Assembly (NCBI RefSeq): GCF_017301635.1
Contig: NZ_CP071091.1
Coordinates: 4,104,001 to 4,168,000 of the forward strand
DNA: 64,000 bases
Direction: 5' to 3'
Origin: Myxococcus landrumus
Lineage (GTDB): Bacteria > Myxococcota > Myxococcia > Myxococcales > Myxococcaceae
Made by a program: the position numbers and the translations under genes. The stretch's first letter is position 1. Each line of letters starts with the position of its first letter. Below are positions 1 to 64,000 of the stretch, one piece after another. The notes beneath the pieces were generated by a model, which worked only from the letters and a program-made list of their open reading frames with translations, had not been told where the DNA came from and did not search any database.

Positions 1-490
1 TCACCGCCGCCTTCGCCGCGTAGTACGGCGTGGCGGGAAAGGCGGACGAGCCATACCGGTACCCCAGCGCCTCGGTGGCCGCGTAGAGGTCCGCGTTGAG
101 CGTGTAGCCCGGAGCGCGGAAGCCCTCGGGCCGAACACCCGTGGCCGCGAGGATGGCGGCGTCCGCGCGCTGGAGGTCGTCCAGGATGGCGGCGGGGCCT
201 CGGCGCGTGAGCGCGTAGTCGTGGGCGTGGCTGTGGCTCGCCACCTCGATGCCGGCCGCGTGGGCCGCGCGCATGCCCGTGGCGGCGTTCGCGTCCGCCT
301 CCAGGTCCTCGCCAATGGCGAAGAAGGTGCCCGGCACACCCACCGCGCCGAGCAGCTCCATGAAGCGCGGCACCGCCACCGCGTGGACCAGGGAGCGGGC
401 GCGCGCATCCAGCAGGGACTCGGGGAGCCCGTGGATGCGGCAGTAGTGCGGCAGCGAGTCGAGGTCGACGGAGATGGACGCCAGCCTCAC
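1..490 (-). CDS. Polysaccharide deacetylase (NodB homology), 3' end cut by the window
   Basis: Metal-dependent carbohydrate esterase of family CE4, expected to remove N-acetyl groups from a cell-surface or exported glycan. The GTG start at 490 is preceded by a GGGGAGGG ribosome site; 163 codons are visible before the window ends, so the C-terminus is missing. The NodB signatures are present: SVDLD near residues 7-11 (catalytic Asp and first metal Asp), SHSHAH near residue 90 (metal His pair), and RAPGY near residue 129. No signal peptide is apparent at this start. It lies 19 nt downstream of the GT2 glycosyltransferase on the same strand, so the two are probably co-transcribed and work on one glycan. 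The precise substrate cannot be told. Confidence 0.88.
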   Translation of the reverse strand, partial: MRLASISVDLDSLPHYCRIHGLPESLLDARARSLVHAVAVPRFMELLGAVGVPGTFFAIGEDLEADANAATGMRAAHAAGIEVASHSHAHDYALTRRGPAAILDDLQRADAAILAATGVRPEGFRAPGYTLNADLYAATEALGYRYGSSAFPATPYYAAKAAV

Positions 491-509
491 GGTCCGCGCC
501 CTCCCCGGC

Positions 510-1220
510 TCACGTGCCACGCACGCGGATGACGTAGAACAACTTGCCCACGTTCTTGAGGACGTTGGGCACGCGCTTGAAGAGGTGGATGGAGGGCTGG
601 CGCTTCTCGTGGAGCTGGATGGGAATCTCCATCACCTTCAGCCCCTCGCGCCAGGCGCGGATGACGAACTCGCTGGCGAACACATCCATGTCCACCACGC
701 ACTTCTGGATGACGGGCAGGAGCGCCTCGCGGCGGAACGCCTTGAGCCCATGCGTGTCCGTGCCCTGAAAGCCCAGCGTCACCTTGAGGAGCTTGTTGTG
801 CACCCGCGTGGCCGCGCGGCGGATGAGGGGCCGCTGGTCACTGGCGCCCTTGGCCGCCTTGGACCCCACCACCATGTCCGCCTCGCCGCGCTCCAGCCGG
901 GGCAGCGCCGCGTCGTAGAAGGTGAGGTCGCAGAGGTCGATTTCGTCACAGACGACGTACGTGCCCCGGGCCATGAGGATTCCCGCCTTGAGGGCGACGC
1001 CGTAGTTGGGACGCTCGGAGTGGAACCAGCGCATCCGAGGATTTCGAGCGCACATCTCCTCGAGGATGCTCGTCGTGGCGTCCTTCGAGCCGTTCTCCGC
1101 GAAGATGATTTCGTAGTCGAGCCCACGTGCATCCAACCCCTGGCGTAGCTCTTCCGCCGCCGAGGCGATGATGGACTCCTCGTTGTAGACCGGGATGACG
1201 ACAGACAGGTGCGGTGCCAT
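510..1220 (-). CDS. Family 2 glycosyltransferase
   Basis: Inverting GT-A glycosyltransferase of 236 residues, cytoplasmic, using a nucleotide- or dolichyl-type activated sugar. The N-terminus shows the GT2 opening SVVIPVYNE, then ENGSKD (nucleotide binding) and CDEIDLCD in the DxD position around residue 95. There are no obvious membrane helices, unlike long processive GT2 synthases, so it resembles the DPM1/WcaA-like short group. I chose the ATG at 1220 because the family motif begins four residues later; an in-frame start 54 nt upstream would add an atypical extension. It is followed by the deacetylase gene, suggesting a two-step glycan modification pathway. Confidence 0.87.
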   Translation of the reverse strand: MAPHLSVVIPVYNEESIIASAAEELRQGLDARGLDYEIIFAENGSKDATTSILEEMCARNPRMRWFHSERPNYGVALKAGILMARGTYVVCDEIDLCDLTFYDAALPRLERGEADMVVGSKAAKGASDQRPLIRRAATRVHNKLLKVTLGFQGTDTHGLKAFRREALLPVIQKCVVDMDVFASEFVIRAWREGLKVMEIPIQLHEKRQPSIHLFKRVPNVLKNVGKLFYVIRVRGT

Positions 1221-1313
1221 GGAATCAGCTCTGAGCGGACAGCAGTCCCGCCCGCCTAGCATGGCCCGCGCCACCCGTCGACAAGATGCGTCGTACCGCG
1301 CGCGGCGGCTCCT

Positions 1314-2627
1314 TCAACCGTTCAGCGCCCGAGCACACGCCCGTCCCGCGAGGATGGCGTCCTCCATGGACGAGTACTCCCACTGTCCATAACGCCCCGC
1401 TGTGAGGATGCCAGCGTGCTCCAGGAAACGAAGGATTTCCGTCTTCGCCGGCCCGTAGGCCTCGTCATAGAGCACGTAGGCGTGGGGAATCTCACGCGCC
1501 TGGGCGAAGAGGATGTCGTCCGCGGAGTGGATCATCTGCGAGCGCAGCAGGTCCTCCACGGCGTACTTCTCCGCGGTGGCCGGGGACAGCTCGCCGTGGT
1601 GGCTGTACTCCACGTAGAAGGTGGCGGTGTCCTTCGGTGCCAGCGCGTCGTAGACGGCGGACGGTGAGCCGATGCGGTACGTGTGGAACTCCGGCTCCGG
1701 CAGGTAGATCCAATGCCAGGGCTGGCGGTTGGCGCCCCGCGCGGCCACCGCGACATAGGTGACAGTGGTGGCGCGCAGACGCTTCGCCGCGGCGACGACC
1801 TCATCGGGAACACCCGAGGGCCCCTGTGCCAACAGGCGCACCAGGCCGGGCAAGGACACGGTGGACACCAGTCCTGAATAGGACAGCATCCTGCCATCGG
1901 ACAGCGCGACCTTGCGCGCCTTCCAGTCGATGAACGTGGGCTCGGTGCGCACGCTCAACTCACCGCCCTCGAGGCCGCGCAGCATGGCGCGCGCGAGGCT
2001 CTCGATGCCGCCCTCTCGGGGGTAGAGGAAGGACGCGTTGTAGCCCACGGCGTCGGTGCCGGCGCCCAGGGCTCCGTCCACGACTTCCTTGAGCGTCGGA
2101 CGAGGCACGAAGCGTCCGACCCAGGCCGCGGACATCTCGCGCGGGTGCACCGTCCAGAGCTTCTGGTTGTAGGGCACCATGAAGTTCTTCGCGAAGCCCT
2201 CGCCCATGTAGCGGAGGATGAACTCCTCGAAGTCCTTGGGCTCCCGCTCCCGCAGCGCGCGGCCCTTCTCGCCGTGGATGGCCTCCACGAAGCCCATCAG
2301 GTTCTCCGCCACGACGTCGGGCGGCAGGCCGTGGGTGTTCACCTGGTACGGGAAGCGCGTGAAGACGCCGCGCGTGAAGATTCCCGCCTTGCGCTGGATG
2401 CGCACCATCTGCCCGGGCAGCCAGCGCGTGTTCACCCACTCCTGGATTTCAGGGTCGCGCAGGTGCAGCCAGTGGCCGGTGGGGTCGAAATAACACCCGT
2501 CGATGACCTCGGTCTTGATGAGTCCGCCGACGCGGTCCGACTTCTCGATGAGACGCCAGGGCTTCTGGAGGAAGTGCGCCGTGGACAGGCCCGCGAGACC
2601 TGCTCCCAGGATGACGATGGGTTCCAT
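1314..2627 (-). CDS. FAD-dependent amine oxidase / protoporphyrinogen-oxidase-like NAD(P)-binding protein
   Basis: Flavoprotein of 437 residues. The N-terminal Rossmann FAD-binding motif reads VILGAGLAGLSTAHFL, followed by EKSDRVGGL, the standard second ribose-binding Glu and the GG doublet. The C-terminal FAD motif GRYGQWEYSSMEDAILAG closes the fold. This architecture is shared by amine oxidases, protoporphyrinogen oxidase and UDP-galactopyranose mutase-like proteins. Neighbouring glycan genes, and the phrase YNQKLWTVHP, which resembles bacterial sugar-linked family members, make a role in glycan precursor or lipid-linked sugar modification plausible. It sits 93 nt upstream of the GT2 gene on the same strand. 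Function beyond flavin-dependent oxidoreductase or mutase is inference. Confidence 0.8.
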   Translation of the reverse strand: MEPIVILGAGLAGLSTAHFLQKPWRLIEKSDRVGGLIKTEVIDGCYFDPTGHWLHLRDPEIQEWVNTRWLPGQMVRIQRKAGIFTRGVFTRFPYQVNTHGLPPDVVAENLMGFVEAIHGEKGRALREREPKDFEEFILRYMGEGFAKNFMVPYNQKLWTVHPREMSAAWVGRFVPRPTLKEVVDGALGAGTDAVGYNASFLYPREGGIESLARAMLRGLEGGELSVRTEPTFIDWKARKVALSDGRMLSYSGLVSTVSLPGLVRLLAQGPSGVPDEVVAAAKRLRATTVTYVAVAARGANRQPWHWIYLPEPEFHTYRIGSPSAVYDALAPKDTATFYVEYSHHGELSPATAEKYAVEDLLRSQMIHSADDILFAQAREIPHAYVLYDEAYGPAKTEILRFLEHAGILTAGRYGQWEYSSMEDAILAGRACARALNG

Positions 2628-2822
2628 GCTGGGTCGGTCCTACCACCTCCTCCCGGTGAGAGGGGAACCAACGCGCCGTCGCAGCGGTGCGAAGTCGGGG
2701 AGGCCTCGTCTGGCTGCCCGGGGGGCCGGGAGCGGAACACTTTCACTGCGGGGCGGCGCGTTCTTTCCGGGCTGGAAACGCCTCTGGTAGCCTGCGCGCG
2801 CTGGTCCCGTCGAAGGAACCCC

Positions 2823-5800
2823 ATGAAAGTCTCCTGCCCGTCTTGCCAGACGAATTACAACATCGATGACAAGCGGATCCCCCCGGGAGGCGCGAAGCTC
2901 AAGTGCGCCCGGTGCCAGACCACCTTCCCCATCAAACCCGAGTCGGTGAGCGCGCCGGCCCCCGCCGCGCCATCTCCCGCCGCCATTCCCCTCCCGGGAC
3001 AGGCCACCGCACCCGCCGCCGCGATTCCGCTTCCCGGCGCCGCGCCGTCCGCCTCCGCTGCCATTCCGCTTCCGGGTGCCTCGCCTTCGCCCTCCGCGGC
3101 GATTCCCCTGCCCGGTAGCGCACCGTCGGGAGCCAGCCCCCAGGCCATTCCCCTCCCTGGCGCGTCTGGATTCGGCGGCGGCGCCATTCCGCTCCCAGGT
3201 GCCTCGGCTCCGGCCGACAGCTTCAGCTTCGACTCTGGCGCCATCCCGCTTCCCGGCGCCACGTCCCACCCCACGACGGCTTTCGGACAGGACTCGGGAG
3301 CCATTCCGCTCCCGGGTGCCGCGCCCTCGGCGGCCATCGCCATGGGGGCGGGCCCCGCCGCCATTCCCCTTCCCGGCTCGGCGGCCCCCTTCGACTCCGG
3401 CGCCATCCCGCTGCCCGGCGCGACGGACCCCTTCGGCGAGGGCTTCGACGACGTGGCGCCGCCCGCGCACGAGGACCGTGATGTCACGCGCGTCGTCGCC
3501 ATCCCGCTGCCCAACGCCGCGTATCGTGAGCAGGTCTCCGCCGCGCCCCCCAGCTCCGCGCGCGATTTCGACTTCTCCGACGATGCACTGGCGCCGCCGG
3601 TGGATGACGCCCAGGCGGCCTATGGCACCGCGGACATGTCCGGGACCGCGCGCGACTTCGACTTCTCCGACGACGCGCTCCCGGTCCCCGCGCAGCCCGA
3701 GCCGGACCCGTTCGCCTTCGATGTCGAGACGCCGAGCGGCGAGGCCTCCTCGTTCGCGCTGCCGCCCACGCCCAACCCCGGGCAGGGCGCGATTCCCGTC
3801 GAGGAGAATCCCTTCGCGCTGCCTCCGCCCCCCGCGTACGCGCAGCAGCCCGTGACGGACAACCCCTTCGCGCTCCCTCCGCCTCCCGAGTACGCGCAGC
3901 CCGCGATGGACGACCCCTTCGCGCTCGCTCCGCCTCCCGAGTATGCGCAGCCCGCGATGGATGACCCCTTCGCGCTGCCTCCTCCTCCCGCGTACGGGCA
4001 GCAGCCCGCGATGGATGACCCCTTCGCGCTGCCACCTCCTCCCGCGTATTCGCAGCCGCCCGTGACGGATGATCCGTTCGCGCTGCCTCCGCCTCCCGCG
4101 TATGGGCAGCAGTCCATGGGGGATGACGCCTTCGCGCTGCCGCCTCCGCCCGACGGAGGGCCGTCTTTCGACTTCGGCGAGCTTCCCGCGCCCGTAGACC
4201 CCTACTCGGCGGCCCCTGTCGCCCCCGCGATGGACTTCTCGGACCTGCCGGCTCCGGCCGCCCCCGCGATGGACTTCTCGGACCTGCCGTCCCCCGCCGC
4301 GCCGCAGGGAGCGTCGTTCGACTTCGCCGCGCCCCCGCAGTCCGCGCCGATGCCGGACTTCAGCCTCGACTTCGCCGACCCGGCCCCGCCGCCTCCCGCC
4401 GCGCCGCCCCCCGCGTCCTTCAATCCCTCGATGGACTTCGGCGACGTGGACTTCGGAGCGCCTTCAGCGCCTGCGCCGGGCATCCCCGACTCGCTCGAGT
4501 TCGACCCCACCGCGCGCCCCACGGATGACCTGGAAGCGGACCTCTCCGACCCGCTGCCGCCTCCGCCCAACGCGGGCCCGGCGGATGGCCTGGAGATGTT
4601 GTCCTTCATCGACGACGCCGCGAGCCGAGACGCCGGCGCGCAGGCGGGCGCGAAGGTGCGCCGCTTCCACGTCCGCCGCCGCTCGGGCAAGGTGTTTGGC
4701 CCCTTCGACGAGGGCGTCGTCGTCAAGATGCTCGAGGACGGGCAGCTGCTGGGCAACGAAGACGTCTCGCTGGATTCGGAGACGTGGTCGGCCATCGGCA
4801 CCATCCCCACCTTCGCCGCCGCCATCCAGCGGCTGATGGAGGGCCCCGCGAAGGTCGTCGCTGCGGCGCCTGTCGCCACCACCGCGACGGACGCGGACGC
4901 GCCTCGCGCCGATGGGAATGGCACGCAGGCGAACATGCGTCGCCTGGAGCAGCTCTATGAAGGCCGCATGGCCGCGGTCTCCGTGGTGGACCGCAGCGGC
5001 GCCAACGAGAAGCTCAAGAAGCGCATCCCCTTGTTCGTCGCCGCGGGCGTGGCCGCGGTGGTGCTCGCCATCGGCGCGGGCACCGAGTTCGGCACGCGCT
5101 ACGGCGCCTTTGGCCGCCGCGCCATGTTCCCCGCGCGCGTCTCGGACGGCTCGCCCGAGGCGCAGCTCGTGACGCAGGCGAAGCAGGCGCTCCTCCAGGA
5201 CACCTTCGCCAGCTACCAGCAGGCGCAGACCCTCTCCGCCCAGGCCCTCCAGCAGAAGGAGTACCCGGCGGTGCGCTCGCTGTGGTGCCAGTCCGTCACC
5301 TACCTGCAGCGCAAGTACTCCGCGGCGCAGGCGACCGACATGGCGCGCTGCCGCGAGGCCCTGCCGGACATCGCGCTTTTGGGCGAAAAGGACGTGGACT
5401 TCATCAAGGCGGGCGCGGCGCTCTCCCTCGCCGGCCGGCAGGCGGACGCGGCGCTGGTGCCGCTGATGGACGCGTTCAGCCGCGAAGGCAACCAGGGCGA
5501 CCTGGAGCTGGCCTTCCTCGTGGCCGAGGCGCAGTCCATGAAGCGTGAACGGGACGCCGCCATCGAGACCCTGAAGAAGGTGCTCGCGGTGGACCCGAAG
5601 TCCGCCAAGGCCCACCACGCGATGGGCAACCTGCACCAGGCCGCTGGCCGCGCGGACGAGGCCGCCGCCGCGTACACCGCCGCGCTCGAGGCGGACCGCA
5701 AGCACGCCTCCTCCGCCGTGGAGCTCGCCGCCGTGCAGCTCCTGGTCCGCAAGGACGTGGAGAAGGGCGCGCAGTCCGTGGAGGAGGCCCTGGCCCAGGA

Positions 5801-7412
5801 CGTCCAGTCCGCGCTGGGTCCCGCCGAGCTCGCCCGCGCCCGGGGACTCAAGGGCGTGGCGCTCTTCTCCCAGCACAAGCCCCGCGAGGCCGAGGCCGAG
5901 CTCAAGGCCGCTCTGGAGCAAGACCCTGAGTCGGATTTCATCAAGGCCCAGCTCGCCCACGTGATGCGCGCCCAGCGCAACTACGAGGGCGCCCTGCCGC
6001 TGTACACGGCGCTGGCCTCCGAGGCCTCGGACAACCTGGAGTACGCCGACGGCCACATCTCCTCGCTGGTGATGACGGGCAAGATGCAGGCGGCGCTGGA
6101 GGCGGTGCAGAAGGCCAGCGAGCGCTTCCCCAGCGAGGCCCGCATCGCCTACCTCTACGGCCGCATCGAGGACGCGCTGGACAAGCTCTCCGAGGCGGAG
6201 GGGCACTACAAGCGAGCCATCGCCGCGGACACCAACCTGGTGGAGGCCAACCTGTACCTGGGCCGCTTCTACCTGCGTCAGCGCCGCAACGCGGAGGCGC
6301 GGACCCAGTTGGAGCAGGCCGCCAGCAAGGCTCCGGACCACGCGGGTGTGCGCGCGGGCCTGGGTGAGCTGGCCCTCGCGGAGAACAACGCCCTGCTGGG
6401 GCAGCAGGAGTTCGACCGCGCCGTGCAGTTGGACCCCAACCTGGCCGACGCCCACCTGGGCCTGTCGCGCGTGGCGCTGCTCGCCGGAGACCTGGAGAAG
6501 GCCCAGGTGGAGGCCAACCGCGCGCTGGAGCTGGACCCGCACCTGCTGAAGGACGGCCGGCTGCAGCGAGGCATCGTCCTCTGGCGCCTGGGCAAGCTCG
6601 ACGAGGCCGTGGCCGAGCTGGAGAAGGCCAAGGGCGAGGACCCTCGCTCCACCACGATTCCCATCACCCTGGGCGCCGTGCTGCTGGAGCGCGGAGACCT
6701 TCCCGGCGCGGAGAGCAACCTGGGCCTGGCGCTGAGCAACGAGCCCTCCAACCACGAGGCGCTCTACTACCTGGCGCTCGTCAAGGCGAAGCGGCTGGAG
6801 TTCACCCTGGCCATGGATGCCATGCGCAAGGCGGTGGAGCGCGCGCCCAAGCGCCCGGACTACCACTACGCCTACGGCGTCATCCTGCGCGACGCGAAGA
6901 ACCTGCCGGATGCCATGCGCGAGTGGCGCGCGGCCGTCGACCTGGACCCCGCCAACGCGGATGCCCACGAGGCCCTGGGCCATGCCCATCTGGAGCTTGG
7001 CGAGTTCGACGAGGCCATCTCCTCCTTCGAGGAGAGCCTGAAGTCAGACCCGCGCCGCACGCGGGTGCTCGGCTCCATCGGCGATGCCTTCTTCAACGCC
7101 GCCCGCTGGAATGACGCCATCCAGCGCTACCAGAAGGCCCTCAAGGCGGACACGAAGCTCACGTACGTCTACTACAAGGTCGCCCGCGCCTTCACCGAGC
7201 AGGCCCAGCACGCCAAGGCCATCGACTGGTACCGGAAGGCCGCCACGGCCGAGCCGGAGAACCCGATGACCTACTACTACCTGGGCTTCGCCTATAAGGA
7301 GAAGAACAAGCGCCGGGAGGCCGTGCAGGCCTTCGAGTCCTACTTGGAGAAGAAGCCGGACGCGTCCGACAAGAAGGACATCGAGGAAGAAATCTACGAC
7401 CTGCGGAACTAA
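2823..7412 (+). CDS. Zinc-ribbon / GYF / transmembrane / TPR-array protein
   Basis: Protein of 1529 residues. The ATG at 2823 follows a GAAGGA ribosome site and begins directly with a zinc ribbon (Cys5, Cys8, Cys28, Cys31). Residues about 54-231 hold ten AIPLPG motifs plus one AIPLPN in a Pro/Ala linker. Residues about 329-450 hold seven PFALPPPP-type repeats. A GYF_2 domain (GKVFGPFDEG, then W in ETWSAIG) lies near 613-668. A single transmembrane segment is near 731-753, followed by about 20 TPR units to the C-terminus. Zinc ribbon plus GYF plus one TM is the cytoplasmic half of the Myxococcus gliding protein GltJ/AgmX; here it is joined to a TPR array instead of a TonB-like tail. Expected topology is cytoplasmic N-terminus and periplasmic TPRs. 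Function is unknown. Confidence 0.9.
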   Translation: MKVSCPSCQTNYNIDDKRIPPGGAKLKCARCQTTFPIKPESVSAPAPAAPSPAAIPLPGQATAPAAAIPLPGAAPSASAAIPLPGASPSPSAAIPLPGSAPSGASPQAIPLPGASGFGGGAIPLPGASAPADSFSFDSGAIPLPGATSHPTTAFGQDSGAIPLPGAAPSAAIAMGAGPAAIPLPGSAAPFDSGAIPLPGATDPFGEGFDDVAPPAHEDRDVTRVVAIPLPNAAYREQVSAAPPSSARDFDFSDDALAPPVDDAQAAYGTADMSGTARDFDFSDDALPVPAQPEPDPFAFDVETPSGEASSFALPPTPNPGQGAIPVEENPFALPPPPAYAQQPVTDNPFALPPPPEYAQPAMDDPFALAPPPEYAQPAMDDPFALPPPPAYGQQPAMDDPFALPPPPAYSQPPVTDDPFALPPPPAYGQQSMGDDAFALPPPPDGGPSFDFGELPAPVDPYSAAPVAPAMDFSDLPAPAAPAMDFSDLPSPAAPQGASFDFAAPPQSAPMPDFSLDFADPAPPPPAAPPPASFNPSMDFGDVDFGAPSAPAPGIPDSLEFDPTARPTDDLEADLSDPLPPPPNAGPADGLEMLSFIDDAASRDAGAQAGAKVRRFHVRRRSGKVFGPFDEGVVVKMLEDGQLLGNEDVSLDSETWSAIGTIPTFAAAIQRLMEGPAKVVAAAPVATTATDADAPRADGNGTQANMRRLEQLYEGRMAAVSVVDRSGANEKLKKRIPLFVAAGVAAVVLAIGAGTEFGTRYGAFGRRAMFPARVSDGSPEAQLVTQAKQALLQDTFASYQQAQTLSAQALQQKEYPAVRSLWCQSVTYLQRKYSAAQATDMARCREALPDIALLGEKDVDFIKAGAALSLAGRQADAALVPLMDAFSREGNQGDLELAFLVAEAQSMKRERDAAIETLKKVLAVDPKSAKAHHAMGNLHQAAGRADEAAAAYTAALEADRKHASSAVELAAVQLLVRKDVEKGAQSVEEALAQDVQSALGPAELARARGLKGVALFSQHKPREAEAELKAALEQDPESDFIKAQLAHVMRAQRNYEGALPLYTALASEASDNLEYADGHISSLVMTGKMQAALEAVQKASERFPSEARIAYLYGRIEDALDKLSEAEGHYKRAIAADTNLVEANLYLGRFYLRQRRNAEARTQLEQAASKAPDHAGVRAGLGELALAENNALLGQQEFDRAVQLDPNLADAHLGLSRVALLAGDLEKAQVEANRALELDPHLLKDGRLQRGIVLWRLGKLDEAVAELEKAKGEDPRSTTIPITLGAVLLERGDLPGAESNLGLALSNEPSNHEALYYLALVKAKRLEFTLAMDAMRKAVERAPKRPDYHYAYGVILRDAKNLPDAMREWRAAVDLDPANADAHEALGHAHLELGEFDEAISSFEESLKSDPRRTRVLGSIGDAFFNAARWNDAIQRYQKALKADTKLTYVYYKVARAFTEQAQHAKAIDWYRKAATAEPENPMTYYYLGFAYKEKNKRREAVQAFESYLEKKPDASDKKDIEEEIYDLRN

Positions 7413-7425
7413 CCGGCAGCCGACA

Positions 7426-7453
7426 GCCGGCCGTCCCCCAAGGGATGGCCGGC
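7426..7453 (+). terminator. Hairpin after the TPR gene
   Basis: A 12-bp stem GCCGGCCGTCCC / GGGATGGCCGGC with one G-T pair and a 4-nt loop lies 14 nt after the stop codon. No T-run follows, which is common in GC-rich myxobacteria, so it may be a transcript 3'-end structure rather than a classical intrinsic terminator. Confidence 0.5.
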
Positions 7454-7488
7454 GTCAGGCCCCCGGAGACGAGGGCGTCCGCCCTTGA

Positions 7489-8829
<1,341 letters not shown>

Positions 8830-8855
8830 ATGTCGCGGAAGTTGTGATCATCCGC

Positions 8856-8883
8856 TTGCAACGGGCGAAGAATCATGTAGAAG
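8856..8883 (+). promoter_or_regulatory. Possible sigma-70-type promoter of the tRNA cluster
   Basis: TTGCAA, a 16-nt spacer and TAGAAG lie between the end of serS and the first tRNA-Ser. Spacing and location fit, but the -10 is imperfect and no start site can be seen. The tRNAs could also be read through from serS. Confidence 0.35.
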
Positions 8884-8935
8884 GGCGGCCCCACGGCCGA
8901 CGTCGGTCCGAGGGGCTCCGTCGGCTGGGTGGTTT

Positions 8936-9022
8936 GGAGGCGTGGCCGAGCGGTTGAAGGCAGCGGTCTTGAAAACCGCAGAGGGTGCAAGCTCTCCGTA
9001 GGTTCGAATCCTACCGCCTCCG
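8936..9022 (+). tRNA. tRNA-Ser(UGA)
   Basis: 87-nt class II tRNA. The acceptor stem GGAGGCG pairs with CGCCTCC and is followed by discriminator G. The anticodon loop CTTGAAA gives anticodon TGA. A long variable arm, the T-loop GGTTCGAATCC and the D-loop GGCCGAGCGGTTGAAGGC are typical of tRNA-Ser. CCA is not encoded. It reads UCA (and other UCN) codons. Confidence 0.97.
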
Positions 9023-9064
9023 AAAATGTTCTTGAGTTTTGTGGTTCTTTGACAGAGAAGAGTT

Positions 9065-9151
9065 GGAGAGATGGCCGAGAGGCTGAAGGCACAGGTTTGC
9101 TAAACCTGCATACTCGAAAGGGTATCGAGGGTTCGAATCCCTCTCTCTCCG
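9065..9151 (+). tRNA. tRNA-Ser(GCU)
   Basis: 87-nt class II tRNA. The acceptor stem GGAGAGA pairs with TCTCTCC, with discriminator G. The anticodon loop TTGCTAA gives GCT, reading AGU/AGC. A long variable arm is present and CCA is not encoded. It is separated from the first tRNA-Ser by 42 nt. Confidence 0.97.
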
Positions 9152-9183
9152 CCACTTGTCGTTGTAGCAGCGCGTGAAGATTT

Positions 9184-9257
9184 GCTCCCTTAGCTCAGCT
9201 GGATAGAGCGTCGGACTACGAATCCGAAGGCCGGAGGTTCGAATCCTCCAGGGAGCG
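9184..9257 (+). tRNA. tRNA-Arg(ACG)
   Basis: 74-nt tRNA. The acceptor stem GCTCCCT pairs with AGGGAGC, with discriminator G. The anticodon stem TCGGA/TCCGA holds loop CTACGAA, giving ACG. A34 of this tRNA is the normal bacterial substrate of TadA, which converts it to inosine so that CGU, CGC and CGA are all read. The tadA start codon is 24 nt downstream. Confidence 0.97.
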
Positions 9258-9280
9258 TTTCCCTTCTTCCCGCCGTCTCC

Positions 9281-9748
9281 ATGAGTGACGACGAAGCTTT
9301 CATGCAGCAGGCGCTCGCGCTCGCGCGGGAAGCCGCGACACTCGGAGAGGTCCCTGTCGGTGCGGTGGCGGTCCATGATGGAAACATCATCGGAACGGGT
9401 TTCAACCGCAGAGAGATGGACCGCAATCCCTTCGCCCATGCCGAAGTCCTCGCGTTGGATGCAGCGCGAAAGCATCTGGGTGTCTGGAGATTGACGGGCG
9501 TCACCTTGTACGTGACGTTGGAACCGTGTGCCATGTGCGCCGGAGCGCTCGTGCAGTCCCGGGTGACGCGCCTCGTCTTTGGCGCCATGGACCCGAAGGC
9601 TGGCGCGGTCGGTTCTCTCTACAATCTCGCTGAAGAGCCTCGGCATAATCACCGGCTCCAAGTCGCGAGTGGTATCCTGGCTGAAGACAGCAGGATTCTT
9701 CTGAAGTCGTTCTTCGAGCGGTTGCGCGCGAAGCGACGAGACAATTGA
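9281..9748 (+). CDS. tadA: tRNA adenosine(34) deaminase
   Basis: Zinc-dependent deaminase of 155 residues that converts wobble adenosine 34 of tRNA-Arg(ACG) to inosine. The catalytic HAE (His metal ligand and proton-shuttle Glu) is near residues 54-56 and PCAMC, the two Cys zinc ligands, near 84-88. The opening MQQALALAREAATLGEVPVGA is the usual family start. Length is standard. The gene is embedded in the tRNA cluster: 23 nt after tRNA-Arg(ACG), its substrate, and 6 nt before tRNA-Ser(CGA). A mixed tRNA-mRNA transcript is therefore likely. Confidence 0.96.
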   Translation: MSDDEAFMQQALALAREAATLGEVPVGAVAVHDGNIIGTGFNRREMDRNPFAHAEVLALDAARKHLGVWRLTGVTLYVTLEPCAMCAGALVQSRVTRLVFGAMDPKAGAVGSLYNLAEEPRHNHRLQVASGILAEDSRILLKSFFERLRAKRRDN

Positions 9749-9754
9749 ATACTT

Positions 9755-9841
9755 GGAGAGCTGGCCGAGTGGTCGAAGGCACCTGACTCGAAATCAGGCA
9801 TACCGGTAACGGTATCGTAGGTTCGAATCCTACGCTCTCCG
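9755..9841 (+). tRNA. tRNA-Ser(CGA)
   Basis: 87-nt class II tRNA. The acceptor stem GGAGAGC pairs with GCTCTCC, with discriminator G. The anticodon loop CTCGAAA gives CGA, reading UCG. A long variable arm with TACCGGTAACGGTA is present. It starts 6 nt after the tadA stop codon. Confidence 0.97.
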
Positions 9842-9854
9842 CTCCAGACTTTTT

Positions 9855-9941
9855 GGAGAGGTGGCCGAGCGGTTGAAGGCGCACGCCTGGAACGCGTGTA
9901 TATCTGAAAGGGTATCGTGGGTTCGAATCCCACCCTCTCCG
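9855..9941 (+). tRNA. tRNA-Ser(GGA)
   Basis: 87-nt class II tRNA. The acceptor stem GGAGAGG pairs with CCTCTCC, with discriminator G. The anticodon loop CTGGAAC gives GGA, reading UCU/UCC. It is 13 nt after tRNA-Ser(CGA) and completes the serine set of UGA, GCU, CGA and GGA. Confidence 0.97.
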
Positions 9942-9976
9942 TTGTTTTTTCAGTCGTTGATGTCTACATGATTTGT

Positions 9977-10056
9977 GGTCGGGACAACGTGGGGGCGCGA
10001 ACCCCGCCAGGTCCGGAAGGAAGCAACGGTAGCGTACCACCGCGTGTGTCCCGGCC
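9977..10056 (+). ncRNA. ffs: Signal recognition particle RNA, small (4.5S) bacterial type
   Basis: The RNA guides ribosomes making membrane proteins to FtsY together with Ffh. The diagnostic domain IV segment CCAGGTCCGGAAGGAAGCA is present around 10007-10025. The ends pair as GGTCGGGACA (9977-9986) with TGTCCCGGCC (10047-10056), including one G-U. Total length of about 80 nt fits the short form lacking the Alu domain. It lies 35 nt after the last tRNA-Ser, probably on the same transcript. Confidence 0.92.
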
Positions 10057-10061
10057 GTTCT

Positions 10062-10096
10062 GAAGAGCCAGTCCTCGTTTCGGGGGCTGGCTCTTC
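10062..10096 (+). terminator. Hairpin ending the tRNA/SRP RNA transcript
   Basis: GAAGAGCCAG (10062-10071) and CTGGCTCTTC (10087-10096) form a perfect 10-bp stem just after the SRP RNA, followed by a short GCCTTTGC. It is well placed to end the stable-RNA transcript. Confidence 0.65.
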
Positions 10097-10174
10097 GCCT
10101 TTGCGGGCTACGGCAAGTCCGCTGGCGAACAGGGCGGGACCCGCCCGCCCTCCTCCCTGAAAGCCTGCGGGTTC

Positions 10175-11671
10175 TCAGTCGCGCACGAGCAGCGACTGAC
10201 GGCCGAAGCGCTCGACGGTGCGGAAGCCCGCCGCCTCGAGCTCTGGGAGCGTCCGGTCATCGATGGTGACGACCCGGTTGAAGCGACGCTCTCTCATGGC
10301 CACCTGGAAGGCCTCGTCGCGAGGCCAGTCGCAGGTGAGCCAGGGGATTTCCTTGCCCAGGTAGAAGAACCCACCGGCGCCCCAGAGTCCCTCGGCGACG
10401 ATGAGCACCCCCGTGGCGCCTTCTCTCCGGGTGGACGCGACGATGGCGCGGAACTCGTCCCCCCGAAGGTCAAAGGGCGGGAAGTAGACGGCGGAGGCCG
10501 CCCCGACGCCCAAGGCCACCGCGGACAGGCCCCAACGAAACTCCCGGCGAGCCCGCGTGGTGATGAAGGCAGCCACCACCGGTGCGGCGGCCAGCACGGC
10601 CAGCACCAACGCCGGGTAGAGGAAGCGCTCTTCCTTGTGCGGCGTTTTCAGGAGCGCGGCCAGATAGAGCGTCGCGCACGTCAGCGGCAGCGACACCTCC
10701 CACTCCCACTTCCGCTTCGCGGCAATGAGGGCCAGCGGCACCGCGCCCCAGGCCCAGACCGGCACGGCCGACAGCAAGGGCTTCAGGTAGAAGCGCGGAG
10801 GGTCTGCCCCGAAGCGCGCCGCCGCGTCACCGGACAGGACGTTGAAGCGGACGTAGGCGATGAAGGAGTGGAAGGGGCTGCCCCAGGTGAGGTGGTCCAG
10901 CAGGCCCAGGCCCGCGGCCACCACCAGTCCGCCCAGACACGTGAAGAGGACCATCCGCCAGCGTCGCATCGCCAAGAGCCACAGCAGCGCCGCGAGCACG
11001 AAGATGGCGGACGGATAGCGCGTGACCACCGCCAACCCCAGCGCCGCGCCGCCCAGGAGCCCCGCCCTCACCTCTCGCTCGCGCCGGTCCAGGGCCTCCA
11101 TGGCCACCAGGAGGAAGGACGTGGAGAAGGACTCCGACAGGGTGCGGCCCGCGAAGACGACGACGGGCCCATACAGCCCCACCAACATGACGGCCAGCCA
11201 GCCCCCCGCGCTCCCGGCCCGGCGAGCGGCGAAGCGGAACACGGCCCACAGGCTCCAGGCATGCAGGGCGAGCTGCGGCAGGGCCGTCAACGCGCGATAG
11301 CCCTGCGGGTCGGTGATGCCCAGCCAGGAGGCCAGCTTGAGGAAGCCGGCCAGGACGCCAGGTACAGCCCAGTTGCGAATGCCATCGCGCCACTCCCACG
11401 CCAGCACGCCGTAGCCGTGGACGCGCCAGTAGGCGGGCTCCAGGGCCTGATACACCTCATCGGGGTGGATGCGGCCCAGTTGCAGGACGGCCACCACCGC
11501 GGGCAGGAGCGCCACGACGACAAGGCTCCAGACCGCGGCGACAGAGCGCTTTCGAGTCACGGCGGGCCCCGGGTCATCGGGGAGCCTGGAGGGAGTCGAG
11601 TCGGCGCTGGGGAGGGCGGGTGTGGAGGCTGACACAGGTGCCGGCGACTCTCCCTTGGCGGAAGTCCCCAC
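10175..11671 (-). CDS. GT22-like (ALG9/PIG-B type) polytopic mannosyltransferase
   Basis: Integral membrane protein of 498 residues with about ten hydrophobic segments, starting GTG at 11671. After a disordered Ser/Pro-rich N-terminus of about 40 residues, the first helix leads to HPDEVYQALEPA, the lumenal Asp-Glu motif of GT-C enzymes. A later loop carries TPHKEERFLYPA, the HKEERF signature of glycosyltransferase family 22 (ALG9, ALG12, PIG-B). Family members transfer sugars from polyprenyl-phosphate donors on the outer face of the membrane. The acceptor here is unknown. It is divergent from the neighbouring FAD enzyme with 69 nt between them, and it interrupts the otherwise conserved SRP RNA-dnaX neighbourhood. 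Confidence 0.82.
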   Translation of the reverse strand: MGTSAKGESPAPVSASTPALPSADSTPSRLPDDPGPAVTRKRSVAAVWSLVVVALLPAVVAVLQLGRIHPDEVYQALEPAYWRVHGYGVLAWEWRDGIRNWAVPGVLAGFLKLASWLGITDPQGYRALTALPQLALHAWSLWAVFRFAARRAGSAGGWLAVMLVGLYGPVVVFAGRTLSESFSTSFLLVAMEALDRREREVRAGLLGGAALGLAVVTRYPSAIFVLAALLWLLAMRRWRMVLFTCLGGLVVAAGLGLLDHLTWGSPFHSFIAYVRFNVLSGDAAARFGADPPRFYLKPLLSAVPVWAWGAVPLALIAAKRKWEWEVSLPLTCATLYLAALLKTPHKEERFLYPALVLAVLAAAPVVAAFITTRARREFRWGLSAVALGVGAASAVYFPPFDLRGDEFRAIVASTRREGATGVLIVAEGLWGAGGFFYLGKEIPWLTCDWPRDEAFQVAMRERRFNRVVTIDDRTLPELEAAGFRTVERFGRQSLLVRD

Positions 11672-11740
11672 GCAAGACAGGTGACGTTTGTCCGCCAGGC
11701 CCTCGCTCGGCTAGGAACACGGTTCCCCGAGGAGGAAGAC

Positions 11741-13279
11741 ATGCCCGACGTCATCGTGGTGGGAGCAGGACACAACGGACTTGTGACAGCGGCGATGCTG
11801 GCGCGGCGAGGCCTTTCCGTCACCGTCCTGGAGGAGAAGGACGTCATCGGTGGCGCGTGCCGCACGGAGTATCCGTTCAAGAGCGCGCCGGGGCTCGGCG
11901 TATCCACGGGCGCGTACCTGCTGGGCCTCATGCCGCCGGAGCTCCTTCGCGAGCTGGAGCTGGACCTTCCGCTCAAGCGCAGGGACCCGCACTACTTCCT
12001 CCCCACGTTCGACAAGCGCTACCTGCTGTTCGGCTCGGACGAGAAGGACCTCCAGCGCCAGTTCGTGGAGTTCTTCTCGCAGCAGGACTGGGAGGCCAAC
12101 CAGGCGATGAACGCGGAGCTGGGCGCGCTGCGCGACGACCTGGCCCCCGCCTGGCTCAAGCCGCCGCTCTCGCTGGAGGAGACGGCCGAGCGCTACATCC
12201 GCCCTGCCCTGCGCCAACACTTCATCCGTCTCTGCCGAGGCTCCGCGCGCCAGTACCTGGAGCGCTTCAACTTCAAGTCAGACCTGGTGAAGGCGATGTA
12301 CGCGGTGACGGACGCCTTCTCCGGCCTCGATGGTGGCTATGACACGCCGGGCACGGGGATGAACCTGCTCGTCCACAACATGTGCCGGCTGCCGGGCAGC
12401 GGTGGCACGTGGATGATTGTGGGCGGCGGCATGGGCACCGTCACGCAGTCCATCGCCAACGTCGCGCGCAAGTACGGCGCCACCATCCGCACCGGCGCGA
12501 AGGTGACGTCCGTCCGCGTGGACCAGGGCGTGGTGAAGGGCGTCGTGCTGGAGAACGGCGAGGAGCTGAAGGCCAACGTCGTCGTGTCCAACGGCGACCC
12601 GTTCCGCACGCTGAAGCTGGTGGACTCCAGCGTCCTTCCCACGGACTACCGCGCGAAGGTGAACGCGATGGCCGTGCCGGGCACCACCCTCAAGGTGAAT
12701 CTCTGCCTGAAGAACCTGCCCACCTTCACGTGTCTGCCCGAGGACCGCGGCCAGTTCGGCCCCACCATCCACCTGTTGCCGCAGGAGGAGGACGTGCTGG
12801 GCGCGCTCGAGCGCTCCTACCGGGACACGCATGCGGGCAAGCTGTCCGAGTTCCCCTCCATCGAGTGGTACATCCACACCACGGTGGACCCGTCGCTGCG
12901 CGACAAGGAAGGCCACCACAACTCCGCGCTCTTCGTGGAGTGGGTGCCCTACAAGCTCGAGGGCACGACGTGGGAGAAGGAGGAGTCGCGCTACGTCCAG
13001 CACCTCCTGTCCATCTGCGACCGCTTCGCGCCGGGCACCAGCGACCAGGTCCAGGAGTACTTCGCCCTCACGCCTCCCAAAATCGAGAGCCACTTCGGCA
13101 TCACCGGCGGCCACATCCATCATGTGGACAACAAGCTGGGCTTCACCGACCGGTTGCCCTACGAGACGCCGGTGCAGGGGCTCTACTTCTGCAGCGCGGG
13201 CTGCCATCCGGCCGGCAGTGTCATCGGCGCGGCAGGACACAACGCGGCGGGCGTCGTGCTCCAGGCTCTCGGACGCTGA
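11741..13279 (+). CDS. Phytoene-desaturase-like FAD oxidoreductase
   Basis: Flavoprotein of 512 residues of the CrtI/retinol-saturase-like family. The N-terminal FAD motif reads VIVVGAGHNGLVTAAMLARRG, then LEEKDVIGGACRTE, and the C-terminus closes with the family pattern YFCSAGCHPAGSVIGAAGHN. The ATG at 11741 was chosen because a perfect GAGGAGGAAG ribosome site ends 1 nt before it and it places the FAD motif at residue 3. Such enzymes desaturate or saturate isoprenoid or polyene chains. No carotenoid cluster is adjacent, so the substrate is unknown. It ends 69 nt before dnaX. Confidence 0.88.
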   Translation: MPDVIVVGAGHNGLVTAAMLARRGLSVTVLEEKDVIGGACRTEYPFKSAPGLGVSTGAYLLGLMPPELLRELELDLPLKRRDPHYFLPTFDKRYLLFGSDEKDLQRQFVEFFSQQDWEANQAMNAELGALRDDLAPAWLKPPLSLEETAERYIRPALRQHFIRLCRGSARQYLERFNFKSDLVKAMYAVTDAFSGLDGGYDTPGTGMNLLVHNMCRLPGSGGTWMIVGGGMGTVTQSIANVARKYGATIRTGAKVTSVRVDQGVVKGVVLENGEELKANVVVSNGDPFRTLKLVDSSVLPTDYRAKVNAMAVPGTTLKVNLCLKNLPTFTCLPEDRGQFGPTIHLLPQEEDVLGALERSYRDTHAGKLSEFPSIEWYIHTTVDPSLRDKEGHHNSALFVEWVPYKLEGTTWEKEESRYVQHLLSICDRFAPGTSDQVQEYFALTPPKIESHFGITGGHIHHVDNKLGFTDRLPYETPVQGLYFCSAGCHPAGSVIGAAGHNAAGVVLQALGR

Positions 13280-13348
13280 GTGGAACCCACCTGTAGCGGC
13301 GGCAACGACATGGATCCTTCCCGCCGCCGTGTTTAGATGACGCCCCCC

Positions 13349-14563
13349 ATGAGCTACCTCGTCCTCGCGCGCAAATGGCGCCCGCAGAAGTTCGATGACA
13401 TGACCGGACAGGAGCACGTGGTCCGGACCATCGCGAACGCCATCAAGATGGACCGGGTCGCTCATGCGTACCTGTTCTGCGGCCCTCGTGGCGTGGGCAA
13501 GACGACGGCCGCCCGTCTGCTCGCCAAGGCCCTCAATTGTGAGAAGGGCCCCACGGCCACGCCTTGCGGAGAGTGCAAGGCGTGTACGGAAATCGCCGCC
13601 GGCACCAGCGTCGACGTCGCGGAGATCGACGGTGCCTCCAACAACGGCGTGGAGAACGTCCGCGAGATTCGCGAGAACGCGAAGTACCTGCCGCAGCGAG
13701 ACCGGCACAAGATCTACATCATCGACGAGGTCCACATGCTGTCGGGGGCGGCGTTCAACGCGCTGCTCAAGACGCTGGAGGAGCCACCCGGTCACGTGAA
13801 GTTCATCTTCGCGACGACCGAGGCCCACAAGCTCCCGGACACCATCCTCTCGCGTTGCCAGCGCCACAACTTCCGCCGCATCTCCGCGGCGCGGATGCTC
13901 CAGCGGCTCCAGGAGATCTGCAAGGCGGAGGGCGCGGGCATCTCGGACCGCTCCCTGTCGCTCGTCGTTCGCCAGTCCGAAGGCGGCATGCGCGACGCGC
14001 TGAGCCTGCTGGACCAGGTGCTCGCCTCGTGCGGCGCCAACCCGACGGACGAAGAAGTCGCCGAGGCCCTGGGCGCCATCGACCGCACGATGGTGCAGGA
14101 CTTCGCCGAGGCCCTCGTCCACAAGGACGCCAAGCGCATCCTGGGACGCGTGGAGGAGGTCTTCAATCGCGGCCTCGACCTGAAGCGGCTCGCCGAGGAA
14201 CTGGCGATGCAGCTGCGCCACCTCTTCGTTACCAAGACGCTGGGCGAAGCCCCCGCCGAGCTGGCCGAGTCCGAGCAGAAGGCACTCGTGGCGCTGGCCA
14301 AGGAGGCGGAGAGCGCGCAGCTCACGCGGCTCTTCGACATCGTGCACGGCTCCGTGTGGGACGTATCCCGCGCGGCCCAGCCGAGGCTCGCGCTGGAGAT
14401 GGCGCTGTTGAAGGCCATCCAGTTGTCGCCGGGCGGCTCCATTCCGGAGCTGCTCGCGCGGGTGGACCGGCTCGCGGCCGGACTGCCCCAAGGCGAAGGT
14501 TCCGCCAAGGCCAATGCTGGAGCGCCAGGAGGTCGCTCCAGCTCCACGAACTTTCGCGCCTGA
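13349..14563 (+). CDS. dnaX: DNA polymerase III gamma/tau subunit, ATPase part (gamma-like frame)
   Basis: Clamp-loader motor that opens the beta sliding clamp. The ATG at 13349 starts MSYLVLARKWRPQ, the near-universal DnaX opening; an ATG 12 nt upstream is also in frame. Walker A is GPRGVGKTT near residues 41-49, the four-Cys zinc module (C60, then CGECKAC) follows, then Walker B IIDEVHML, and the arginine finger in SRCQRHNF. Domains I-III end near residue 370, and this frame then stops at 14563 after a short unrelated tail. The expected proline-rich linker and tau-specific C-terminal domain continue in another frame (14514-16073), so full-length tau requires a +1 shift or a sequence correction. 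Confidence 0.93.
   Translation: MSYLVLARKWRPQKFDDMTGQEHVVRTIANAIKMDRVAHAYLFCGPRGVGKTTAARLLAKALNCEKGPTATPCGECKACTEIAAGTSVDVAEIDGASNNGVENVREIRENAKYLPQRDRHKIYIIDEVHMLSGAAFNALLKTLEEPPGHVKFIFATTEAHKLPDTILSRCQRHNFRRISAARMLQRLQEICKAEGAGISDRSLSLVVRQSEGGMRDALSLLDQVLASCGANPTDEEVAEALGAIDRTMVQDFAEALVHKDAKRILGRVEEVFNRGLDLKRLAEELAMQLRHLFVTKTLGEAPAELAESEQKALVALAKEAESAQLTRLFDIVHGSVWDVSRAAQPRLALEMALLKAIQLSPGGSIPELLARVDRLAAGLPQGEGSAKANAGAPGGRSSSTNFRA
14483..14491 (+). other. dnaX: Candidate +1 frameshift site in dnaX (CTG CCC CAA, run of four C)
   Basis: The upstream frame reads CTG CCC CAA GGC, while the tau frame reads CCC AAG GCG AAG after skipping one C. The downstream frame is open from 14412, so the shift must occur between 14412 and 14563. 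The CCCC at 14486-14489 is the best slippery run there. It could be programmed +1 slippage, a real mutation, or an extra C from sequencing. Confidence 0.5.
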
Positions 14564-16073
14564 GCCGCGACAGGCTCCACCACCGCCGACGCCTCGCCCC
14601 TGGGAGACTCGAAGCCATCCCGCACCGGCCACGGTGAACGTGGGCAGTGTGCCCGTCGTACCGCCGCCATCGGTCCCTGAGTCCTCGGCGGCCACGCAGG
14701 AGCCACGCCCTGTTGGCGCGACCGCTCGCCCAGCAGCCGCCGAGCCCACGCCAGGTGCTGTGCCGCCCGTCGCGCAAGAGGTCCCGCGCGACATCGCGCC
14801 CCCTCGGTACGACGATTCCGAGTACGTGCCCGAGCCCCCGGCGGACATCGAGCTGCCGCGACATGATGCGGGTGGCGCGACACAGCCGGGCGCATTCGAT
14901 GCGCGGGCCGACCACGGCGGCGCGTTCTCCGCCCCCTTCGCCAGCGCCTCGATGCAACCCGGGGCGCAGAATGGACACGGTCCAGGCCTTGCGCCTTCAC
15001 CGGGTTCAGCCATGCCTCGGAACCTCGAGAGCCCTGCCGCCCAGGCCGCTCCTGTTGCGTGGAGTCCGCCCGCGCCTTCCATGGCCGGTGTGCCTGCGTC
15101 GGGTGCTCGCCCCGCGCCGCAGTCGCGTCCCTCGGGAGGAATGGAGGCTCCGTACTCGGCGGAGAATCCGTTGCCATCGGGGCCCGTCCTGGAGGGCCTG
15201 CCCGCCTCGGCGGCTCGCCCCTTGTCGTTCCTGCGCAAGGGTCCTCCCTCCGCACCCATGGGACCGGGTCCCTCGGCGCCTGCACCCGCGCCCTCCGCAC
15301 CACCGCCCTCCGTGGGACCTTCCGGCTCACACGCCGGAGCCACTCCGCTCTCTCGCACCACCGAGCCCGCGCCCACCGTCCGCGTCATCAACGTCCGCAA
15401 GCCGGAGGCGCCAGCGGGTCCGCCCGAGCCCCCTCCCTACGACGATGAGGAGTCGCGCTTCTATCCGGAGGAGGCCTCCCCTGGCGGCTGCGCGTCCGGC
15501 GAGTGCATCCCCGAGCCCGCGGCCGCCGCCGAGCCGGAGCCCGAGCCGCCGCCGCCCCCCGTCGCGCCCACCCCGCTGCCTCGCGGGCGAGACAACCCCA
15601 ACCTGCCGCTGATCGAGCGCTGGCGCGCCGCGGTGGAGACGGTGAAGGGGACTTCGCTGCGGCATGGCACCGCGCTCGCCAACGGGCGGCTCATGTCGAT
15701 GAAGGCCGGGGAAATCATCCTCGGCTTCCTGCCCACCGCGGGCCTGCACCGCATGACGGTGAGCGCCGTCGCGGGCAAGGCCACCATCGACAAGCTCCTC
15801 GCCGAGCACTTCGGCCGTCCGGTGAAGCTGTCCTTCCAGGACGTCTCCGCCGACGACAACCGGGCCGCTCCCAGCCTCGCCGAGCGCGATGCCCACAGCC
15901 GCGCCACCCACGAGAAGAACACCGAGAGCAAGGTGCGAAACCACGCCGCGATTCGCACCGTGCTCCTGGTCCTGGGGGGCGAGGTCGAGCACATCCAGAT
16001 CTACGAGCCCGAGCGCCCCTCCGCCGCCTCGCCCTCCGACACTCCAATCGAAGCCCCGGACGACAGCGCCTGA
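14514..16073 (+). CDS. dnaX: DnaX tau-specific linker and C-terminal domain, in a +1 frame
   Basis: A 519-codon open frame overlapping the end of the DnaX ATPase frame by 50 nt. About 330 residues are a Pro/Ala/Ser-rich linker, typical of tau domain IV. The last about 140 residues are folded: LIERWRAAVETVKGTSLRHG, then a stretch ending LLAEHFGRPVKLSF. This matches the position and style of the tau C-terminal domain, which binds polymerase alpha and DnaB helicase. The ATG at 14514 has no ribosome site and sits inside the overlap, so independent initiation is unlikely. I read it as the tau half reached by frameshift, or as part of one gene with a 1-nt sequencing error. It ends 91 nt before ybaB. 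Confidence 0.75.
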   Translation: MLERQEVAPAPRTFAPEPRQAPPPPTPRPWETRSHPAPATVNVGSVPVVPPPSVPESSAATQEPRPVGATARPAAAEPTPGAVPPVAQEVPRDIAPPRYDDSEYVPEPPADIELPRHDAGGATQPGAFDARADHGGAFSAPFASASMQPGAQNGHGPGLAPSPGSAMPRNLESPAAQAAPVAWSPPAPSMAGVPASGARPAPQSRPSGGMEAPYSAENPLPSGPVLEGLPASAARPLSFLRKGPPSAPMGPGPSAPAPAPSAPPPSVGPSGSHAGATPLSRTTEPAPTVRVINVRKPEAPAGPPEPPPYDDEESRFYPEEASPGGCASGECIPEPAAAAEPEPEPPPPPVAPTPLPRGRDNPNLPLIERWRAAVETVKGTSLRHGTALANGRLMSMKAGEIILGFLPTAGLHRMTVSAVAGKATIDKLLAEHFGRPVKLSFQDVSADDNRAAPSLAERDAHSRATHEKNTESKVRNHAAIRTVLLVLGGEVEHIQIYEPERPSAASPSDTPIEAPDDSA

Positions 16074-16164
16074 CAATGGGCGCGCGCAACGGTAGGGTGC
16101 GCGCCTTACTCCACGCCCGAGCGGCTCCCACCAGGTGCCGCTCCCCCGAGTACCGAGGAAGCAC

Positions 16165-16482
16165 ATGCCCGGCGTCGACCTGAATTACTTCATCCGGCAG
16201 GCGAACAAGCTGACGGAGAAGATTGAAGAGCGGAAGCAGCAGTTGGCCGAGGAGACCGTCGAAGCGAAGTCCGGCGAGGGTCTCGTCACCGTCGTGGTCA
16301 ACGGCATCCAGGAGGTTCGCAGCGTCAAGATCGACAAGTCGGCCATCGACCCGAACGACACGTCGATGCTCGAGGACCTCATCACGGCCGCGGTGAACAA
16401 CGCCCTGGCGGCCAGCCGTCAGCACATGCAGCGCGAGCTGGCGAAAATCTCGGGCGGCATCAAGATCCCCGGCATTACCTGA
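16165..16482 (+). CDS. ybaB: YbaB/EbfC family nucleoid-associated protein
   Basis: Small DNA-binding protein of 105 residues of the YbaB/EbfC family, which forms tweezer-like dimers on DNA and is almost always encoded between dnaX and recR. The start at 16165 (MPGVDLNYFIRQANKL) has GAGGAA four nt upstream; a longer in-frame start at 16135 lacks this. The family core is visible: a helical first third, the strand VTVVVNGIQEVRSVKID, and the C-terminal amphipathic helix. recR begins 6 nt after its stop, so the two are translationally linked. Confidence 0.92.
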   Translation: MPGVDLNYFIRQANKLTEKIEERKQQLAEETVEAKSGEGLVTVVVNGIQEVRSVKIDKSAIDPNDTSMLEDLITAAVNNALAASRQHMQRELAKISGGIKIPGIT

Positions 16483-16488
16483 TACCGG

Positions 16489-17082
16489 ATGACTCCCGAT
16501 CCGCTGAACCGCCTTGTCGCCCAGCTCGCGAAGCTGCCGGGCATCGGCGAGAAGACTGCCCAGCGCCTGGCGTTCCACATCCTGCGGGCGCCCGGCGAAT
16601 ACGCCGCCGAGCTCTCGCAGGCCATCCGCGAGGTGAAGGAGAAGGTGCACCTGTGCGTGCGCTGCTTCTCCCTCACGGACACGGAGACGTGTGGCTTCTG
16701 CCGGGACCACCGCCGCGATGAGCGCGTGCTGTGCGTGGTGGAGACCTTCGCGGACCTGATGGCGCTGGAACGAACGCGCGAGTTCAAGGGCCGCTACCAC
16801 GTCCTGCACGGCGTGCTGTCGCCGCTGGAGGGCGTGGGCCCGGAGCAGCTTCGCATCAAGGAGTTGCTCGAGCGCCTCAACGACAGCCGGGTGGAGGAGC
16901 TCATCCTCGCCACCAACCCGGACATCGAGGGCGAGGCCACGGCGCTCTACCTGACGCGCCTGCTCAAGCCCATGGGGCTGCGTGTCACGCGCATCGCACA
17001 GGGCCTGCCCATGGGCGGGGACCTGGAGTTCGCGGACCAGGCCACACTCGCGAAGGCGCTGTCCGCCCGCCGCGACCTCTGA
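16489..17082 (+). CDS. recR: Recombination mediator protein RecR
   Basis: Protein of 197 residues that loads RecA onto gapped DNA with RecO and RecF. In order: helix-hairpin-helix LPGIGEKTAQRLAFHIL (residues about 16-32), the zinc module with Cys pairs CVRC and CGFC near 56-71, and the Toprim domain starting CVVETFADLMALE with NPDIEGEATALYL. The final segment RIAQGLPMGGDLEFADQAT is the family C-terminal signature. Length is normal. It is the last gene of the dnaX-ybaB-recR group and faces the convergent kinase gene. Confidence 0.96.
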   Translation: MTPDPLNRLVAQLAKLPGIGEKTAQRLAFHILRAPGEYAAELSQAIREVKEKVHLCVRCFSLTDTETCGFCRDHRRDERVLCVVETFADLMALERTREFKGRYHVLHGVLSPLEGVGPEQLRIKELLERLNDSRVEELILATNPDIEGEATALYLTRLLKPMGLRVTRIAQGLPMGGDLEFADQATLAKALSARRDL

Positions 17083-17091
17083 GACTCACTC

Positions 17092-17114
17092 GGCGCCGGG
17101 AATCCCCCGGCGCC
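17092..17114. terminator. Shared hairpin between convergent recR and kinase genes
   Basis: GGCGCCGGG (17092-17100) pairs perfectly with CCCGGCGCC (17106-17114). It reaches the stop codon of the kinase on the minus strand and lies 10 nt past the recR stop, so it can end both transcripts. No T-run follows. Confidence 0.55.
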
Positions 17115-19006
17115 TACTTCAACGTCCAGGCGAACGGGACGAGCACGTTGACCTCTTCGTCGCGATGCGCGGGGAAGCGCAGCCGCTCGGCTTCCGCCTC
17201 GACGCAGCGGCCGACCTTGGTGCCCGCCCACGGTCCCCCGACACTCGCTTGGACCTTGCCCGTGGAGGCAATGGAGAACTCCACCTGAATCTGCCCCTCG
17301 CTCGCGGGCAGCTCTTCCCGGTTGCGAGTGAAGCATGAAGAGATGCGCGAGCTCCCCTTCTGCACGACCCGTCGGATGTCGCCCATGCCCAACGTCACCC
17401 GCTTCTTCTGCGGGGTGGGCTTCAGCGACTTCACCTCATCGTCCTCGGTGCCCTTCTCCGGCACTGGAGCTTGCGCCACCACGGCATCCACGGGGGCCGT
17501 GTCTCCTCCCGTCACGGGTGGGTTCATCCCCGCCGCCGTCTCGGGGACAGAGCCGGCGGCGACCACCGGCTGTTCTGACGGAATCGCAGGCACCGGGTCC
17601 TGCGCGCGAACCTCTCCAGGCGGAGCGACTTCCACCGAGCCCGAGGAGACCAAAGGCGTTGCCACCGTGTCACGCATCGGCTCGGGAGCCGCGAACTTCC
17701 GATAGCCCACCAGTCCTCCACCCGCGAGCACCAACCCCGCCGCGAGTCCCACCACCATCGGACGCCAGCTTCGGGAACGCGCCGTCGTCAGCGGCTCGGG
17801 AGGTGGTGCATTCTCGGTGGCGGGGGTCTTCGGTACAGCAGGCACCAGCCCCGACGACGACGCGGGCGAGTGAGTGCCCCAGGCCTGCGCCGTGGGAGCC
17901 GTCTGCCCCGCGCCCAGCGAAGCCGGCGCCCCCACCACGTTCGTCCCCGCCTCCATCAACCCCGTGGCCTGCGTCACGACTCCCAGCGCCGCGGAGAGCG
18001 AGGCCAGCGTCGGAATGCGGGTGCGCTCCGTGAAGCGCTCATCTCCGAAGTGGCTGCGCAAGAACGGCCCCAGTTGCTGGGTGCCCGAGCCGCTGTAGTG
18101 CTCGCCGAGGAACGCCTCCAGGTCCTGCGCGAAGGCCTCCGCCGTGGCGTAGCGGTCATTCGCGAAGGGCGCCATGGCCTTGAGGACGATGGCCTCCAGT
18201 GCCTCGGGCAAATCGGTGCGCAGCTCGCGCGGACGCTTGAACTCGTTGTGCAGCAGCGCGTTGAGCACCGCGAGGTCATTCTCTCGCGAGAACGGCCGCA
18301 CGTGCGTGAGCGCCTCGTACAAGCTGACGCCGAGCGCGAAGATGTCCGCGCGCCGGTCCACCTCCTGTCCCCGGGCCTGCTCCGGGGCCATGTACATGTA
18401 CTTGCCCTTCACGACGCCGGTGCGCGTGTTGACGAGCCTCGACTCGGCCTTGGCGATGCCGAAGTCCAGCACCTTCACCTGCCCCTGGTACGTCAGGTAC
18501 AGGTTCGACGGGGAGATGTCGCGGTGCACGACGTTGAGTGGCTGCCCGCTCTCATTGGCGAACTCGTGTGCGTAGTGCAGCCCGCGCGCCGAATCGATGA
18601 GCACCCGCAGCACGATGGGGTACGGCAGGTACTGCCGCCTGCGCCCCGCCAGCCGCAGCGTCGTGGAGAAGTCCTCGCCCGCGAGGTACTCCATGCAGAT
18701 GTAGTAGCAGCCCTCGGTGAAGCCCAGCTCCTGAATCTGGATGATGTTCGGGTGCGCGAGCTTCGCGGCCAGGCGCGCCTCGTCCCGGAACATCTCCACG
18801 AAGTCGGGGATGTTGGACAGGTGCGGCAGCATCCGCTTGATGACGACGTTGCGCTCGAAGCCGTCGGCGCCCAGCAGCTTGGCCAGGAAGATTTCCGCCA
18901 TGCCGCCCTCGGCCAGCTTGCGCACGAGCACGTACGGGCCATAGGGCCGCAGAAGGGGCGGCGGAGCTTCCTCGGAGCCGTGTTGTGTTGACCGGGGGGG
19001 AACCAT
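17114..19006 (-). CDS. Membrane Ser/Thr protein kinase with AgmX/PglI-like C-terminal domain
   Basis: Hanks-type kinase of 630 residues. The kinase domain (about 22-290) has the Gly loop LAEGGMAEIF, catalytic Lys in NVVIKRM, HRDISPSN, DFG and APEQARG. The ISPSN variant in place of KPEN is frequent in myxobacterial kinases. A transmembrane helix near 460-480 (VVGLAAGLVLAGGGLVGY) is followed by a disordered Pro/Val-rich spacer and a periplasmic domain beginning GDIRRVVQKGSSRISSCFTR. This resembles the AgmX/PglI TonB-like C-terminus that also ends the GltG-like protein at 33.6 kb. The ATG at 19006 lies 2 nt past the FecR stop codon, so it is translated in an operon with the two upstream envelope genes. 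It could transmit envelope status to cytoplasmic phosphorylation. Confidence 0.9.
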   Translation of the reverse strand: MVPPRSTQHGSEEAPPPLLRPYGPYVLVRKLAEGGMAEIFLAKLLGADGFERNVVIKRMLPHLSNIPDFVEMFRDEARLAAKLAHPNIIQIQELGFTEGCYYICMEYLAGEDFSTTLRLAGRRRQYLPYPIVLRVLIDSARGLHYAHEFANESGQPLNVVHRDISPSNLYLTYQGQVKVLDFGIAKAESRLVNTRTGVVKGKYMYMAPEQARGQEVDRRADIFALGVSLYEALTHVRPFSRENDLAVLNALLHNEFKRPRELRTDLPEALEAIVLKAMAPFANDRYATAEAFAQDLEAFLGEHYSGSGTQQLGPFLRSHFGDERFTERTRIPTLASLSAALGVVTQATGLMEAGTNVVGAPASLGAGQTAPTAQAWGTHSPASSSGLVPAVPKTPATENAPPPEPLTTARSRSWRPMVVGLAAGLVLAGGGLVGYRKFAAPEPMRDTVATPLVSSGSVEVAPPGEVRAQDPVPAIPSEQPVVAAGSVPETAAGMNPPVTGGDTAPVDAVVAQAPVPEKGTEDDEVKSLKPTPQKKRVTLGMGDIRRVVQKGSSRISSCFTRNREELPASEGQIQVEFSIASTGKVQASVGGPWAGTKVGRCVEAEAERLRFPAHRDEEVNVLVPFAWTLK

Positions 19007-19008
19007 CC

Positions 19009-20988
19009 TCAGAGCCCTCGCTGTCTCAGGGTGCGCACCGTGTGGATATCCGGCGCGCCGGGACGCGACATCTTGAACATCAGCATCGGGGGCGAGCCCA
19101 CCGGCTCCACCCACGTATCGAAGCGGTGCTTCGCATCCAGCGCCACCGGACGGCCGTTGATGGACACCCGAGTGTTCACCGGAGCAACTCCCGTCGTCCT
19201 CACCTTCGCCGCCGCGAGCTGTCCGTTGCGTGGCTGCGACACCAGCAGCAGCGGCACCGAGTTGTCGTAGACCAGCTCCAGCTTGTTCATCCGCCCACCC
19301 TTGAGCTGTTCTCCCGCCGCCGACAGGGGCGTCACGGACCAGAGGTAGCTGCCCTCGCTCAGCGCGCCCGCGTCCAGCGCCGCGCGAGCCTCCGACACCG
19401 TGCGCTCCGCCACCACCTTCTCCAGCGCGCCCACCCGGTACACCGCCACCCGGTACTGCGCCGCGGAAGCCTCCTCACCATAGGTGAACGTCACCGCCGG
19501 AGGTTTGTCTTGGTAGAAGATGGTCGTCTTCTCCAGGCCCTCCGGCACCACGTTGCGCACCCGGTCCAGGTCCCGGCCCAGCCGCTCTGGAGCAAACGTC
19601 GCGCTCCCCTTCGCCACGTCCTTGCCGTCCTTGCCGCGCACCCGCCAGTGCAGGAGTCCTCGCGCGGGCGCAGTCACGTTGACGAAGGGCTGGAACACCG
19701 TGCCAGACACGAGGGGCTCGGTGAACTCCTCGTCCAGCGCCACCTCCACCGTCGCCTCTCCCGCCTTCTCCCAGCCGAACGCCACCTCGGGCAGGCCCTG
19801 GTGGTACACCTCCGTGCCGTCGCCCTCCTTCAGCATCAACATCGCCGGAGCAAGCGCCTCGATGACCGCCGCGCCCGAGTCCCCCGTCACCGTGGCGCGC
19901 TCTCCCGCGCGCAGCGGCTGGCGCAGATTGCCTCGCACCAGCGTCAACTGTCCGGTCTGTGCGTCCACCAGGTAGCCAGAGGCCGTGCGCCGCACCGCCA
20001 CCCTCGACGCACCGTCGCCCTCCAGCGTGAGCCCGGGCAGCACCACGCGGCTCTCACGTCCCTTCGCGAGCTGCACGCCAAGCCCGCCCTGCTTCAGCTC
20101 CATGCGCGCCTCGTCGCGAGTGCCTCCCTGCGCCGCCCCCTCGAGCACCATCTCCGCCGAGGGGCCCAAGGACAGCCGCGAGGACGAGCCCTGCAACGCC
20201 ATCTCCACCGACGCACCCGGGCGCGTGCGAATCCCATCTCCTGGCGCGAGCACATCGCCTTCCGCGCTCAGCGCCCGCCAGCGCTTCCCATCCTTGGGCT
20301 TGAGCTCCGCGCGTCCCGAGCCCACGCGCACCGTCACTTGAATGGGCTCCAGCTCAATCACACGAGAGCCTCGCAGCAACAGCTCCGCGCGGCCCGCGGA
20401 CACCGCCACGGAGTCGCCTTCCGACGCGCGCAGCTGGTGCCCCTCCTTGTCGACGAACTCGATGGCCCCCAGCTTCACCTCCACGCGGCCGAAGTCCTTC
20501 CCCACCTGCACGCTCACCTCACTGGGTTCGGAGCCCACGCGGGTGAGACCGAAGGGAGTCAGCAGCGTCAGCGACACCTTCTTGCCACTCGCGGGAGTCC
20601 CAGCCGCGCGCGCGGGGACCCGCGTCAGCACGATGCCTCGCTCCACCGTGAGCACCACTTCCCCTGACTTCTCGCCCAGGCCCACGCGCGCGTCGGAGCC
20701 CACCTCGACCGAGCGCCCATCCGCGAAGCGCATCGTCGCCACACCCGAGGCGCCCGTCTCCACCGCATCACCCGAGTAGAGCGGACCTTCCTGGGCGGGA
20801 AGCTTCTTGCCGCCGCGCTCCACCATGACCTCGCCCGAGAGCCCCTCCAGGCGGGCCAGCTCGACAGCGGCCCCCACGTCGGCCACGGGAGCCGCGTCCG
20901 GAGCGGAGGCAGGTGGAGGGGCCGCGTCCTTGTCACAGGCAGACGCGAGGACGAGGAGGGCCAGGAGCCAGGGACGCGTGTTGCTCAC
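19009..20988 (-). CDS. FecR-domain lipoprotein
   Basis: Exported lipoprotein of 659 residues. The signal peptide ends in the lipobox LASACDK, Cys at about residue 18. Two FecR-like regions are visible: about 45-110 (LSGEVMVERGGKKLPAQEG, then YSGDAVETGASGVATM) and about 240-330 (LAPGDGIRTRPGASVEMAL). The rest is beta-rich with no further recognised motif. FecR domains often bind glycans or act as anti-sigma partners; no sigma factor is adjacent, so a structural or signalling role at the outer membrane is more likely. It overlaps the upstream barrel gene by 4 nt and precedes the kinase by 2 nt. Confidence 0.85.
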   Translation of the reverse strand: MSNTRPWLLALLVLASACDKDAAPPPASAPDAAPVADVGAAVELARLEGLSGEVMVERGGKKLPAQEGPLYSGDAVETGASGVATMRFADGRSVEVGSDARVGLGEKSGEVVLTVERGIVLTRVPARAAGTPASGKKVSLTLLTPFGLTRVGSEPSEVSVQVGKDFGRVEVKLGAIEFVDKEGHQLRASEGDSVAVSAGRAELLLRGSRVIELEPIQVTVRVGSGRAELKPKDGKRWRALSAEGDVLAPGDGIRTRPGASVEMALQGSSSRLSLGPSAEMVLEGAAQGGTRDEARMELKQGGLGVQLAKGRESRVVLPGLTLEGDGASRVAVRRTASGYLVDAQTGQLTLVRGNLRQPLRAGERATVTGDSGAAVIEALAPAMLMLKEGDGTEVYHQGLPEVAFGWEKAGEATVEVALDEEFTEPLVSGTVFQPFVNVTAPARGLLHWRVRGKDGKDVAKGSATFAPERLGRDLDRVRNVVPEGLEKTTIFYQDKPPAVTFTYGEEASAAQYRVAVYRVGALEKVVAERTVSEARAALDAGALSEGSYLWSVTPLSAAGEQLKGGRMNKLELVYDNSVPLLLVSQPRNGQLAAAKVRTTGVAPVNTRVSINGRPVALDAKHRFDTWVEPVGSPPMLMFKMSRPGAPDIHTVRTLRQRGL

Positions 20989-22556
20989 CGTTTCTGCCTC
21001 GGGAAGAGATCGACGTTGAAGATGGCCTGCTCGCCCTCCTTCAAGGTGACGAGCTTCGACTGGGACAGGAAGCCCCGCGCGGAGATGGTGATGCGGTAGG
21101 TGCCGCCGCGAACCTGGAAGGTGAACGCGCCCTTCGCATCCGTGCGCGCCTTCACCTTGGCCTGGGGAATGAGCAGCGTGGCGGCAACGGGCTTGCCACC
21201 GCGAGCGCTGCGCACCTGTCCCTTGAGCGTCGCGGGCTCACCCTTGCGCTCCAACGCGAGCGGCACCGACAGCGCCGTCTCCATCCCCGCGACGATGACG
21301 GCCGCCTCTTCCGCCGTCCGATATCCCGTGGTGCTCGCCGCCACCGACACCGGGCCCGGAGGCAGGTCCTTCACCCAGGCCTCGCCCTTCAAGTCCGTGC
21401 GCACCACCGCGGCGCCCACCACCACACGAACTCCCGGCAGCGGCACGGCGTTCGACGCGTTCACCACCGTCACCTTCAGCCCGCCCGTCGGAGGCGGCAG
21501 CTTGCGCGCCCGGACCTCCAGCGCCACCCGCCCGCCATCCTCGACGGTGCCCTGGGCCTCGACAGGCTCGTAGCCCTCCGCGCTCACCCGTGCGACGAGG
21601 GCCCCCGGAGGCAGCTCCGCGACCTCCACGAAGCCCTTCGCATCCACGTCTCTCGGCGCGCTCTCGACACCGCCCGACACCAACACCACCCGCGCTCCTG
21701 GCAGCGGCGCACCCGACTCCGCGTCCAGCACCTGGAGCGACACCGCACCCACCGGAACCCGCACGGGCACGGTCGGCGGCGGCGTGAAGTCACGAGCCGG
21801 TGGCGCATCATTCCAAGCCAGCTCCAGCGCGGCGCCCACCCGGCGCATGCGCTGCTCGGACCGACTCCCATCCGCCAGCGTCACCGTGTCCTGCACATGC
21901 TGGAAGTCCAGCAGCGCGGTGCCCGCCCACCGCGCCGAACTGGTGAGAGGAAAGAGCAGCGCGCCTCCCGCGGCGAACCCCTTCGCCTCCGCCTTCTCTC
22001 CCGCCGAGTCCCGCGCGGACAGCGACACCGGCACCTCGCCCCGCGCCTCCACCGCCAGCCGGGAGAACAACGGCACCCTCACGCTCGCGCTCACCAGGGC
22101 CGCATGCCTCACGCCGCGCGCCAACACCGGCTCCGAGGACGTCCCGAAGACCGGAAGCTGTGCGTAGCTGTAGCCCGCGCCCAGCTCCGCCCGCACCGGC
22201 CCCAGCCAGGTCCGGACACGAGGCCCCACCGACGCACGCAACAGGCTGCCGCCGGTGATCCTCACCGTCCCTTCCTTCAGGTCGAAACCCTCGCGCTGGA
22301 CGGCCGCCCAACCGCCCAGCCAGGACCCCGCCCAGAACGTCCCGGTCGCCGCCAGATCATTCGGCGTGAAGCCGTCGTAGGTGAGCCCCGGCCCTACATC
22401 CACCTGTGCACCATTGCGCAAGGCGAGGCCGTAGCGAAGGCGCAGCGAGGCGCGCTCGCGAACCTCCTCCGCCCGGACGGGCGGAACGCTGACTAGCACC
22501 AGAAGTAAAGGCGCCAGACGCGCCAGGATGGGGGACAGGGGGCGTGGGGGCGTCAA
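20985..22556 (-). CDS. Exported beta-rich protein with carboxypeptidase-regulatory-like repeats
   Basis: About 523 residues. A signal peptide (LAPLLLVLVSVPPVRA) is followed by about 230 residues of alternating beta strands that look like a small outer-membrane barrel. Three carboxypeptidase-regulatory-like (Ig-type) domains come next, marked by SGAPLPGARVVLVSGG, AVPLPGVRVVVG and GKPVAATLLIP. Such domains bind or present surface ligands. The start is uncertain. The frame stays open to TTG 22595 and GTG 22589, but these overlap a TTGGGA-17-TATACT promoter, so TTG at 22556, giving a clean signal peptide, is preferred. First gene of the barrel-FecR-kinase operon, divergent from mglB. Confidence 0.78.
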   Translation of the reverse strand: MTPPRPLSPILARLAPLLLVLVSVPPVRAEEVRERASLRLRYGLALRNGAQVDVGPGLTYDGFTPNDLAATGTFWAGSWLGGWAAVQREGFDLKEGTVRITGGSLLRASVGPRVRTWLGPVRAELGAGYSYAQLPVFGTSSEPVLARGVRHAALVSASVRVPLFSRLAVEARGEVPVSLSARDSAGEKAEAKGFAAGGALLFPLTSSARWAGTALLDFQHVQDTVTLADGSRSEQRMRRVGAALELAWNDAPPARDFTPPPTVPVRVPVGAVSLQVLDAESGAPLPGARVVLVSGGVESAPRDVDAKGFVEVAELPPGALVARVSAEGYEPVEAQGTVEDGGRVALEVRARKLPPPTGGLKVTVVNASNAVPLPGVRVVVGAAVVRTDLKGEAWVKDLPPGPVSVAASTTGYRTAEEAAVIVAGMETALSVPLALERKGEPATLKGQVRSARGGKPVAATLLIPQAKVKARTDAKGAFTFQVRGGTYRITISARGFLSQSKLVTLKEGEQAIFNVDLFPRQKR

Positions 22557-22566
22557 AGCCCGGCCG

Positions 22567-22595
22567 AGTATAGAGAAAGCTGGGAACACTCCCAA
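22567..22595 (-). promoter_or_regulatory. Sigma-70-type promoter for the barrel-FecR-kinase operon
   Basis: On the minus strand TTGGGA, a 17-nt spacer and TATACT are followed about 7 nt later by the predicted start of transcription near 22560. This is the best -10 match in the intergenic region divergent from mglB. If correct, the mRNA starts only a few nt before the TTG at 22556. Confidence 0.55.
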
Positions 22596-22853
22596 ACCGG
22601 TGCCACCAGTTGACCAGGAAAACCCTCCGGAACCCCGGGGACCCCACCGAGGGGGGCGGGTGGAGCGGGGGCCTGGGCCGGGGACACCGCGTTCTCACCG
22701 CGAGGCGCGGATGGCTTCTTGCTGGAGTGGAGGGGCTTTGCTAAGCATCCTCACGGTCGGTAGCGCCTCGTCTAACCTCCGGGATTCACTCCAGAAACAA
22801 TGGGAGTGCCTTTCGTGAGCGGGGCGAGCGAACGCTGAGGAGCGCATACGCCC

Positions 22854-23333
22854 ATGGGCACGCAACTGGTGATGTACGAAGAGGAGTTCACCAAGATCAA
22901 CGCCGTTTGCGACCGGCTCACCAAGGACGCGAACGCGAAGGTGGTCTTCCTCGTCGACAAGAATGGGCAGCTCATCTCCTCGGCGGGCCAGACGCAGAAC
23001 ATCGACACCACTTCCCTGGCCTCACTGACGGCCGGCAACGTGGCCGCCATGGGTGGACTCGCCAAGCTGATCGGCGAGAACGAGTTCCCCAACCAGTTCC
23101 ATGAAGGGGCGAAGGACTCGCTCTACATGACCATCGTCGGCAGCCGGGTGGTGCTGGTCGTCATCTTCGACAACCGCACGAGCCTGGGCCTCGTCCGCCT
23201 GCGCATCAAGAAGGCCAGCGACGAGCTCACGAAGATCTTCGAGAGTCTGGTGAAGAAGACGGACAGCCCGGGTGCCGGGTCGCCGTTCGCCGAGATCTCC
23301 GACGACGATATCGACAACCTCTTCAGCGAGTAA
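22854..23333 (+). CDS. mglB: MglB, GTPase-activating protein of MglA (Roadblock/LC7)
   Basis: Roadblock/LC7 protein of 159 residues that stimulates GTP hydrolysis by MglA and restricts MglA-GTP to the leading pole in Myxococcus. The fold is visible from residue 7 ([15 protein letters not shown]) through [14 protein letters not shown] and the helix of the [16 protein letters not shown] region, to the C-terminal strands. An acidic tail ending in DDDIDNLF follows. The ATG at 22854 is preceded by GAGGAG at 9-10 nt. Length matches the M. xanthus protein closely. It lies 11 nt upstream of mglA. Confidence 0.97.
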
Positions 23334-23344
23334 CCCGGGAAGCC

Positions 23345-23932
<588 letters not shown>

Positions 23933-23944
23933 GAGCAAGCGGCC

Positions 23945-23992
23945 GGACGCCTCTTGGCGTCCCGTACCGCGGGTGACAAGACGCCCCGCGGT
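23945..23992 (+). terminator. Two hairpins after mglA
   Basis: GGACGCC-TCTT-GGCGTCC (23945-23962) and ACCGCGG/CCGCGGT (23966-23972 with 23986-23992) are perfect stems in the 117-nt gap between mglA and the next gene. They could reduce read-through from mglBA into the envelope module. There is no T-run. Confidence 0.45.
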
Positions 23993-24049
23993 CAACGGTG
24001 TTACAACCGCCGCCGACGGGTCAGGCCGTCCGCCTCCTGAGGTCGCACA

Positions 24050-24784
24050 GTGCGTGTCGAAGCCGCCACCCTCCGCCTCCTCGCGCTCGTGAGCGCCACC
24101 CTCTGTGGGGCGGCGCTCGCGCAGGAGCCCCGCTCCCCTGCCCCTGCATCTCCCTCTTCGTCGAGCGCCACGGCGGCTCCGGAGGGTGACAGCACCGCCG
24201 ACGAGGCCTTCAACTCGCGCGTGAAGACGCTGGAGGAGCAGGTCGTCGACTTGAAGGAGAAGATCTACCGCTCCAAGGCGCGCCTGCTGTTGTTGCAGGA
24301 GACGGTGCTGGGCGGAGACGTCACCACGGGCGCCCGCGCGCTCATCGTCCACAAGAACGAGATGGGTGGCTCCTTCATCCTGGAGTCGGTGACGTACGCG
24401 TTGGATGGCGCGCCCATCTTCACGCAGCTGGACCTGCAGGGAGAGCTGGGCAAGCGCGAGCAGTTCGAGGTCTTCAACGGGCGCATCGTCCCGGGCCAGC
24501 ACCAGCTCGCGGTGCGGCTGGTGTACCGAGGCGACGGCTTCGGCGTGTTCAGCTACCTGGAGGGCTACAAGTTCAAGGTGCAATCCAGCTACACCTTCAA
24601 CGCCGAGCCAGGAAAGGTCTCCACCGTGCGTGTGGTGGGCTACGAGCAGGGTGGCATCACCACGGATCACAAGGACCGGCCGGCGGTGCGCTACGACATC
24701 GAGCTGTCCCGCGACTCGGCGCCTCGCATTGACGGTGAGCCGGGCGCCGGTGCGCCAGCCACGTCCTCCACTGAAGCGCGGTAG
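24050..24784 (+). CDS. Exported coiled-coil protein of the mglBA-linked module
   Basis: Protein of 244 residues, GTG start, with a signal peptide (LRLLALVSATLCGAALA). After a Ser/Pro/Ala spacer there is a short heptad-like helix (residues about 52-85, VKTLEEQVVDLKEKIYRSKARL) and then a beta-rich domain (about 95-225) rich in Tyr/Phe/Val strands. No enzymatic motif is seen. It is the first of six genes on the plus strand with gaps or overlaps of 0-10 nt, so it is almost certainly a component of the same periplasmic complex as the TPR proteins. Similar genes are conserved next to mglBA in related myxobacteria by my recollection. Function unknown. Confidence 0.82.
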   Translation: MRVEAATLRLLALVSATLCGAALAQEPRSPAPASPSSSSATAAPEGDSTADEAFNSRVKTLEEQVVDLKEKIYRSKARLLLLQETVLGGDVTTGARALIVHKNEMGGSFILESVTYALDGAPIFTQLDLQGELGKREQFEVFNGRIVPGQHQLAVRLVYRGDGFGVFSYLEGYKFKVQSSYTFNAEPGKVSTVRVVGYEQGGITTDHKDRPAVRYDIELSRDSAPRIDGEPGAGAPATSSTEAR

Positions 24785-24793
24785 GGGCCGCCG

Positions 24794-27199
24794 GTGAACG
24801 TGTCGCTTCGCGCCCTCGCCCTCGTGCTCAGCCTCGCGGGCAGCACCTCCGCCTCCGCCGCGGAGCCTCCTCCCGCGCTGACGCAGCAGGAGCTGGAGCG
24901 CAACCTCTCGTCGGTGGAGCAGCAGCTCCGCACCGCCGAGGAGGCCCTGCGCTTCGTGGAGACGCAGTACAGCCAGCGCCCGGAGCCCGATGAGGCCCAG
25001 GTGCGCGCGCGGCGCTACTCGGATGCGGAAATCCATTACCTGCTGGGCGACTGGAACGCGGCCTCGGTCCTCTTCTACGACCTGGTGAGCGACCCGGCGT
25101 TTCACAGCCACCCGCGCTACCCGGACGCGCTCTTCTTCCTCGCGGACGCGCTGTACCAGCAGAAGAACGACCTGGGCGCGCGCATCTACCTGCGCGAGCT
25201 GCTCGCCCTGCCCTCCCCTTCCGCGCGCCACCGCGACGCCCTCACGCGCTACCTGGGCATCTGCGGGAAGCTGAACCTGTTCGACGGCATCGAGGCGCAG
25301 CTCGAACAAGCCCGCGGCCTCTACGGTGGCCAGCTTCCGCCGGACATCCAGTATGTGAATGCGAAGTGGCTCTTCCGCCGCACGGACCTGCCTCCCGCCG
25401 AGCGCATGGCCCGCGCGCGCGCCGCCTTTGCCCCTCTGGCCCAGGTCCCCGGCGGGCCGTATCAGCTCCAGGCCGGCTACCACATGGCCGTGCTGTCGAT
25501 GCAGGCCGGTGAGCTGCCCCTGGCCATCCTCCAGTTCCAGCAGCTCCTTGTCCCCGTGCCCCAGCAGGGTGCCTCGCCCGCGACGGCGGACAAGCCCGTG
25601 GTCCGGACGACGGCGGACACGGACCCGGCGCGCATCCGCGAGCTCTCGCTGATGTCGCTGGGCCGCCTGCTCTACGAGGCCGGCCGCTTCGATGAGGCGC
25701 TGGACCGGTACGGCCAGGTGCCGCGCGAGAGCGAGTCCTTCCCGGAGTCGCTCTACGAAATCGCGTGGACCCAGGTGCGCAAGGGCAACCACCAGGAAGC
25801 CAAGAACGCCGTCGACATCCTGTTGATGGTGTCACCGGATTCGCGACTCGCGCCCGAGGCCAAGCTCCTCCAAGGCCACCTGCTCCAGAAGCTCCAGAAG
25901 TACAACGACGCCATCGCGGCCTATGACGAGCTCATCAGCACCTTCCGCCCCGTGAGGGAGAAGGTGGACGGGATGCTGAGCGCCAACCGCGACCCCGTGG
26001 CGTACTTCGACCGGCTGCTCGCGCGCACGGACACCGTTCCAGATGTCCGCACGCTGCTGCCGCCTCTCGCGCTGCGGTACGCGTCGACGGAACGCGATGT
26101 CGGTGACGCGGTGAAGATGGTGGGTGACATCGACACCGGGAAGAAGGGGACGGTCGACGCGAGAGAGCTCGCCGCGCGCATCCTCCTGGCCCTCCAGACA
26201 CGGAGGCTGGAGACCTTCCCGGAGCTTCAAGAGGGCTTCATGCGCGCGGACGCGGTGGAGACCGCTGTCGCGAACGCGGAGGCCGCGCTCGTGGAGCTGG
26301 AGCGCCACTCGCTGGAGTCCTCACTCACGGCGACGGAGCGCGAGAAGCTCCTGCCCTTGCGGCATGAGCGAGAGACGCTGGCCGCGCGCTTCGCCACGCT
26401 CCCCACCACGCAGAAGGAGCTGGAGGAGCGGCTGCGGCGCATGCAGGCGCGCGTGGACTCGGTGGACCGGGAGGCGTTCCGCCTGGGCGCGGAGGTGCGG
26501 GGCCTGCACGCCATCGCCGCGGCGGTGCGCAAGTGGGTGGATGACACGCGCCTGATTCGGCAGACGCCGCCCGACGAGGAGCGTGAGTTCCTGGTGCAGC
26601 TCCAGGCCGAGGTCAAGACGCTCCAGGAGCTCCAGCTGGAGCTCGACAAGACACGCGGCCGGCTCGCGGACGAGCGGAACAGCGCCGCGGCCAGCCTCGC
26701 CGGAGAGCAGGCCATCCGAGGCCGCTACCTCACCGCGCTGCGCGCCGAACATGACGTGCTCTCCGAGGCCGAGCGGCGCCAGTCTCCCTCGTCGCTGCTG
26801 ACTCGCGCGCATCAGGCGCGAGACCAGGGCCTGGCCCTGAGCAAGCGCGTGTCGGAGGCGCAGAGCGCGCTGCTCGCCCGGGTGGATCAGCGGGGGCGCC
26901 GCATCCGCGAGAAGGTGCTGGCCGAGCAGAAGCTCCTCGACAAGTACGAGGCCGAGGTGGCCGCGGTGTCCAGCAATGCCAGGCAGTTGGTGGGCCGCAT
27001 CGCCTACGAAAGCTTCCGGCGTGTGCGTCGGCAGTTCTACGACCTGGTGCTCAAGGCGGACGTGGGCGTGGTGGACGTGGCCTTCACCGAGAAGCAGGAC
27101 AAGACCACGGCCATCCAGAAGGTGTCCGCGCAGAAGGCCGAGGCCCTGCGCGCGCTGGACGCGGACTTCCGGGGCGTGCTCGCGGAGGATGGCCGGTGA
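24794..27199 (+). CDS. Exported TPR and coiled-coil protein
   Basis: Periplasmic protein of 801 residues with a GTG start 10 nt after the preceding gene and a signal peptide ending near ASA. Residues about 70-400 are TPR/Sel1-like helical repeats (for example DALFFLADALYQQKNDLGA and SLMSLGRLLYEAGRFDEAL). Residues about 470-720 are long amphipathic helices with strong Glu/Arg heptads, predicted coiled coil. No catalytic residues are evident. Its stop overlaps the start of the next TPR gene (TGATG), indicating coupled translation. Probably a scaffold in the Glt/Nfs-like envelope machine. Confidence 0.84.
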   Translation: MNVSLRALALVLSLAGSTSASAAEPPPALTQQELERNLSSVEQQLRTAEEALRFVETQYSQRPEPDEAQVRARRYSDAEIHYLLGDWNAASVLFYDLVSDPAFHSHPRYPDALFFLADALYQQKNDLGARIYLRELLALPSPSARHRDALTRYLGICGKLNLFDGIEAQLEQARGLYGGQLPPDIQYVNAKWLFRRTDLPPAERMARARAAFAPLAQVPGGPYQLQAGYHMAVLSMQAGELPLAILQFQQLLVPVPQQGASPATADKPVVRTTADTDPARIRELSLMSLGRLLYEAGRFDEALDRYGQVPRESESFPESLYEIAWTQVRKGNHQEAKNAVDILLMVSPDSRLAPEAKLLQGHLLQKLQKYNDAIAAYDELISTFRPVREKVDGMLSANRDPVAYFDRLLARTDTVPDVRTLLPPLALRYASTERDVGDAVKMVGDIDTGKKGTVDARELAARILLALQTRRLETFPELQEGFMRADAVETAVANAEAALVELERHSLESSLTATEREKLLPLRHERETLAARFATLPTTQKELEERLRRMQARVDSVDREAFRLGAEVRGLHAIAAAVRKWVDDTRLIRQTPPDEEREFLVQLQAEVKTLQELQLELDKTRGRLADERNSAAASLAGEQAIRGRYLTALRAEHDVLSEAERRQSPSSLLTRAHQARDQGLALSKRVSEAQSALLARVDQRGRRIREKVLAEQKLLDKYEAEVAAVSSNARQLVGRIAYESFRRVRRQFYDLVLKADVGVVDVAFTEKQDKTTAIQKVSAQKAEALRALDADFRGVLAEDGR

Positions 27200-30100
27200 T
27201 GCGGCGTGTCCTCGCGGTGCTGCTCGCCCTGTCCTCGCTCCCCGCCGCCGCCCAGGCGCCGGACGCGGGGACACCTTCGCCTCGAGCAGAGAGCCCCTCG
27301 ACCCCGCCTGATGCGGGCTACCTGACGGGCCTGGGCCGCACGCCCGATGAAGAGGTGCTGCTCCAGGACGTGAGCCAGGCCCTGCGCACGTACGAGGAGG
27401 AGTCCCGCGAGTTCAGCGGCGACGTGCAGCGGCTGATGGAGCGCAAGTACGAGCAGAAGCGCGACTCGCTGGCGTCCTCGTACGAGAAGGTCATCCGCGA
27501 CTTCGAAGCCCAGGAGCGCAAGGAGCGGATGGAGGCCATCGTCCGCTTCGAGGAGTTCCTGCGCCGCTACCCCCACGAGCCTCGCTACACGCCGGACGTG
27601 ATGTTCCGTCTCGCGGAGCTCTACTACGAGCGCTCCCAGGACGAGCACCAGCTCGCGATGAAGGAGTACCGCGAGCGGCTGGAGGCGCATGACAAGAACC
27701 CCGACTCGGCCTTCCCCGTCGAGCCGAAGAAGGACTACGCGGACTCCATCACGCTGTACCGCCGGCTGCTGAAGGACTACCCCGACTACCGCCTCAACGA
27801 CGGCGCCTGGTACCTCCTGGGCTACTGCCTCGAAGAGCAGGAGCAGGTCGAGGAGAGCTTCCAGACCTACCAGCAGCTCATCGCCCGCTATCCGCGAAGC
27901 CGCTTCGCCACCGAGGCGTGGGTCCGCATCGGCGAGTACTGGTTCGACAACTACAAGGACTCGCAGGCGCTCCCTCGTGCCGCGCAGGCCTTCGAGGCCG
28001 CCGCCCAGGACAAGCTCCACCCGCTCTACGACAAGGCCCTCTACAAGCTCGGTTGGACATACTACCGCATGGACCGCTTCGACGAAGCGGTGGAGTCCTT
28101 CCTCACACTCGTGGACTTCTACGAAGCCCAGCGCGTGGCCAAGGGCGAAGCGGAAGCGGGCGGCGACCTGCGCGAAGAGGCGCTGCAGTACGTGGCCATC
28201 TCGCTGACGGATGAGTCGTGGGGCGGGATGTCTCGCGCCCAGGCCCTCTTCACAAAACGCGGCCCCAGGCCATACGAGGCGGACATCTACCGCCGCCTGG
28301 GCCACCTGTTCTTCGAGCAGACGCATCACCCCATCGCCATCGCGGCCTATCAGCGCGCGCTGGAGAAGGACCCGCAGGCCCCGGACGCGCCCGCCATCCA
28401 ACAGCGCATCGCGCAGGCCTACGAGCGGGACCGGAAGATGGCGGAGTCCTTCGCGGAGTCGGAGCGGCTCGCCAGCCTCTACCAGCCTGGGACGGCCTGG
28501 TACGCGAAGAACCAGGGGGACCCGGACGCACTCGCGCGGGCCGATGTCCTCGTCGAGCGGAGCCTCTCCACCAGCGCGACGTTCCACCATCAGCAAGCGC
28601 AGGTGTTCAAGAAGGAAGGCAAGCACGAGCAGGCCGCCGCGGGCTTCGCCAATGCCGCGCGCGCCTACGGCACGTATCTGGAGCGCTTCCCCCGCAGCAA
28701 GAGCGCGGGAGAGATGCGTTTCTACTACGCGGAATGCCTCTACTTCTCCTCGCAGTTCGCCGCCGCCGCGAAGAACTACGAACTGGTGCGCGACACGGGG
28801 GCCAGCCTCAAGCACCGCGACGACTCGGCGCTCAGCGCGGTGCTCTCGTGGCAGCAGGTGCTGGCGCAGGACATCCAGGCCGGCACCGCGCCCGACCTCA
28901 AGCCCCTGCGCTCCACCGAGCGTCCCGAGGGCGCCGAGGTGAAGCCCGTGCCCCTCGCGCCCACCGAGCAGAAGCTGGTGGCGGCGTCGGACAAGTACGT
29001 GGCGCTGCTGCCGCGTGACGAGAAGGCCGCGGGCATCGCGTACAAGGCCGCGGAGCTGCACTACTCGCACGGCGACTTCCCCGAGGCGCGCCGGCGCTTC
29101 GAGCGCATCATCCAGATGTGGCCCAAGAGCGAGGTGGCGCGCTACTCCACCAACCTCACCGTCGAGACCTTCCTCATCGCCAAGGACTGGCGCAGCGTCG
29201 AGGAGGTCAGCGCGAAGCTCGCCAGCAACACGCAGGTCATCGACCCGTCCAGCGAGCTCCACCAGCAGTTGGTGAAGTTCAAGCTCGCGGGCCGCTTCAA
29301 GCTGGCCGACCAGCTCCTGGCCGAGGGCAAGTACGAGGAGGCCGCGCGCAAGTACATCCAGCTCGTCGACGAGGAGCCTCGGCACGAGTTCGCGGACAAG
29401 GCGCTCAACAACGCCGCCGTCGCTCATGAGAACACCCGGCGCTTCGACTCCGCGCTGAAGCTCTACGAGCGCATCTACCGCGAGTACCCCAAGTCGCCCC
29501 TGGCCGACGCCGCGCTGTTCCGCGTGGCGGTGAACGCGGAGAAGTCCTACGACTTCGACAAGGCCGTCGTCAGCTACCAGAAGCTGGTGAAGGACTACCC
29601 CGCGTCGAAGGACCGCGAGGCGGCCCTCTTCAACACGGCCCGGCTCCTGGAAGGCCAGCAGCGCTACGCCGAGGCCGCGTCGGCCTTCCTGCGCTACGCG
29701 GACCTGTACCCCGCCGCCGAGGACGCGCCGAAGAACCAGTACCATGCCGCCGTCCTGCTGGAGAAACAGGGCGACCCGCGCGGCGAGGTGCGTGCGCTCC
29801 AGGAGTTCGTGCGCAAGTACGCGCGGAAGCCGAACCAGGTGGAGCTGGTGGTGGATGCCCACCGACGCATGGGAGACGCGCACCAGAAGCTCGGCGACGA
29901 GCGTGCGGCCCAGAGCGCCTATACCCAGGCGGCCAGCGAGTTCGACCGGCGCAAGCTCAAGCCAGACACGCATCCGCTCGCGGCGAACGCGGCGGCCTTC
30001 GGACGGTTCCAGCTCGCGGAAGCGGAGCTGCGGAAGTTCGACGCGCTGAAGATTGGCGGCTGGGGCAAGGCCCTGGTGCGCAGCTTCGCGGTGAAGCGCG

Positions 30101-30567
30101 CGGCGGTGAAGACGGTGAAGGACGCCTACGCGCGGGTGTATCCGTACAAGCAGCTCGAGTGGTCCCTCGCCGCGGCCTACCGCTCCGGCTACGCACTGGA
30201 GCGCTTCGCCAACACCATCATCGAGACGCCCGTGCCTCCCGACGTGAAGCGGCTGGGTGAGGACGCGGTGGTGACGTACCAGGACCTGCTCGCGCAGAAC
30301 ACGGCCGAGCTGGAGGACGCGGCGGTGGAGAGCTACGCCATCGCCCTGGCGGAGGCTCGGAAGAATCGCGTGTCGAACGAGTGGACCCGGCGCACGCTGG
30401 AGGCCCTCAATCGCTTCCGCCCCAAGGAGTACCCGGTGCTCAAGGAGCCCAAGCAGGCGCTTGCGTCCGAAGGCGCCTATCCCGAAGGGCTCGTCGGCCA
30501 CGTGAGCGGACCTCCTCGTCCCGCGTCGCAGGATGAGAGCCGCATCACCGGAGGGGCCAAGCCGTGA
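27199..30567 (+). CDS. Large exported TPR protein, GltD/AgmU- or NfsD-like
   Basis: Protein of 1122 residues with a cleavable signal peptide (VLAVLLALSSLPAAAQA). TPR and TPR-like helical hairpins run through almost the whole length, for example FRLAELYYERSQDEHQLAM and ALFRVAVNAEKSYDFDKAVV. Size, export and gene order (followed by a TPR lipoprotein, a small exported protein and an FHA-like/TonB-like protein) match GltD of the gliding machinery and NfsD of the spore-coat machinery. Known gltD-J clusters also contain gltH, gltI and gltJ, absent here, so this is probably a paralogous system. An alternative GTG start at 27196 adds one Met. Confidence 0.83.
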   Translation: MRRVLAVLLALSSLPAAAQAPDAGTPSPRAESPSTPPDAGYLTGLGRTPDEEVLLQDVSQALRTYEEESREFSGDVQRLMERKYEQKRDSLASSYEKVIRDFEAQERKERMEAIVRFEEFLRRYPHEPRYTPDVMFRLAELYYERSQDEHQLAMKEYRERLEAHDKNPDSAFPVEPKKDYADSITLYRRLLKDYPDYRLNDGAWYLLGYCLEEQEQVEESFQTYQQLIARYPRSRFATEAWVRIGEYWFDNYKDSQALPRAAQAFEAAAQDKLHPLYDKALYKLGWTYYRMDRFDEAVESFLTLVDFYEAQRVAKGEAEAGGDLREEALQYVAISLTDESWGGMSRAQALFTKRGPRPYEADIYRRLGHLFFEQTHHPIAIAAYQRALEKDPQAPDAPAIQQRIAQAYERDRKMAESFAESERLASLYQPGTAWYAKNQGDPDALARADVLVERSLSTSATFHHQQAQVFKKEGKHEQAAAGFANAARAYGTYLERFPRSKSAGEMRFYYAECLYFSSQFAAAAKNYELVRDTGASLKHRDDSALSAVLSWQQVLAQDIQAGTAPDLKPLRSTERPEGAEVKPVPLAPTEQKLVAASDKYVALLPRDEKAAGIAYKAAELHYSHGDFPEARRRFERIIQMWPKSEVARYSTNLTVETFLIAKDWRSVEEVSAKLASNTQVIDPSSELHQQLVKFKLAGRFKLADQLLAEGKYEEAARKYIQLVDEEPRHEFADKALNNAAVAHENTRRFDSALKLYERIYREYPKSPLADAALFRVAVNAEKSYDFDKAVVSYQKLVKDYPASKDREAALFNTARLLEGQQRYAEAASAFLRYADLYPAAEDAPKNQYHAAVLLEKQGDPRGEVRALQEFVRKYARKPNQVELVVDAHRRMGDAHQKLGDERAAQSAYTQAASEFDRRKLKPDTHPLAANAAAFGRFQLAEAELRKFDALKIGGWGKALVRSFAVKRAAVKTVKDAYARVYPYKQLEWSLAAAYRSGYALERFANTIIETPVPPDVKRLGEDAVVTYQDLLAQNTAELEDAAVESYAIALAEARKNRVSNEWTRRTLEALNRFRPKEYPVLKEPKQALASEGAYPEGLVGHVSGPPRPASQDESRITGGAKP

Positions 30568-32015
30568 GGACACCTCGGCTCACCGCGCTGCTCGTGTCGT
30601 CGGGGTTGTTCCTGTCCGCGTGTGCCTCGGGTCCGGAGACGCGCCCGGCGGGAGAGTCCACAGCGGGCAAGAGCCCCGCGACGCCCACCGTGGTCCAGCC
30701 TCCTCCTCGCGACACGGCGAAGGACTTCGAGCAGGCGGTCGCGACGGCACGCAGTGGAGAGCTCGCCGCGGCGGAGTCGGCCCTGCGCGCGCTGGTGACG
30801 GACGACCCGAAGCTCGACTACGCGTGGACGAACCTCGGCATCGTGCAGGAGCGACTGGGACGGAACGAGGACGCGGAGCGCTCCTACCGCCAGGCCCTCG
30901 CAGTGGCACCCGAGCAGGCATCCGCGTGGGACTGCCTGACGCGGCTGTACGGACGCACGAATCGCTCCGCCGCGATGGAGACGGAGCTGCGCGGACTTCT
31001 GGAGACGAAGCCGGACTCCGTCCCGCTGCGCACGTCGCTCGCGGTGAGCCTGCTTCAGCAGAAGAAGCTGGAGCCCGCGGCCACGGAGGCGAAGCGAGCC
31101 CTCAAGGTCGATGAGCGGCACACCCGGGCGATGCAGGTGCTCGCGCAGGTGTACTACCGCGAAGGCAAACACGAGCTGGCGCGCATGGTGCTGGAGAACG
31201 CGCGAGACATCGCCCCCGGCGACGCGGCCACGCGCAACATGCTCGGGCTGGTGTACCTGGGGCTCAAGGTCAAGCCGCAGGCGCTGGACGAGTTCAAGGA
31301 GGCCGCGAAGCTCCAGCCGGACTTCGCCGAGGCACGCAACAACTTCGGCGCGATGCTCAACGAGGCGCAGGACTATCCCGCCGCGGTGACGGAGCTCGAA
31401 GCCGCCGTGCGAGCCGCGCCGGACTTCGCCGCCGCCCGCCTCAACCTGGGCAATGCCTACCGGGGCCAGGGAGACTTCGAGCGCGCCAAGGTCGAGTACG
31501 AGAAGGTGCTCGCGCTGCGGCCCGGACAGCCGGACCCGCTCTTCAACCTCGCCATCCTGTATCTCGATGTCGAGCCCCCGGGGCTGGACTCCATCACCCG
31601 CTTCAAGACCGCCCTCACCTACTTCGAGCACTACCAATCCCAGGGCGGACGCGACGACCGCATCCCCCAGTACACGAAGGACGCGCGCAAGAGCATCGAG
31701 CGCGAGGAGCGGCGCCTCGAGCGCGAGCGCAAGGACCAGCTCCGCAAGGCGGCCGAGGCCGAGAAGGCGCAACGCGAACAGGCGAAGCAGGCTCCTGACA
31801 CCGCACCAGCCCCGAAGGTCGACCCGGCCCCCGCCGCCGTGACGCCCGCCCACGTCGCCCCACCCGCCCACACGTCGCCGACACCCGGCGAAGCTGCTGG
31901 AACTCCTGCCCCCAGCGCGGCGTCTCAAGCCGACACGAAGGCCCAGACGGCCCCCACCTCCGAGAGCGCCCCGGAACAGTCAGGCTCGGGTAAGCTGGCC
32001 ACCGACAAGAACTAG
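30564..32015 (+). CDS. TPR lipoprotein, GltE/AglT- or NfsE-like
   Basis: Outer-membrane lipoprotein candidate of 483 residues. The signal peptide ends LSACAS with the lipid-accepting Cys near residue 19. TPR units span about 50-350 (AWTNLGIVQERLGRNEDAER, NMLGLVYLGLKVKPQALDE, AAARLNLGNAYRGQGDFER). A basic/acidic helix follows, then a disordered Pro/Ala/Thr tail. Length and arrangement equal GltE (AglT) of the Myxococcus gliding complex. The GTG start overlaps the previous stop codon by 4 nt. Confidence 0.84.
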   Translation: MRTPRLTALLVSSGLFLSACASGPETRPAGESTAGKSPATPTVVQPPPRDTAKDFEQAVATARSGELAAAESALRALVTDDPKLDYAWTNLGIVQERLGRNEDAERSYRQALAVAPEQASAWDCLTRLYGRTNRSAAMETELRGLLETKPDSVPLRTSLAVSLLQQKKLEPAATEAKRALKVDERHTRAMQVLAQVYYREGKHELARMVLENARDIAPGDAATRNMLGLVYLGLKVKPQALDEFKEAAKLQPDFAEARNNFGAMLNEAQDYPAAVTELEAAVRAAPDFAAARLNLGNAYRGQGDFERAKVEYEKVLALRPGQPDPLFNLAILYLDVEPPGLDSITRFKTALTYFEHYQSQGGRDDRIPQYTKDARKSIEREERRLERERKDQLRKAAEAEKAQREQAKQAPDTAPAPKVDPAPAAVTPAHVAPPAHTSPTPGEAAGTPAPSAASQADTKAQTAPTSESAPEQSGSGKLATDKN

Positions 32016-32022
32016 GACCGCC

Positions 32023-32325
32023 ATGCGCGCCCCTCTCGCCCTCTTCGTGCTGCTCGCCGCTTCGCCCGTGCTCGCTCAGGACTCCACCCAGTCCTCGGCG
32101 CAGAGCACCCGCCAGGCCACGTCCAGCACCGAAGCCACGGCGGCCAAGAAGGCTCCGCGCCACGGCAAGGTCATCCGCCTGGACGCGCTCACCGTCGAGG
32201 GCCGCATCCAGAAGCCCCAGGCGTTCTACATCCTCCCCCGCTCGAACCTGAGCTTCGACGACCTCAACCGCACGGAGAGCTTCGTGCCCAAGGTCGAGAA
32301 GAGCGTCGAGCAGGAGCCCTTCTAG
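32023..32325 (+). CDS. Small exported protein, GltF/NfsF-like
   Basis: Exported protein of 100 residues: signal peptide MRAPLALFVLLAASPVLAQ, a Ser/Thr/Ala spacer, then a compact conserved part (KVIRLDALTVEGRIQKPQAF, YILPRSNLSFDDLNR). Size, position and the VEGRIQKPQAFYIL-type sequence match the periplasmic GltF/NfsF family, always encoded between the GltE- and GltG-type genes. It lies 7 nt after the lipoprotein gene and 3 nt before the FHA-like gene. No enzymatic motif; probably links inner- and outer-membrane parts. Confidence 0.83.
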   Translation: MRAPLALFVLLAASPVLAQDSTQSSAQSTRQATSSTEATAAKKAPRHGKVIRLDALTVEGRIQKPQAFYILPRSNLSFDDLNRTESFVPKVEKSVEQEPF

Positions 32326-32328
32326 TCC

Positions 32329-33675
32329 ATGGCAGCCCCTTCGCCATCCAAGCTGCTCCGCGTTGGCCTCATCCAGAACGGCCAGATTGTCGAGGAGCAC
32401 CACGTCCGGCGTGACACCGTCACCATCGGCCACGACGCGCGCAACACCATCGTCCTGCCCGCCTCCGACGACCGCCCCGCGCGCTTCGGCGTGTTCGAGA
32501 ACCAGGGCCAGCAGTTCCAGCTCGTCATCAACGAGTCCATGAAGGGCCGCGTCAACCTCGGCTCCTCCGACGTGGACTTCGACGCCCTGCGCTCCCAGGG
32601 ACTCGCCTCGCGCCGGGGGGACCTCTACATCCTGCCGCTGCAGGAGAGCGCTCGCGGCAAGGTGGAGCTGGGCGACGCCACCCTCTTCTTCCAGTTCGTC
32701 ACGCCTCCCGCCGAGGAGGCGCGTCCGATTCTCCCCTCGGACGTCCGCGTCAGCCGCTGGAAGACGATGGACCGCGTCTTCTTCGGCATCCTCGCGGCCT
32801 CGCTCCTCATCCACTTCTCCGGCGCGGCCATCATCCTCGCCGCCGAGGCCCCCAAGGAGCAGGAGCTGGCGCTGGACCAGCTCGATGACCGCTTCGTGCG
32901 CGCCATCATCCCTCAGCGCCCACCCGAGCCCGCGAAGACGGCCGCCCCGGGCCCCACCGAGGCCCCCAAGGAAGACACGCCGTCTCCGGAGCCCAAGGAC
33001 GGCGCGGACAAGCCCGCGACGGAGAAGCCCACCGCCGTCGCCGCCGCCGAGCGCCACGCGGAGATGGTGAAGAAGGTCTCCGACAAGGGCCTCTTGAAGA
33101 TGCTGGGCTCGCGCGGCTCCGGCTCGGGTGCGTTCCAGGACGTGCTGGGCGGCGCCAGCGGAGGCAGCGACATCGCCGCGGCGCTTCAGGGCGCTGGCGG
33201 CGTGGGCGTCGCCAACGAGGCCTCCGTCGGCAAGGGCTCCGGTCCTCGCGGTGGCGGCACCGGCACCGTGACGGGCATCGGCGAGCTGGGCACCCAGGGC
33301 GGCGGCAAGGTCGACCTGGGCACGAAGAAGGAAGTCGAAGTGAAGGGTCGCGTCCAGGAGTCCGCCCCGGAGGTGGACAGCTCCGACGTGGACCGCGACG
33401 CGCTCGCCCGCTACGTCCGCGCGCGCAAGGGCGCCATCCAGAGCTGCTACGAGAAGGAGCTCAAGCGAAACCCCAACCTCAAGGGCAAGGTGGTGGTGCG
33501 CTTCTCCATCCTCCCGTCAGGCCGCGTGGGCGACTTCGAGATTGATGAGAACACCCTGGGCAGCGAGGCGGTGGCCAGCTGCATCCGCGCCGCCATCCGA
33601 GGTTGGGTGTTCCCCTTCAAGCCCGACGACGCCGCCACCGTCTCCTACCCGTTCGTCTTCTCCCCGACAGGGTAG
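32329..33675 (+). CDS. FHA-like / TM / AgmX-PglI-type protein, GltG- or NfsG-like
   Basis: Inner-membrane protein of 448 residues. The N-terminal about 125 residues have the beta pattern of an FHA domain (RVGLIQNGQIVEEH, VTIGHDARNTIVL) but lack the usual Ser-Arg-x-His phosphothreonine pocket. A transmembrane helix at about 145-168 (VFFGILAASLLIHFSGAAII) is followed by a Pro/Lys spacer, a Gly-rich segment (about 255-335) and a C-terminal TonB-like AgmX/PglI domain (RKGAIQSCYEKELKRNPNLK). This is the domain order of GltG in the gliding motor. Shorter than M. xanthus GltG (my recollection, about 650 residues). Last gene of the six-gene module. Confidence 0.86.
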   Translation: MAAPSPSKLLRVGLIQNGQIVEEHHVRRDTVTIGHDARNTIVLPASDDRPARFGVFENQGQQFQLVINESMKGRVNLGSSDVDFDALRSQGLASRRGDLYILPLQESARGKVELGDATLFFQFVTPPAEEARPILPSDVRVSRWKTMDRVFFGILAASLLIHFSGAAIILAAEAPKEQELALDQLDDRFVRAIIPQRPPEPAKTAAPGPTEAPKEDTPSPEPKDGADKPATEKPTAVAAAERHAEMVKKVSDKGLLKMLGSRGSGSGAFQDVLGGASGGSDIAAALQGAGGVGVANEASVGKGSGPRGGGTGTVTGIGELGTQGGGKVDLGTKKEVEVKGRVQESAPEVDSSDVDRDALARYVRARKGAIQSCYEKELKRNPNLKGKVVVRFSILPSGRVGDFEIDENTLGSEAVASCIRAAIRGWVFPFKPDDAATVSYPFVFSPTG

Positions 33676-33749
33676 GCCGCTTCACTCCTGGACCGGTCCG
33701 CAAGGCCCGGCACCCCGGTAACCACTGAATAACTGGGGGTTCGTCGCGT

Positions 33750-33778
33750 TGACACCCCTCCCCCCGCCTTCTACGCTT
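33750..33778 (+). promoter_or_regulatory. Sigma-70-type promoter upstream of the wzpB/wzaB segment
   Basis: A perfect TTGACA -35, a 17-nt spacer and TACGCT -10. Transcription would start near 33785, which rules against translation from the ATG at 33786 and supports the ATG at 33816 with its TTGAGG ribosome site. Confidence 0.65.
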
Positions 33779-33815
33779 TGATCCAATGGGAAGGGCCGGG
33801 AGAGCCTTGAGGCGT

Positions 33816-34376
33816 ATGCGCACTGTCGGATGGGTCGCCGTCGTCGTTGCCACTGGAGTGGCCGTCGCGCAGGGACCGGCGCCGTTGCCCCGTGCTCCCG
33901 CCGCCACCGCCGCGCTCGAGAAGGCCAGCGAAGTACCGGACACGCAGAAGCTGGAGCGCAGCACCCAGGCGCTCGGCACGATGCGCGAGGTGCTCCGCCA
34001 GGTGCTCGGCAAGGTGGAGGAAGCCCGCCGCACCAAGGACGTGGTGAAGCTCAACTGCGCCAACGAGAAGCTCACCCAGATCAAGGGGCTGCTGCGCATC
34101 TCCGAGCAGGCGGACGTGTCGCTCCAGGAAGCCCTCACGCGGCGCGAGGTCGCCACCAGCGAGCACGAATACACCAAGGTGATGATCGCCCAGCAGAAGG
34201 TGGCGCAACTGCGCTCGGAGGCCGAGGAGTGCATCGGCCAGCTCGCCTTCCGCACCGATGAGAACCTCTTCGTCGAGGTCGAGGAGCCGGAGAACCTTCC
34301 GGGTGGCGACCCTACTCGCCCGCCTCCTCCCGACGAAGTCCTCGTCCGCCCGCCTCCCGCCAGCCCCGTCGAGTAG
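33816..34376 (+). CDS. Small exported protein of unknown function
   Basis: Exported protein of 186 residues. The signal peptide (MRTVGWVAVVVATGVAVA) is followed by two to three amphipathic helices (residues about 40-145; LNCANEKLTQIKGLLRISEQ has a conserved-looking Cys) and a Pro-rich tail with acidic residues. Two Cys, one in each half, could form a disulfide. The ATG at 33816 is chosen over 33786 because of the upstream promoter and the ribosome site. Encoded 84 nt before the barrel porin gene, possibly co-transcribed with the polysaccharide-export pair. No family recognised. Confidence 0.72.
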   Translation: MRTVGWVAVVVATGVAVAQGPAPLPRAPAATAALEKASEVPDTQKLERSTQALGTMREVLRQVLGKVEEARRTKDVVKLNCANEKLTQIKGLLRISEQADVSLQEALTRREVATSEHEYTKVMIAQQKVAQLRSEAEECIGQLAFRTDENLFVEVEEPENLPGGDPTRPPPPDEVLVRPPPASPVE

Positions 34377-34460
34377 CGCTCCTGTGTCGAACAAAACCTC
34401 GGACCCTGAAATCTCGCGTGCTATGACGCCCCGGGTCGTCCGGGGGAGTGGTGGGAGCAA

Positions 34461-35756
34461 ATGCCCCCTCCCACCGGGAAGCCACTGCGAGCCATGACGC
34501 TGCGAGGGACAATCCGGGGGATGCTCTGCGGGCTGGCGCTGACGGCGACCAGTGGCGTGGCCCAGGCCCAAGACATCGTCTCGCCGCCTTCCACGGGTGG
34601 CAACGGCATCAAGGTCGGCAACGGGCGGCTGCACCCGTACTTCGAGCTGATGAGCCGCGTGGACAGCGGCGTGGGCTACTTCAACGATGCCCAGGAGCAG
34701 TTGCCCGGAGGCGTGTCACCGGACCTCTCCGGAGAGCTCGCCCTGCACTTCCGGCCGGGCTTCCGGCTGGACCTGCCCTCGTCCCGTCTGGCGTTCAACC
34801 TCAACGCCAACCTGGACTACGTGCTCTTCACGGGGCTGATGACGAAGGGCTCCGGCGCGGCCTCGCACATGGCGGGCGCGGCGGACATGCTGGCGCGCAT
34901 CAACCCGGACGCGCCGCTGTCGCTGGAGCTCTCGGACCAGTTCGCCCGCTCCGACCGCACCCGCACCACGGCCATTGGTGCGGGCATCCTGAGCCTCTAC
35001 AACGAGGCCAAGGCGAGGCTGCCCTGGAAGCCGGGCGGCGGCGCGGTCGAGGTGGCCCCGAGCGTGGCGTACGCCCTGGAGTTCTTCGAGCCGCTCGCGG
35101 CCTCCGCGCCGGTGGACTGTGGCGATGGCGTGTGCGACCCGCTGCGCGCGGACCGCTTCGACTACGGCAACCTGCGCGTGGGCCTGGAGAGCCGCTGGCG
35201 CTTCCTGCCGAAGACGGCGCTCGTGTTGGACACCGGCGTGGACATGCGCCGGTACTTCAACGACGGCGGTCCCGAGGCCACGCTCCTGCGCGCGCTCATC
35301 GGCGTGGCGGGCCTGGTGTCGCCCAAGGTGGCGGTGACGGCCAAGGTGGGCTGGGGCCAGAACTTCGGGGACCCGGGTGGCGGGACGCTGATTGCGCAGC
35401 TCGAGGGCACTTATCTGTATGGCCCCACGCTGACGTTCAAGGGCGGCTACCTGCGCACGATGGAGCCCGTGGCGGCGTACGGCATCTTCCGGGACGACCG
35501 AGGCTACGCCGAGGTGCGCTCGCTGATGGGCGGCAAGCTGACGCTGCGAGCGGCGGGTGCGGTGGACTTCCTGAGCTTCGCCGGCGCGCGTGATGACACG
35601 GTGGTGACGGTGGACGCGGGCCCCGAGTACCAGTTCCGTCCGTGGCTCACGGGAGCCCTGGGCTACACGCTCAGCAAGCGCTCGTCCTCCGTGGATGGCG
35701 GTGGCCTGAACTACACGCGCCATGAGGGGTATGCTCGCCTCTTGGTGACGTACTGA
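34461..35756 (+). CDS. wzpB: Outer-membrane beta-barrel of the OPX partner type (WzpB-like)
   Basis: Outer-membrane protein of 431 residues with a signal peptide (IRGMLCGLALTATSGVAQA) and then alternating amphipathic beta strands to a terminal aromatic (LLVTY), typical of barrels. It is 46 nt upstream of an OPX gene that lacks its own membrane-spanning helix. In M. xanthus, WzpB is the barrel porin that pairs with the OPX protein WzaB for biosurfactant polysaccharide export, and by my recollection these map about ten genes from mglA, as here. The start at 34461 has GGGAG upstream; ATG 34494 is an alternative. Identification rests on pairing and synteny. Confidence 0.78.
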   Translation: MPPPTGKPLRAMTLRGTIRGMLCGLALTATSGVAQAQDIVSPPSTGGNGIKVGNGRLHPYFELMSRVDSGVGYFNDAQEQLPGGVSPDLSGELALHFRPGFRLDLPSSRLAFNLNANLDYVLFTGLMTKGSGAASHMAGAADMLARINPDAPLSLELSDQFARSDRTRTTAIGAGILSLYNEAKARLPWKPGGGAVEVAPSVAYALEFFEPLAASAPVDCGDGVCDPLRADRFDYGNLRVGLESRWRFLPKTALVLDTGVDMRRYFNDGGPEATLLRALIGVAGLVSPKVAVTAKVGWGQNFGDPGGGTLIAQLEGTYLYGPTLTFKGGYLRTMEPVAAYGIFRDDRGYAEVRSLMGGKLTLRAAGAVDFLSFAGARDDTVVTVDAGPEYQFRPWLTGALGYTLSKRSSSVDGGGLNYTRHEGYARLLVTY

Positions 35757-35772
35757 GCCTCGCGGCGTCTGA

Positions 35773-36417
<645 letters not shown>

Positions 36418-36590
36418 GCTTGCCTGGGTGGGGCGAATGCCTTGCCATTCACGATTGTGTTTGACGATGCCGTGTCAGCAGGCGAAATGAAGAATCGTCC
36501 CAGCGTTACTCCATCTCCAGCCGCCCGGTTCGGGCTGGAATGGCGTCCCCTCACGCTGGTGTACCCACCGTCTCGGTAAAACAACACAGA

Positions 36591-36606
36591 CAGTCGTCAA
36601 CGACTG
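36591..36606. promoter_or_regulatory. Palindrome upstream of the calcium-motif lipoprotein
   Basis: CAGTCGTCAACGACTG has perfect 7-bp arms around a CA core, in the 290-nt gap before the TTG at 36708. Could be an operator for an unknown regulator. The rest of the gap shows no gene; a short direct repeat (AATGCCTTGCCATTC / AATGCCTTGTCATTC) flanks it. Confidence 0.3.
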
Positions 36607-36707
36607 CTCGTACGGGCTCTCACATCCAGTCCGCATGGGCAGACGTGTGTCGTCTGTCGAGACAGTGGTCCCAGCACCTCCAACACCTGCCTCACCGAGG
36701 AAATGCC

Positions 36708-37499
36708 TTGTCATTCCTGAGAAGACTCTCATGGGCCGCGCTTGCCCTGGCGGCCGCCTGTGATTCGAAGAAGCCGGAGCCGACACCGCCCACAGCCGCG
36801 GACGTCTCCAAGGTCCAATCCGCCGCCCAGCCCCTGACGCAGGAAGTCCCGGTGCCCGAGGCCGAGCGCTACGCCGCTGTGCTCAGCGACGCGGAAGTGG
36901 CGGCGGCCCTGGGCCCCACACCGTCAGGGCTGACCGCCGCCCAGATGGCGGCCATCACCGCCGCCATGGACACGGAGATCGCCCAGAACGTCCAATACCA
37001 GCCGAGCTCGACGCTGCCCCCGGCCGAGTCCCCCGGGACGCCCATTGGCCAGAGCTTCACGGCCGACCTGAAGAACCTGCACCAACGCACCCTCCAGGCG
37101 TTTGGCTCCTCCACCCTCCTCCTCTGCACCTTCCCGCCCTGCACGCTGCGCGGGGATATCGACGGCGACGGCCTGCCGGACCTGGTGGGCCAGATTGCCT
37201 CGAGCGGCGACCTCAAGATGGGGGTCGTCTTCGCCTTGGGAAACAACACCCAGCAGAAGCTCGCGGCGGGCGCGCCGAGCAGCGTGGGAGATGACCTGAG
37301 CTGGGTCACCGCGTGGTCCCTGGAAACCCGCAATGAGCCCTCGCAGTCCGGCGGCGCCCCGGTGACGACGACCATCCTCCACCTCCAGGGGAAGAACGAC
37401 AACGACCAGCCCCAGGCCGCGAAGGCCTACTTCACCCGCACCACTCCCGGTGGCCCGTCCCAGATGAAGACGGACTGGGAACAGCCCCAGGCCCAATAG
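36708..37499 (+). CDS. Lipoprotein with calcium-type DxDxDG motif
   Basis: Predicted lipoprotein of 263 residues. The likely start is TTG 36708, preceded by GAGGAAA, giving a signal peptide with lipobox LAAACDS. The upstream extension to 36540 has no signal peptide and looks spurious. Residues about 148-160 read LRGDIDGDGLPDLVG, an EF-hand/FG-GAP-like calcium loop, followed by short beta strands. It ends 8 nt before the large phospholipase-like gene, which itself carries six related repeats, so the two probably act together outside the cell. No further family recognised. Confidence 0.6.
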   Translation: MSFLRRLSWAALALAAACDSKKPEPTPPTAADVSKVQSAAQPLTQEVPVPEAERYAAVLSDAEVAAALGPTPSGLTAAQMAAITAAMDTEIAQNVQYQPSSTLPPAESPGTPIGQSFTADLKNLHQRTLQAFGSSTLLLCTFPPCTLRGDIDGDGLPDLVGQIASSGDLKMGVVFALGNNTQQKLAAGAPSSVGDDLSWVTAWSLETRNEPSQSGGAPVTTTILHLQGKNDNDQPQAAKAYFTRTTPGGPSQMKTDWEQPQAQ

Positions 37500-37507
37500 G
37501 TGACCCC

Positions 37508-40500
37508 ATGAATTCAAGACTTCGACACACCTCCTGGCGAGGGGCCGCCACGTCGCTGGCCCTCCTGTTCTGCGTCCTCCAGGCCTCCCCTGCCCTGGCC
37601 TGGAAGCCCATCATGCACGTGTACCTGGCGGAGCAGGCCCGCCTGGAGGCCCTGCAACGCCAGGGCTCCATCAGCCTCCAGCGCGTGGACTTCTGGGGGC
37701 AATCCATCACGGGAGACGTGGGCGTCTTCGCCATGAGCCCGGCGGACTTCGCCGCGGTGCGCGACTACCCGGCGTACTACCGCGCGGGTGTCCTGGGCCC
37801 CGATGCCTACCCGGACATCCTCTTCGGGCAGATGGTCATCCATCCCGCCACCAACTCGCGGGGCCCCACCGGAGGGGCCGACTCGTGGCTGCGCCAGCTC
37901 GTGTTGTCCGCCAGCACGCCGCAGGAGAGGGCCTTCGCGCTCGGCTTCGTCGCCCACGGCGTGGGCGACATGTTCGGCCACACGATGGTCAATGAGTACG
38001 CGGGGGGACCGTTCGTCCTCGGCGACAACGCGCGCAAGCACCTCGTCGTCGAAGGCTGGGTGGGCCACAACACGCCCCCGTTCGACACCGCGCTGTACAA
38101 CTCCCGCGGTGACGACCCGTACCGCATCGACACCCAGGCGGTGAATGGCTTCATCTACGAGCAGCTCATCAACGCCAGACGCTCGCGGGATGGCAGCCAG
38201 AAGAACGTCGCCTGGCAGCTCATGGAGACCGCGCCCAACACCACCCTGCCGGGCGTCTTCACCCGCACGCGCGCGACGCTGCTCGACAAGCAAGAGGAAT
38301 ACTTCGAGAAGATCAAGTGGCTCAAGGACCGGCGCCGGAGGGAAGTCAGACAGTGTGGCCAGGGCAATGTGTTCGCCTGCGGCCGGGCGCTCGACCTCAT
38401 GCGGCGCATCCTCAAGATGCAGACCCTGGGCCGGATTCGGATTGAATACAACGAAGCCTGGGTGAGGGACATCGACCGGGGACTCAAGGCCTGGCCCGAG
38501 ACGAGCACCCAGGTGGCCCGGGCGCTCTTCATGAACGCGGACCGGAGGATGAACACGGACGTGGCCCAGGGGCACCTCACCGACTATGCCTTCAAGCATG
38601 CCTGCTCGATGGCGGGCGCCCCGGACGTCGGTTGCGTGGTGCTCTCCGTGGTCCGGGAGATTCTGGGCATCGTGGCCATTCCGTTCGACCTGCTCAGCGC
38701 GCTGAAGGAACAGCTCCTCAACTACCTGGTGAAGAAGGCGACGGGGAGCGACATCCCCGAGTGGAAGGACATCCTTCAGGCCGAGGCCACCCACGTGGAC
38801 CTGCACCTGCCCAGGCCCTCCGGCACGCCGTCCACCAGCTCGGAGCTCAACACCCTCATGCACCGCGTCTCTCTCGGCGCAACCACGGGCAAGTTCGACG
38901 AGACACGCTTCGCGCCCGCCTTCAACACCATCGCGGGCATCAAGATGTCGTTGATGAGCGACCGGGCCCCCTGGGTCAGCGCGCTCCAGCAGGCGGGCCT
39001 CACCGCCTCGCAGGCGGACTGGACGCTCGATTGGGACTTCACGGGGCAGATTCACCTGGACTACCTGACCACCTTCGACGGTGACAATCAGTGGCAGGGC
39101 GTGGAGAGCAAGTTCCGGGACAACCTGCCGGGCCGTCCGCTGCGCCTGGCGTATGTGCCCTCCGTCTTCGCCACCTTCTTCATGCAACAGAAGGGGGACA
39201 CGCACGACGCCCCCAACCGGCAGTGGCTCCAGGTGCTGCCGCCCAACCGCACGCTGATTCAGGAGACCGGCAGCCCGGAGCTGGGCGCCTACGTCCTCTA
39301 CGGAGGCATCCGGTTCGGCATCCCGAGCCCCGAGGTCTTCGTCGAGCTGGGCTTCCGGTGGGAGGACATCCGTTCGGTCCAATGGGGCATGTTCTATCGG
39401 ATTCCCAACTCCCCCGTGCCCATCACGAGCCTGGGCACGTTCCTCCACGGCTCCAACTCGAAGGCCCCGGGGAGCCGCTACGCGGAGTTCCAGAACGGCG
39501 CGGTGTATTCGCATGTCCTGTACGGCGTCCATGGAGTGATGGGGCCCGCCCTCCAGGAGTGGACGAAGTATGGCCGGGACCACGGCGTCCTGGGCTATCC
39601 CACGAAGACCACGTTCACCGAGCCGGACGGCACGCAGCGCACGCTCTTCTCGGGTGGAAACATCGCCTGCCACACGAGCATGGGGTGCCGCACGAAGGTG
39701 GGGCTGGATTCGCAGCTCGTGGGCGACTTCCGCGGCCTGGGCCGGGACCAGCTCATGCTCATCAACAACTCTCCCTACGGGGGCCGTATCCAGGTCATGG
39801 ACTACGGGACCTCCACCATCGGGGGCGTCATCCAGTACCGGGAGAGCTACGAGGAGAGCCAGGTGTTCAATGGCTGGCACGACAACGAGGACGTGCTGCT
39901 CTCGGGTGATTTCATGGGGCTGGGCCGCGACCAGGTGATGTTCATCAACCGCAGCCCCGGAGACCGCATCATGGTCGCCGACTTCGGTGATACGCAGCCT
40001 TTGGCGAAGATTCGCTACTTCATGTCCGCCGCGAACGCCGCCTATCTCCAGGGCTGGCTGGACCCCAATGACTTGCAGTACGTGGGCGACTTCATGGGGC
40101 GGGGCCATGACCAGGTCCTGTTCGTCAACCGGGGCTCGGGCGGCAAGATGATGATTGTCGACTTCGCCAACGGCAGCGCGACGGGGCAGGTTGTCTACCT
40201 GGCGGATGCGGCTGGAATGTTCGCTGGCTGGCTGGACGCCGATGATGAAAAGCACCTGGCGGGTGACTTCCTGCACCTGGGCCATGACCAGTTGATGATC
40301 TTCAACCAGGGGGGCACCGGAGGCCGGATGGGTATCTACGACTTCAAGAGTGGACCCGATGGCACCCTGCGCTACCTCGAGAACTGGAACAGCCCCCTGG
40401 GCTTGCTGACCAACTGGGTGGACGCGGGAGATCGGCGAATGGCGGGTGACTTCGCGGGCCTGGGGTACGACCAGTTGTTGCTCGCCAACCTGGACTCTCC

Positions 40501-40789
40501 CGGCGGCAAGATGATCCTCTACGACTTCAAGGGGGCGCTCGAGAACAACGCCCAGGCGAGGTACTTCGTTGAAGGCTCCTCGAACTTCTTCGAGGGATGG
40601 ATCGACCCCGAGGACTTCTGGTTCGCGGGTGACTTCAAGGGCCTGGGTCGCACCCAGGGCATGTTCATGAACCGCGGTGGGATTGGCGGCCGACTGTACA
40701 TCCACGGCTTCCAGGGTGGGGCTCCCGGCCAGGGGCTCTACCGCGAGAGCTGGGGCCAGTCCGGCATGCTGAACGACTGGACGGACTGA
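37508..40789 (+). CDS. Secreted zinc-dependent phospholipase C-like protein with six propeller repeats
   Basis: Secreted protein of 1093 residues. The signal peptide ends ALA, leaving Trp as mature residue 1 (WKPIMHVYLAEQA), as in Bacillus cereus phospholipase C, where Trp1 binds zinc. Further zinc ligands appear in GPDAYPD and FVAHGVGDMFGHTMVNEYAG (HxxxDxxxH). A helical region (about 300-460) is followed by LGFP-like repeats (about 610-720). Six repeats of about 60 residues (VGDFRGLGRDQLMLIN, SGDFMGLGRDQVMFIN and so on) lie near 735-1080 and look like FG-GAP/beta-propeller blades. Expected to act on phospholipids outside the cell, perhaps in predation. A canonical HxxxE after the HxxxD is not evident, so activity is not certain. 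Confidence 0.82.
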   Translation: MNSRLRHTSWRGAATSLALLFCVLQASPALAWKPIMHVYLAEQARLEALQRQGSISLQRVDFWGQSITGDVGVFAMSPADFAAVRDYPAYYRAGVLGPDAYPDILFGQMVIHPATNSRGPTGGADSWLRQLVLSASTPQERAFALGFVAHGVGDMFGHTMVNEYAGGPFVLGDNARKHLVVEGWVGHNTPPFDTALYNSRGDDPYRIDTQAVNGFIYEQLINARRSRDGSQKNVAWQLMETAPNTTLPGVFTRTRATLLDKQEEYFEKIKWLKDRRRREVRQCGQGNVFACGRALDLMRRILKMQTLGRIRIEYNEAWVRDIDRGLKAWPETSTQVARALFMNADRRMNTDVAQGHLTDYAFKHACSMAGAPDVGCVVLSVVREILGIVAIPFDLLSALKEQLLNYLVKKATGSDIPEWKDILQAEATHVDLHLPRPSGTPSTSSELNTLMHRVSLGATTGKFDETRFAPAFNTIAGIKMSLMSDRAPWVSALQQAGLTASQADWTLDWDFTGQIHLDYLTTFDGDNQWQGVESKFRDNLPGRPLRLAYVPSVFATFFMQQKGDTHDAPNRQWLQVLPPNRTLIQETGSPELGAYVLYGGIRFGIPSPEVFVELGFRWEDIRSVQWGMFYRIPNSPVPITSLGTFLHGSNSKAPGSRYAEFQNGAVYSHVLYGVHGVMGPALQEWTKYGRDHGVLGYPTKTTFTEPDGTQRTLFSGGNIACHTSMGCRTKVGLDSQLVGDFRGLGRDQLMLINNSPYGGRIQVMDYGTSTIGGVIQYRESYEESQVFNGWHDNEDVLLSGDFMGLGRDQVMFINRSPGDRIMVADFGDTQPLAKIRYFMSAANAAYLQGWLDPNDLQYVGDFMGRGHDQVLFVNRGSGGKMMIVDFANGSATGQVVYLADAAGMFAGWLDADDEKHLAGDFLHLGHDQLMIFNQGGTGGRMGIYDFKSGPDGTLRYLENWNSPLGLLTNWVDAGDRRMAGDFAGLGYDQLLLANLDSPGGKMILYDFKGALENNAQARYFVEGSSNFFEGWIDPEDFWFAGDFKGLGRTQGMFMNRGGIGGRLYIHGFQGGAPGQGLYRESWGQSGMLNDWTD

Positions 40790-40916
40790 ACCCTTCGCGG
40801 CAGGTGACCCGCCCCTGAGCGTCCTTCATCCTGGAAGGCCTCTTGGGGGCGCGTCCCTCGCGACACAAATCCGAGCCCCACCGCGGCAGGGGAGACACGA
40901 TTCGCGGTGTAGAGGG

Positions 40917-40932
40917 TGGTCCCTTGCTTGCA
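40917..40932 (+). promoter_or_regulatory. Sigma-54 (-24/-12) promoter element
   Basis: TGGTCCCTTGCTTGCA fits TGGCACG-N4-TTGCW with GG and GC 12 nt apart. The same 19-nt sequence, extending to CACTG, occurs upstream of the gene at 51990. Transcription would start near 40944, just before the ribosome site AGAGGGGGAC and the TTG start at 40966. Confidence 0.72.
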
Positions 40933-40965
40933 CTGACGGGTGCGCACAGAGGGGGACAACCGGCT

Positions 40966-41982
40966 TTGGGGACACATCACATCCGATTCATCTGGGGGCT
41001 GCTCGTACTCGTTGGATTCCTGCCCATGGGGAGGGCGCTGGCGGTGGCGGACAATGCCGCCTGGCGGGGAGGACTGGCCCTCTACCGCGCCAAGGATTAT
41101 GCGCGAGCCTGTCCCTTGCTGCGCCAGGCGGCCGAAGCGGCCGGCACCCACGGCGAAATCTGGGCGGACCTGGGCCTGTGCGAGCTGCGGTGGGGGCGAA
41201 AGGCTCAGTCCATCCAGGCGTCGAACCTCGCCGTGCGGTATGGCGACGAGAAGACGCGCAAGGCCGCATACTTCAACCTGGGACTCGCGGGAGTGAGGCT
41301 CGTGCCTCCCGACACGGCGGACACCGAAACCTGTGTGCGCCTCCAGCCGCCGGAGGAGCTCGCGTGTGCACGGCGTTTCGTGGCATGCGGCAAGACACAC
41401 CCGACCTCCTTCCTTGGGCAGATCACGGTGCGCATCTCCGACCTGTGGATCTTCTCCTGTGAAGGGAAGGACTGTCCTCGGAAGACACCGCCCTCCCCTC
41501 CCTGTCGAGAGGAGCCCGGCACGTTCTGCCCGAGGTCGGGCATTGATTTGCTCCACGACGAATCCGCTGCTGGCACAGGGCCTCTTCCGGAGTGGACCTG
41601 CAAGATATCGGATGCCGTGGCATCTCGCGGGAAGCAATGCCAGCAGCAGAAGGGGGCAGATGCGGCGGCGTGTCTGAAAACGGCTTGCGCGGCGGCGCGG
41701 CACTGGCAGCAGGAGACGGTGATGTCTCGTGAGGAATGGCCAGAGCTGCAAGAGGAGCTGGAGTCCTGGGGCTCCCGCCACGACTGCAAGTACTGCGCGG
41801 AATCAAGAATCCAGACGCAATGCACCCTCGTCTCCATCAATCCCTGCTCGGGACGCGCTGGAGCCGTCTGTCGCGTGAACAGGAGTGACAAGAACTCGCA
41901 ACTGGGCACGAAATCCGTCTCGCCTCCCAAGACCACGGTGCGGGAATTCATCTTCAGCATCGCGCCGCTTCCTGGAGGCTGA
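40966..41982 (+). CDS. Cys-rich exported protein of unknown function, TPR-like N-terminus
   Basis: About 338 residues, starting at TTG 40966. The promoter and AGAGGGGG ribosome site fix this start, although the frame is open further upstream. A signal peptide (FIWGLLVLVGFLPMGRALA) precedes two helical hairpins that look TPR-like (ALYRAKDYARACPLLRQAAE, WADLGLCELRWGRKAQSIQ). The rest contains many Cys (about 14) in pairs and is probably disulfide-bonded. No catalytic motif recognised. Predicted to need sigma-54 and an enhancer-binding activator. Confidence 0.68.
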   Translation: MGTHHIRFIWGLLVLVGFLPMGRALAVADNAAWRGGLALYRAKDYARACPLLRQAAEAAGTHGEIWADLGLCELRWGRKAQSIQASNLAVRYGDEKTRKAAYFNLGLAGVRLVPPDTADTETCVRLQPPEELACARRFVACGKTHPTSFLGQITVRISDLWIFSCEGKDCPRKTPPSPPCREEPGTFCPRSGIDLLHDESAAGTGPLPEWTCKISDAVASRGKQCQQQKGADAAACLKTACAAARHWQQETVMSREEWPELQEELESWGSRHDCKYCAESRIQTQCTLVSINPCSGRAGAVCRVNRSDKNSQLGTKSVSPPKTTVREFIFSIAPLPGG

Positions 41983-42064
41983 CCCGCCAGGGGCGCCATC
42001 CAACACCTCCGCCGGAAATGCACACCCCGAGTGAATTTTCATTTGATTCCTCCTGGAAATCCGC

Positions 42065-42094
42065 TTGAGACCGTGCCCCGCAATCACCTACTCT
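42065..42094 (+). promoter_or_regulatory. Possible promoter of the first M57-type peptidase
   Basis: TTGAGA, an 18-nt spacer and TACTCT lie 73 nt before the start codon. The same TTGAGR-CCGYGCCCC block, with TACGGT as -10, recurs before the second peptidase. Confidence 0.45.
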
Positions 42095-42167
42095 GAGTGC
42101 GTGTCGCCGATGACCGCGCCGTGGGGCGGCTGCTCCGGGGATACGCACCAGACAGGAAGGGTCAGTC

Positions 42168-43355
42168 ATGCTTGCACGAAGCCTCGTACTTGCCGTGGGA
42201 TGTGTTGCATTGATGTTCGGGTGTTCCGAGCCACCGGATGAGACACAGGAAATCGTCGGCAACCTGGTCGAGGCCGGGTTCCCGGCCGACGACATCATGG
42301 TCGTCGAAGGGAAGGTCTACGTCGGCCGGGATGCCGAGGTCTCCCTCGCCGCGTCCCAAGAGCTGCTCAAGCTCGGTCATGATCCCAAGGAGCAGTACCG
42401 CACCACCAACCTCATCAACACGTCGCTGACGAAGATTTGTGTCAACGGCTCCACCTTCACCGGCAACTTCAGCACGGCGCTCGACCTGGCCATCCAGAAC
42501 TACGAGGAGCTGCCGCTCACCTTCTCCATGGCGCGCACGCCGAGCACCGGCTGCAGCTTCACCATCAACGCGGTCATCCAGCCGGGCGTGGTGGGAGGCT
42601 CCGCGGGCTTCCCCTCCGGCGGCCTGCCCTACTCCACCATCAACATCGGCGGTGGACTCTCCTCGTACAGCGTCGACGTCATCGAGCACGTCATCACGCA
42701 TGAGCTTGGCCACACCATCGGCTTCCGTCACTCGGACTACTACAACCGCTCCATCAGCTGCGGCTCGGGCGGCGATGAGGGTCAAGCCGGCGTCGGTGCC
42801 ATTCTCATCGCCGGAACTCCGTCCACGGCCACCGTCGGCGGCTCGCTGATGAACTCCTGCTTCCGCACGAACGAGACGGGCGAGTTCGCCGCCAGCGACC
42901 TCTCCGCCCTGCGGACCCTGTACACCCCCGTCCAGGACAACTGGCGCTGGTGCAGCAAGTGCCAGGGCATGTTCTTCGCGGGCAACCCCGGCGCCCGCTG
43001 CCCGGCCGGTGGCGCCCACGTGAACTCCGGCAGCGGCAACTATCACCTCGCGCACAGCATCGCTCCGACCGCGGGGTGGCAGGGTGGCTGGCGCTGGTGC
43101 AACAAGTGCCAGGGATTGTTCTTCGGCGGCAATCCCGGCTCCGTCTGCCCCGCGGGCGGTGGTCACGACGGCAGCACGAGCGGGGACTACCACCTGCACC
43201 ACTCCGCGGGGGCGGCCCCCGACCTGCAGTCCAACTGGCGCTGGTGCAGCAAGTGCCAGGGCGCGTTCTTTGGTGGGAACCCGGGTTCCGTCTGCCCCTC
43301 GGGCGGCGCGCACTCCGGCACCGCCAGCGGCGACTACAGCATGATCCTCCGCTGA
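42168..43355 (+). CDS. M57-type HExxH metallopeptidase lipoprotein, copy 1
   Basis: Exported zinc peptidase of 395 residues. The lipobox ALMFGCSE ends the signal peptide. The catalytic motif HELGHTIGFRH (metzincin-type HExxHxxGxxH) is near residue 178, with the family's short pro-like N-terminal region before it. This is the dual-action HEIGH (Peptidase M57, PrtB of Myxococcus) type. The C-terminus has three about 45-residue repeats: NWRWCSKCQGMFF, GWRWCNKCQGLFF and NWRWCSKCQGAFF, each with a later Cys and a His, probably zinc-stabilised binding modules. It is a tandem duplicate of the next gene. Likely substrate: prey or matrix protein. Confidence 0.85.
   Translation: MLARSLVLAVGCVALMFGCSEPPDETQEIVGNLVEAGFPADDIMVVEGKVYVGRDAEVSLAASQELLKLGHDPKEQYRTTNLINTSLTKICVNGSTFTGNFSTALDLAIQNYEELPLTFSMARTPSTGCSFTINAVIQPGVVGGSAGFPSGGLPYSTINIGGGLSSYSVDVIEHVITHELGHTIGFRHSDYYNRSISCGSGGDEGQAGVGAILIAGTPSTATVGGSLMNSCFRTNETGEFAASDLSALRTLYTPVQDNWRWCSKCQGMFFAGNPGARCPAGGAHVNSGSGNYHLAHSIAPTAGWQGGWRWCNKCQGLFFGGNPGSVCPAGGGHDGSTSGDYHLHHSAGAAPDLQSNWRWCSKCQGAFFGGNPGSVCPSGGAHSGTASGDYSMILR
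42513..42895 (+). repeat. Perfectly repeated 383-bp core of the tandem peptidase genes, copy 1
   Basis: Every base from 42513 to 42895 equals 43989-44371 (offset 1476). The first difference beyond it is C at 42896 against T. The flanks diverge, particularly the N-terminal lipobox region and the C-terminal repeats. Confidence 0.95.
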
Positions 43356-43401
43356 CCATCCCTGTCGCCAACTCAAACACAGGGCTGAACTGAAGGAACG
43401 A

Positions 43402-43464
43402 CAGGCCGTGGCGGAACCATGCGGCGCGCTTCGCAACGCGGAGCCGCCCTGCCGCCACGGCCTG
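43402..43464 (+). terminator. Long-stem hairpin after peptidase copy 1
   Basis: CAGGCCGTGGCGG (43402-43414) pairs perfectly with CCGCCACGGCCTG (43452-43464), 47 nt after the stop codon. No T-run. The same inner stem GGCCGTGGCGG/CCGCCACGGCC occurs after copy 2. Confidence 0.55.
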
Positions 43465-43535
43465 ATGTGTGTTCACGCGCCTCGATGTATCCGTTTGGAA
43501 TCACCCCCAACCTCCCCTCGAGCTGGCATCTCCGC

Positions 43536-43565
43536 TTGAGGCCGCGCCCCTTGCTCCATTACGGT
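43536..43565 (+). promoter_or_regulatory. Possible promoter of the second M57-type peptidase
   Basis: TTGAGG, an 18-nt spacer and TACGGT lie 75 nt before the start codon, homologous to the element before copy 1. It shows that the duplication includes the promoter. Confidence 0.45.
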
Positions 43566-43640
43566 GCCCAGGTGTCGTCGGAAGATGTGCCGTCTGGTGC
43601 GGCCATTCCGCCGATACAGGACTGAACAAAGGGGGTTGCC

Positions 43641-44834
43641 ATGTTTGCACGAAGTCTCGTCCTCGCCGCGGGATGTCTCGCGCTGGCCATCGGGTGTGCG
43701 GAGCCGCCGCTCGATGAAACGCAGGAAACCATCAACAATCTCGTCGAAGCCGGGTTCCCGTCCAATGACATCATGGTCGTCGACGGAAAGGTCTACGTCG
43801 GCCGGGATGCCGAGGTCTCCCTCGCCGCGTCCCAAGAGCTGCTCAAGCTCGGTCACGCCCCCAAGGAGCAGTACCGCACCACCAACCTCATCAACACGTC
43901 GCTGACGAAGATTTGCATCAACGGATCCACGTTCACCGGGAACTTCAGCACCGCGCTCGACCTGGCCATCCAGAACTACGACGAGCTCCCGCTCACCTTC
44001 TCCATGGCGCGCACGCCGAGCACCGGCTGCAGCTTCACCATCAACGCGGTCATCCAGCCGGGCGTGGTGGGAGGCTCCGCGGGCTTCCCCTCCGGCGGCC
44101 TGCCCTACTCCACCATCAACATCGGCGGTGGACTCTCCTCGTACAGCGTCGACGTCATCGAGCACGTCATCACGCATGAGCTTGGCCACACCATCGGCTT
44201 CCGTCACTCGGACTACTACAACCGCTCCATCAGCTGCGGCTCGGGCGGCGATGAGGGTCAAGCCGGCGTCGGTGCCATTCTCATCGCCGGAACTCCGTCC
44301 ACGGCCACCGTCGGCGGCTCGCTGATGAACTCCTGCTTCCGCACGAACGAGACGGGCGAGTTCGCCGCCAGTGACCTCTCCGCCCTGCGGACCTTGTACA
44401 CCCCCGTGCAGCCCAGCTGGACCTGGTGCAGCAAGTGCCAGGGCTTGTTCTACGGCGGCAACCCCAGCTCCCGGTGCCCGGCCGGAGGCACGCACGTGAA
44501 CACGGGCAGCTACAACTATCACCTCGCCTACAACATCGCCCCGACGGCGGGCTGGCAGGGTGGCTGGCGCTGGTGCAACAAGTGTCAGGGCTTGTTCTAC
44601 GGCGGCAACCCCAGCTCCGTCTGCCCTTCGGGCGGCAACCACGACGGGAGCGGGAGCCACGACTACCACCTGCATCACTCCGTGGGAGACTCCACCGACC
44701 TGCAGGGGAATTGGCGCTACTGCAACAAGTGCCAGGGAATGTTCTACAACGGGGCCGGCTCCGTCTGCCCCTCGGGAGGCGCCCACTTCGCCAGCGCATC
44801 CACCAGCTATAACTACAGCATGATCTTCCGCTGA
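43641..44834 (+). CDS. M57-type HExxH metallopeptidase lipoprotein, copy 2
   Basis: Tandem paralog of 397 residues. Lipobox ALAIGCAEPP, catalytic HELGHTIGFRH at about residue 180, and three C-terminal Trp/Cys repeats (SWTWCSKCQGLFY, GWRWCNKCQGLFY, NWRYCNKCQGMFY). The third repeat has lost residues between its Cys pairs (NGAGSVCPSGG). The catalytic core is nucleotide-identical to copy 1 over 383 bp including synonymous sites, but the termini have diverged. This points to recent duplication with gene conversion. Both copies keep all catalytic residues, so both should be active. Confidence 0.85.
   Translation: MFARSLVLAAGCLALAIGCAEPPLDETQETINNLVEAGFPSNDIMVVDGKVYVGRDAEVSLAASQELLKLGHAPKEQYRTTNLINTSLTKICINGSTFTGNFSTALDLAIQNYDELPLTFSMARTPSTGCSFTINAVIQPGVVGGSAGFPSGGLPYSTINIGGGLSSYSVDVIEHVITHELGHTIGFRHSDYYNRSISCGSGGDEGQAGVGAILIAGTPSTATVGGSLMNSCFRTNETGEFAASDLSALRTLYTPVQPSWTWCSKCQGLFYGGNPSSRCPAGGTHVNTGSYNYHLAYNIAPTAGWQGGWRWCNKCQGLFYGGNPSSVCPSGGNHDGSGSHDYHLHHSVGDSTDLQGNWRYCNKCQGMFYNGAGSVCPSGGAHFASASTSYNYSMIFR
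43989..44371 (+). repeat. Perfectly repeated 383-bp core of the tandem peptidase genes, copy 2
   Basis: Second copy of the identical block described at 42513-42895. It covers the catalytic helix and the Met-turn region. Confidence 0.95.
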
Positions 44835-44888
44835 CCCCTCTCCTCAGCGTGGCGTCAGTCGCGAAGCCACGTTGAACGGAAAGGGCCC

Positions 44889-44948
44889 GGGGCCGTGGCG
44901 GGCCCGACGGCGACAGGCCGTTCCACCGCCACGGCCCCATCACCCGCC
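44889..44948 (+). terminator. Long-stem hairpin after peptidase copy 2
   Basis: GGGGCCGTGGCGG (44889-44901) and CCGCCACGGCCCC (44936-44948) form a perfect 13-bp stem with a 34-nt loop, 54 nt after the stop codon. It shares its stem core with the hairpin after copy 1. Confidence 0.55.
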
Positions 44949-44967
44949 CCACGGGCCACGAAACACC

Positions 44968-45510
44968 ATGACCGCTCATCTTCATGTCATCACAGGCGGC
45001 CCCGGCTCCGGCAAAAGCAGCCTCATCCAAGCGCTGGCGGCAGAGGGACTCAGGTCCATGCCCGAAGCCGGTCGTGCCATCATTCAGCAGCAGGTCGAGA
45101 CCGGTGGCGACGCGCTCCCGTGGGCGGACCGAATCGCCTTCGCCGAGAAGATGTTTCGCTGGGAGCTGCGAACCCATCGGGAGGCGCGCGCGCAACGCGG
45201 CCCTGTCATCCTGGACCGCGGCCTTCCCGACGTCATCGGGTACCTCCGCGTCTGCGGCCTCCCCGTGCCGCCGTATCTCTGGAAGGCCGCGAAGGTGCTT
45301 CGCTACCATCGACGCGTCTTCATCGCGCCCCACTGGCCCGACATCTACGCCCAGGACACGGAGCGCAAGCAGGACCCCACGGAAGCCAAGGCCACGTGTC
45401 TCGCCATGAGAGAGGTCTACACGCGCCTTGACTATGAACTTGTCCCGCTTCCCCTGACGACGCTCTCGGAGCGGGTCCGCTTCGTGCGTTCGCACGTCGA
45501 GCGGGGGTAG
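44968..45510 (+). CDS. AAA_28-type ATPase/kinase-like protein
   Basis: P-loop protein of 180 residues. The start is ATG 44968, because the Walker A GGPGSGKSSLI falls at residues 9-19. ILDRGLPDVIGYLR supplies the Walker B-type Asp, with an Arg-rich lid region later. This is the AAA_28 family, small nucleotide- or thymidylate-kinase-like proteins of uncertain substrate that often phosphorylate small molecules. It is followed by an unrecognised gene after 10 nt and may share its transcript. An in-frame upstream extension to 44872 overlaps the hairpin and is unlikely. Confidence 0.8.
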   Translation: MTAHLHVITGGPGSGKSSLIQALAAEGLRSMPEAGRAIIQQQVETGGDALPWADRIAFAEKMFRWELRTHREARAQRGPVILDRGLPDVIGYLRVCGLPVPPYLWKAAKVLRYHRRVFIAPHWPDIYAQDTERKQDPTEAKATCLAMREVYTRLDYELVPLPLTTLSERVRFVRSHVERG

Positions 45511-45520
45511 GCTTCCTCGA

Positions 45521-46321
45521 ATGTCGATGCATGAAATCGAGGACATGGTGGAAGGGGCCGTGCGATTGCTCGACCAGCGCGCGGCCCCCGGTGACAGCGC
45601 CCCGCGCAGCCAGTTCGCCCGGCTCTTCGCATTCCAGGGGGACTTCGACTGCTCATTCACCCACTTCCGGGTGATGGACATCCTCCTGGCCCGCCGCTTC
45701 ACGTATCAATTCGACGTGGCCGACCACCCCGACCACGCGGCCCGCCTCGAGTTCTTCAAGGGCATCCAGAAGTTCACCTACCTCCACGAGCCTCTCGAGG
45801 CGGACACGGGCGACGACGAGGAGGAGCCCAGCCCCGTGGCCGGGTACATCGAGCCGCCTCACCTCTACTGCGATGCCGGCAGCCCCCTGTGGCGCCGCAT
45901 GGTGGAGGCCGGGAAGCTGAAGGGGCCGGATGCCGAACCACCCGTTCCGCTCCTCCTCGCCGACGTCGCACACGACGTCATGCGCACCGCGGAAGCCAAA
46001 GGCGACCTCGACCTGATCGCCATGTGGTTCAACCTGGGGCCCAGGATTCTGTTCGCGGACATGTTCACCCGACAGATTCGCAAGGGCGACTTCATCGCCA
46101 GGAACCCCTTCACGGGAGAGGACGTCTTCGCCTCGGAGGACACGGTCGCCCGAGGCCGGTTCACCCTCGAGGAGCTTCAGGCGGCCCCTCAAGCCATGCA
46201 GCTCAGAGACCTCGTGCTCCGCACCCGGGCGCTGACCGTCGAGCTCGCCTATGACAGCCGCCCCCCGGAAGAGTTTCTCGCGCAGAGCCCCACGGATGCC
46301 TGGTGGTGGGAAGGACTCTGA
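45521..46321 (+). CDS. Hypothetical cytoplasmic protein
   Basis: Unrecognised protein of 266 residues without signal peptide or membrane segment. It is rich in Asp/Glu and aromatic residues, with an acidic loop near 90-100 (DTGDDEEEPS) and helical segments RVMDILLARRFTYQF and AMWFNLGPRILFADMF. It ends with the unusual DAWWWEGL. It is 10 nt downstream of the AAA ATPase gene, so a joint function is possible. Starts ATG 45521; a second ATG six nt on is equally plausible. No catalytic motif identified. Confidence 0.72.
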   Translation: MSMHEIEDMVEGAVRLLDQRAAPGDSAPRSQFARLFAFQGDFDCSFTHFRVMDILLARRFTYQFDVADHPDHAARLEFFKGIQKFTYLHEPLEADTGDDEEEPSPVAGYIEPPHLYCDAGSPLWRRMVEAGKLKGPDAEPPVPLLLADVAHDVMRTAEAKGDLDLIAMWFNLGPRILFADMFTRQIRKGDFIARNPFTGEDVFASEDTVARGRFTLEELQAAPQAMQLRDLVLRTRALTVELAYDSRPPEEFLAQSPTDAWWWEGL

Positions 46322-46340
46322 GCGTCCGGTGCCCCGGGGC

Positions 46341-46886
46341 TCAGTCCGCGAAGACCGGTGGCGTCGTCTCGGTGAGCTCGGGCGCGGGCCTGGCGCCCGA
46401 CATGGACAACAGCCCCTTGAAGCACCGCACCGCGAGGAGCCAGTTCTTCGGTGAGCGCATGTCCAGCCCCCCGAGCAGTTGCTTGAGGATGCTCAGGGTG
46501 TCGAAGTAGACGCGCTCGCAGACCAGCGTCTCCGACTCATCGAAGATGAAGTACGCGGACATGCGCACCCGGAAGCGGCTCCCCGTCGGAGGAATGGAGC
46601 CCAGCGGGCCGAGGTGGGTTCCCATCAACCAGAACTCCACGATGACGGCGTCATCGCTGTGCCGGAAGGAGATGATTTCGTGGCGCTGGTCCGGGAACGC
46701 GACCCGGGACTCGCGGTAGTAGTCGCGCACCGCCTTGTCGCCGTCGTGGACCACCACGGTGGGGACCAGCTCGTAGTGAGGGTGCGGGAAGGTCGACAGG
46801 ACGGCATCCCAGTCCTGCTTCACTTCGTCTCGGAAGTGGTCCAGCACCAACTTCTGACGTGCCTTGCGTCGAGCCTCTGTCGTCAC
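46341..46886 (-). CDS. SnoaL-like (NTF2-fold) ester cyclase/isomerase-family protein
   Basis: Protein of 181 residues with the NTF2-like pattern: an N-terminal helix pair (VLDHFRDEVKQDWDAVLSTF), the HPHYELVPT strand, VRDYYRESRVAFPDQRHE helix, then three long strands (VIVEFWLMGTHLG, FRVRMSAYFIFDE, LVCERVYFDTLSIL). This is the SnoaL polyketide cyclase/ester hydrolase superfamily, small-molecule enzymes with an acidic His-Asp pocket. It is 30 nt downstream of the MBL-fold gene on the same strand and probably under the same TetR control. Substrate unknown. Confidence 0.8.
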   Translation of the reverse strand: MTTEARRKARQKLVLDHFRDEVKQDWDAVLSTFPHPHYELVPTVVVHDGDKAVRDYYRESRVAFPDQRHEIISFRHSDDAVIVEFWLMGTHLGPLGSIPPTGSRFRVRMSAYFIFDESETLVCERVYFDTLSILKQLLGGLDMRSPKNWLLAVRCFKGLLSMSGARPAPELTETTPPVFAD

Positions 46887-46916
46887 GTGTGCCTCGGGGG
46901 GGTCGAAGGGAGAAGC

Positions 46917-48020
46917 TCAGCGTCGGTGGTGAATCGCCAGGTGACTGAAGGTCGGAGACGTCCCAGGGTTCGTCCACGCCTCCGTCAGCTCGCTGGAGGG
47001 GAAGAACTGCAGGAAGCGCTCATCGGATTGGGAGCGGTCGACCAGGGCCTTCTCGAGAATCACCGAGTTGTACTGCTCCACGGTGGACTCCAATGAGATG
47101 GCATTCAGGATGACCTCTTGTCCCCACTCGCGGGCCCACGCGGCCACCCCTGGCAGCCGCGAGTGCTCCGGGGTCAGACACTCCGTCGCGATGACATTCT
47201 CGCTGCTGGCCCAGATGCCCGTGGAGGTGTTGAGGAGGAGCGTCTGGTTCCCGCTGACGTGCCCAGGCGTGGCGACAATTCCGACGCCGGGCCCGAGCAC
47301 GCGGCCTCCCTCCACCGGGAGGAAGACCTCGGGCCGGAGGGCCTCGAAGGCCTTGGGCTGATACCAGGGCTGCTGGAGCGGATGCAGGTCCGCCATCGCG
47401 TCCAGCTCGTCGCGCTGGACGATGACCTTCGCGTTGGGAAAGAGCGGCTTCACCGCGCCCCCCAGGTCCTCCTGGGGCACGGAGGTCCCCACCCAGCGCC
47501 GCAGGTCCTGGGTGTGGAGGTGGTCGAACATCAGGTAGTCCACCTCCTCTGGCGTGACACCCAGCCGGGCGAGGTGCGCCATCACCGTGCCGTGCGACGT
47601 CACCATGAGCCCCTGGAGGGGGCGCGGGACTCGGGCGCTGAGCGCCGCGAAGTAAGGCGTCTTGCGGCCCAGCTCCACGTCACTCGGCTCGAAGAGCAAC
47701 ACGCGGCGCCGGCCGTCGGACTCGCTCCAGCGGATGACGAGCATGCGGTTGGTGATGGACAGGAAGGGCGACATGGCGCGGCTCGCCCGGAACAATCCGA
47801 ACCGCGTGGGATAGGGCAACGTCACCAGGTCGCAGGTGTCGATGCTGTCGGGCGTGCCCGTGGACGCGAACTCGGCGCGGAACGCAGTGGCGCGGGCCCG
47901 AGCCCAGCGCAGCCGGGCCCCCGGCCCTCCGGACACGTTCGCCATCCCATCGAAGGCGTCGATTCGCGCGCCCAACTGGCGCAGGTCCGCGACTTCGGAC
48001 GTCGTCCACCCAGGTCGCAT
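46917..48020 (-). CDS. MBL-fold metallo-hydrolase-like protein
   Basis: Protein of 367 residues of the metallo-beta-lactamase fold. The zinc-site segment reads FDHLHTQDLRRW, a variant of HxHxDH with the Asp one position later and the last His absent, so the metal site may be altered. The later TPGHVSGNQTLLL supplies the conserved His. The start at 48020 is preferred. An in-frame upstream start at 48101 would place the operator palindromes inside the coding region. It is divergent from a TetR-type regulator. Together with the SnoaL-like gene it probably detoxifies or modifies a small molecule sensed by that regulator. Confidence 0.74.
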   Translation of the reverse strand: MRPGWTTSEVADLRQLGARIDAFDGMANVSGGPGARLRWARARATAFRAEFASTGTPDSIDTCDLVTLPYPTRFGLFRASRAMSPFLSITNRMLVIRWSESDGRRRVLLFEPSDVELGRKTPYFAALSARVPRPLQGLMVTSHGTVMAHLARLGVTPEEVDYLMFDHLHTQDLRRWVGTSVPQEDLGGAVKPLFPNAKVIVQRDELDAMADLHPLQQPWYQPKAFEALRPEVFLPVEGGRVLGPGVGIVATPGHVSGNQTLLLNTSTGIWASSENVIATECLTPEHSRLPGVAAWAREWGQEVILNAISLESTVEQYNSVILEKALVDRSQSDERFLQFFPSSELTEAWTNPGTSPTFSHLAIHHRR

Positions 48021-48035
48021 CACATGGCCCCCGCG

Positions 48036-48080
48036 AATACCTACAGCGTAGATTCGACTCAAATCTACGGTGTAGGTATT
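48036..48080. promoter_or_regulatory. Double operator between the MBL gene and tetR-type gene
   Basis: The arms 48036-48054 and 48062-48080 form a 19-bp inverted repeat with one mismatch and a 7-nt spacer. Each arm also contains its own 11-bp palindrome CTACNNNGTAG (48041-48051 and 48065-48075), centres 24 bp apart. Such paired sites fit two regulator dimers on one DNA face. Confidence 0.78.
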
Positions 48081-48089
48081 GTCAAGCGC

Positions 48090-48821
48090 ATGAAGCGACA
48101 CCGGGCTCCGCCCTCGGGGGCTGCCCCCTCACGCACCGCGCCGCGCAGGGGACGCCCCAAGGGCGGCACGGGGCTGACACGGGAGAAGGTGCTCGACGCC
48201 GCGCTGGCCCTGGTGGACCAGGAGGGCGTCGATGCGCTGAGCATGCGAGGGCTGGCGGCGGTGATGGGGGTGGATGCGATGAGCCTCTACAACCACGTCG
48301 ACAACAAGGACGCGGTCCTCGATGGGCTCGCGGAGCGGCTGCTGGCCAGCATCGAGCGGCCAGTCCTCACGGGCGACTGGAGGAGGGACCTCCGCGCGCT
48401 CGCCCTGTCCTTCCGGCAGGTGGCGCTCCGCCATCCAGGGATTGCGCCGCTGGTCCTCACCCGACAGCTCGGCTCGCTCCAGGCGATGGCTGTCAGCGAG
48501 GCCGCCCTGGCGACGCTGGATGCCGCGGGCGTGCCTCCGAAAGAGGCCGTCCACGTGCTGCGCTTCATCCTCGCCTTCCTGATAGGGGCGCTGGTGCGCG
48601 AGGTCTCCTCGGGGCCCACCTTCAGCGGGCTGGACCTCGACGGCCTGGCCGAACGTCACACCGCGCTGAAGACCTCCGGCCTGCGCCATGTGGCTCGGGC
48701 CGCGCGCCATCTGGCCGCTTGCGACCATGCGGCGGAGTTCGAGTTCGGCGTGGACATGATGGTGGCGGCCCTCGAGGCCCGGCTTGGAAGCAGCCGTGGC
48801 CCCAAGCGTCGCGCGAAGTAG
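48090..48821 (+). CDS. TetR/AcrR-family transcriptional regulator
   Basis: Repressor-type regulator of 243 residues. A basic Arg/Pro N-terminal extension precedes the helix-turn-helix (residues about 35-80): LTREKVLDAALALVDQEG, ALSMRGLAAVMGVDAMSLYN, with the recognition helix GVDAMSLYNHV typical of TetR. The C-terminal ligand domain (about 95-230) resembles the TetR_C group. The ATG at 48090 follows the operator directly. It is divergent from the MBL/SnoaL pair, so it probably represses these and itself. The inducer is unknown. Confidence 0.88.
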   Translation: MKRHRAPPSGAAPSRTAPRRGRPKGGTGLTREKVLDAALALVDQEGVDALSMRGLAAVMGVDAMSLYNHVDNKDAVLDGLAERLLASIERPVLTGDWRRDLRALALSFRQVALRHPGIAPLVLTRQLGSLQAMAVSEAALATLDAAGVPPKEAVHVLRFILAFLIGALVREVSSGPTFSGLDLDGLAERHTALKTSGLRHVARAARHLAACDHAAEFEFGVDMMVAALEARLGSSRGPKRRAK

Positions 48822-48844
48822 CGGGCGCTTCCGAATCCGCCGGA

Positions 48845-49207
48845 CTACTCGAGCTCCACGAGCACGCGCTCTCCATCCCGGAGGACGCGCACCGGCCGCT
48901 GCATCCCTTCCTGGAAGAGCGGCGCCTCCATGGGGCGCACGAGCCGGTCCGCCGTGGCCTGGAACTCGGTCCCCTTGGCCTGGAGACGGATGGTGAGCGT
49001 GAAGCGGAGGATGTCATCACGCCCGTGGCTGGCCCCGGTCCGCTCCCAGCCGAGGATATGGGCCATCCCGGCTTCCCCCTGCGCGAGCACCTTCGCCCGC
49101 TGTTGATCCGCCCCCACGGTCCACCGGAACAAGGCCACGAGTCCGACGACGGCGAGCAACCCGGCAATCCCGCCCACGACAAAGAGCACCATCATGGGGG
49201 GAATCAT
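48845..49207 (-). CDS. Small inner-membrane protein, uncharacterised
   Basis: About 120 residues. One hydrophobic N-terminal segment (MVLFVVGGIAGLLAVVGLVALF) is followed by a soluble beta-rich domain of about 85 residues (AGMAHILGWERTG, ILRFTLTIRLQ, RPVRVLRDGERVLVELE). It could be an anchored cytoplasmic or periplasmic small domain. Start uncertain: ATG 49207 or ATG 49228. It lies downstream of and convergent with the TetR gene, 23 nt from its stop. No family recognised. Confidence 0.62.
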   Translation of the reverse strand: MIPPMMVLFVVGGIAGLLAVVGLVALFRWTVGADQQRAKVLAQGEAGMAHILGWERTGASHGRDDILRFTLTIRLQAKGTEFQATADRLVRPMEAPLFQEGMQRPVRVLRDGERVLVELE

Positions 49208-49298
49208 ACCCCAGAGGGGCACGTCCATCCGTCACGGTCTGGAGCCATCGACAGCTCCAGACACGGACCCCTCGCTGGACGCGCCCGCCCTGGGAACC

Positions 49299-51656
49299 TC
49301 AAGGGGCCGACTGCAGCGGCTTGCGCTCCTTCACGCAGACCTGGATCAGGTCGAGCATGCTCATGCGCGTGCCGTTGACGTCGAACTTCTGCTCCTTGAA
49401 CTCGGGATACTGGTTCTCGAGGATGCGCCCCTCCGCGATGCACTCGTTGAGCTTCGAGATGGCCTCGTCCTTGCGCCCCTTCGAGACGAGCGGCTTCACC
49501 GCGTCGTAGGCCTTCTTCGGGCCCTCGATGAACCGCAACTGCACGTCGGCCCGCTTCTGCGGCTCACGCAGCGTCTCCGCCTTCTGGCCACACTGCGCCA
49601 TCACCTCCTGGGGCCGCGTGGGCGAGCCGGACACGAGCACGTCGATGGCCGCGAGGCTCGCGTTCTCCTTCACCATCCGGGCGCCCTCTTCCTGGCAGGC
49701 CTTGAGCTTGTCCAGCGCGCTCGCGAACAGCTCCTTGCGCTTGCGCAGGTCCACGGCCGCCGCGGCCGCCTCCGCCGCGGTGCTCGCAGCGGACAGGGCC
49801 TCTCCCGTCATCCGGCGCAGCGTCCGCGCCTGCTTCGCGAACTCGAGCGTCTCCACCAACTTCAGCCACTCGGCGCGCGCCCGCTCCGCGTACGCCGCAT
49901 AGCCGCCGTCCTGGCGCTCCAGCTCCGCGCGCGTCTCGAACAGCTTCATGATTTCATCCACGCTCTTCGAAGCGGACTCCACGTCGACATCCGTCGCCGA
50001 GATGAGCTTCGCGGACTCGAGAGACTGCTTCGTCGAGGCCAGGCGCTCGGAAATCTGGACGCGGGCATCCGCCGCGGCCATCACGACCTTCTTCCGGGTG
50101 ATGCGGCTGGCCAGCTCCGCCATGCGCTCCTTCGTCTCCTTCGCGTAGACGGCGTAGTCGCGGTCCTTCTTGACGAACTGGACACCCGCCTCCAGCACCG
50201 CGCCAATCTGCTGGATGGCGCTCTCCGCCGCCTGGAACTGCGCCTCCGAGGGCTTCTCCTGCTGGACCTGGGACACCGCCGCCGTCGCGTTCTTGCGCGC
50301 CTCATCGACCTTCACGCGCTGCTGCTGCAGGTCGACCTCATACCGGCGCCGCTCCATCGTCGCCCGGCCGTCGCGCAGCAACTGCCGCGCTTCGATGGCC
50401 GTGGGGCTGACGGCGGGGTGCTTCGTCTGCACCGTCTCCAGCGTCTTCTCCAGGACGACCAGCGCCGTCTTCGCCTCCTCGAACTGCTCGGGGGTCGCGG
50501 ACCGCCGCTCGATGTTCTTCAAGGACTGCACGACATCGATGCGAGCCGCGTCGAGGCTTCGCACCTGGAGGGACACCTCCACCTCGGCCAGCGTGTTCTT
50601 GACCTCGGCGATGTACTGGCTGATGGCGGGGCTGCGCGCGGCCTGCGGCTCATACCGCTCCACCAGCTTGCGGACGACGAACGCCGCCGTCTTCGCCTCG
50701 GCGAGCTGCTCGGGCGTGGGCTTCCTGGCGCGGAGCGCCTTGGCCGCCACGACGAGCTCGTCATGGGCCGGTCCCATCTCCACCTTGACCCGGGAGACTC
50801 CCGCCTGCACCACCAGCTCCTCCATCTTGCGCCGGGCCTGGGTGATTTCAGTCCGAGCCTTCTCCGCCTCCGAGCGGTACGCCCGGTCGCGCTCCTCGAG
50901 CGGCTTGCCCTCGTCGAGCTGCTTCTGCAGCGCGAGCACCGCCTTGTCCGTGAGCCCGAACTTCTCGTCCGACCAGGCCGGGGCCAGCTCCGCGAGCGCG
51001 GTGGCCAGGGCCTTGCGGCGCTCGTCCAGGAGGCCCCGCTGCTTCTGCGCCGACTGCTGCAACCACCGGTCGTCGAGCCCCTTCCCGTGCCGCGCGAGCG
51101 TCGCGTCGACCTCGGTGATGTACGCGGCGAACTTCGGGTCCTGGCTCGTCAACGGCCGGCCCTCGTCCGTCAGCTTCCGCAGCGCCTCCACCTCGGCCCG
51201 GCTCTCGTCCAGTGCCTTGGCGTCGAGGTCCTTTCCCGCGACCTTCGCCATGCGCTCATTCAGCGCCGTGAGCGCGCTGTCGATGCGCCGCCGGAAGTCG
51301 TGGATGTGGACCTTGGCCCGGCGGTCCTCGACGTACTCGCGCTGCGCCCGGAACTGCTTGCGCGCGGCCAGGACGGCGCGGGCGTAGTCGAGGTCCTCCG
51401 TCTCGAAGCTCACGCCCGCGTTGAGCGCGTCCTTCAGCGCCTCCACCGCCGCGAGGGCGGCATCGAGGTCTGCATTGCTCGGCGGCTCCTTCTCGACCCG
51501 CTGAACGGCCGTCGCGAGGGCAGCACGAGCGCTCTCCACCCGCTTCGAAGCCTCCGCGACGGACTTCGCGGCGCCAGCCTCTGGAGCTGCGGCGGCCGCG
51601 TTGGCGGAGGCGAAGGCCAGGAACCCAATCAACACCCAAACGGAAGCACGTACCAT
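49299..51656 (-). CDS. Exported coiled-coil protein of seven degenerate repeats
   Basis: Exported protein of 785 residues with a signal peptide (VWVLIGFLAFASANAAA). It is almost wholly alpha-helical, Ala/Glu/Lys-rich with heptads. About seven degenerate units of roughly 95 residues recur, each with a helix of the type VEALKDALNAG, a Pro/acidic bend and a short Tyr/Ala motif, for example TSQDPKFAAYITEVD, EERDRAYRSEAEKAR, KKDRDYAVYAKETKE and RQDGGYAAYAERARA. No catalytic motif. Near the end, four Cys are scattered (KACQEEG, AQCGQKAE). Likely a periplasmic spacer or surface filament. Function unknown. Confidence 0.76.
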   Translation of the reverse strand: MVRASVWVLIGFLAFASANAAAAAPEAGAAKSVAEASKRVESARAALATAVQRVEKEPPSNADLDAALAAVEALKDALNAGVSFETEDLDYARAVLAARKQFRAQREYVEDRRAKVHIHDFRRRIDSALTALNERMAKVAGKDLDAKALDESRAEVEALRKLTDEGRPLTSQDPKFAAYITEVDATLARHGKGLDDRWLQQSAQKQRGLLDERRKALATALAELAPAWSDEKFGLTDKAVLALQKQLDEGKPLEERDRAYRSEAEKARTEITQARRKMEELVVQAGVSRVKVEMGPAHDELVVAAKALRARKPTPEQLAEAKTAAFVVRKLVERYEPQAARSPAISQYIAEVKNTLAEVEVSLQVRSLDAARIDVVQSLKNIERRSATPEQFEEAKTALVVLEKTLETVQTKHPAVSPTAIEARQLLRDGRATMERRRYEVDLQQQRVKVDEARKNATAAVSQVQQEKPSEAQFQAAESAIQQIGAVLEAGVQFVKKDRDYAVYAKETKERMAELASRITRKKVVMAAADARVQISERLASTKQSLESAKLISATDVDVESASKSVDEIMKLFETRAELERQDGGYAAYAERARAEWLKLVETLEFAKQARTLRRMTGEALSAASTAAEAAAAAVDLRKRKELFASALDKLKACQEEGARMVKENASLAAIDVLVSGSPTRPQEVMAQCGQKAETLREPQKRADVQLRFIEGPKKAYDAVKPLVSKGRKDEAISKLNECIAEGRILENQYPEFKEQKFDVNGTRMSMLDLIQVCVKERKPLQSAP

Positions 51657-51989
51657 GCGCCGGAACCTACTACGGCGACGGTGGAGTTATGTCGGTTCCG
51701 TAGGGCTCCCACACATTGTGCGATTCCCCACAGGCGTGCCCCTCGGATGGCCCCCGCCCGAGGACCCGAGGACGTCGCTGACACGTCAGCCCCCGTGTCA
51801 GTCCTCGCCTTCTGACGTGTCAGGCCCGCGTCCGCGCGAGTGCCTCGGGCCCCCCTTCCACCGATGGCCGAGCGGCCGAGCACGAGGGGCTCGAACCCGC
51901 CGCGCATGGTCCCTTGCTTGCACTGTCATGGCTCGCGGAGACGTTCCCAAGCAGCCGCGGTCCCCATCGAGACAATGGAGTGAGAGGGT
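51657..51989. other. Intergenic region of 333 nt between divergent genes
   Basis: No gene of convincing codon usage is seen. It contains the sigma-54 element at 51907-51922 and a dyad TGACACGTCAG / CTGACGTGTCA (about 51777-51824, AT-poor loop) of unknown role. The distal half is probably the regulatory region for the exported protein at 51990. Confidence 0.7.
51907..51922 (+). promoter_or_regulatory. Sigma-54 (-24/-12) promoter element
   Basis: TGGTCCCTTGCTTGCA, identical to 40917-40932 and sharing 19 nt with it. The predicted start of transcription near 51934 gives a 55-nt leader with GAGAGGGT directly before the ATG at 51990. Confidence 0.75.
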
Positions 51990-52970
51990 ATGAGAGGTCT
52001 TTCGCAACTGACGGCGCGTTGTGCTGGGTTGTTGGTCTTGGCCGCCGCGCCCGCGTGGGCGCAGCAACAGGAAGAGCTGTGGCTCGACTCCCGGAGCGCG
52101 GCTCCCATGGTGGGCCAGGCGGCGCTGAAGCAGGGCTGGCCGTATCTCGTCACGATGCAGGGCACGTTCACCGTCTGGGGGAACAACATCGCCCCGGGTC
52201 CGCAGTCCGGTCAGCCCGAGCCCGCGCCGATGTTCCCGAGCCCGGGTGTCGCCCCTCGCAATGTCGGCTTCGACCCGGAGTTCGTCTTCGCGGGCGTGAA
52301 GGCCCCGGCGACCGCGCCCCTCAGGGCGAGCTCCATCCAGGTCAGCATCGACGGAGGAAAGACCTGGAACCATCTGGCCTCCACGGCGGCCTTCAACGCG
52401 ACCGAGCACAAGTACGGCTATGAGATGACGGGCGGGGAGTCCGCGCTGCAGGTGCGCATCACCGACAGGCCCCTCACCGACAACGCGGGGCGCTTGAAGA
52501 TTGTCGTGGTGCCCGCCGAGGAGCTGTGGCTGAACACGCGGAGCGCCGCGCCCGTCCCCAGCAAGCAGGTGCTCGAGAAGGGCAAGCCCTACCGGGTCAC
52601 GATGCAGGGCACGTTCAACGTGTGGGGGAACAACATCGTCCCGGGTCCGCAGTCGGGTCAGCCGGAGCCCGCGCCGATGTTCCCGAGCCCGGGCGTCACC
52701 AACCGCAATGTCGGCTTCGACCCTGAGTTCGTCTTCGCGGGCGTGAGGCCCCCGGCGACCGCTCCGCTCAGGGCGAGCTCCGTCCAGGTCAGCGTCGACG
52801 GAGGAAAGACCTGGAAGCACCCGGCATCCACCGCGGACTTCAACGCGGCCGAGCACAAGTACACCTACGACCTGACGGGAGAGGACGCGCCCCTGCAGGT
52901 GCGCTTCGTGGACGCGCCCGTCTCCGACAACTCCGGGCTCGTGCGGGTCCTCGTGCTGCCCGGGGCCTGA
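51990..52970 (+). CDS. Exported protein of two tandem about 145-residue repeats
   Basis: Exported protein of 326 residues with a signal peptide ending APAWA. Two repeats, about residues 28-170 and 176-320, share EELWLDSRSAAP / EELWLNTRSAAP, TMQGTFTVWGNNI / TMQGTFNVWGNNI, PMFPSPGV, NVGFDPEFVFAGV and SVDGGKTW. Each is beta-rich and could be an Ig- or carbohydrate-binding-like module. No enzyme motif. Its promoter is sigma-54-type and shared in sequence with the gene at 40966. Family not recognised. Confidence 0.74.
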   Translation: MRGLSQLTARCAGLLVLAAAPAWAQQQEELWLDSRSAAPMVGQAALKQGWPYLVTMQGTFTVWGNNIAPGPQSGQPEPAPMFPSPGVAPRNVGFDPEFVFAGVKAPATAPLRASSIQVSIDGGKTWNHLASTAAFNATEHKYGYEMTGGESALQVRITDRPLTDNAGRLKIVVVPAEELWLNTRSAAPVPSKQVLEKGKPYRVTMQGTFNVWGNNIVPGPQSGQPEPAPMFPSPGVTNRNVGFDPEFVFAGVRPPATAPLRASSVQVSVDGGKTWKHPASTADFNAAEHKYTYDLTGEDAPLQVRFVDAPVSDNSGLVRVLVLPGA

Positions 52971-52993
52971 TGCGCCTGGGGCCGTGACCAGGG

Positions 52994-53027
52994 AAGGCCC
53001 GGCTCACTGTCACGCGAGCCGGGCCTT
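52994..53027. terminator. Bidirectional hairpin between convergent genes
   Basis: AAGGCCCGGCTC (52994-53005) and GAGCCGGGCCTT (53016-53027) pair perfectly over 12 bp with a 10-nt loop. It lies 24 nt past the stop of the repeat protein and 4 nt past the end of the lipoprotein gene on the minus strand, and the A/T ends suit both directions. Confidence 0.7.
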
Positions 53028-53031
53028 GGGC

Positions 53032-53847
53032 CTACTTCTCCTGGAACTTGTCGAGCGAGGGGCAGTAGGTGGCGTATGCGTGCCCCGTGAGGGAGCCGTC
53101 CGCATAGACGCCGCTCACATCGAAGGCCACGAAGTGCGACGCGGGGGGCTTGCCCTCCTTCACGCAGGAGGTGCAGAGCGAGGCCTTCGCGGGCGTGAAG
53201 GTGAGCTTCGTGCTGTGGAGGAAGTACGCCGTGGTGAGCACGCCCTCGAAATCCACCAGCGTCGCGCGCGGCTCGCCCTCTCCGATTCCGGTCTGCGGCT
53301 TGGTGTTCACCGGAACGTTCACCTTGTAGACGTTGACGAGCTGGGGCGGCAGAGCGGAGTCCTCGGTCGGGCACTCACCCGGCTTGCCGTTGTTCAGCTC
53401 GATCCACAGCTCCCACGGCGCAGTGGGGTCCTTGGGCTCCTCGTAGCCGAAGTAGGCGCTGGTCAAGACGCGCTCGATGCCCTTCAGCTCGATGGTGACA
53501 CCCGTCTTCTTGCAGTCACCTTCGCACTCGGTGAACGGATCGGTGCCGGGACCCGCATCGGGAGTGGTGCCCGCATCGGGCTCGATGCCCGCGTCGGGCG
53601 TGATACCCGCATCGGGCTCGATGCCCGCGTCAGGCTCGGTGCCCGAATCGGGAGTGGTGCCCGCGTCGGGCTCGACGCCCGCATCGGGAGTGGTGCCTGA
53701 GTCAGGGACGGTGCCGGAGTCGACCTGGGTTCCCGCATCAGGGTCCGCGCCCGGCGTCGGAGACTCGTCATCGGAGCAACCCGAGAGAGTGTGAACGGTC
53801 GCGAGGGAGACAACTATCAAGGAGAGAATCGAGCGTCGCAGGTTCAT
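53032..53847 (-). CDS. Lipoprotein with Pro-Asp-Ala-Gly repeat linker
   Basis: Predicted outer-membrane lipoprotein of 271 residues, start ATG 53847 giving a signal peptide with lipobox LSGCSDD; an upstream extension to 53895 lacks a signal peptide. About 80 residues of PDAG/PDSG hexapeptide-like repeats (TTPDAG, IEPDAG, TVPDSG) form a flexible acidic tether. A C-terminal domain of about 160 residues follows, with three CxxC or Cys-pair elements (CEGDCKK, CTSCVKEG). Such Pro-Asp-Ala-Gly tethers are common in myxobacterial lipoproteins. Target unknown. Confidence 0.72.
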   Translation of the reverse strand: MNLRRSILSLIVVSLATVHTLSGCSDDESPTPGADPDAGTQVDSGTVPDSGTTPDAGVEPDAGTTPDSGTEPDAGIEPDAGITPDAGIEPDAGTTPDAGPGTDPFTECEGDCKKTGVTIELKGIERVLTSAYFGYEEPKDPTAPWELWIELNNGKPGECPTEDSALPPQLVNVYKVNVPVNTKPQTGIGEGEPRATLVDFEGVLTTAYFLHSTKLTFTPAKASLCTSCVKEGKPPASHFVAFDVSGVYADGSLTGHAYATYCPSLDKFQEK

Positions 53848-54123
53848 TCGGGGATTGTTACGGATTCGTCTCACGGATGCGAGCCGAACCGACACGTCGC
53901 GTCATGAGCCAGGTGTGTTCGCATGGCAGCGGAACTGGCAACGCGATATCCACGGAGAGCCCGTCCCAAAGCCCGTGCTGTCTCGACGGCCCCTCGAATG
54001 GGGGCCCATGAACATCCCACCGCCAATGACAGACGAGCCACGCCCTCGAGGACATCGCAGGCGTCACCGCCGTTGATAGACGCACGGGGGATGCCAGAAG
54101 GCGTCGGGGTTGCTCACCCTGTC

Positions 54124-55500
54124 TCAGGCGATTCGCCGTCCTGGTTGCAGCAGCTCGTCCAGGCGGTGACGCTGCAGCTTCCCGTTCGATGAGCGCGGGA
54201 GCTGTTCGACCCGGTAGAAGTCGGTGGGGACTTTGTGGGGCGATACCTGGTCGCGCAGCGCCTGTCTCAATGCGTGTCGAGAGAGGCATGGAGCCCCAGC
54301 GGGGAGCTGGAGGAACGCGGTCAGCGAAGTGCCATACAGGGCATCCTCCCGCCCCCGGACCGCCGCGTCCTCCACGTGAGGGAGCGTGCGCAGCGCGGCT
54401 TCGATTTCGAAGGGACTCAGTCGCTCCCCGCCGACCTTGAGCAGGTCGTCATTGCGCCCCAACAAGGTCACGAGCCCATCCGGGTCGATTCGCGCGAGGT
54501 CCCCGGTTCGCAGCCATCCGTCCTCGACCTTCGCCCGCGTGGCTTCCTCGTCGCCGAGATAGCCGAGCATCAACTGGTTGCCCCGGACCCACAGCTCACC
54601 GTCATCGCCAAGCTTCACCGTGAGCGCGCCGACGGGGTAGCCCGTTGCCTGGCTCAGGAACGCGGGGTGGTCACTGCGCAGGCAGAGCACGCGAGGCGAC
54701 AGCTCCGTCTGTCCATAGTTGACATAGACCTGGGCTCGGGGGAACGCACGCAGCAGGCGCTGTCGCAGGGCCACGTCCAGCGCGGCTCCCGCGGAGATGA
54801 CATGGGTGACGGCGTGGGTTCGCGGCGAAGCCTCGCCCATCAAGCGCAGCAGCGTCTCGTGGTGAGAGGGAACTCCGCTGAGCATGCCCGTCAGCGCGCC
54901 CTCGTCGAGGCGTGCCTTCAGCTCGACCAGGTTCGACAGGAGCCTGGTAGGGATGCCCGCCGCGAGCGCGGGCAGGAGCTGTCCCAGCAGGCCGAAGGAG
55001 TAGGACAGAGGGAGGACGAGGGTCTGCTCCGTCGCGGTGTCGAAGTCGAGCGAGCGCCGGACCGCCGCCACGTTCGCCTCGATGTTCTGGCGGGAGAGCT
55101 GGACGGCGCGCGGCGCGCCCGTGCTTCCGGATGTGAACAAGACCAGCGCCGTGTCCGGGTGATGGCGTGTCTGGGTTTGCGCACTCCTCCAGGACACGCG
55201 AAAGAACTCATCGAGTTCGAAGCATCGCCCCAGGAGCTGTCGCCTTGCGTCCGTCTCCGGCGCCGTCCACTCGGTCGCGAACACCGCCAGGGGGACTCCA
55301 GCCTCGTACAGCGCGAGGAAGGTGGCGATGAACTCCCGGCTGCGGTGCGCCCTCAGGATGGCGATGCCGGGGGGCAGGACTCCGAGCCGGTGCTTGCGCG
55401 CCTCGACGGCTTCGCGCAGGGACTCGAAGGTGAGCGGACGTCCTCCAAGCTGGAGCGCCACGCTCGCGTCGGTTCGGGTGAAGGCCTGAGCGGTCCGCAT
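54124..55500 (-). CDS. AMP-dependent acyl-CoA/ACP ligase (ANL superfamily)
   Basis: Adenylating ligase of 458 residues that activates a carboxylic acid as acyl-AMP and transfers it to CoA or an acyl carrier protein. Core motifs: LFTSGSTGAPR (phosphate loop), YGQTE (aromatic/adenine site), GDLARIDPDG (ribose Asp) and the C-terminal catalytic Lys in SSNGKLQR. No signal peptide. The protein is short for the family but both subdomains are present. Last gene of a seven-gene minus-strand operon with an ACP, 10 nt after the KAS III gene. It probably loads the starter or final acid onto the operon's ACP. Confidence 0.86.
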   Translation of the reverse strand: MRTAQAFTRTDASVALQLGGRPLTFESLREAVEARKHRLGVLPPGIAILRAHRSREFIATFLALYEAGVPLAVFATEWTAPETDARRQLLGRCFELDEFFRVSWRSAQTQTRHHPDTALVLFTSGSTGAPRAVQLSRQNIEANVAAVRRSLDFDTATEQTLVLPLSYSFGLLGQLLPALAAGIPTRLLSNLVELKARLDEGALTGMLSGVPSHHETLLRLMGEASPRTHAVTHVISAGAALDVALRQRLLRAFPRAQVYVNYGQTELSPRVLCLRSDHPAFLSQATGYPVGALTVKLGDDGELWVRGNQLMLGYLGDEEATRAKVEDGWLRTGDLARIDPDGLVTLLGRNDDLLKVGGERLSPFEIEAALRTLPHVEDAAVRGREDALYGTSLTAFLQLPAGAPCLSRHALRQALRDQVSPHKVPTDFYRVEQLPRSSNGKLQRHRLDELLQPGRRIA

Positions 55501-55510
55501 GGTCCGTCAC

Positions 55511-56521
55511 CTAGAGGCTGTGAAGCAGCGCGCAGGCCGAGGCCCCACCGGCCCCAGCGGACACGAGCAGCACGCGCTGCCCCGGCTTCAGGGGGAGTTG
55601 CTCTCGAAGGTGCGTGAGCGCGATGCCGACGCTCGCGCCCGAGGTGTTGCCGGTGAAGCGCACCGTCTCCACCACCCTCGCGGGGTCCACGCCGAGCCGC
55701 TCGGTGACGGCCTTCATCAAGTGCAGGTTGGCCTGGTGCGGAACCACCCAGTCGATGTCCTCCACCTTCAACTCCAGGCGCCGCAACAAGGCGTCCGCGC
55801 TCGTGGACATGTTCTCCACGCCCTTCATGAACAGCGTGGCTCCGTGCTCCATCTTGAGGAAGACCTTGGAGGGGTCGTCATTGCGGTGGTGGGGCAGTCG
55901 CGAGCCCCCCGCGCGGATGGCGATGATGTCGGCCATGGAGGCATCCGCCGCCAGCTCGCTGGCGATGAGCTGGAAGGTAGCGCCCTCGGGATTCCGGGTG
56001 ACGAGGCAGGCGGCGCTGCCATCACCGAACAGGGCCGTGGTCGCGAGGTCCTCGCGGTTGAGGAACTTCGAGCGGATGTCCGCGGCGATGACCAGTTGGT
56101 CTCCCTCGGTGAGGGCCGCGAGCGCCGCCCCCACGTGCACCGCGCTCGTGAAGCCCGCGCACGCGGCGCTCAGGTCCAGGACTCCGACGCGCTCGAGCCC
56201 CAGACGCGGGAGAATCAAGGGAGAGGTCGGGGGCGTGGGGTAGTCGCCCGAGACGGTGGCCAGCAGCACCTGGACGATTCGCGCGCGGTCCGCCTGGGTG
56301 TCTTCGAGCAGGCGCAAGGCCGCGCCAATGGCCGCGTCGCTGCATGACTGGCCGTCCTCGACCCAGCGGCGCTGCTCGACGCCGGTCCGGTGGGAAATCC
56401 AACTGGGCCGGGCTCGGGTCCCCATCCAGTCCAGGACATCCTGGTTGGTGACGACCCGCTCCGGTAGCCAGGCGCGGGGACCTCGCAGATACACGGGCTC
56501 CGAGGGCTTCAAGAAGCTCAT
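55511..56521 (-). CDS. KAS III-like condensing enzyme 1
   Basis: 3-oxoacyl-ACP synthase III (FabH/thiolase fold) of 336 residues. The catalytic triad is visible: Cys in LSAACAGF (about 119), His in VPHQAN (about 258) and Asn in FTGNTSG (about 287). The start ATG 56521 overlaps the SDR stop by 4 nt. The family catalyses decarboxylative condensation of an acyl thioester with malonyl-ACP, and divergent members make alkylpyrones, esters or other C-C/C-O bonds. Its acyl-pocket sequence differs clearly from the second KAS III in the same operon, so the two probably do different steps. Confidence 0.87.
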   Translation of the reverse strand: MSFLKPSEPVYLRGPRAWLPERVVTNQDVLDWMGTRARPSWISHRTGVEQRRWVEDGQSCSDAAIGAALRLLEDTQADRARIVQVLLATVSGDYPTPPTSPLILPRLGLERVGVLDLSAACAGFTSAVHVGAALAALTEGDQLVIAADIRSKFLNREDLATTALFGDGSAACLVTRNPEGATFQLIASELAADASMADIIAIRAGGSRLPHHRNDDPSKVFLKMEHGATLFMKGVENMSTSADALLRRLELKVEDIDWVVPHQANLHLMKAVTERLGVDPARVVETVRFTGNTSGASVGIALTHLREQLPLKPGQRVLLVSAGAGGASACALLHSL

Positions 56522-57273
56522 GGTCGCAGCACTCCTTCCATGCGGAACATCGGCAGCCCCCCCGTGACGTCGAGGACCGCGCCGTTGATGTATTGGTGCT
56601 CGCTCAGCAGCGGGTCGAACACCGCGCCCACGTGCTCGGGCTCGCCCAGGGTGCCCTGAGGGATGACGCCGCCCATCCGCTCCACGTAGCGGGCCCTGGA
56701 CCAGTACTTCTTCGTCCGCTCCGTCTTGAAGAGGCCCAGGCGCACCGTGTTGGACAGGACGTTGAACTCGCCGTAGTCCACGGCGAGGTTGCGCATCAGC
56801 CCCTCCAGCGCGGACTTGCACAGGACATAGGCACCGTAGCGTCCCGCGCCGCTGACGGTGGAGACGCTGGAGACCAGGACGATGCGGCCCCGGCGCGCGG
56901 CGACCATCGTGGGGAGGACCCGGCGCAGCAGCCAGAGGTTCCCCATCAGGTTCACGGTGACGTCCTCCTCGAGCGCCGCCTGGGGCAGCTCGTGGAAGCG
57001 GTGCTGGGGTGGGCGCCGCGTCCAGGCATTGAGGACGAGCGCCTGGAGCCCGGACTCCAGGACCTCGCCCAGCGCGGCGGCTCCTCGCTCCGGCGCCGCG
57101 AGGTCGAGCACGAGCCCCTTCGCGTCGAGTCCTTCCGACTGGTAGCGGGAGCACATCCGCTCCAGCGAGGACTCGGACGACGCGGTGACGAAGACCTCGT
57201 CTCCCTGCGCCAGCCGATGGCGGGCGATGGCGAAGCCGATGTCGGAGCCACCTCCGGTGACGAGGACCCTCAT
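56518..57273 (-). CDS. Short-chain dehydrogenase/reductase
   Basis: NAD(P)-dependent reductase of 251 residues. TGGGSDIG (nucleotide-binding Gly motif, residues about 6-13), an Asn-Ala segment LVLNAWTRRP, and the catalytic Ser in VLVSSVSTVSG with Tyr/Lys in YGAYVLCKSA (YxxxK). The C-terminal DVTGGLPM is the standard SDR ending. Within the operon it is the expected beta-ketoacyl-ACP reductase. The start overlaps the ACP stop by 4 nt, and the stop overlaps the KAS III start by 4 nt. Confidence 0.87.
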   Translation of the reverse strand: MRVLVTGGGSDIGFAIARHRLAQGDEVFVTASSESSLERMCSRYQSEGLDAKGLVLDLAAPERGAAALGEVLESGLQALVLNAWTRRPPQHRFHELPQAALEEDVTVNLMGNLWLLRRVLPTMVAARRGRIVLVSSVSTVSGAGRYGAYVLCKSALEGLMRNLAVDYGEFNVLSNTVRLGLFKTERTKKYWSRARYVERMGGVIPQGTLGEPEHVGAVFDPLLSEHQYINGAVLDVTGGLPMFRMEGVLRP

Positions 57274-57506
57274 GTCGCCCCCAGGCGGCGCAGCCAGCGG
57301 GCCAGCGTGTCGAGGCTCTCGAAGCTCGACTCCGAGAACTCGTGCCCCGAGATGCGCAGGGAGAACTCCTTCTCCAGCGCCGCGACCGACAGCACCATCA
57401 GCAGGCTGTCCATCCCATACGCGGCCAGGGGCTCGGACGTGTCCCGAGGAACATCCTCCATCCCCGCGGCCCTGAGCGCCTTGCCCATGCGTTCGTTCAG
57501 CTCCAT
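57270..57506 (-). CDS. Acyl carrier protein
   Basis: Carrier protein of 78 residues, helical. The phosphopantetheine Ser sits in GMDSLLMV (about residue 34). It is encoded between the two condensing enzymes, 15 nt after KAS III-like enzyme 2 and overlapping the SDR by 4 nt. It should carry the growing or finished acyl chain for the neighbouring ligase, reductase and condensing enzymes. No dedicated phosphopantetheinyl transferase is in the window. Confidence 0.87.
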   Translation of the reverse strand: MELNERMGKALRAAGMEDVPRDTSEPLAAYGMDSLLMVLSVAALEKEFSLRISGHEFSESSFESLDTLARWLRRLGAT

Positions 57507-57521
57507 GGCGTGTCCCCTCGT

Positions 57522-58562
57522 TCAGCGCTTCACCCAGTGCTGCATCGCGAAGGACAGGCCACCGCCCACGCTCATCAGCAGCACGTCGTCGCCGGGCTGG
57601 AACAGGCCCTGCTCCAGCGCCTCGGACAGCGAGAACAGGACGGAGGCTCCGCCCACGTTGCCCACGCGGTCCGCGCTCCAGACGAGCCGCGCGCCGAGCC
57701 CTCCCACCTCGAGGACCTGCTCGATGAGCTTGCGATTGATTTGGTGCGCCACCACCCAGCGGATGTCCTTCAGGCCGCGCCCCCCGGGGAACATCGCGCC
57801 GAGCATCTCGAGGTAGCAACGCAGCGCCTCTTCCCGCAGTCGCGCGCCGTCGCCGGTCATCGCGTAGCCCCCAGCCTCCAGCGTGCTCCGGTCCGGAGGA
57901 AGCCGGCCGGGCGTGGTGTACAGGTCCACCAGGGCGCCGTGAGTGGCATAGACGCACCTGCGCACCTCGAAGTCGGGAGACACCGGCGCGCGCTCCAGCC
58001 ACAGCGCAGCGCCTCCGTCCGCGAGGATGAACCACGTCTCCTTCATCGCGGGGTTCATCACCTTGGACAGCGTCTCCGCGCAGCTCACGAGCACGTTGTC
58101 GTGGCCCCCCGCCAGCAGCGCCACGGCCAGGTGCAGGCTGGCCAGCGAGGTGGAGCAGCCAGCCTTCACCTCCCACGCGGAGGCATGGCTCCCGAGTCGC
58201 CCCAGGATGGCCGCGGCCTGGGAGCCGGTGTAACGGCTGGTCGTGGTCGTCCCGTGGATGAAGGCCTGGACGTCGGTGCCCGAGCGCTCGCCGAGCGCGC
58301 TCCTCGCCGCCGCGAGCGCGAGGGACTCACTCGTCTCCTCGGCCTCGGAGGGTGGCGCTCCGGGCAGGCGCGCGAGGTGACGCTGGCTGAAGCCCAGGCG
58401 CGAGGTCACCTTCCGCCCCAGCGCGGCGAGTGTCCGGGCGGAGCGCGCGGGTTGCTCCGGGTCGAGCGCGAGCAGCTCCTCGTTGGAGATGGGCCTGGCG
58501 CCGGGGAGCGCGCGGCCGTGGCCTAGCACGTGGATGCCCAGGCGGGGCTCCAGGACTTTCAC
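57522..58562 (-). CDS. KAS III-like condensing enzyme 2
   Basis: Thiolase-fold enzyme of 346 residues with a GTG start at 58562. The triad is Cys in KAGCSTSLASL (about residue 127), His in VVAHQINRK (about 268) and Asn in VGNVGGAS (about 300). The N-terminal half is shorter in the acyl-binding loop and the region GADGAL... is replaced by LADGGAALWLERAP, so it is a divergent KAS III. It overlaps the membrane beta-helix protein gene by 4 nt. Divergent KAS III pairs in myxobacteria can join two carrier-bound chains (as in alpha-pyrone antibiotic synthesis), but that is inference only. Confidence 0.85.
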   Translation of the reverse strand: MKVLEPRLGIHVLGHGRALPGARPISNEELLALDPEQPARSARTLAALGRKVTSRLGFSQRHLARLPGAPPSEAEETSESLALAAARSALGERSGTDVQAFIHGTTTTSRYTGSQAAAILGRLGSHASAWEVKAGCSTSLASLHLAVALLAGGHDNVLVSCAETLSKVMNPAMKETWFILADGGAALWLERAPVSPDFEVRRCVYATHGALVDLYTTPGRLPPDRSTLEAGGYAMTGDGARLREEALRCYLEMLGAMFPGGRGLKDIRWVVAHQINRKLIEQVLEVGGLGARLVWSADRVGNVGGASVLFSLSEALEQGLFQPGDDVLLMSVGGGLSFAMQHWVKR

Positions 58563-59338
58563 GAGGGACGCTCCTCGGTGGGCACGGCCCGCGCGCGGCT
58601 CGCGGGGTTGAAGTGCTCCCATTCGAAGTTCTCCAGCCGCGAGTCCTCCGGCAGGGTGTCCTTCAGGAGCTTGTTCTGCATGCCAATCCAGCTCCGCGCG
58701 CCGACGCTCGTGCGGGGGCCAATCATCGCTCCCGCGCCGACGAAGACGTTCTCTCCGAGGGTGACGGTCCCCAACATCACCTTGTCCCCCAGGAACAGGT
58801 GCCCGATGAGCAGGACGTTGGCGCCGACGGTGCACCCCTTGCCGACGGTCAACAGCGGGTAGTCGGCGAGCACCGCGAAGATGGAGGAGTTCACGCCGTA
58901 CGCGATGCGTGCGCCCATCGCGCGCCAGTAGAGGTACTTGGTCAGGTAGAAGGAGAAGAAGAAGGGTTGCAGGCCCGCGATGCGCACCGAGTGGCCAAGG
59001 CACAGGGTCATGAACCAGGCGAGGTAGTCGCGGGACAGCTTCATCTCGTAGGTCCCCGGCCGCATGCGCGGGATGCACAGGCGCACCAGCCAGCACGTCA
59101 CGAGGAACGCGCCGGCCAGGACGCCGGGCGCCAGCATCGCCCAGAGCGGGAAGGCGGCCTGCTCCCAGCTCCAGCGCAGGAAGAGGGCGAAGGCCCACCA
59201 CGCCATCAGCGCCGGTGTCAGCGAGAAGGTCATGGTGATGAAGTCCACCAGCAGCACGTGCGCGAGGCCGAAGCCTCGGGACTGGTGCTTGAACTTCCGG
59301 CGGGCGGTGGCGAGTGTGTCTTCTGGGAGGTCGCTCAT
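58559..59338 (-). CDS. Membrane-anchored left-handed beta-helix (hexapeptide) acyltransferase-like protein
   Basis: Protein of 259 residues. Two hydrophobic segments in the N-terminal 90 residues (HVLLVDFITMTFSLTPALM, APGVLAGAFLVTCWLVRL) are followed by a helical stretch and a left-handed beta-helix of hexapeptide repeats at about 160-225 (LTVGKGCTVGANVLLIGHLF, VTLGENVFVGAGAMIG). Trimeric acetyl- or acyltransferases use this fold, and the membrane arrangement also recalls the C-terminal region of Pls-type peptide synthetases. In this operon it could transfer the ACP-bound chain to a membrane acceptor. Confidence 0.75.
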   Translation of the reverse strand: MSDLPEDTLATARRKFKHQSRGFGLAHVLLVDFITMTFSLTPALMAWWAFALFLRWSWEQAAFPLWAMLAPGVLAGAFLVTCWLVRLCIPRMRPGTYEMKLSRDYLAWFMTLCLGHSVRIAGLQPFFFSFYLTKYLYWRAMGARIAYGVNSSIFAVLADYPLLTVGKGCTVGANVLLIGHLFLGDKVMLGTVTLGENVFVGAGAMIGPRTSVGARSWIGMQNKLLKDTLPEDSRLENFEWEHFNPASRARAVPTEERPS

Positions 59339-60534
59339 GCGGCCTCCTGCGTGTCCTGGTGCGCCTGCTCCGGATGGACCTGGTAGAGCGGAAAGTAGGA
59401 TGCGACGTTACCGGCCTCGACGTCCTGGGCCAGCCGGGGGACTTCGTCCCAGGCGTAGACGCGCTCGTCGTCCACGGGTGGAAGCCAGCCCGACTCCTCG
59501 GCGAAGCCCACGGCGGCCACGGCCTCGGAGAAGCGCGCGTAGTGGGTGTTGATGTGCTGGTGACGCTTCGTGCATTCGGTGGAGCGCGAGAGGTCCATCA
59601 GGTCCGCGCCCAGCTTCCAGCCGGCGGAGGCGATGACGCCCTCGCGTCCCAGGGCCTTGAGGCTGGCCTGGAGGAGCGGTCCGCCGATGTGGTCGAGGAA
59701 GATGGAGACGTCCTGGCCGCGTCCCGCCTCCTTCACTCGCGCGAGGAAGCGCTTCTCCGACTGGGTGTAGCGCTGGCGGTAGTCGGCGTCGGAGGCGAAG
59801 CGGGCCGCATCGAGGTTCAGGTCGGGGAAGTCCCTGCGGTCCAGGGGGATGATGCCCACGGACTCCAGGTGCCGCAGGCGCTCTTCCTGGGAGGTGACCA
59901 TGGCCACCCGACATCCGGCGAAGCGGGCCAGGCGCACCTGTGCGTAGGCCACGCCGCCACCCCACCCCACGACGAAGGGGACGGGACAATCCGACTCACT
60001 GACCTGGAGGCGGAAGCAGCCCCAGGCGAGTCGCCAGTTGGACCACGCGGTGATGTAGCGCAGCGAGAAGGCGGCCCACTGCTTCAGGGAGTGGCGGCTG
60101 TGGCGAGGGAGGGGGATGAGGACGCGCTGGGGGAGCCGCGTCCTGTGGGCCAGCAGGCCCATGGTGCGGGTCGCGTCATAGGCGAGGACCTTGACGGGGT
60201 AGCCGTGCTCGTCGGGCTCGGCGTTGCAGAAGACGAGGCAGTGGTCCCCGGGGCGCACGCGCGTGACGGCGCTGCCCGTCTCCACCACGCGGACCACGCC
60301 CGCGTTGCCGAGCACGACCTTGTCCTCGCGGCGCAGGCGGCAGATGTCCACCGGGACGCGCTGGAGGGCATGGCCCATGTTGCCCTCCCAGCAGCCGTAG
60401 ATGGGCTCCGCCACCACGTCCTCGGGGCCTGGGTCCGGGAAGGAGAAGGACTCCTCGACCAGCGTCCCTGGAACGGCTTGCCCGTCCCGTTGACGCTCTC
60501 CTCGATGAAGGACCCAGGCCCGTGTCTCCCGCAT
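59335..60534 (-). CDS. Medium-chain dehydrogenase/reductase, quinone-oxidoreductase-like
   Basis: NAD(P)H-dependent enzyme of 399 residues. The GroES-like N-terminus has VLGNAGVVRVVETGSAVTRV and PGDHCLVF; the Rossmann part has FVVGWGGGVAYAQVRLARF (dinucleotide-binding Gly set) and DHIGGPLLQASLKALG. Structural zinc Cys are lacking, as in the zinc-independent quinone reductase/enoyl reductase branch. The ATG at 60534 follows GGAGGCGAC. First gene of the operon; a trans-acting enoyl reductase for the ACP-bound chain would fit. Overlaps the next gene by 4 nt. Confidence 0.82.
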   Translation of the reverse strand: MRETRAWVLHRGERQRDGQAVPGTLVEESFSFPDPGPEDVVAEPIYGCWEGNMGHALQRVPVDICRLRREDKVVLGNAGVVRVVETGSAVTRVRPGDHCLVFCNAEPDEHGYPVKVLAYDATRTMGLLAHRTRLPQRVLIPLPRHSRHSLKQWAAFSLRYITAWSNWRLAWGCFRLQVSESDCPVPFVVGWGGGVAYAQVRLARFAGCRVAMVTSQEERLRHLESVGIIPLDRRDFPDLNLDAARFASDADYRQRYTQSEKRFLARVKEAGRGQDVSIFLDHIGGPLLQASLKALGREGVIASAGWKLGADLMDLSRSTECTKRHQHINTHYARFSEAVAAVGFAEESGWLPPVDDERVYAWDEVPRLAQDVEAGNVASYFPLYQVHPEQAHQDTQEAA

Positions 60535-60759
60535 GTCGCCTCCACTGTCGCGCTCGTCACCGAGCCGCGCGCCGAAGTGGAGTCCATGATGTTGAAGGGT
60601 GATTCAGGTCTCAAGAACGCCACGGGTGCGCGCTCACGGCCCGTGGCGAGGTCGCGCCGGGTTGTCGGGCGCTGGAGACAGGAGAGGGCGCACCGGGTTG
60701 CATGTCGCGAGGACCTGCTCGCTCCGACGCGCCTCAACACTCCTTTGATGAAGCCCCTG

Positions 60760-62007
60760 TCAGCGGTCGAAGAATCGCCGCGCCCGGTCATCGACGTGCG
60801 ACCAGCTGGCGGGAGCCTCCTCGATGGAGATGAGCCTCCCCTGCGCACCCCGCGCGTCCCAGGTGAGCTTGAGGGTCAGCCACTGACCTGACGAAAGCAG
60901 CGTGTCGTAGTCCCACTCCTCCGTCGGATGGAACGTCCCCTCGGTCTCTCGCTCCTGCGTCATGACCTCGTCGGGAGCCCCCAGCAGGTCCAGGACCTGG
61001 GCCGCGGACAGGTTCTCGTGAAGTGTCCGCGCCCGTTCACGGCGGTCCGAAGAAAAGCCCCGCATCGAGAGGCGACGCTCTTCGTCCCCCTCGAGGAAAT
61101 GGTACGTCGCAGGCCCTTCGGGCCGCTGCCCGAGCATCCGGAGGGAATGCTGCGCGACAGGACGAAATGTCTGCCCCTCCAGCCACGTCTCGCCTTCATC
61201 GCCGAACGCGAGGCTTCTCGCCATGAAGTGAGGGCGGTCCACTTCCTCCCACTGCCGGAGATACGGCACGGAGGACATGATGCGATGGACGCCCACCAGA
61301 TAGAGGGCCGCAACGATGCGCTCCACCTCCTCCTGCGAGGCCTCGTTCGCGAGCTCCTCTCGCCGCGCTGTCACTTCCGTCAGGAAGGCAGCAACCCCGC
61401 CCCGCTCCACCTCATCAAGCTCCTGAGCGAGCACGGGCCACTCATGGGCATCCTCTCCCACAAGAACAGCTCCGGAGAGATTGAGAACGAGGCGCTGCCC
61501 GGTGAACGTCCGGAAGACGAAGAGGAGCAAGCCACCACGGTTGTGGAAACAGGACCACGAATACCTGGCCCAGGAATCATCCGAGGCCCGTCCCCGATGG
61601 GTGTCGACCCGCCACGCGAGTCCACGCTGTTCGTCCAGGCCAGCATCCTCGCGGAGGACAGGCACGCGGATGACCTCCCGCCCCGACGGGGCGAAGGCGA
61701 CAAACTGAGGGCGGAAGCCTCGCAGACGAAGAACCACCCACCCGTCATCCGATACCCAGAGCCTCTGGGGAGGCGACTCCCCCTCCTCTGGCGCCCGTTC
61801 CCAGACAACACGCGACTCCGGTGCCCCCGGGACATGCTCGACCAGCCTGTAGCCAAATCCGCGCGGCGTCCCTTGGCCTGAATCCTCGCCCAGCGTCACG
61901 TCGCATTCAGAGCGGCTCCGCCTCCAGTTGCGGCTCGAGCTCGCTGCCAGCGTGAAGCGGCCACTCGAGGACGTCGCGGTACGGTCGGGGTAGTGGGTCA
62001 CCGTCAC
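60760..62007 (-). CDS. Hypothetical protein, translationally coupled to a TetR-type regulator
   Basis: Unrecognised protein of 415 residues whose start overlaps the stop of the TetR gene by 4 nt. No clear signal peptide; the N-terminus is Ser/Arg-rich. The first half has beta strands with Trp (LWVSDDGWVVLRLRGF), suggesting a WD- or YncE-like folded domain. The second half is helical and ends in a lipoprotein-independent SmpA/OmlA-like segment (LSAAQVLDLLGAPDEVM, then WDYDTLLSSGQWLTLKL). Probably responds with or is controlled by the regulator. Codon usage is like its neighbours. Confidence 0.68.
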   Translation of the reverse strand: MTVTHYPDRTATSSSGRFTLAASSSRNWRRSRSECDVTLGEDSGQGTPRGFGYRLVEHVPGAPESRVVWERAPEEGESPPQRLWVSDDGWVVLRLRGFRPQFVAFAPSGREVIRVPVLREDAGLDEQRGLAWRVDTHRGRASDDSWARYSWSCFHNRGGLLLFVFRTFTGQRLVLNLSGAVLVGEDAHEWPVLAQELDEVERGGVAAFLTEVTARREELANEASQEEVERIVAALYLVGVHRIMSSVPYLRQWEEVDRPHFMARSLAFGDEGETWLEGQTFRPVAQHSLRMLGQRPEGPATYHFLEGDEERRLSMRGFSSDRRERARTLHENLSAAQVLDLLGAPDEVMTQERETEGTFHPTEEWDYDTLLSSGQWLTLKLTWDARGAQGRLISIEEAPASWSHVDDRARRFFDR

Positions 62008-62681
62008 GGCCTCGACCTCCCGTTCACGGAGCGTCGCGCCCTGGCCGGACGACGCACGCCGAGATAGCCAGAGACCAGCGCGTGGAGCTCCCGCTCGAAG
62101 CGCGGACTCTCGAGCAGCTCCGGATGGAAGAGGAGCGCGTGGTCCGTGAGTGCATCGAGCGAGGTCACCAGGACGTGTGCCGTCAGTGACGGGTCGACGA
62201 CATCGAGCTCATCACGCCGATCCACCAGCCATTCCGTCAGCGCGTCAGCGAGCCGTCGGTTGACCCGCTCGAAGAGCTCCAGCGCCCCCTGCCGAGGCAG
62301 CTCGACGAGCACCGCCCGATAGAGCGGGGCATCGCGACGAGAGACGTCGAGAGCGGCGCGCACAATCGTCACGATTCCCTCAGCGACCGACGCATCGCGA
62401 AGCGCCGCCCCCACTTCCATCAGCCGCGCCGTCATCTCGTCGGCGAGGCGCTCAACGAGCGCGAGCAGCAGCGCCTCCTTGTTCGGGAAGTACTGGTACA
62501 GGCTGCCCACACTCACCCCCGCGTCACGAGCAATCCGGTTGGTGGTCAGCGCCTGCCAGCCATCGCGGAGCAAAACGCGAGCTGTCGTCTGAATCAGCGC
62601 ATCGACCAGTGCCTTGCTGCGGGTCTGCGAGGGCTGCTTTCGAGTGCCGGACCGACTGGAACCACGAGCTGTCTTGCGCAT
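62004..62681 (-). CDS. TetR/AcrR-family transcriptional regulator
   Basis: Regulator of 225 residues. The start ATG 62681 has GGAGGGTG upstream; an in-frame extension to 62705 is unlikely. The HTH spans about residues 22-67 (RSKALVDALIQTTARVLLRDG, then ALTTNRIARDAGVSVGSLYQ, YFPNKEALLLALVERLADE), a standard TetR DNA-binding domain; the ligand domain follows. It is divergent from the DUF418 gene over 81 nt that hold direct repeats. It probably controls the DUF418 transport-like gene and its own operon. Confidence 0.86.
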   Translation of the reverse strand: MRKTARGSSRSGTRKQPSQTRSKALVDALIQTTARVLLRDGWQALTTNRIARDAGVSVGSLYQYFPNKEALLLALVERLADEMTARLMEVGAALRDASVAEGIVTIVRAALDVSRRDAPLYRAVLVELPRQGALELFERVNRRLADALTEWLVDRRDELDVVDPSLTAHVLVTSLDALTDHALLFHPELLESPRFERELHALVSGYLGVRRPARARRSVNGRSRP

Positions 62682-62702
62682 CGCCACCCTCCTGCACGCG
62701 GC

Positions 62703-62742
62703 CACTCGAACGCGAGCACCTCGCGAGTCGAGAACGCGAGCA
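62703..62742. promoter_or_regulatory. Repeat-rich operator candidate between tetR-type and DUF418 genes
   Basis: GAACGCGAGCA occurs at 62708-62718 and 62732-62742, separated by CTCGCGAG, a perfect palindrome at about 62719-62726; ACTCG at 62704 is matched by CGAGT at 62724. The arrangement is a likely regulator-binding site. Confidence 0.5.
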
Positions 62743-62762
62743 TCCTTTCATATTTTCAGCGC

Positions 62763-63944
62763 ATGAGCCAACGCGCCCGCCTCGCCACACTCGATGTCTT
62801 GAGGGGCTTCTGCCTGCTCGGCATCCTCGTGATGAACATCCAATCCTTCGCGATGCCGGTCGCGGCCTACCTGAATCCCACCGTGTTCGGCGCGCTCGAT
62901 GGCCTCGACGGCGTCACATGGGTCGTCGGCCGACTCCTCTTCGACTGCAAGTTCCTCAACCTGTTCGCCATGCTCTTCGGCGCGTCCCTCGTCCTCGGGG
63001 GCGACGACACGCGTCCACGCCGCCGCCTCGCGTGGCTCGTGGTCTTCGGGTTGCTGCATGCGTATGGCGTCTGGTACGGCGACATCCTGTTCACCTACGG
63101 CGTCGTCGGCATGCTGGTCGTCGGCGCGCGGACCTGGACTCCCAAGCGCCAGCTGCGCCTGGGCCTCGTGCTCATCTCCGTCGGGCCAATGCTCACGCTG
63201 GCGACCGCCCTCGCGTTCGACCACCTCCCCCACTCCATTCTCGACGAGTTCCTCAAGTACCTCGATGGACGCACGGTCGAGGGAGAGCTCGCGGCCTTCC
63301 GGGGCGACTGGCTGACCCAGCTCCCCGTCCGGGCAACGATTGCCTTCTCGGGCCAGACCACCTCGCTCCTCTACGAGACAGGCTGGAGGGCCGCGGGGTT
63401 CATGCTGCTCGGCATGGCGGGCCTTCAACGTGGCCTGTTCGCGGGAACCGCCCTGTCTTCACGGGTCGCACTGCTCCTCTGGGGGCTTGGCCTCACGGTG
63501 ACCGGGGCGGGCATCGCCGTGCAGTGGGCCTGGGAGTTCTCACCCCGTGCCTGGCTGTTCGCCCAGGTGCTGCATGAAGCAGGCGCGGTGCCCCTGGCCA
63601 TCGCCATCGGGCACACCGTGGTGAGCCTGGCGCAGCGCTTCGCGAAGGCCACGCCCACGCGCGCCATCGCGGCCCTCGGCGGTGTCGCGTTCACCGCCTA
63701 CCTGATGCAGTCCATCCTCGGAACGCTGGTCTTCGGAGGACACGGCCTCGGTGCCTTCGGGACGTGGAGCCGCTCGACGCTCCTGCTCGCCGCGTGCGGC
63801 TTCTGGCTGGTGCAGGTCCTGCTCGCCAGCCTGTGGTCGAGACACTTCGGACGAGGGCCGCTCGAGGCACTCTGGAGAGGGCTCGTGCGCAGGGACTTCT
63901 CGCTGCGCCCGCGCACCGTCCACGCCGAGGAGCCCAGCCCATGA
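62763..63944 (+). CDS. DUF418 family membrane protein
   Basis: Integral membrane protein of 393 residues with about nine or ten hydrophobic segments. The opening RLATLDVLRGFCLLGILVMNIQ is the DUF418 signature (relative of membrane acyltransferases and the YeiB group), and GYVVGM-like loop GVVGMLVVGA and the C-terminal block FTAYLMQSILGTLVFGGHGLG are typical too. Function of the family is unknown; transport or acyl transfer is proposed. It is divergent from a TetR gene, so probably regulated by it. Its stop overlaps the start of the next frame (ATGA). Confidence 0.86.
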   Translation: MSQRARLATLDVLRGFCLLGILVMNIQSFAMPVAAYLNPTVFGALDGLDGVTWVVGRLLFDCKFLNLFAMLFGASLVLGGDDTRPRRRLAWLVVFGLLHAYGVWYGDILFTYGVVGMLVVGARTWTPKRQLRLGLVLISVGPMLTLATALAFDHLPHSILDEFLKYLDGRTVEGELAAFRGDWLTQLPVRATIAFSGQTTSLLYETGWRAAGFMLLGMAGLQRGLFAGTALSSRVALLLWGLGLTVTGAGIAVQWAWEFSPRAWLFAQVLHEAGAVPLAIAIGHTVVSLAQRFAKATPTRAIAALGGVAFTAYLMQSILGTLVFGGHGLGAFGTWSRSTLLLAACGFWLVQVLLASLWSRHFGRGPLEALWRGLVRRDFSLRPRTVHAEEPSP

Positions 63945-64000
63945 CGCCCACGGATGCGCCCGCTCACGCGGTCACGGCACGCGCGGCCCCATCGCGCCCC
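63941..64000 (+). CDS. Start of a further gene, cut by the window end
   Basis: ATG 63941 overlaps the DUF418 stop by 4 nt and opens a frame of 20 codons (MTPTDAPAHAVTARAAPSRP) without a stop. Ala/Pro/Arg-rich; too little for a function. The ATGA overlap argues for coupled translation. Confidence 0.5.
   Translation, partial: MTPTDAPAHAVTARAAPSRP

What the first reader, a model, noticed from the sequence alone, without database searches (positions are those of the whole stretch)
14412..14563. dnaX is split by a +1 frame change at a CCCC run
The DnaX ATPase frame ends at 14563, while the proline-rich linker and tau-type C-terminal domain are open in the +1 frame from 14412 to 16073. Between these limits the best slip site is CTG CCC CAA (14483-14491). 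Known dnaX frameshifts (E. coli) are -1, and the Thermus case relies on slippage of an A run. A +1 event would be different; the alternative is one extra C in this assembly.
Basis: partly seen in the sequence, partly recalled or inferred. Interest (0 to 1): 0.65.

Follow-up and report, generated by a model that had tools for sequence, protein, structure and literature searches.

The report
Conserved +1 frameshift signal in dnaX
In Myxococcus and its whole family the gene for two DNA-replication proteins is split between two reading frames on purpose: most likely ribosomes that simply read on make the short protein, and ribosomes that skip one letter at a conserved signal make the long one, a direction of skipping for which I found no report in this gene.

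Summary
The frame break is real and not an assembly error. All 89 dnaX genes read from the window's family (Myxococcaceae) end the ATPase frame at about codon 400. In 77 of the 78 with a detectable tau C-terminal domain, that domain lies in the +1 frame; the exception has an extra 1-nt indel downstream.

The slip site is not the CCCC run. Every gene carries, in frame, GGRGCG-NNN-GGRGGT-CGCYCC, exactly 12 nt, then TTT.C: a 6-9 bp hairpin with a Shine-Dalgarno-like loop, then UUU-C, where tRNA-Phe can slip from UUU to UUC. The element hits 51 stretches in 257 Gb of genomes, all dnaX of this family. The codon phase of substitutions switches at the TTT.

Most likely: standard decoding makes gamma (404 aa) and programmed +1 ribosomal frameshifting at 14552-14555 makes tau (907 aa), stimulated by the upstream hairpin. 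The shift is inferred from sequence; its efficiency and how the hairpin acts are untested.

A sister family uses the same layout with another stem, and one branch of it appears to have switched to -1 at C.CCU.UUY. Known dnaX recoding is -1 ribosomal, or transcriptional slippage on A runs. I found no report of a +1 or myxobacterial case.

The parts
13349..14563 (+). 0-frame ORF, gamma-type product (404 aa; an in-frame ATG also lies at 13337): AAA+ ATPase, lid and domain III
   Evidence: Pfam DNA_pol3_delta2, DNAX_ATPase_lid, DNA_pol3_gamma3; TIGR02397 448.7 bits over cut-off 250
14516..14524 (+). 5' arm of hairpin, GCTGGAGCG (invariant core GGRGCG 14519-14524)
   Evidence: conserved in 89/89 family members; pairs counted; fold
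14528..14533 (+). GGAGGT in the hairpin loop, a perfect 6-nt Shine-Dalgarno-like sequence, at -24 to -19 from the slip codon
   Evidence: GGAGGT 85/89, GGGGGT 4/89; GGAGG at the same -24 in sister-family loci L094 and L095
14534..14542 (+). 3' arm of hairpin, CGCTCCAGC (invariant core CGCYCC 14534-14539)
14540..14551 (+). 12-nt spacer between hairpin core and slip codon; length invariant, sequence variable except for the last C
   Evidence: 89/89; C at -1 in 81/81 unique segments
14552..14555 (+). slip site TTT.C: P-site tRNA-Phe can move from UUU to UUC (+1)
   Evidence: TTT 89/89 although TTT is 2.6% of Phe codons in these genes; next base C 81/81 unique segments
14561..14563 (+). 0-frame stop TGA ending gamma, 9 nt after the start of the slip codon
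   Evidence: distance from TTT 9 nt in 65, 12 in 10, 24 in 2 loci
14556..16073 (+). +1-frame continuation giving tau (402 + 505 = 907 aa): Pro/Ala-rich linker and C-terminal domain
   Evidence: joined product passes the curated cut-off of NF011526 (677 vs 670 bits) while gamma alone (603) and the C-terminal frame alone (72) do not
15594..16040 (+). tau C-terminal domain (domain V type, binds polymerase alpha in E. coli)
   Evidence: AlphaFold model pLDDT 86.9; best PDB fold matches 5fku_E and 5fkv_E (E. coli DNA polymerase III complexes) and, at rank 4, E. coli tau domain 2aya, prob. about 1 but E-values 0.005-0.03

Best explanation
dnaX of Myxococcaceae is a programmed +1 ribosomal frameshifting gene. 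Ribosomes that keep frame stop at TGA 14561 and release gamma (404 aa). A fraction slip forward by one base when UUU (14552-14554) is in the P site, tRNA-Phe re-pairing on UUC, and go on in the +1 frame to make tau (907 aa). The stimulator lies upstream: a 6-9 bp hairpin whose loop carries GGAGGU and whose core ends exactly 12 nt before the slip codon. Proposed action (inferred): when UUU is in the P site the 3' arm is just leaving the mRNA exit channel, the hairpin refolds there and pulls the mRNA one base in the 5' direction, which moves the ribosome +1; the SD-like loop helps by pairing transiently with the anti-SD and timing this. Shown by comparison: the conserved frame break, the element, its position, the switch of coding frame. 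Inferred: that slippage happens on the ribosome at UUU, its efficiency, and the pulling mechanism.
For: Same break in 89/89 family dnaX genes, C-terminal domain in +1 in 77/78. Invariant element and 12-nt spacing in 89/89, with TTT, GGT, GCG, CGC codons fixed 100%; TTT and GGT are rare codons. Pattern hits 51 stretches in 257 Gb, all Myxococcaceae; 50 verified directly behind DnaX in frame, and the 51st begins at a contig end next to a dnaX read from another locus. Stem pair 3 is never broken (A-U 71, G-U 6, G-C 4, A-C 0) and the outward pair T-A/C-G covaries (72/81 paired, shuffle mean 54.5, 0/5000 shuffles). Synonymous recodings rarely fold as well in three of five genes tested (3, 7 and 13 of 1000). 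Third-position substitutions follow the 0 frame upstream and the +1 frame from the TTT on. Two sister-family genes keep the layout with an unrelated stem, GGAGG at the same -24, 12-nt spacer and TTTC. Joined tau passes its family cut-off. prfB of the same genome carries the classic CUU.UGA.C +1 site. Precedents: synthetic upstream hairpins stimulate +1 in 70S ribosomes (PMC6321510); a refolding 5' stem loop is modelled as a motor in T4 gene 60 (PMC5009743).
Against: No protein or reporter data. The SD-like sequence ends 18 nt before the slip codon, not the 3 nt known for +1 SD stimulation (PMC5009743). In eukaryotic tests an upstream hairpin's effect on -1 shifting fell when the spacing rose from 2 to 5 nt (PMC3639245); here it is 9-12 nt. 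The hairpin is not more stable than synonymous recodings in L078 (446/1000) and only weakly so in L092 (89/1000). Phylogenetically independent pairs supporting covariation are few (5 and 4, none contradicting; sign test not significant). The A-site codon CGC is not a stop or rare codon, so the source of the pause is unclear.
Confidence: 0.9

Rival explanations
1. Sequencing or assembly error: one extra or missing base in this genome.
For: Single-base indels in C runs do occur: L062 has one C fewer than its relative L064 downstream of the site.
Against: The same +1 layout in 77/78 relatives across many genera, among them single-contig genomes.
Confidence: 0.005
2. Programmed +1 frameshift, but at the CCCC run (CTG CCC CAA, 14483-14491).
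For: It lies inside the stop-free overlap of this one genome.
Against: Not conserved; in five relatives the +1 frame only opens 38 nt before the TTT, after the CCCC position; substitutions still follow the 0 frame between the CCCC position and 25 nt before the TTT.
Confidence: 0.01
3. Two separate proteins: gamma, and a C-terminal protein made by re-initiation or coupled initiation after the stop, with GGAGGT as its Shine-Dalgarno.
For: GGAGGT is a perfect SD near the end of the first frame; 45 of 89 loci have some ATG/GTG/TTG in the +1 frame within 60 nt.
Against: No locus has a start codon at SD spacing (offset -14 to -5: 0 of 89) and no start position is conserved. The 12-nt spacing to an invariant rare TTT is unexplained. 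In related lineages gamma and the C-terminal domain are one open frame.
Confidence: 0.03
4. Transcriptional slippage inserts or removes bases so that standard translation makes tau, as in Thermus dnaX.
For: It is used by dnaX in Thermus and probably in other split dnaX genes with A runs (PMC3711429).
Against: The only invariant run is TTT; known cases need about 8-9 A or T. Always +1 in direction in this family, and there is codon-level hairpin constraint.
Confidence: 0.02
5. Programmed +1 shift at TTT.C, but stimulated by the SD-like sequence or by the nascent peptide (GAPGGRS), the hairpin being incidental.
For: GGAGG(T) is at the same -24 in two families with different stems; the peptide is well conserved.
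Against: Synonymous sites are frozen, so not peptide alone. Sister-family genes keep a 7-8 bp stem of unrelated sequence. Compensating pairs occur. An 18-nt spacing is wrong for a known SD effect.
Confidence: 0.2

Closest known systems
E. coli dnaX -1 programmed ribosomal frameshifting (A.AAA.AAG; Rfam RF00382)
   Same: Same gene, same two products, translational recoding at the end of domain III, internal SD-like element upstream.
   Different: +1 not -1; frameshifting gives tau and standard decoding gives gamma (reversed); UUU.C not A.AAA.AAG; hairpin upstream, not downstream; no Rfam match to the window region.
Split dnaX genes of Chlorobium and others (PMC3711429)
   Same: Two-ORF dnaX in which recoding is needed for tau.
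   Different: Those 17 genes have -1 frame breaks, 12 of them at A runs (7-10 A); here it is +1 with no run longer than TTT.
prfB (release factor 2) +1 frameshifting, CUU.UGA.C
   Same: P-site tRNA slips +1 onto a U-rich overlapping codon; SD-like element upstream. The classic prfB site is present in the same genome.
   Different: [quoted passage not shown] SD 18 nt away instead of 3; carried in a hairpin loop; product is a second subunit, not an autoregulated factor.
T4 gene 60 translational bypassing (5' stem loop as motor, PMC5009743)
   Same: A stem loop 5' of the take-off codon, refolding at the mRNA exit channel, is thought to pull the mRNA.
   Different: One-base shift instead of a long hop; no stop next to the take-off codon, no landing-site element seen.
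Synthetic upstream hairpins (PMC6321510, PMC3639245)
   Same: Upstream hairpin stimulates +1 frameshifting in 70S and yeast systems.
   Different: [quoted passage not shown] this is natural, 9-12 nt away and conserved.

Membership tests
DnaX (gamma/tau) genes | AAA+ clamp-loader ATPase, lid and domain III | tested here: met
   Pfam and TIGR02397 over cut-off
DnaX (gamma/tau) genes | tau C-terminal alpha-binding domain | tested here: met
   NF011526 match of C-terminal frame (3.6e-20); model resembles E. coli tau domain V; Pfam DnaX_C below cut-off (14.2 vs 26.2 bits)
E. coli-type dnaX frameshift element | -1 direction on A.AAA.AAG | tested here: not met
   C-terminal domain in +1 frame; no A run at the site
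E. coli-type dnaX frameshift element | downstream stem-loop | tested here: not met
   60 nt downstream fold no better than shuffles, mean z +0.65 in 30 loci; no Rfam match
Thermus-type transcriptional slippage | long A/T homopolymer | tested here: not met
   only TTT is invariant
prfB-type +1 programmed frameshifting | P-site codon that re-pairs in +1 (UUU to UUC) | tested here: met
   TTT.C in all loci
prfB-type +1 programmed frameshifting | SD about 3 nt upstream of the P-site codon | tested here: not met
   SD-like GGAGGT ends 18 nt upstream
[quoted passage not shown]
   A-site codon CGC in 84/89
Programmed ribosomal frameshifting in general | conserved frame break with conserved shift site and stimulator across species | tested here: met
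Programmed ribosomal frameshifting in general | both products made in cells | not testable with these tools
   needs proteomics or a reporter

The most novel reading that the evidence does not exclude
A natural mRNA hairpin that refolds behind the ribosome, with an SD sequence in its loop, acts as the motor of a +1 frameshift in a housekeeping replication gene, and a sister lineage has turned the same CCCUUU core into a -1 site. Direction of recoding would then be set by where the upstream duplex sits, and would be evolvable within one gene.
Probability: 0.45. Interest if true: 0.85.

Novelty: new variant of a known kind. Interest (0 to 1): 0.72.

Why it matters
dnaX recoding is a textbook case, yet all types found described in the papers searched are -1 or transcriptional. 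A +1 version with tau as the frameshift product shows a further independent route to gamma plus tau. It would also be a natural, conserved example of an upstream hairpin stimulating +1 shifting, so far seen in engineered constructs and in T4 bypassing. The slip site, stem, loop and spacer are sharply defined, so the mechanism can be tested directly. Automatic annotation is likely to call these genes truncated or pseudogenes.

Tried and rejected
Assembly error: rejected by 77/78 relatives. CCCC slip site: not conserved and closed by stops in relatives. Re-initiation: no start codon at SD spacing. Downstream stimulator: no structure. Known Rfam element: none. The 16S rRNA 3' end could not be read in this genome by pattern, so the anti-SD match rests on general knowledge of CCUCC. 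Genome-wide search with a looser hairpin pattern gave 7 hits, only one of them dnaX, and fewer than the reversed control pattern (17 + 8), so a hairpin of this kind alone is not a signal. Literature searches for a myxobacterial dnaX frameshift found nothing; most subscription journals are not held, so an earlier report cannot be excluded.

Full report
Observation. The DnaX ATPase frame runs from 13349 (or 13337) to TGA 14561-14563, and the C-terminal frame is open from 14412 to 16073, one base further on. The window lies in a 10.37 Mb single-contig genome.

Not an error. A search of the family with the ATPase part found dnaX in nearly every genome. Of 89 loci read, every one stops the 0 frame at codon 392-406. 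In 78 the C-terminal domain was detectable, and in 77 it is in the +1 frame. The exception, L062, has one C fewer in a C run downstream of the site than its close relative L064 and keeps the signal. Related lineages outside (L097, L101-L104, L106, L107, L110, L113) have one open frame with the same C-terminal domain, so the split is derived.

The site. Lining the genes up at the stop shows one invariant element in all 89, in the 0 frame: GGRGCG-NNN-GGRGGT-CGCYCC, exactly 12 nt, TTT, C. In the window it is 14519-14555. TTT is fixed in 89/89 although TTT is 2.6% of Phe codons in the same genes; GGT, GCG and CGC are fixed too. The base before TTT is always C (81/81 unique segments). As a pattern the element hits 51 stretches in 257 Gb of GTDB genomes. 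All are Myxococcaceae (one record is labelled Comamonas but has the contig length of Myxococcus genome G066), 50 lie in frame directly behind DnaX, and the last begins at a contig end already read as L077. In two L-loci (L092, L093) the 0-frame stop lies 24 nt after the TTT, so the stop is not part of the signal.

Coding frame. In 60 close pairs, differences fall mostly on 0-frame third positions up to about 25 nt before the TTT and on +1-frame third positions from the TTT onwards. The last 24 nt before the TTT are mixed because the hairpin constrains them. Read through by one base at TTTC, the product of 907 aa passes the curated cut-off of the gamma/tau model NF011526 (677 vs 670 bits); gamma alone (603) and the C-terminal frame alone (72) do not. 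The C-terminal domain models well (pLDDT 86.9). Its best fold matches are E. coli DNA polymerase III complex chains 5fku_E and 5fkv_E, with the solved E. coli tau domain 2aya at rank 4; the E-values are modest (0.005-0.03) at probability about 1.

The hairpin. GGAGCG pairs with CGCTCC around a loop holding GGAGGT. Across 81 unique segments pair 3 occurs as A-U 71, G-U 6, G-C 4 and never A-C. The next pair outward changes between T-A (29) and C-G (41) and is paired in 72 of 81 against a shuffle mean of 54.5 (0 of 5000 shuffles); the one after that is weaker. In the window the stem is 9 bp, GCTGGAGCG/CGCTCCAGC. Synonymous recodings fold as well in only 3, 7 and 13 of 1000 for L001, L032 and L060, but in 446 for L078 and 89 for L092. 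On a tree, independent pairs all go the expected way but are too few for significance. There is no structure downstream and no Rfam match.

Sister family. L094 and L095 (two copies binned in one metagenome assembly) also have the C-terminal domain in +1. They have an unrelated stem (GGCCGCC/GGCGGCC), GGAGG at the same -24 and a 12-nt spacer before TTTC. L098, L099 and L100 (one genus) read CGC CCT TTT CAC/CGC TGA with the C-terminal domain in the -1 frame by translation, which fits a -1 heptamer C.CCU.UUU; L096 (CCT TTC) looks similar, though a one-base indel in its C run could instead make it in-frame. The tree places this family as sister to Myxococcaceae, with +1 and -1 users as separate branches within it. 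So direction seems to have changed around one CCCUUU core.

Mechanism. Shown by comparison: conserved break, site, element and frame switch. Inferred: that the ribosome slips with tRNA-Phe from UUU to UUC, how often, and how the hairpin helps. A -2 shift would give the same frame but no pairing for tRNA-Phe (ACU). Known SD stimulation of +1 needs about 3 nt spacing (PMC5009743), so the SD-like loop at 18 nt does not act in the prfB way. Upstream hairpins stimulate +1 in 70S ribosomes (PMC6321510), and the T4 gene 60 5' stem loop is thought to pull mRNA as it refolds at the exit channel (PMC5009743). With UUU in the P site the 3' arm sits 13-18 nt upstream, near the exit, so the same action is plausible for one base. 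The same genome's prfB has the classic CUU.UGA.C site with an SD next to it, so +1 recoding is in ordinary use there.

Novelty. The GeneTack survey found split dnaX genes needing recoding for tau, all 17 of them -1 and mostly with A runs (PMC3711429). The 2016 review lists -1 frameshifting, transcriptional slippage and proteolysis (PMC5009743). Neither names Myxococcus. I found no +1 dnaX case, within an open-access library only. I file it as a new variant of a known kind.

Noticed in passing
L096, L098, L099, L100 (sister family of the window's): dnaX is split in the -1 direction at C.CCT.TTY (L096 less certain), while relatives L094 and L095 are +1 at the same CCC/TCC TTT C core: a change of frameshift direction between close lineages.
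   Followed up: partly
L094 and L095 (genome G144): One metagenome-assembled genome holds two different dnaX genes, both with a +1 break; contamination is 6%, so probably two strains in one bin.
   Followed up: no
L171 (window's genome, C1:179515-180534): prfB of the same genome carries the classic GGGGGCATCTTTGACC +1 frameshift site.
   Followed up: partly
window 16135-17082: dnaX is followed by a YbaB/EbfC-type gene and a recR-type gene; the YbaB-type gene also follows dnaX in the related loci translated.
   Followed up: no
L133 (BNCN01000011.1): A record titled Comamonas sp. KCTC 72670 carries the Myxococcus dnaX and element and matches genome G066 in contig length; probably mislabelled.
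   Followed up: partly
L062 (genome G034), about 55-60 nt after the slip site: One C fewer in a C run than in L064 puts the C-terminal domain out of the +1 frame: sequencing error or a recent mutation.
   Followed up: partly
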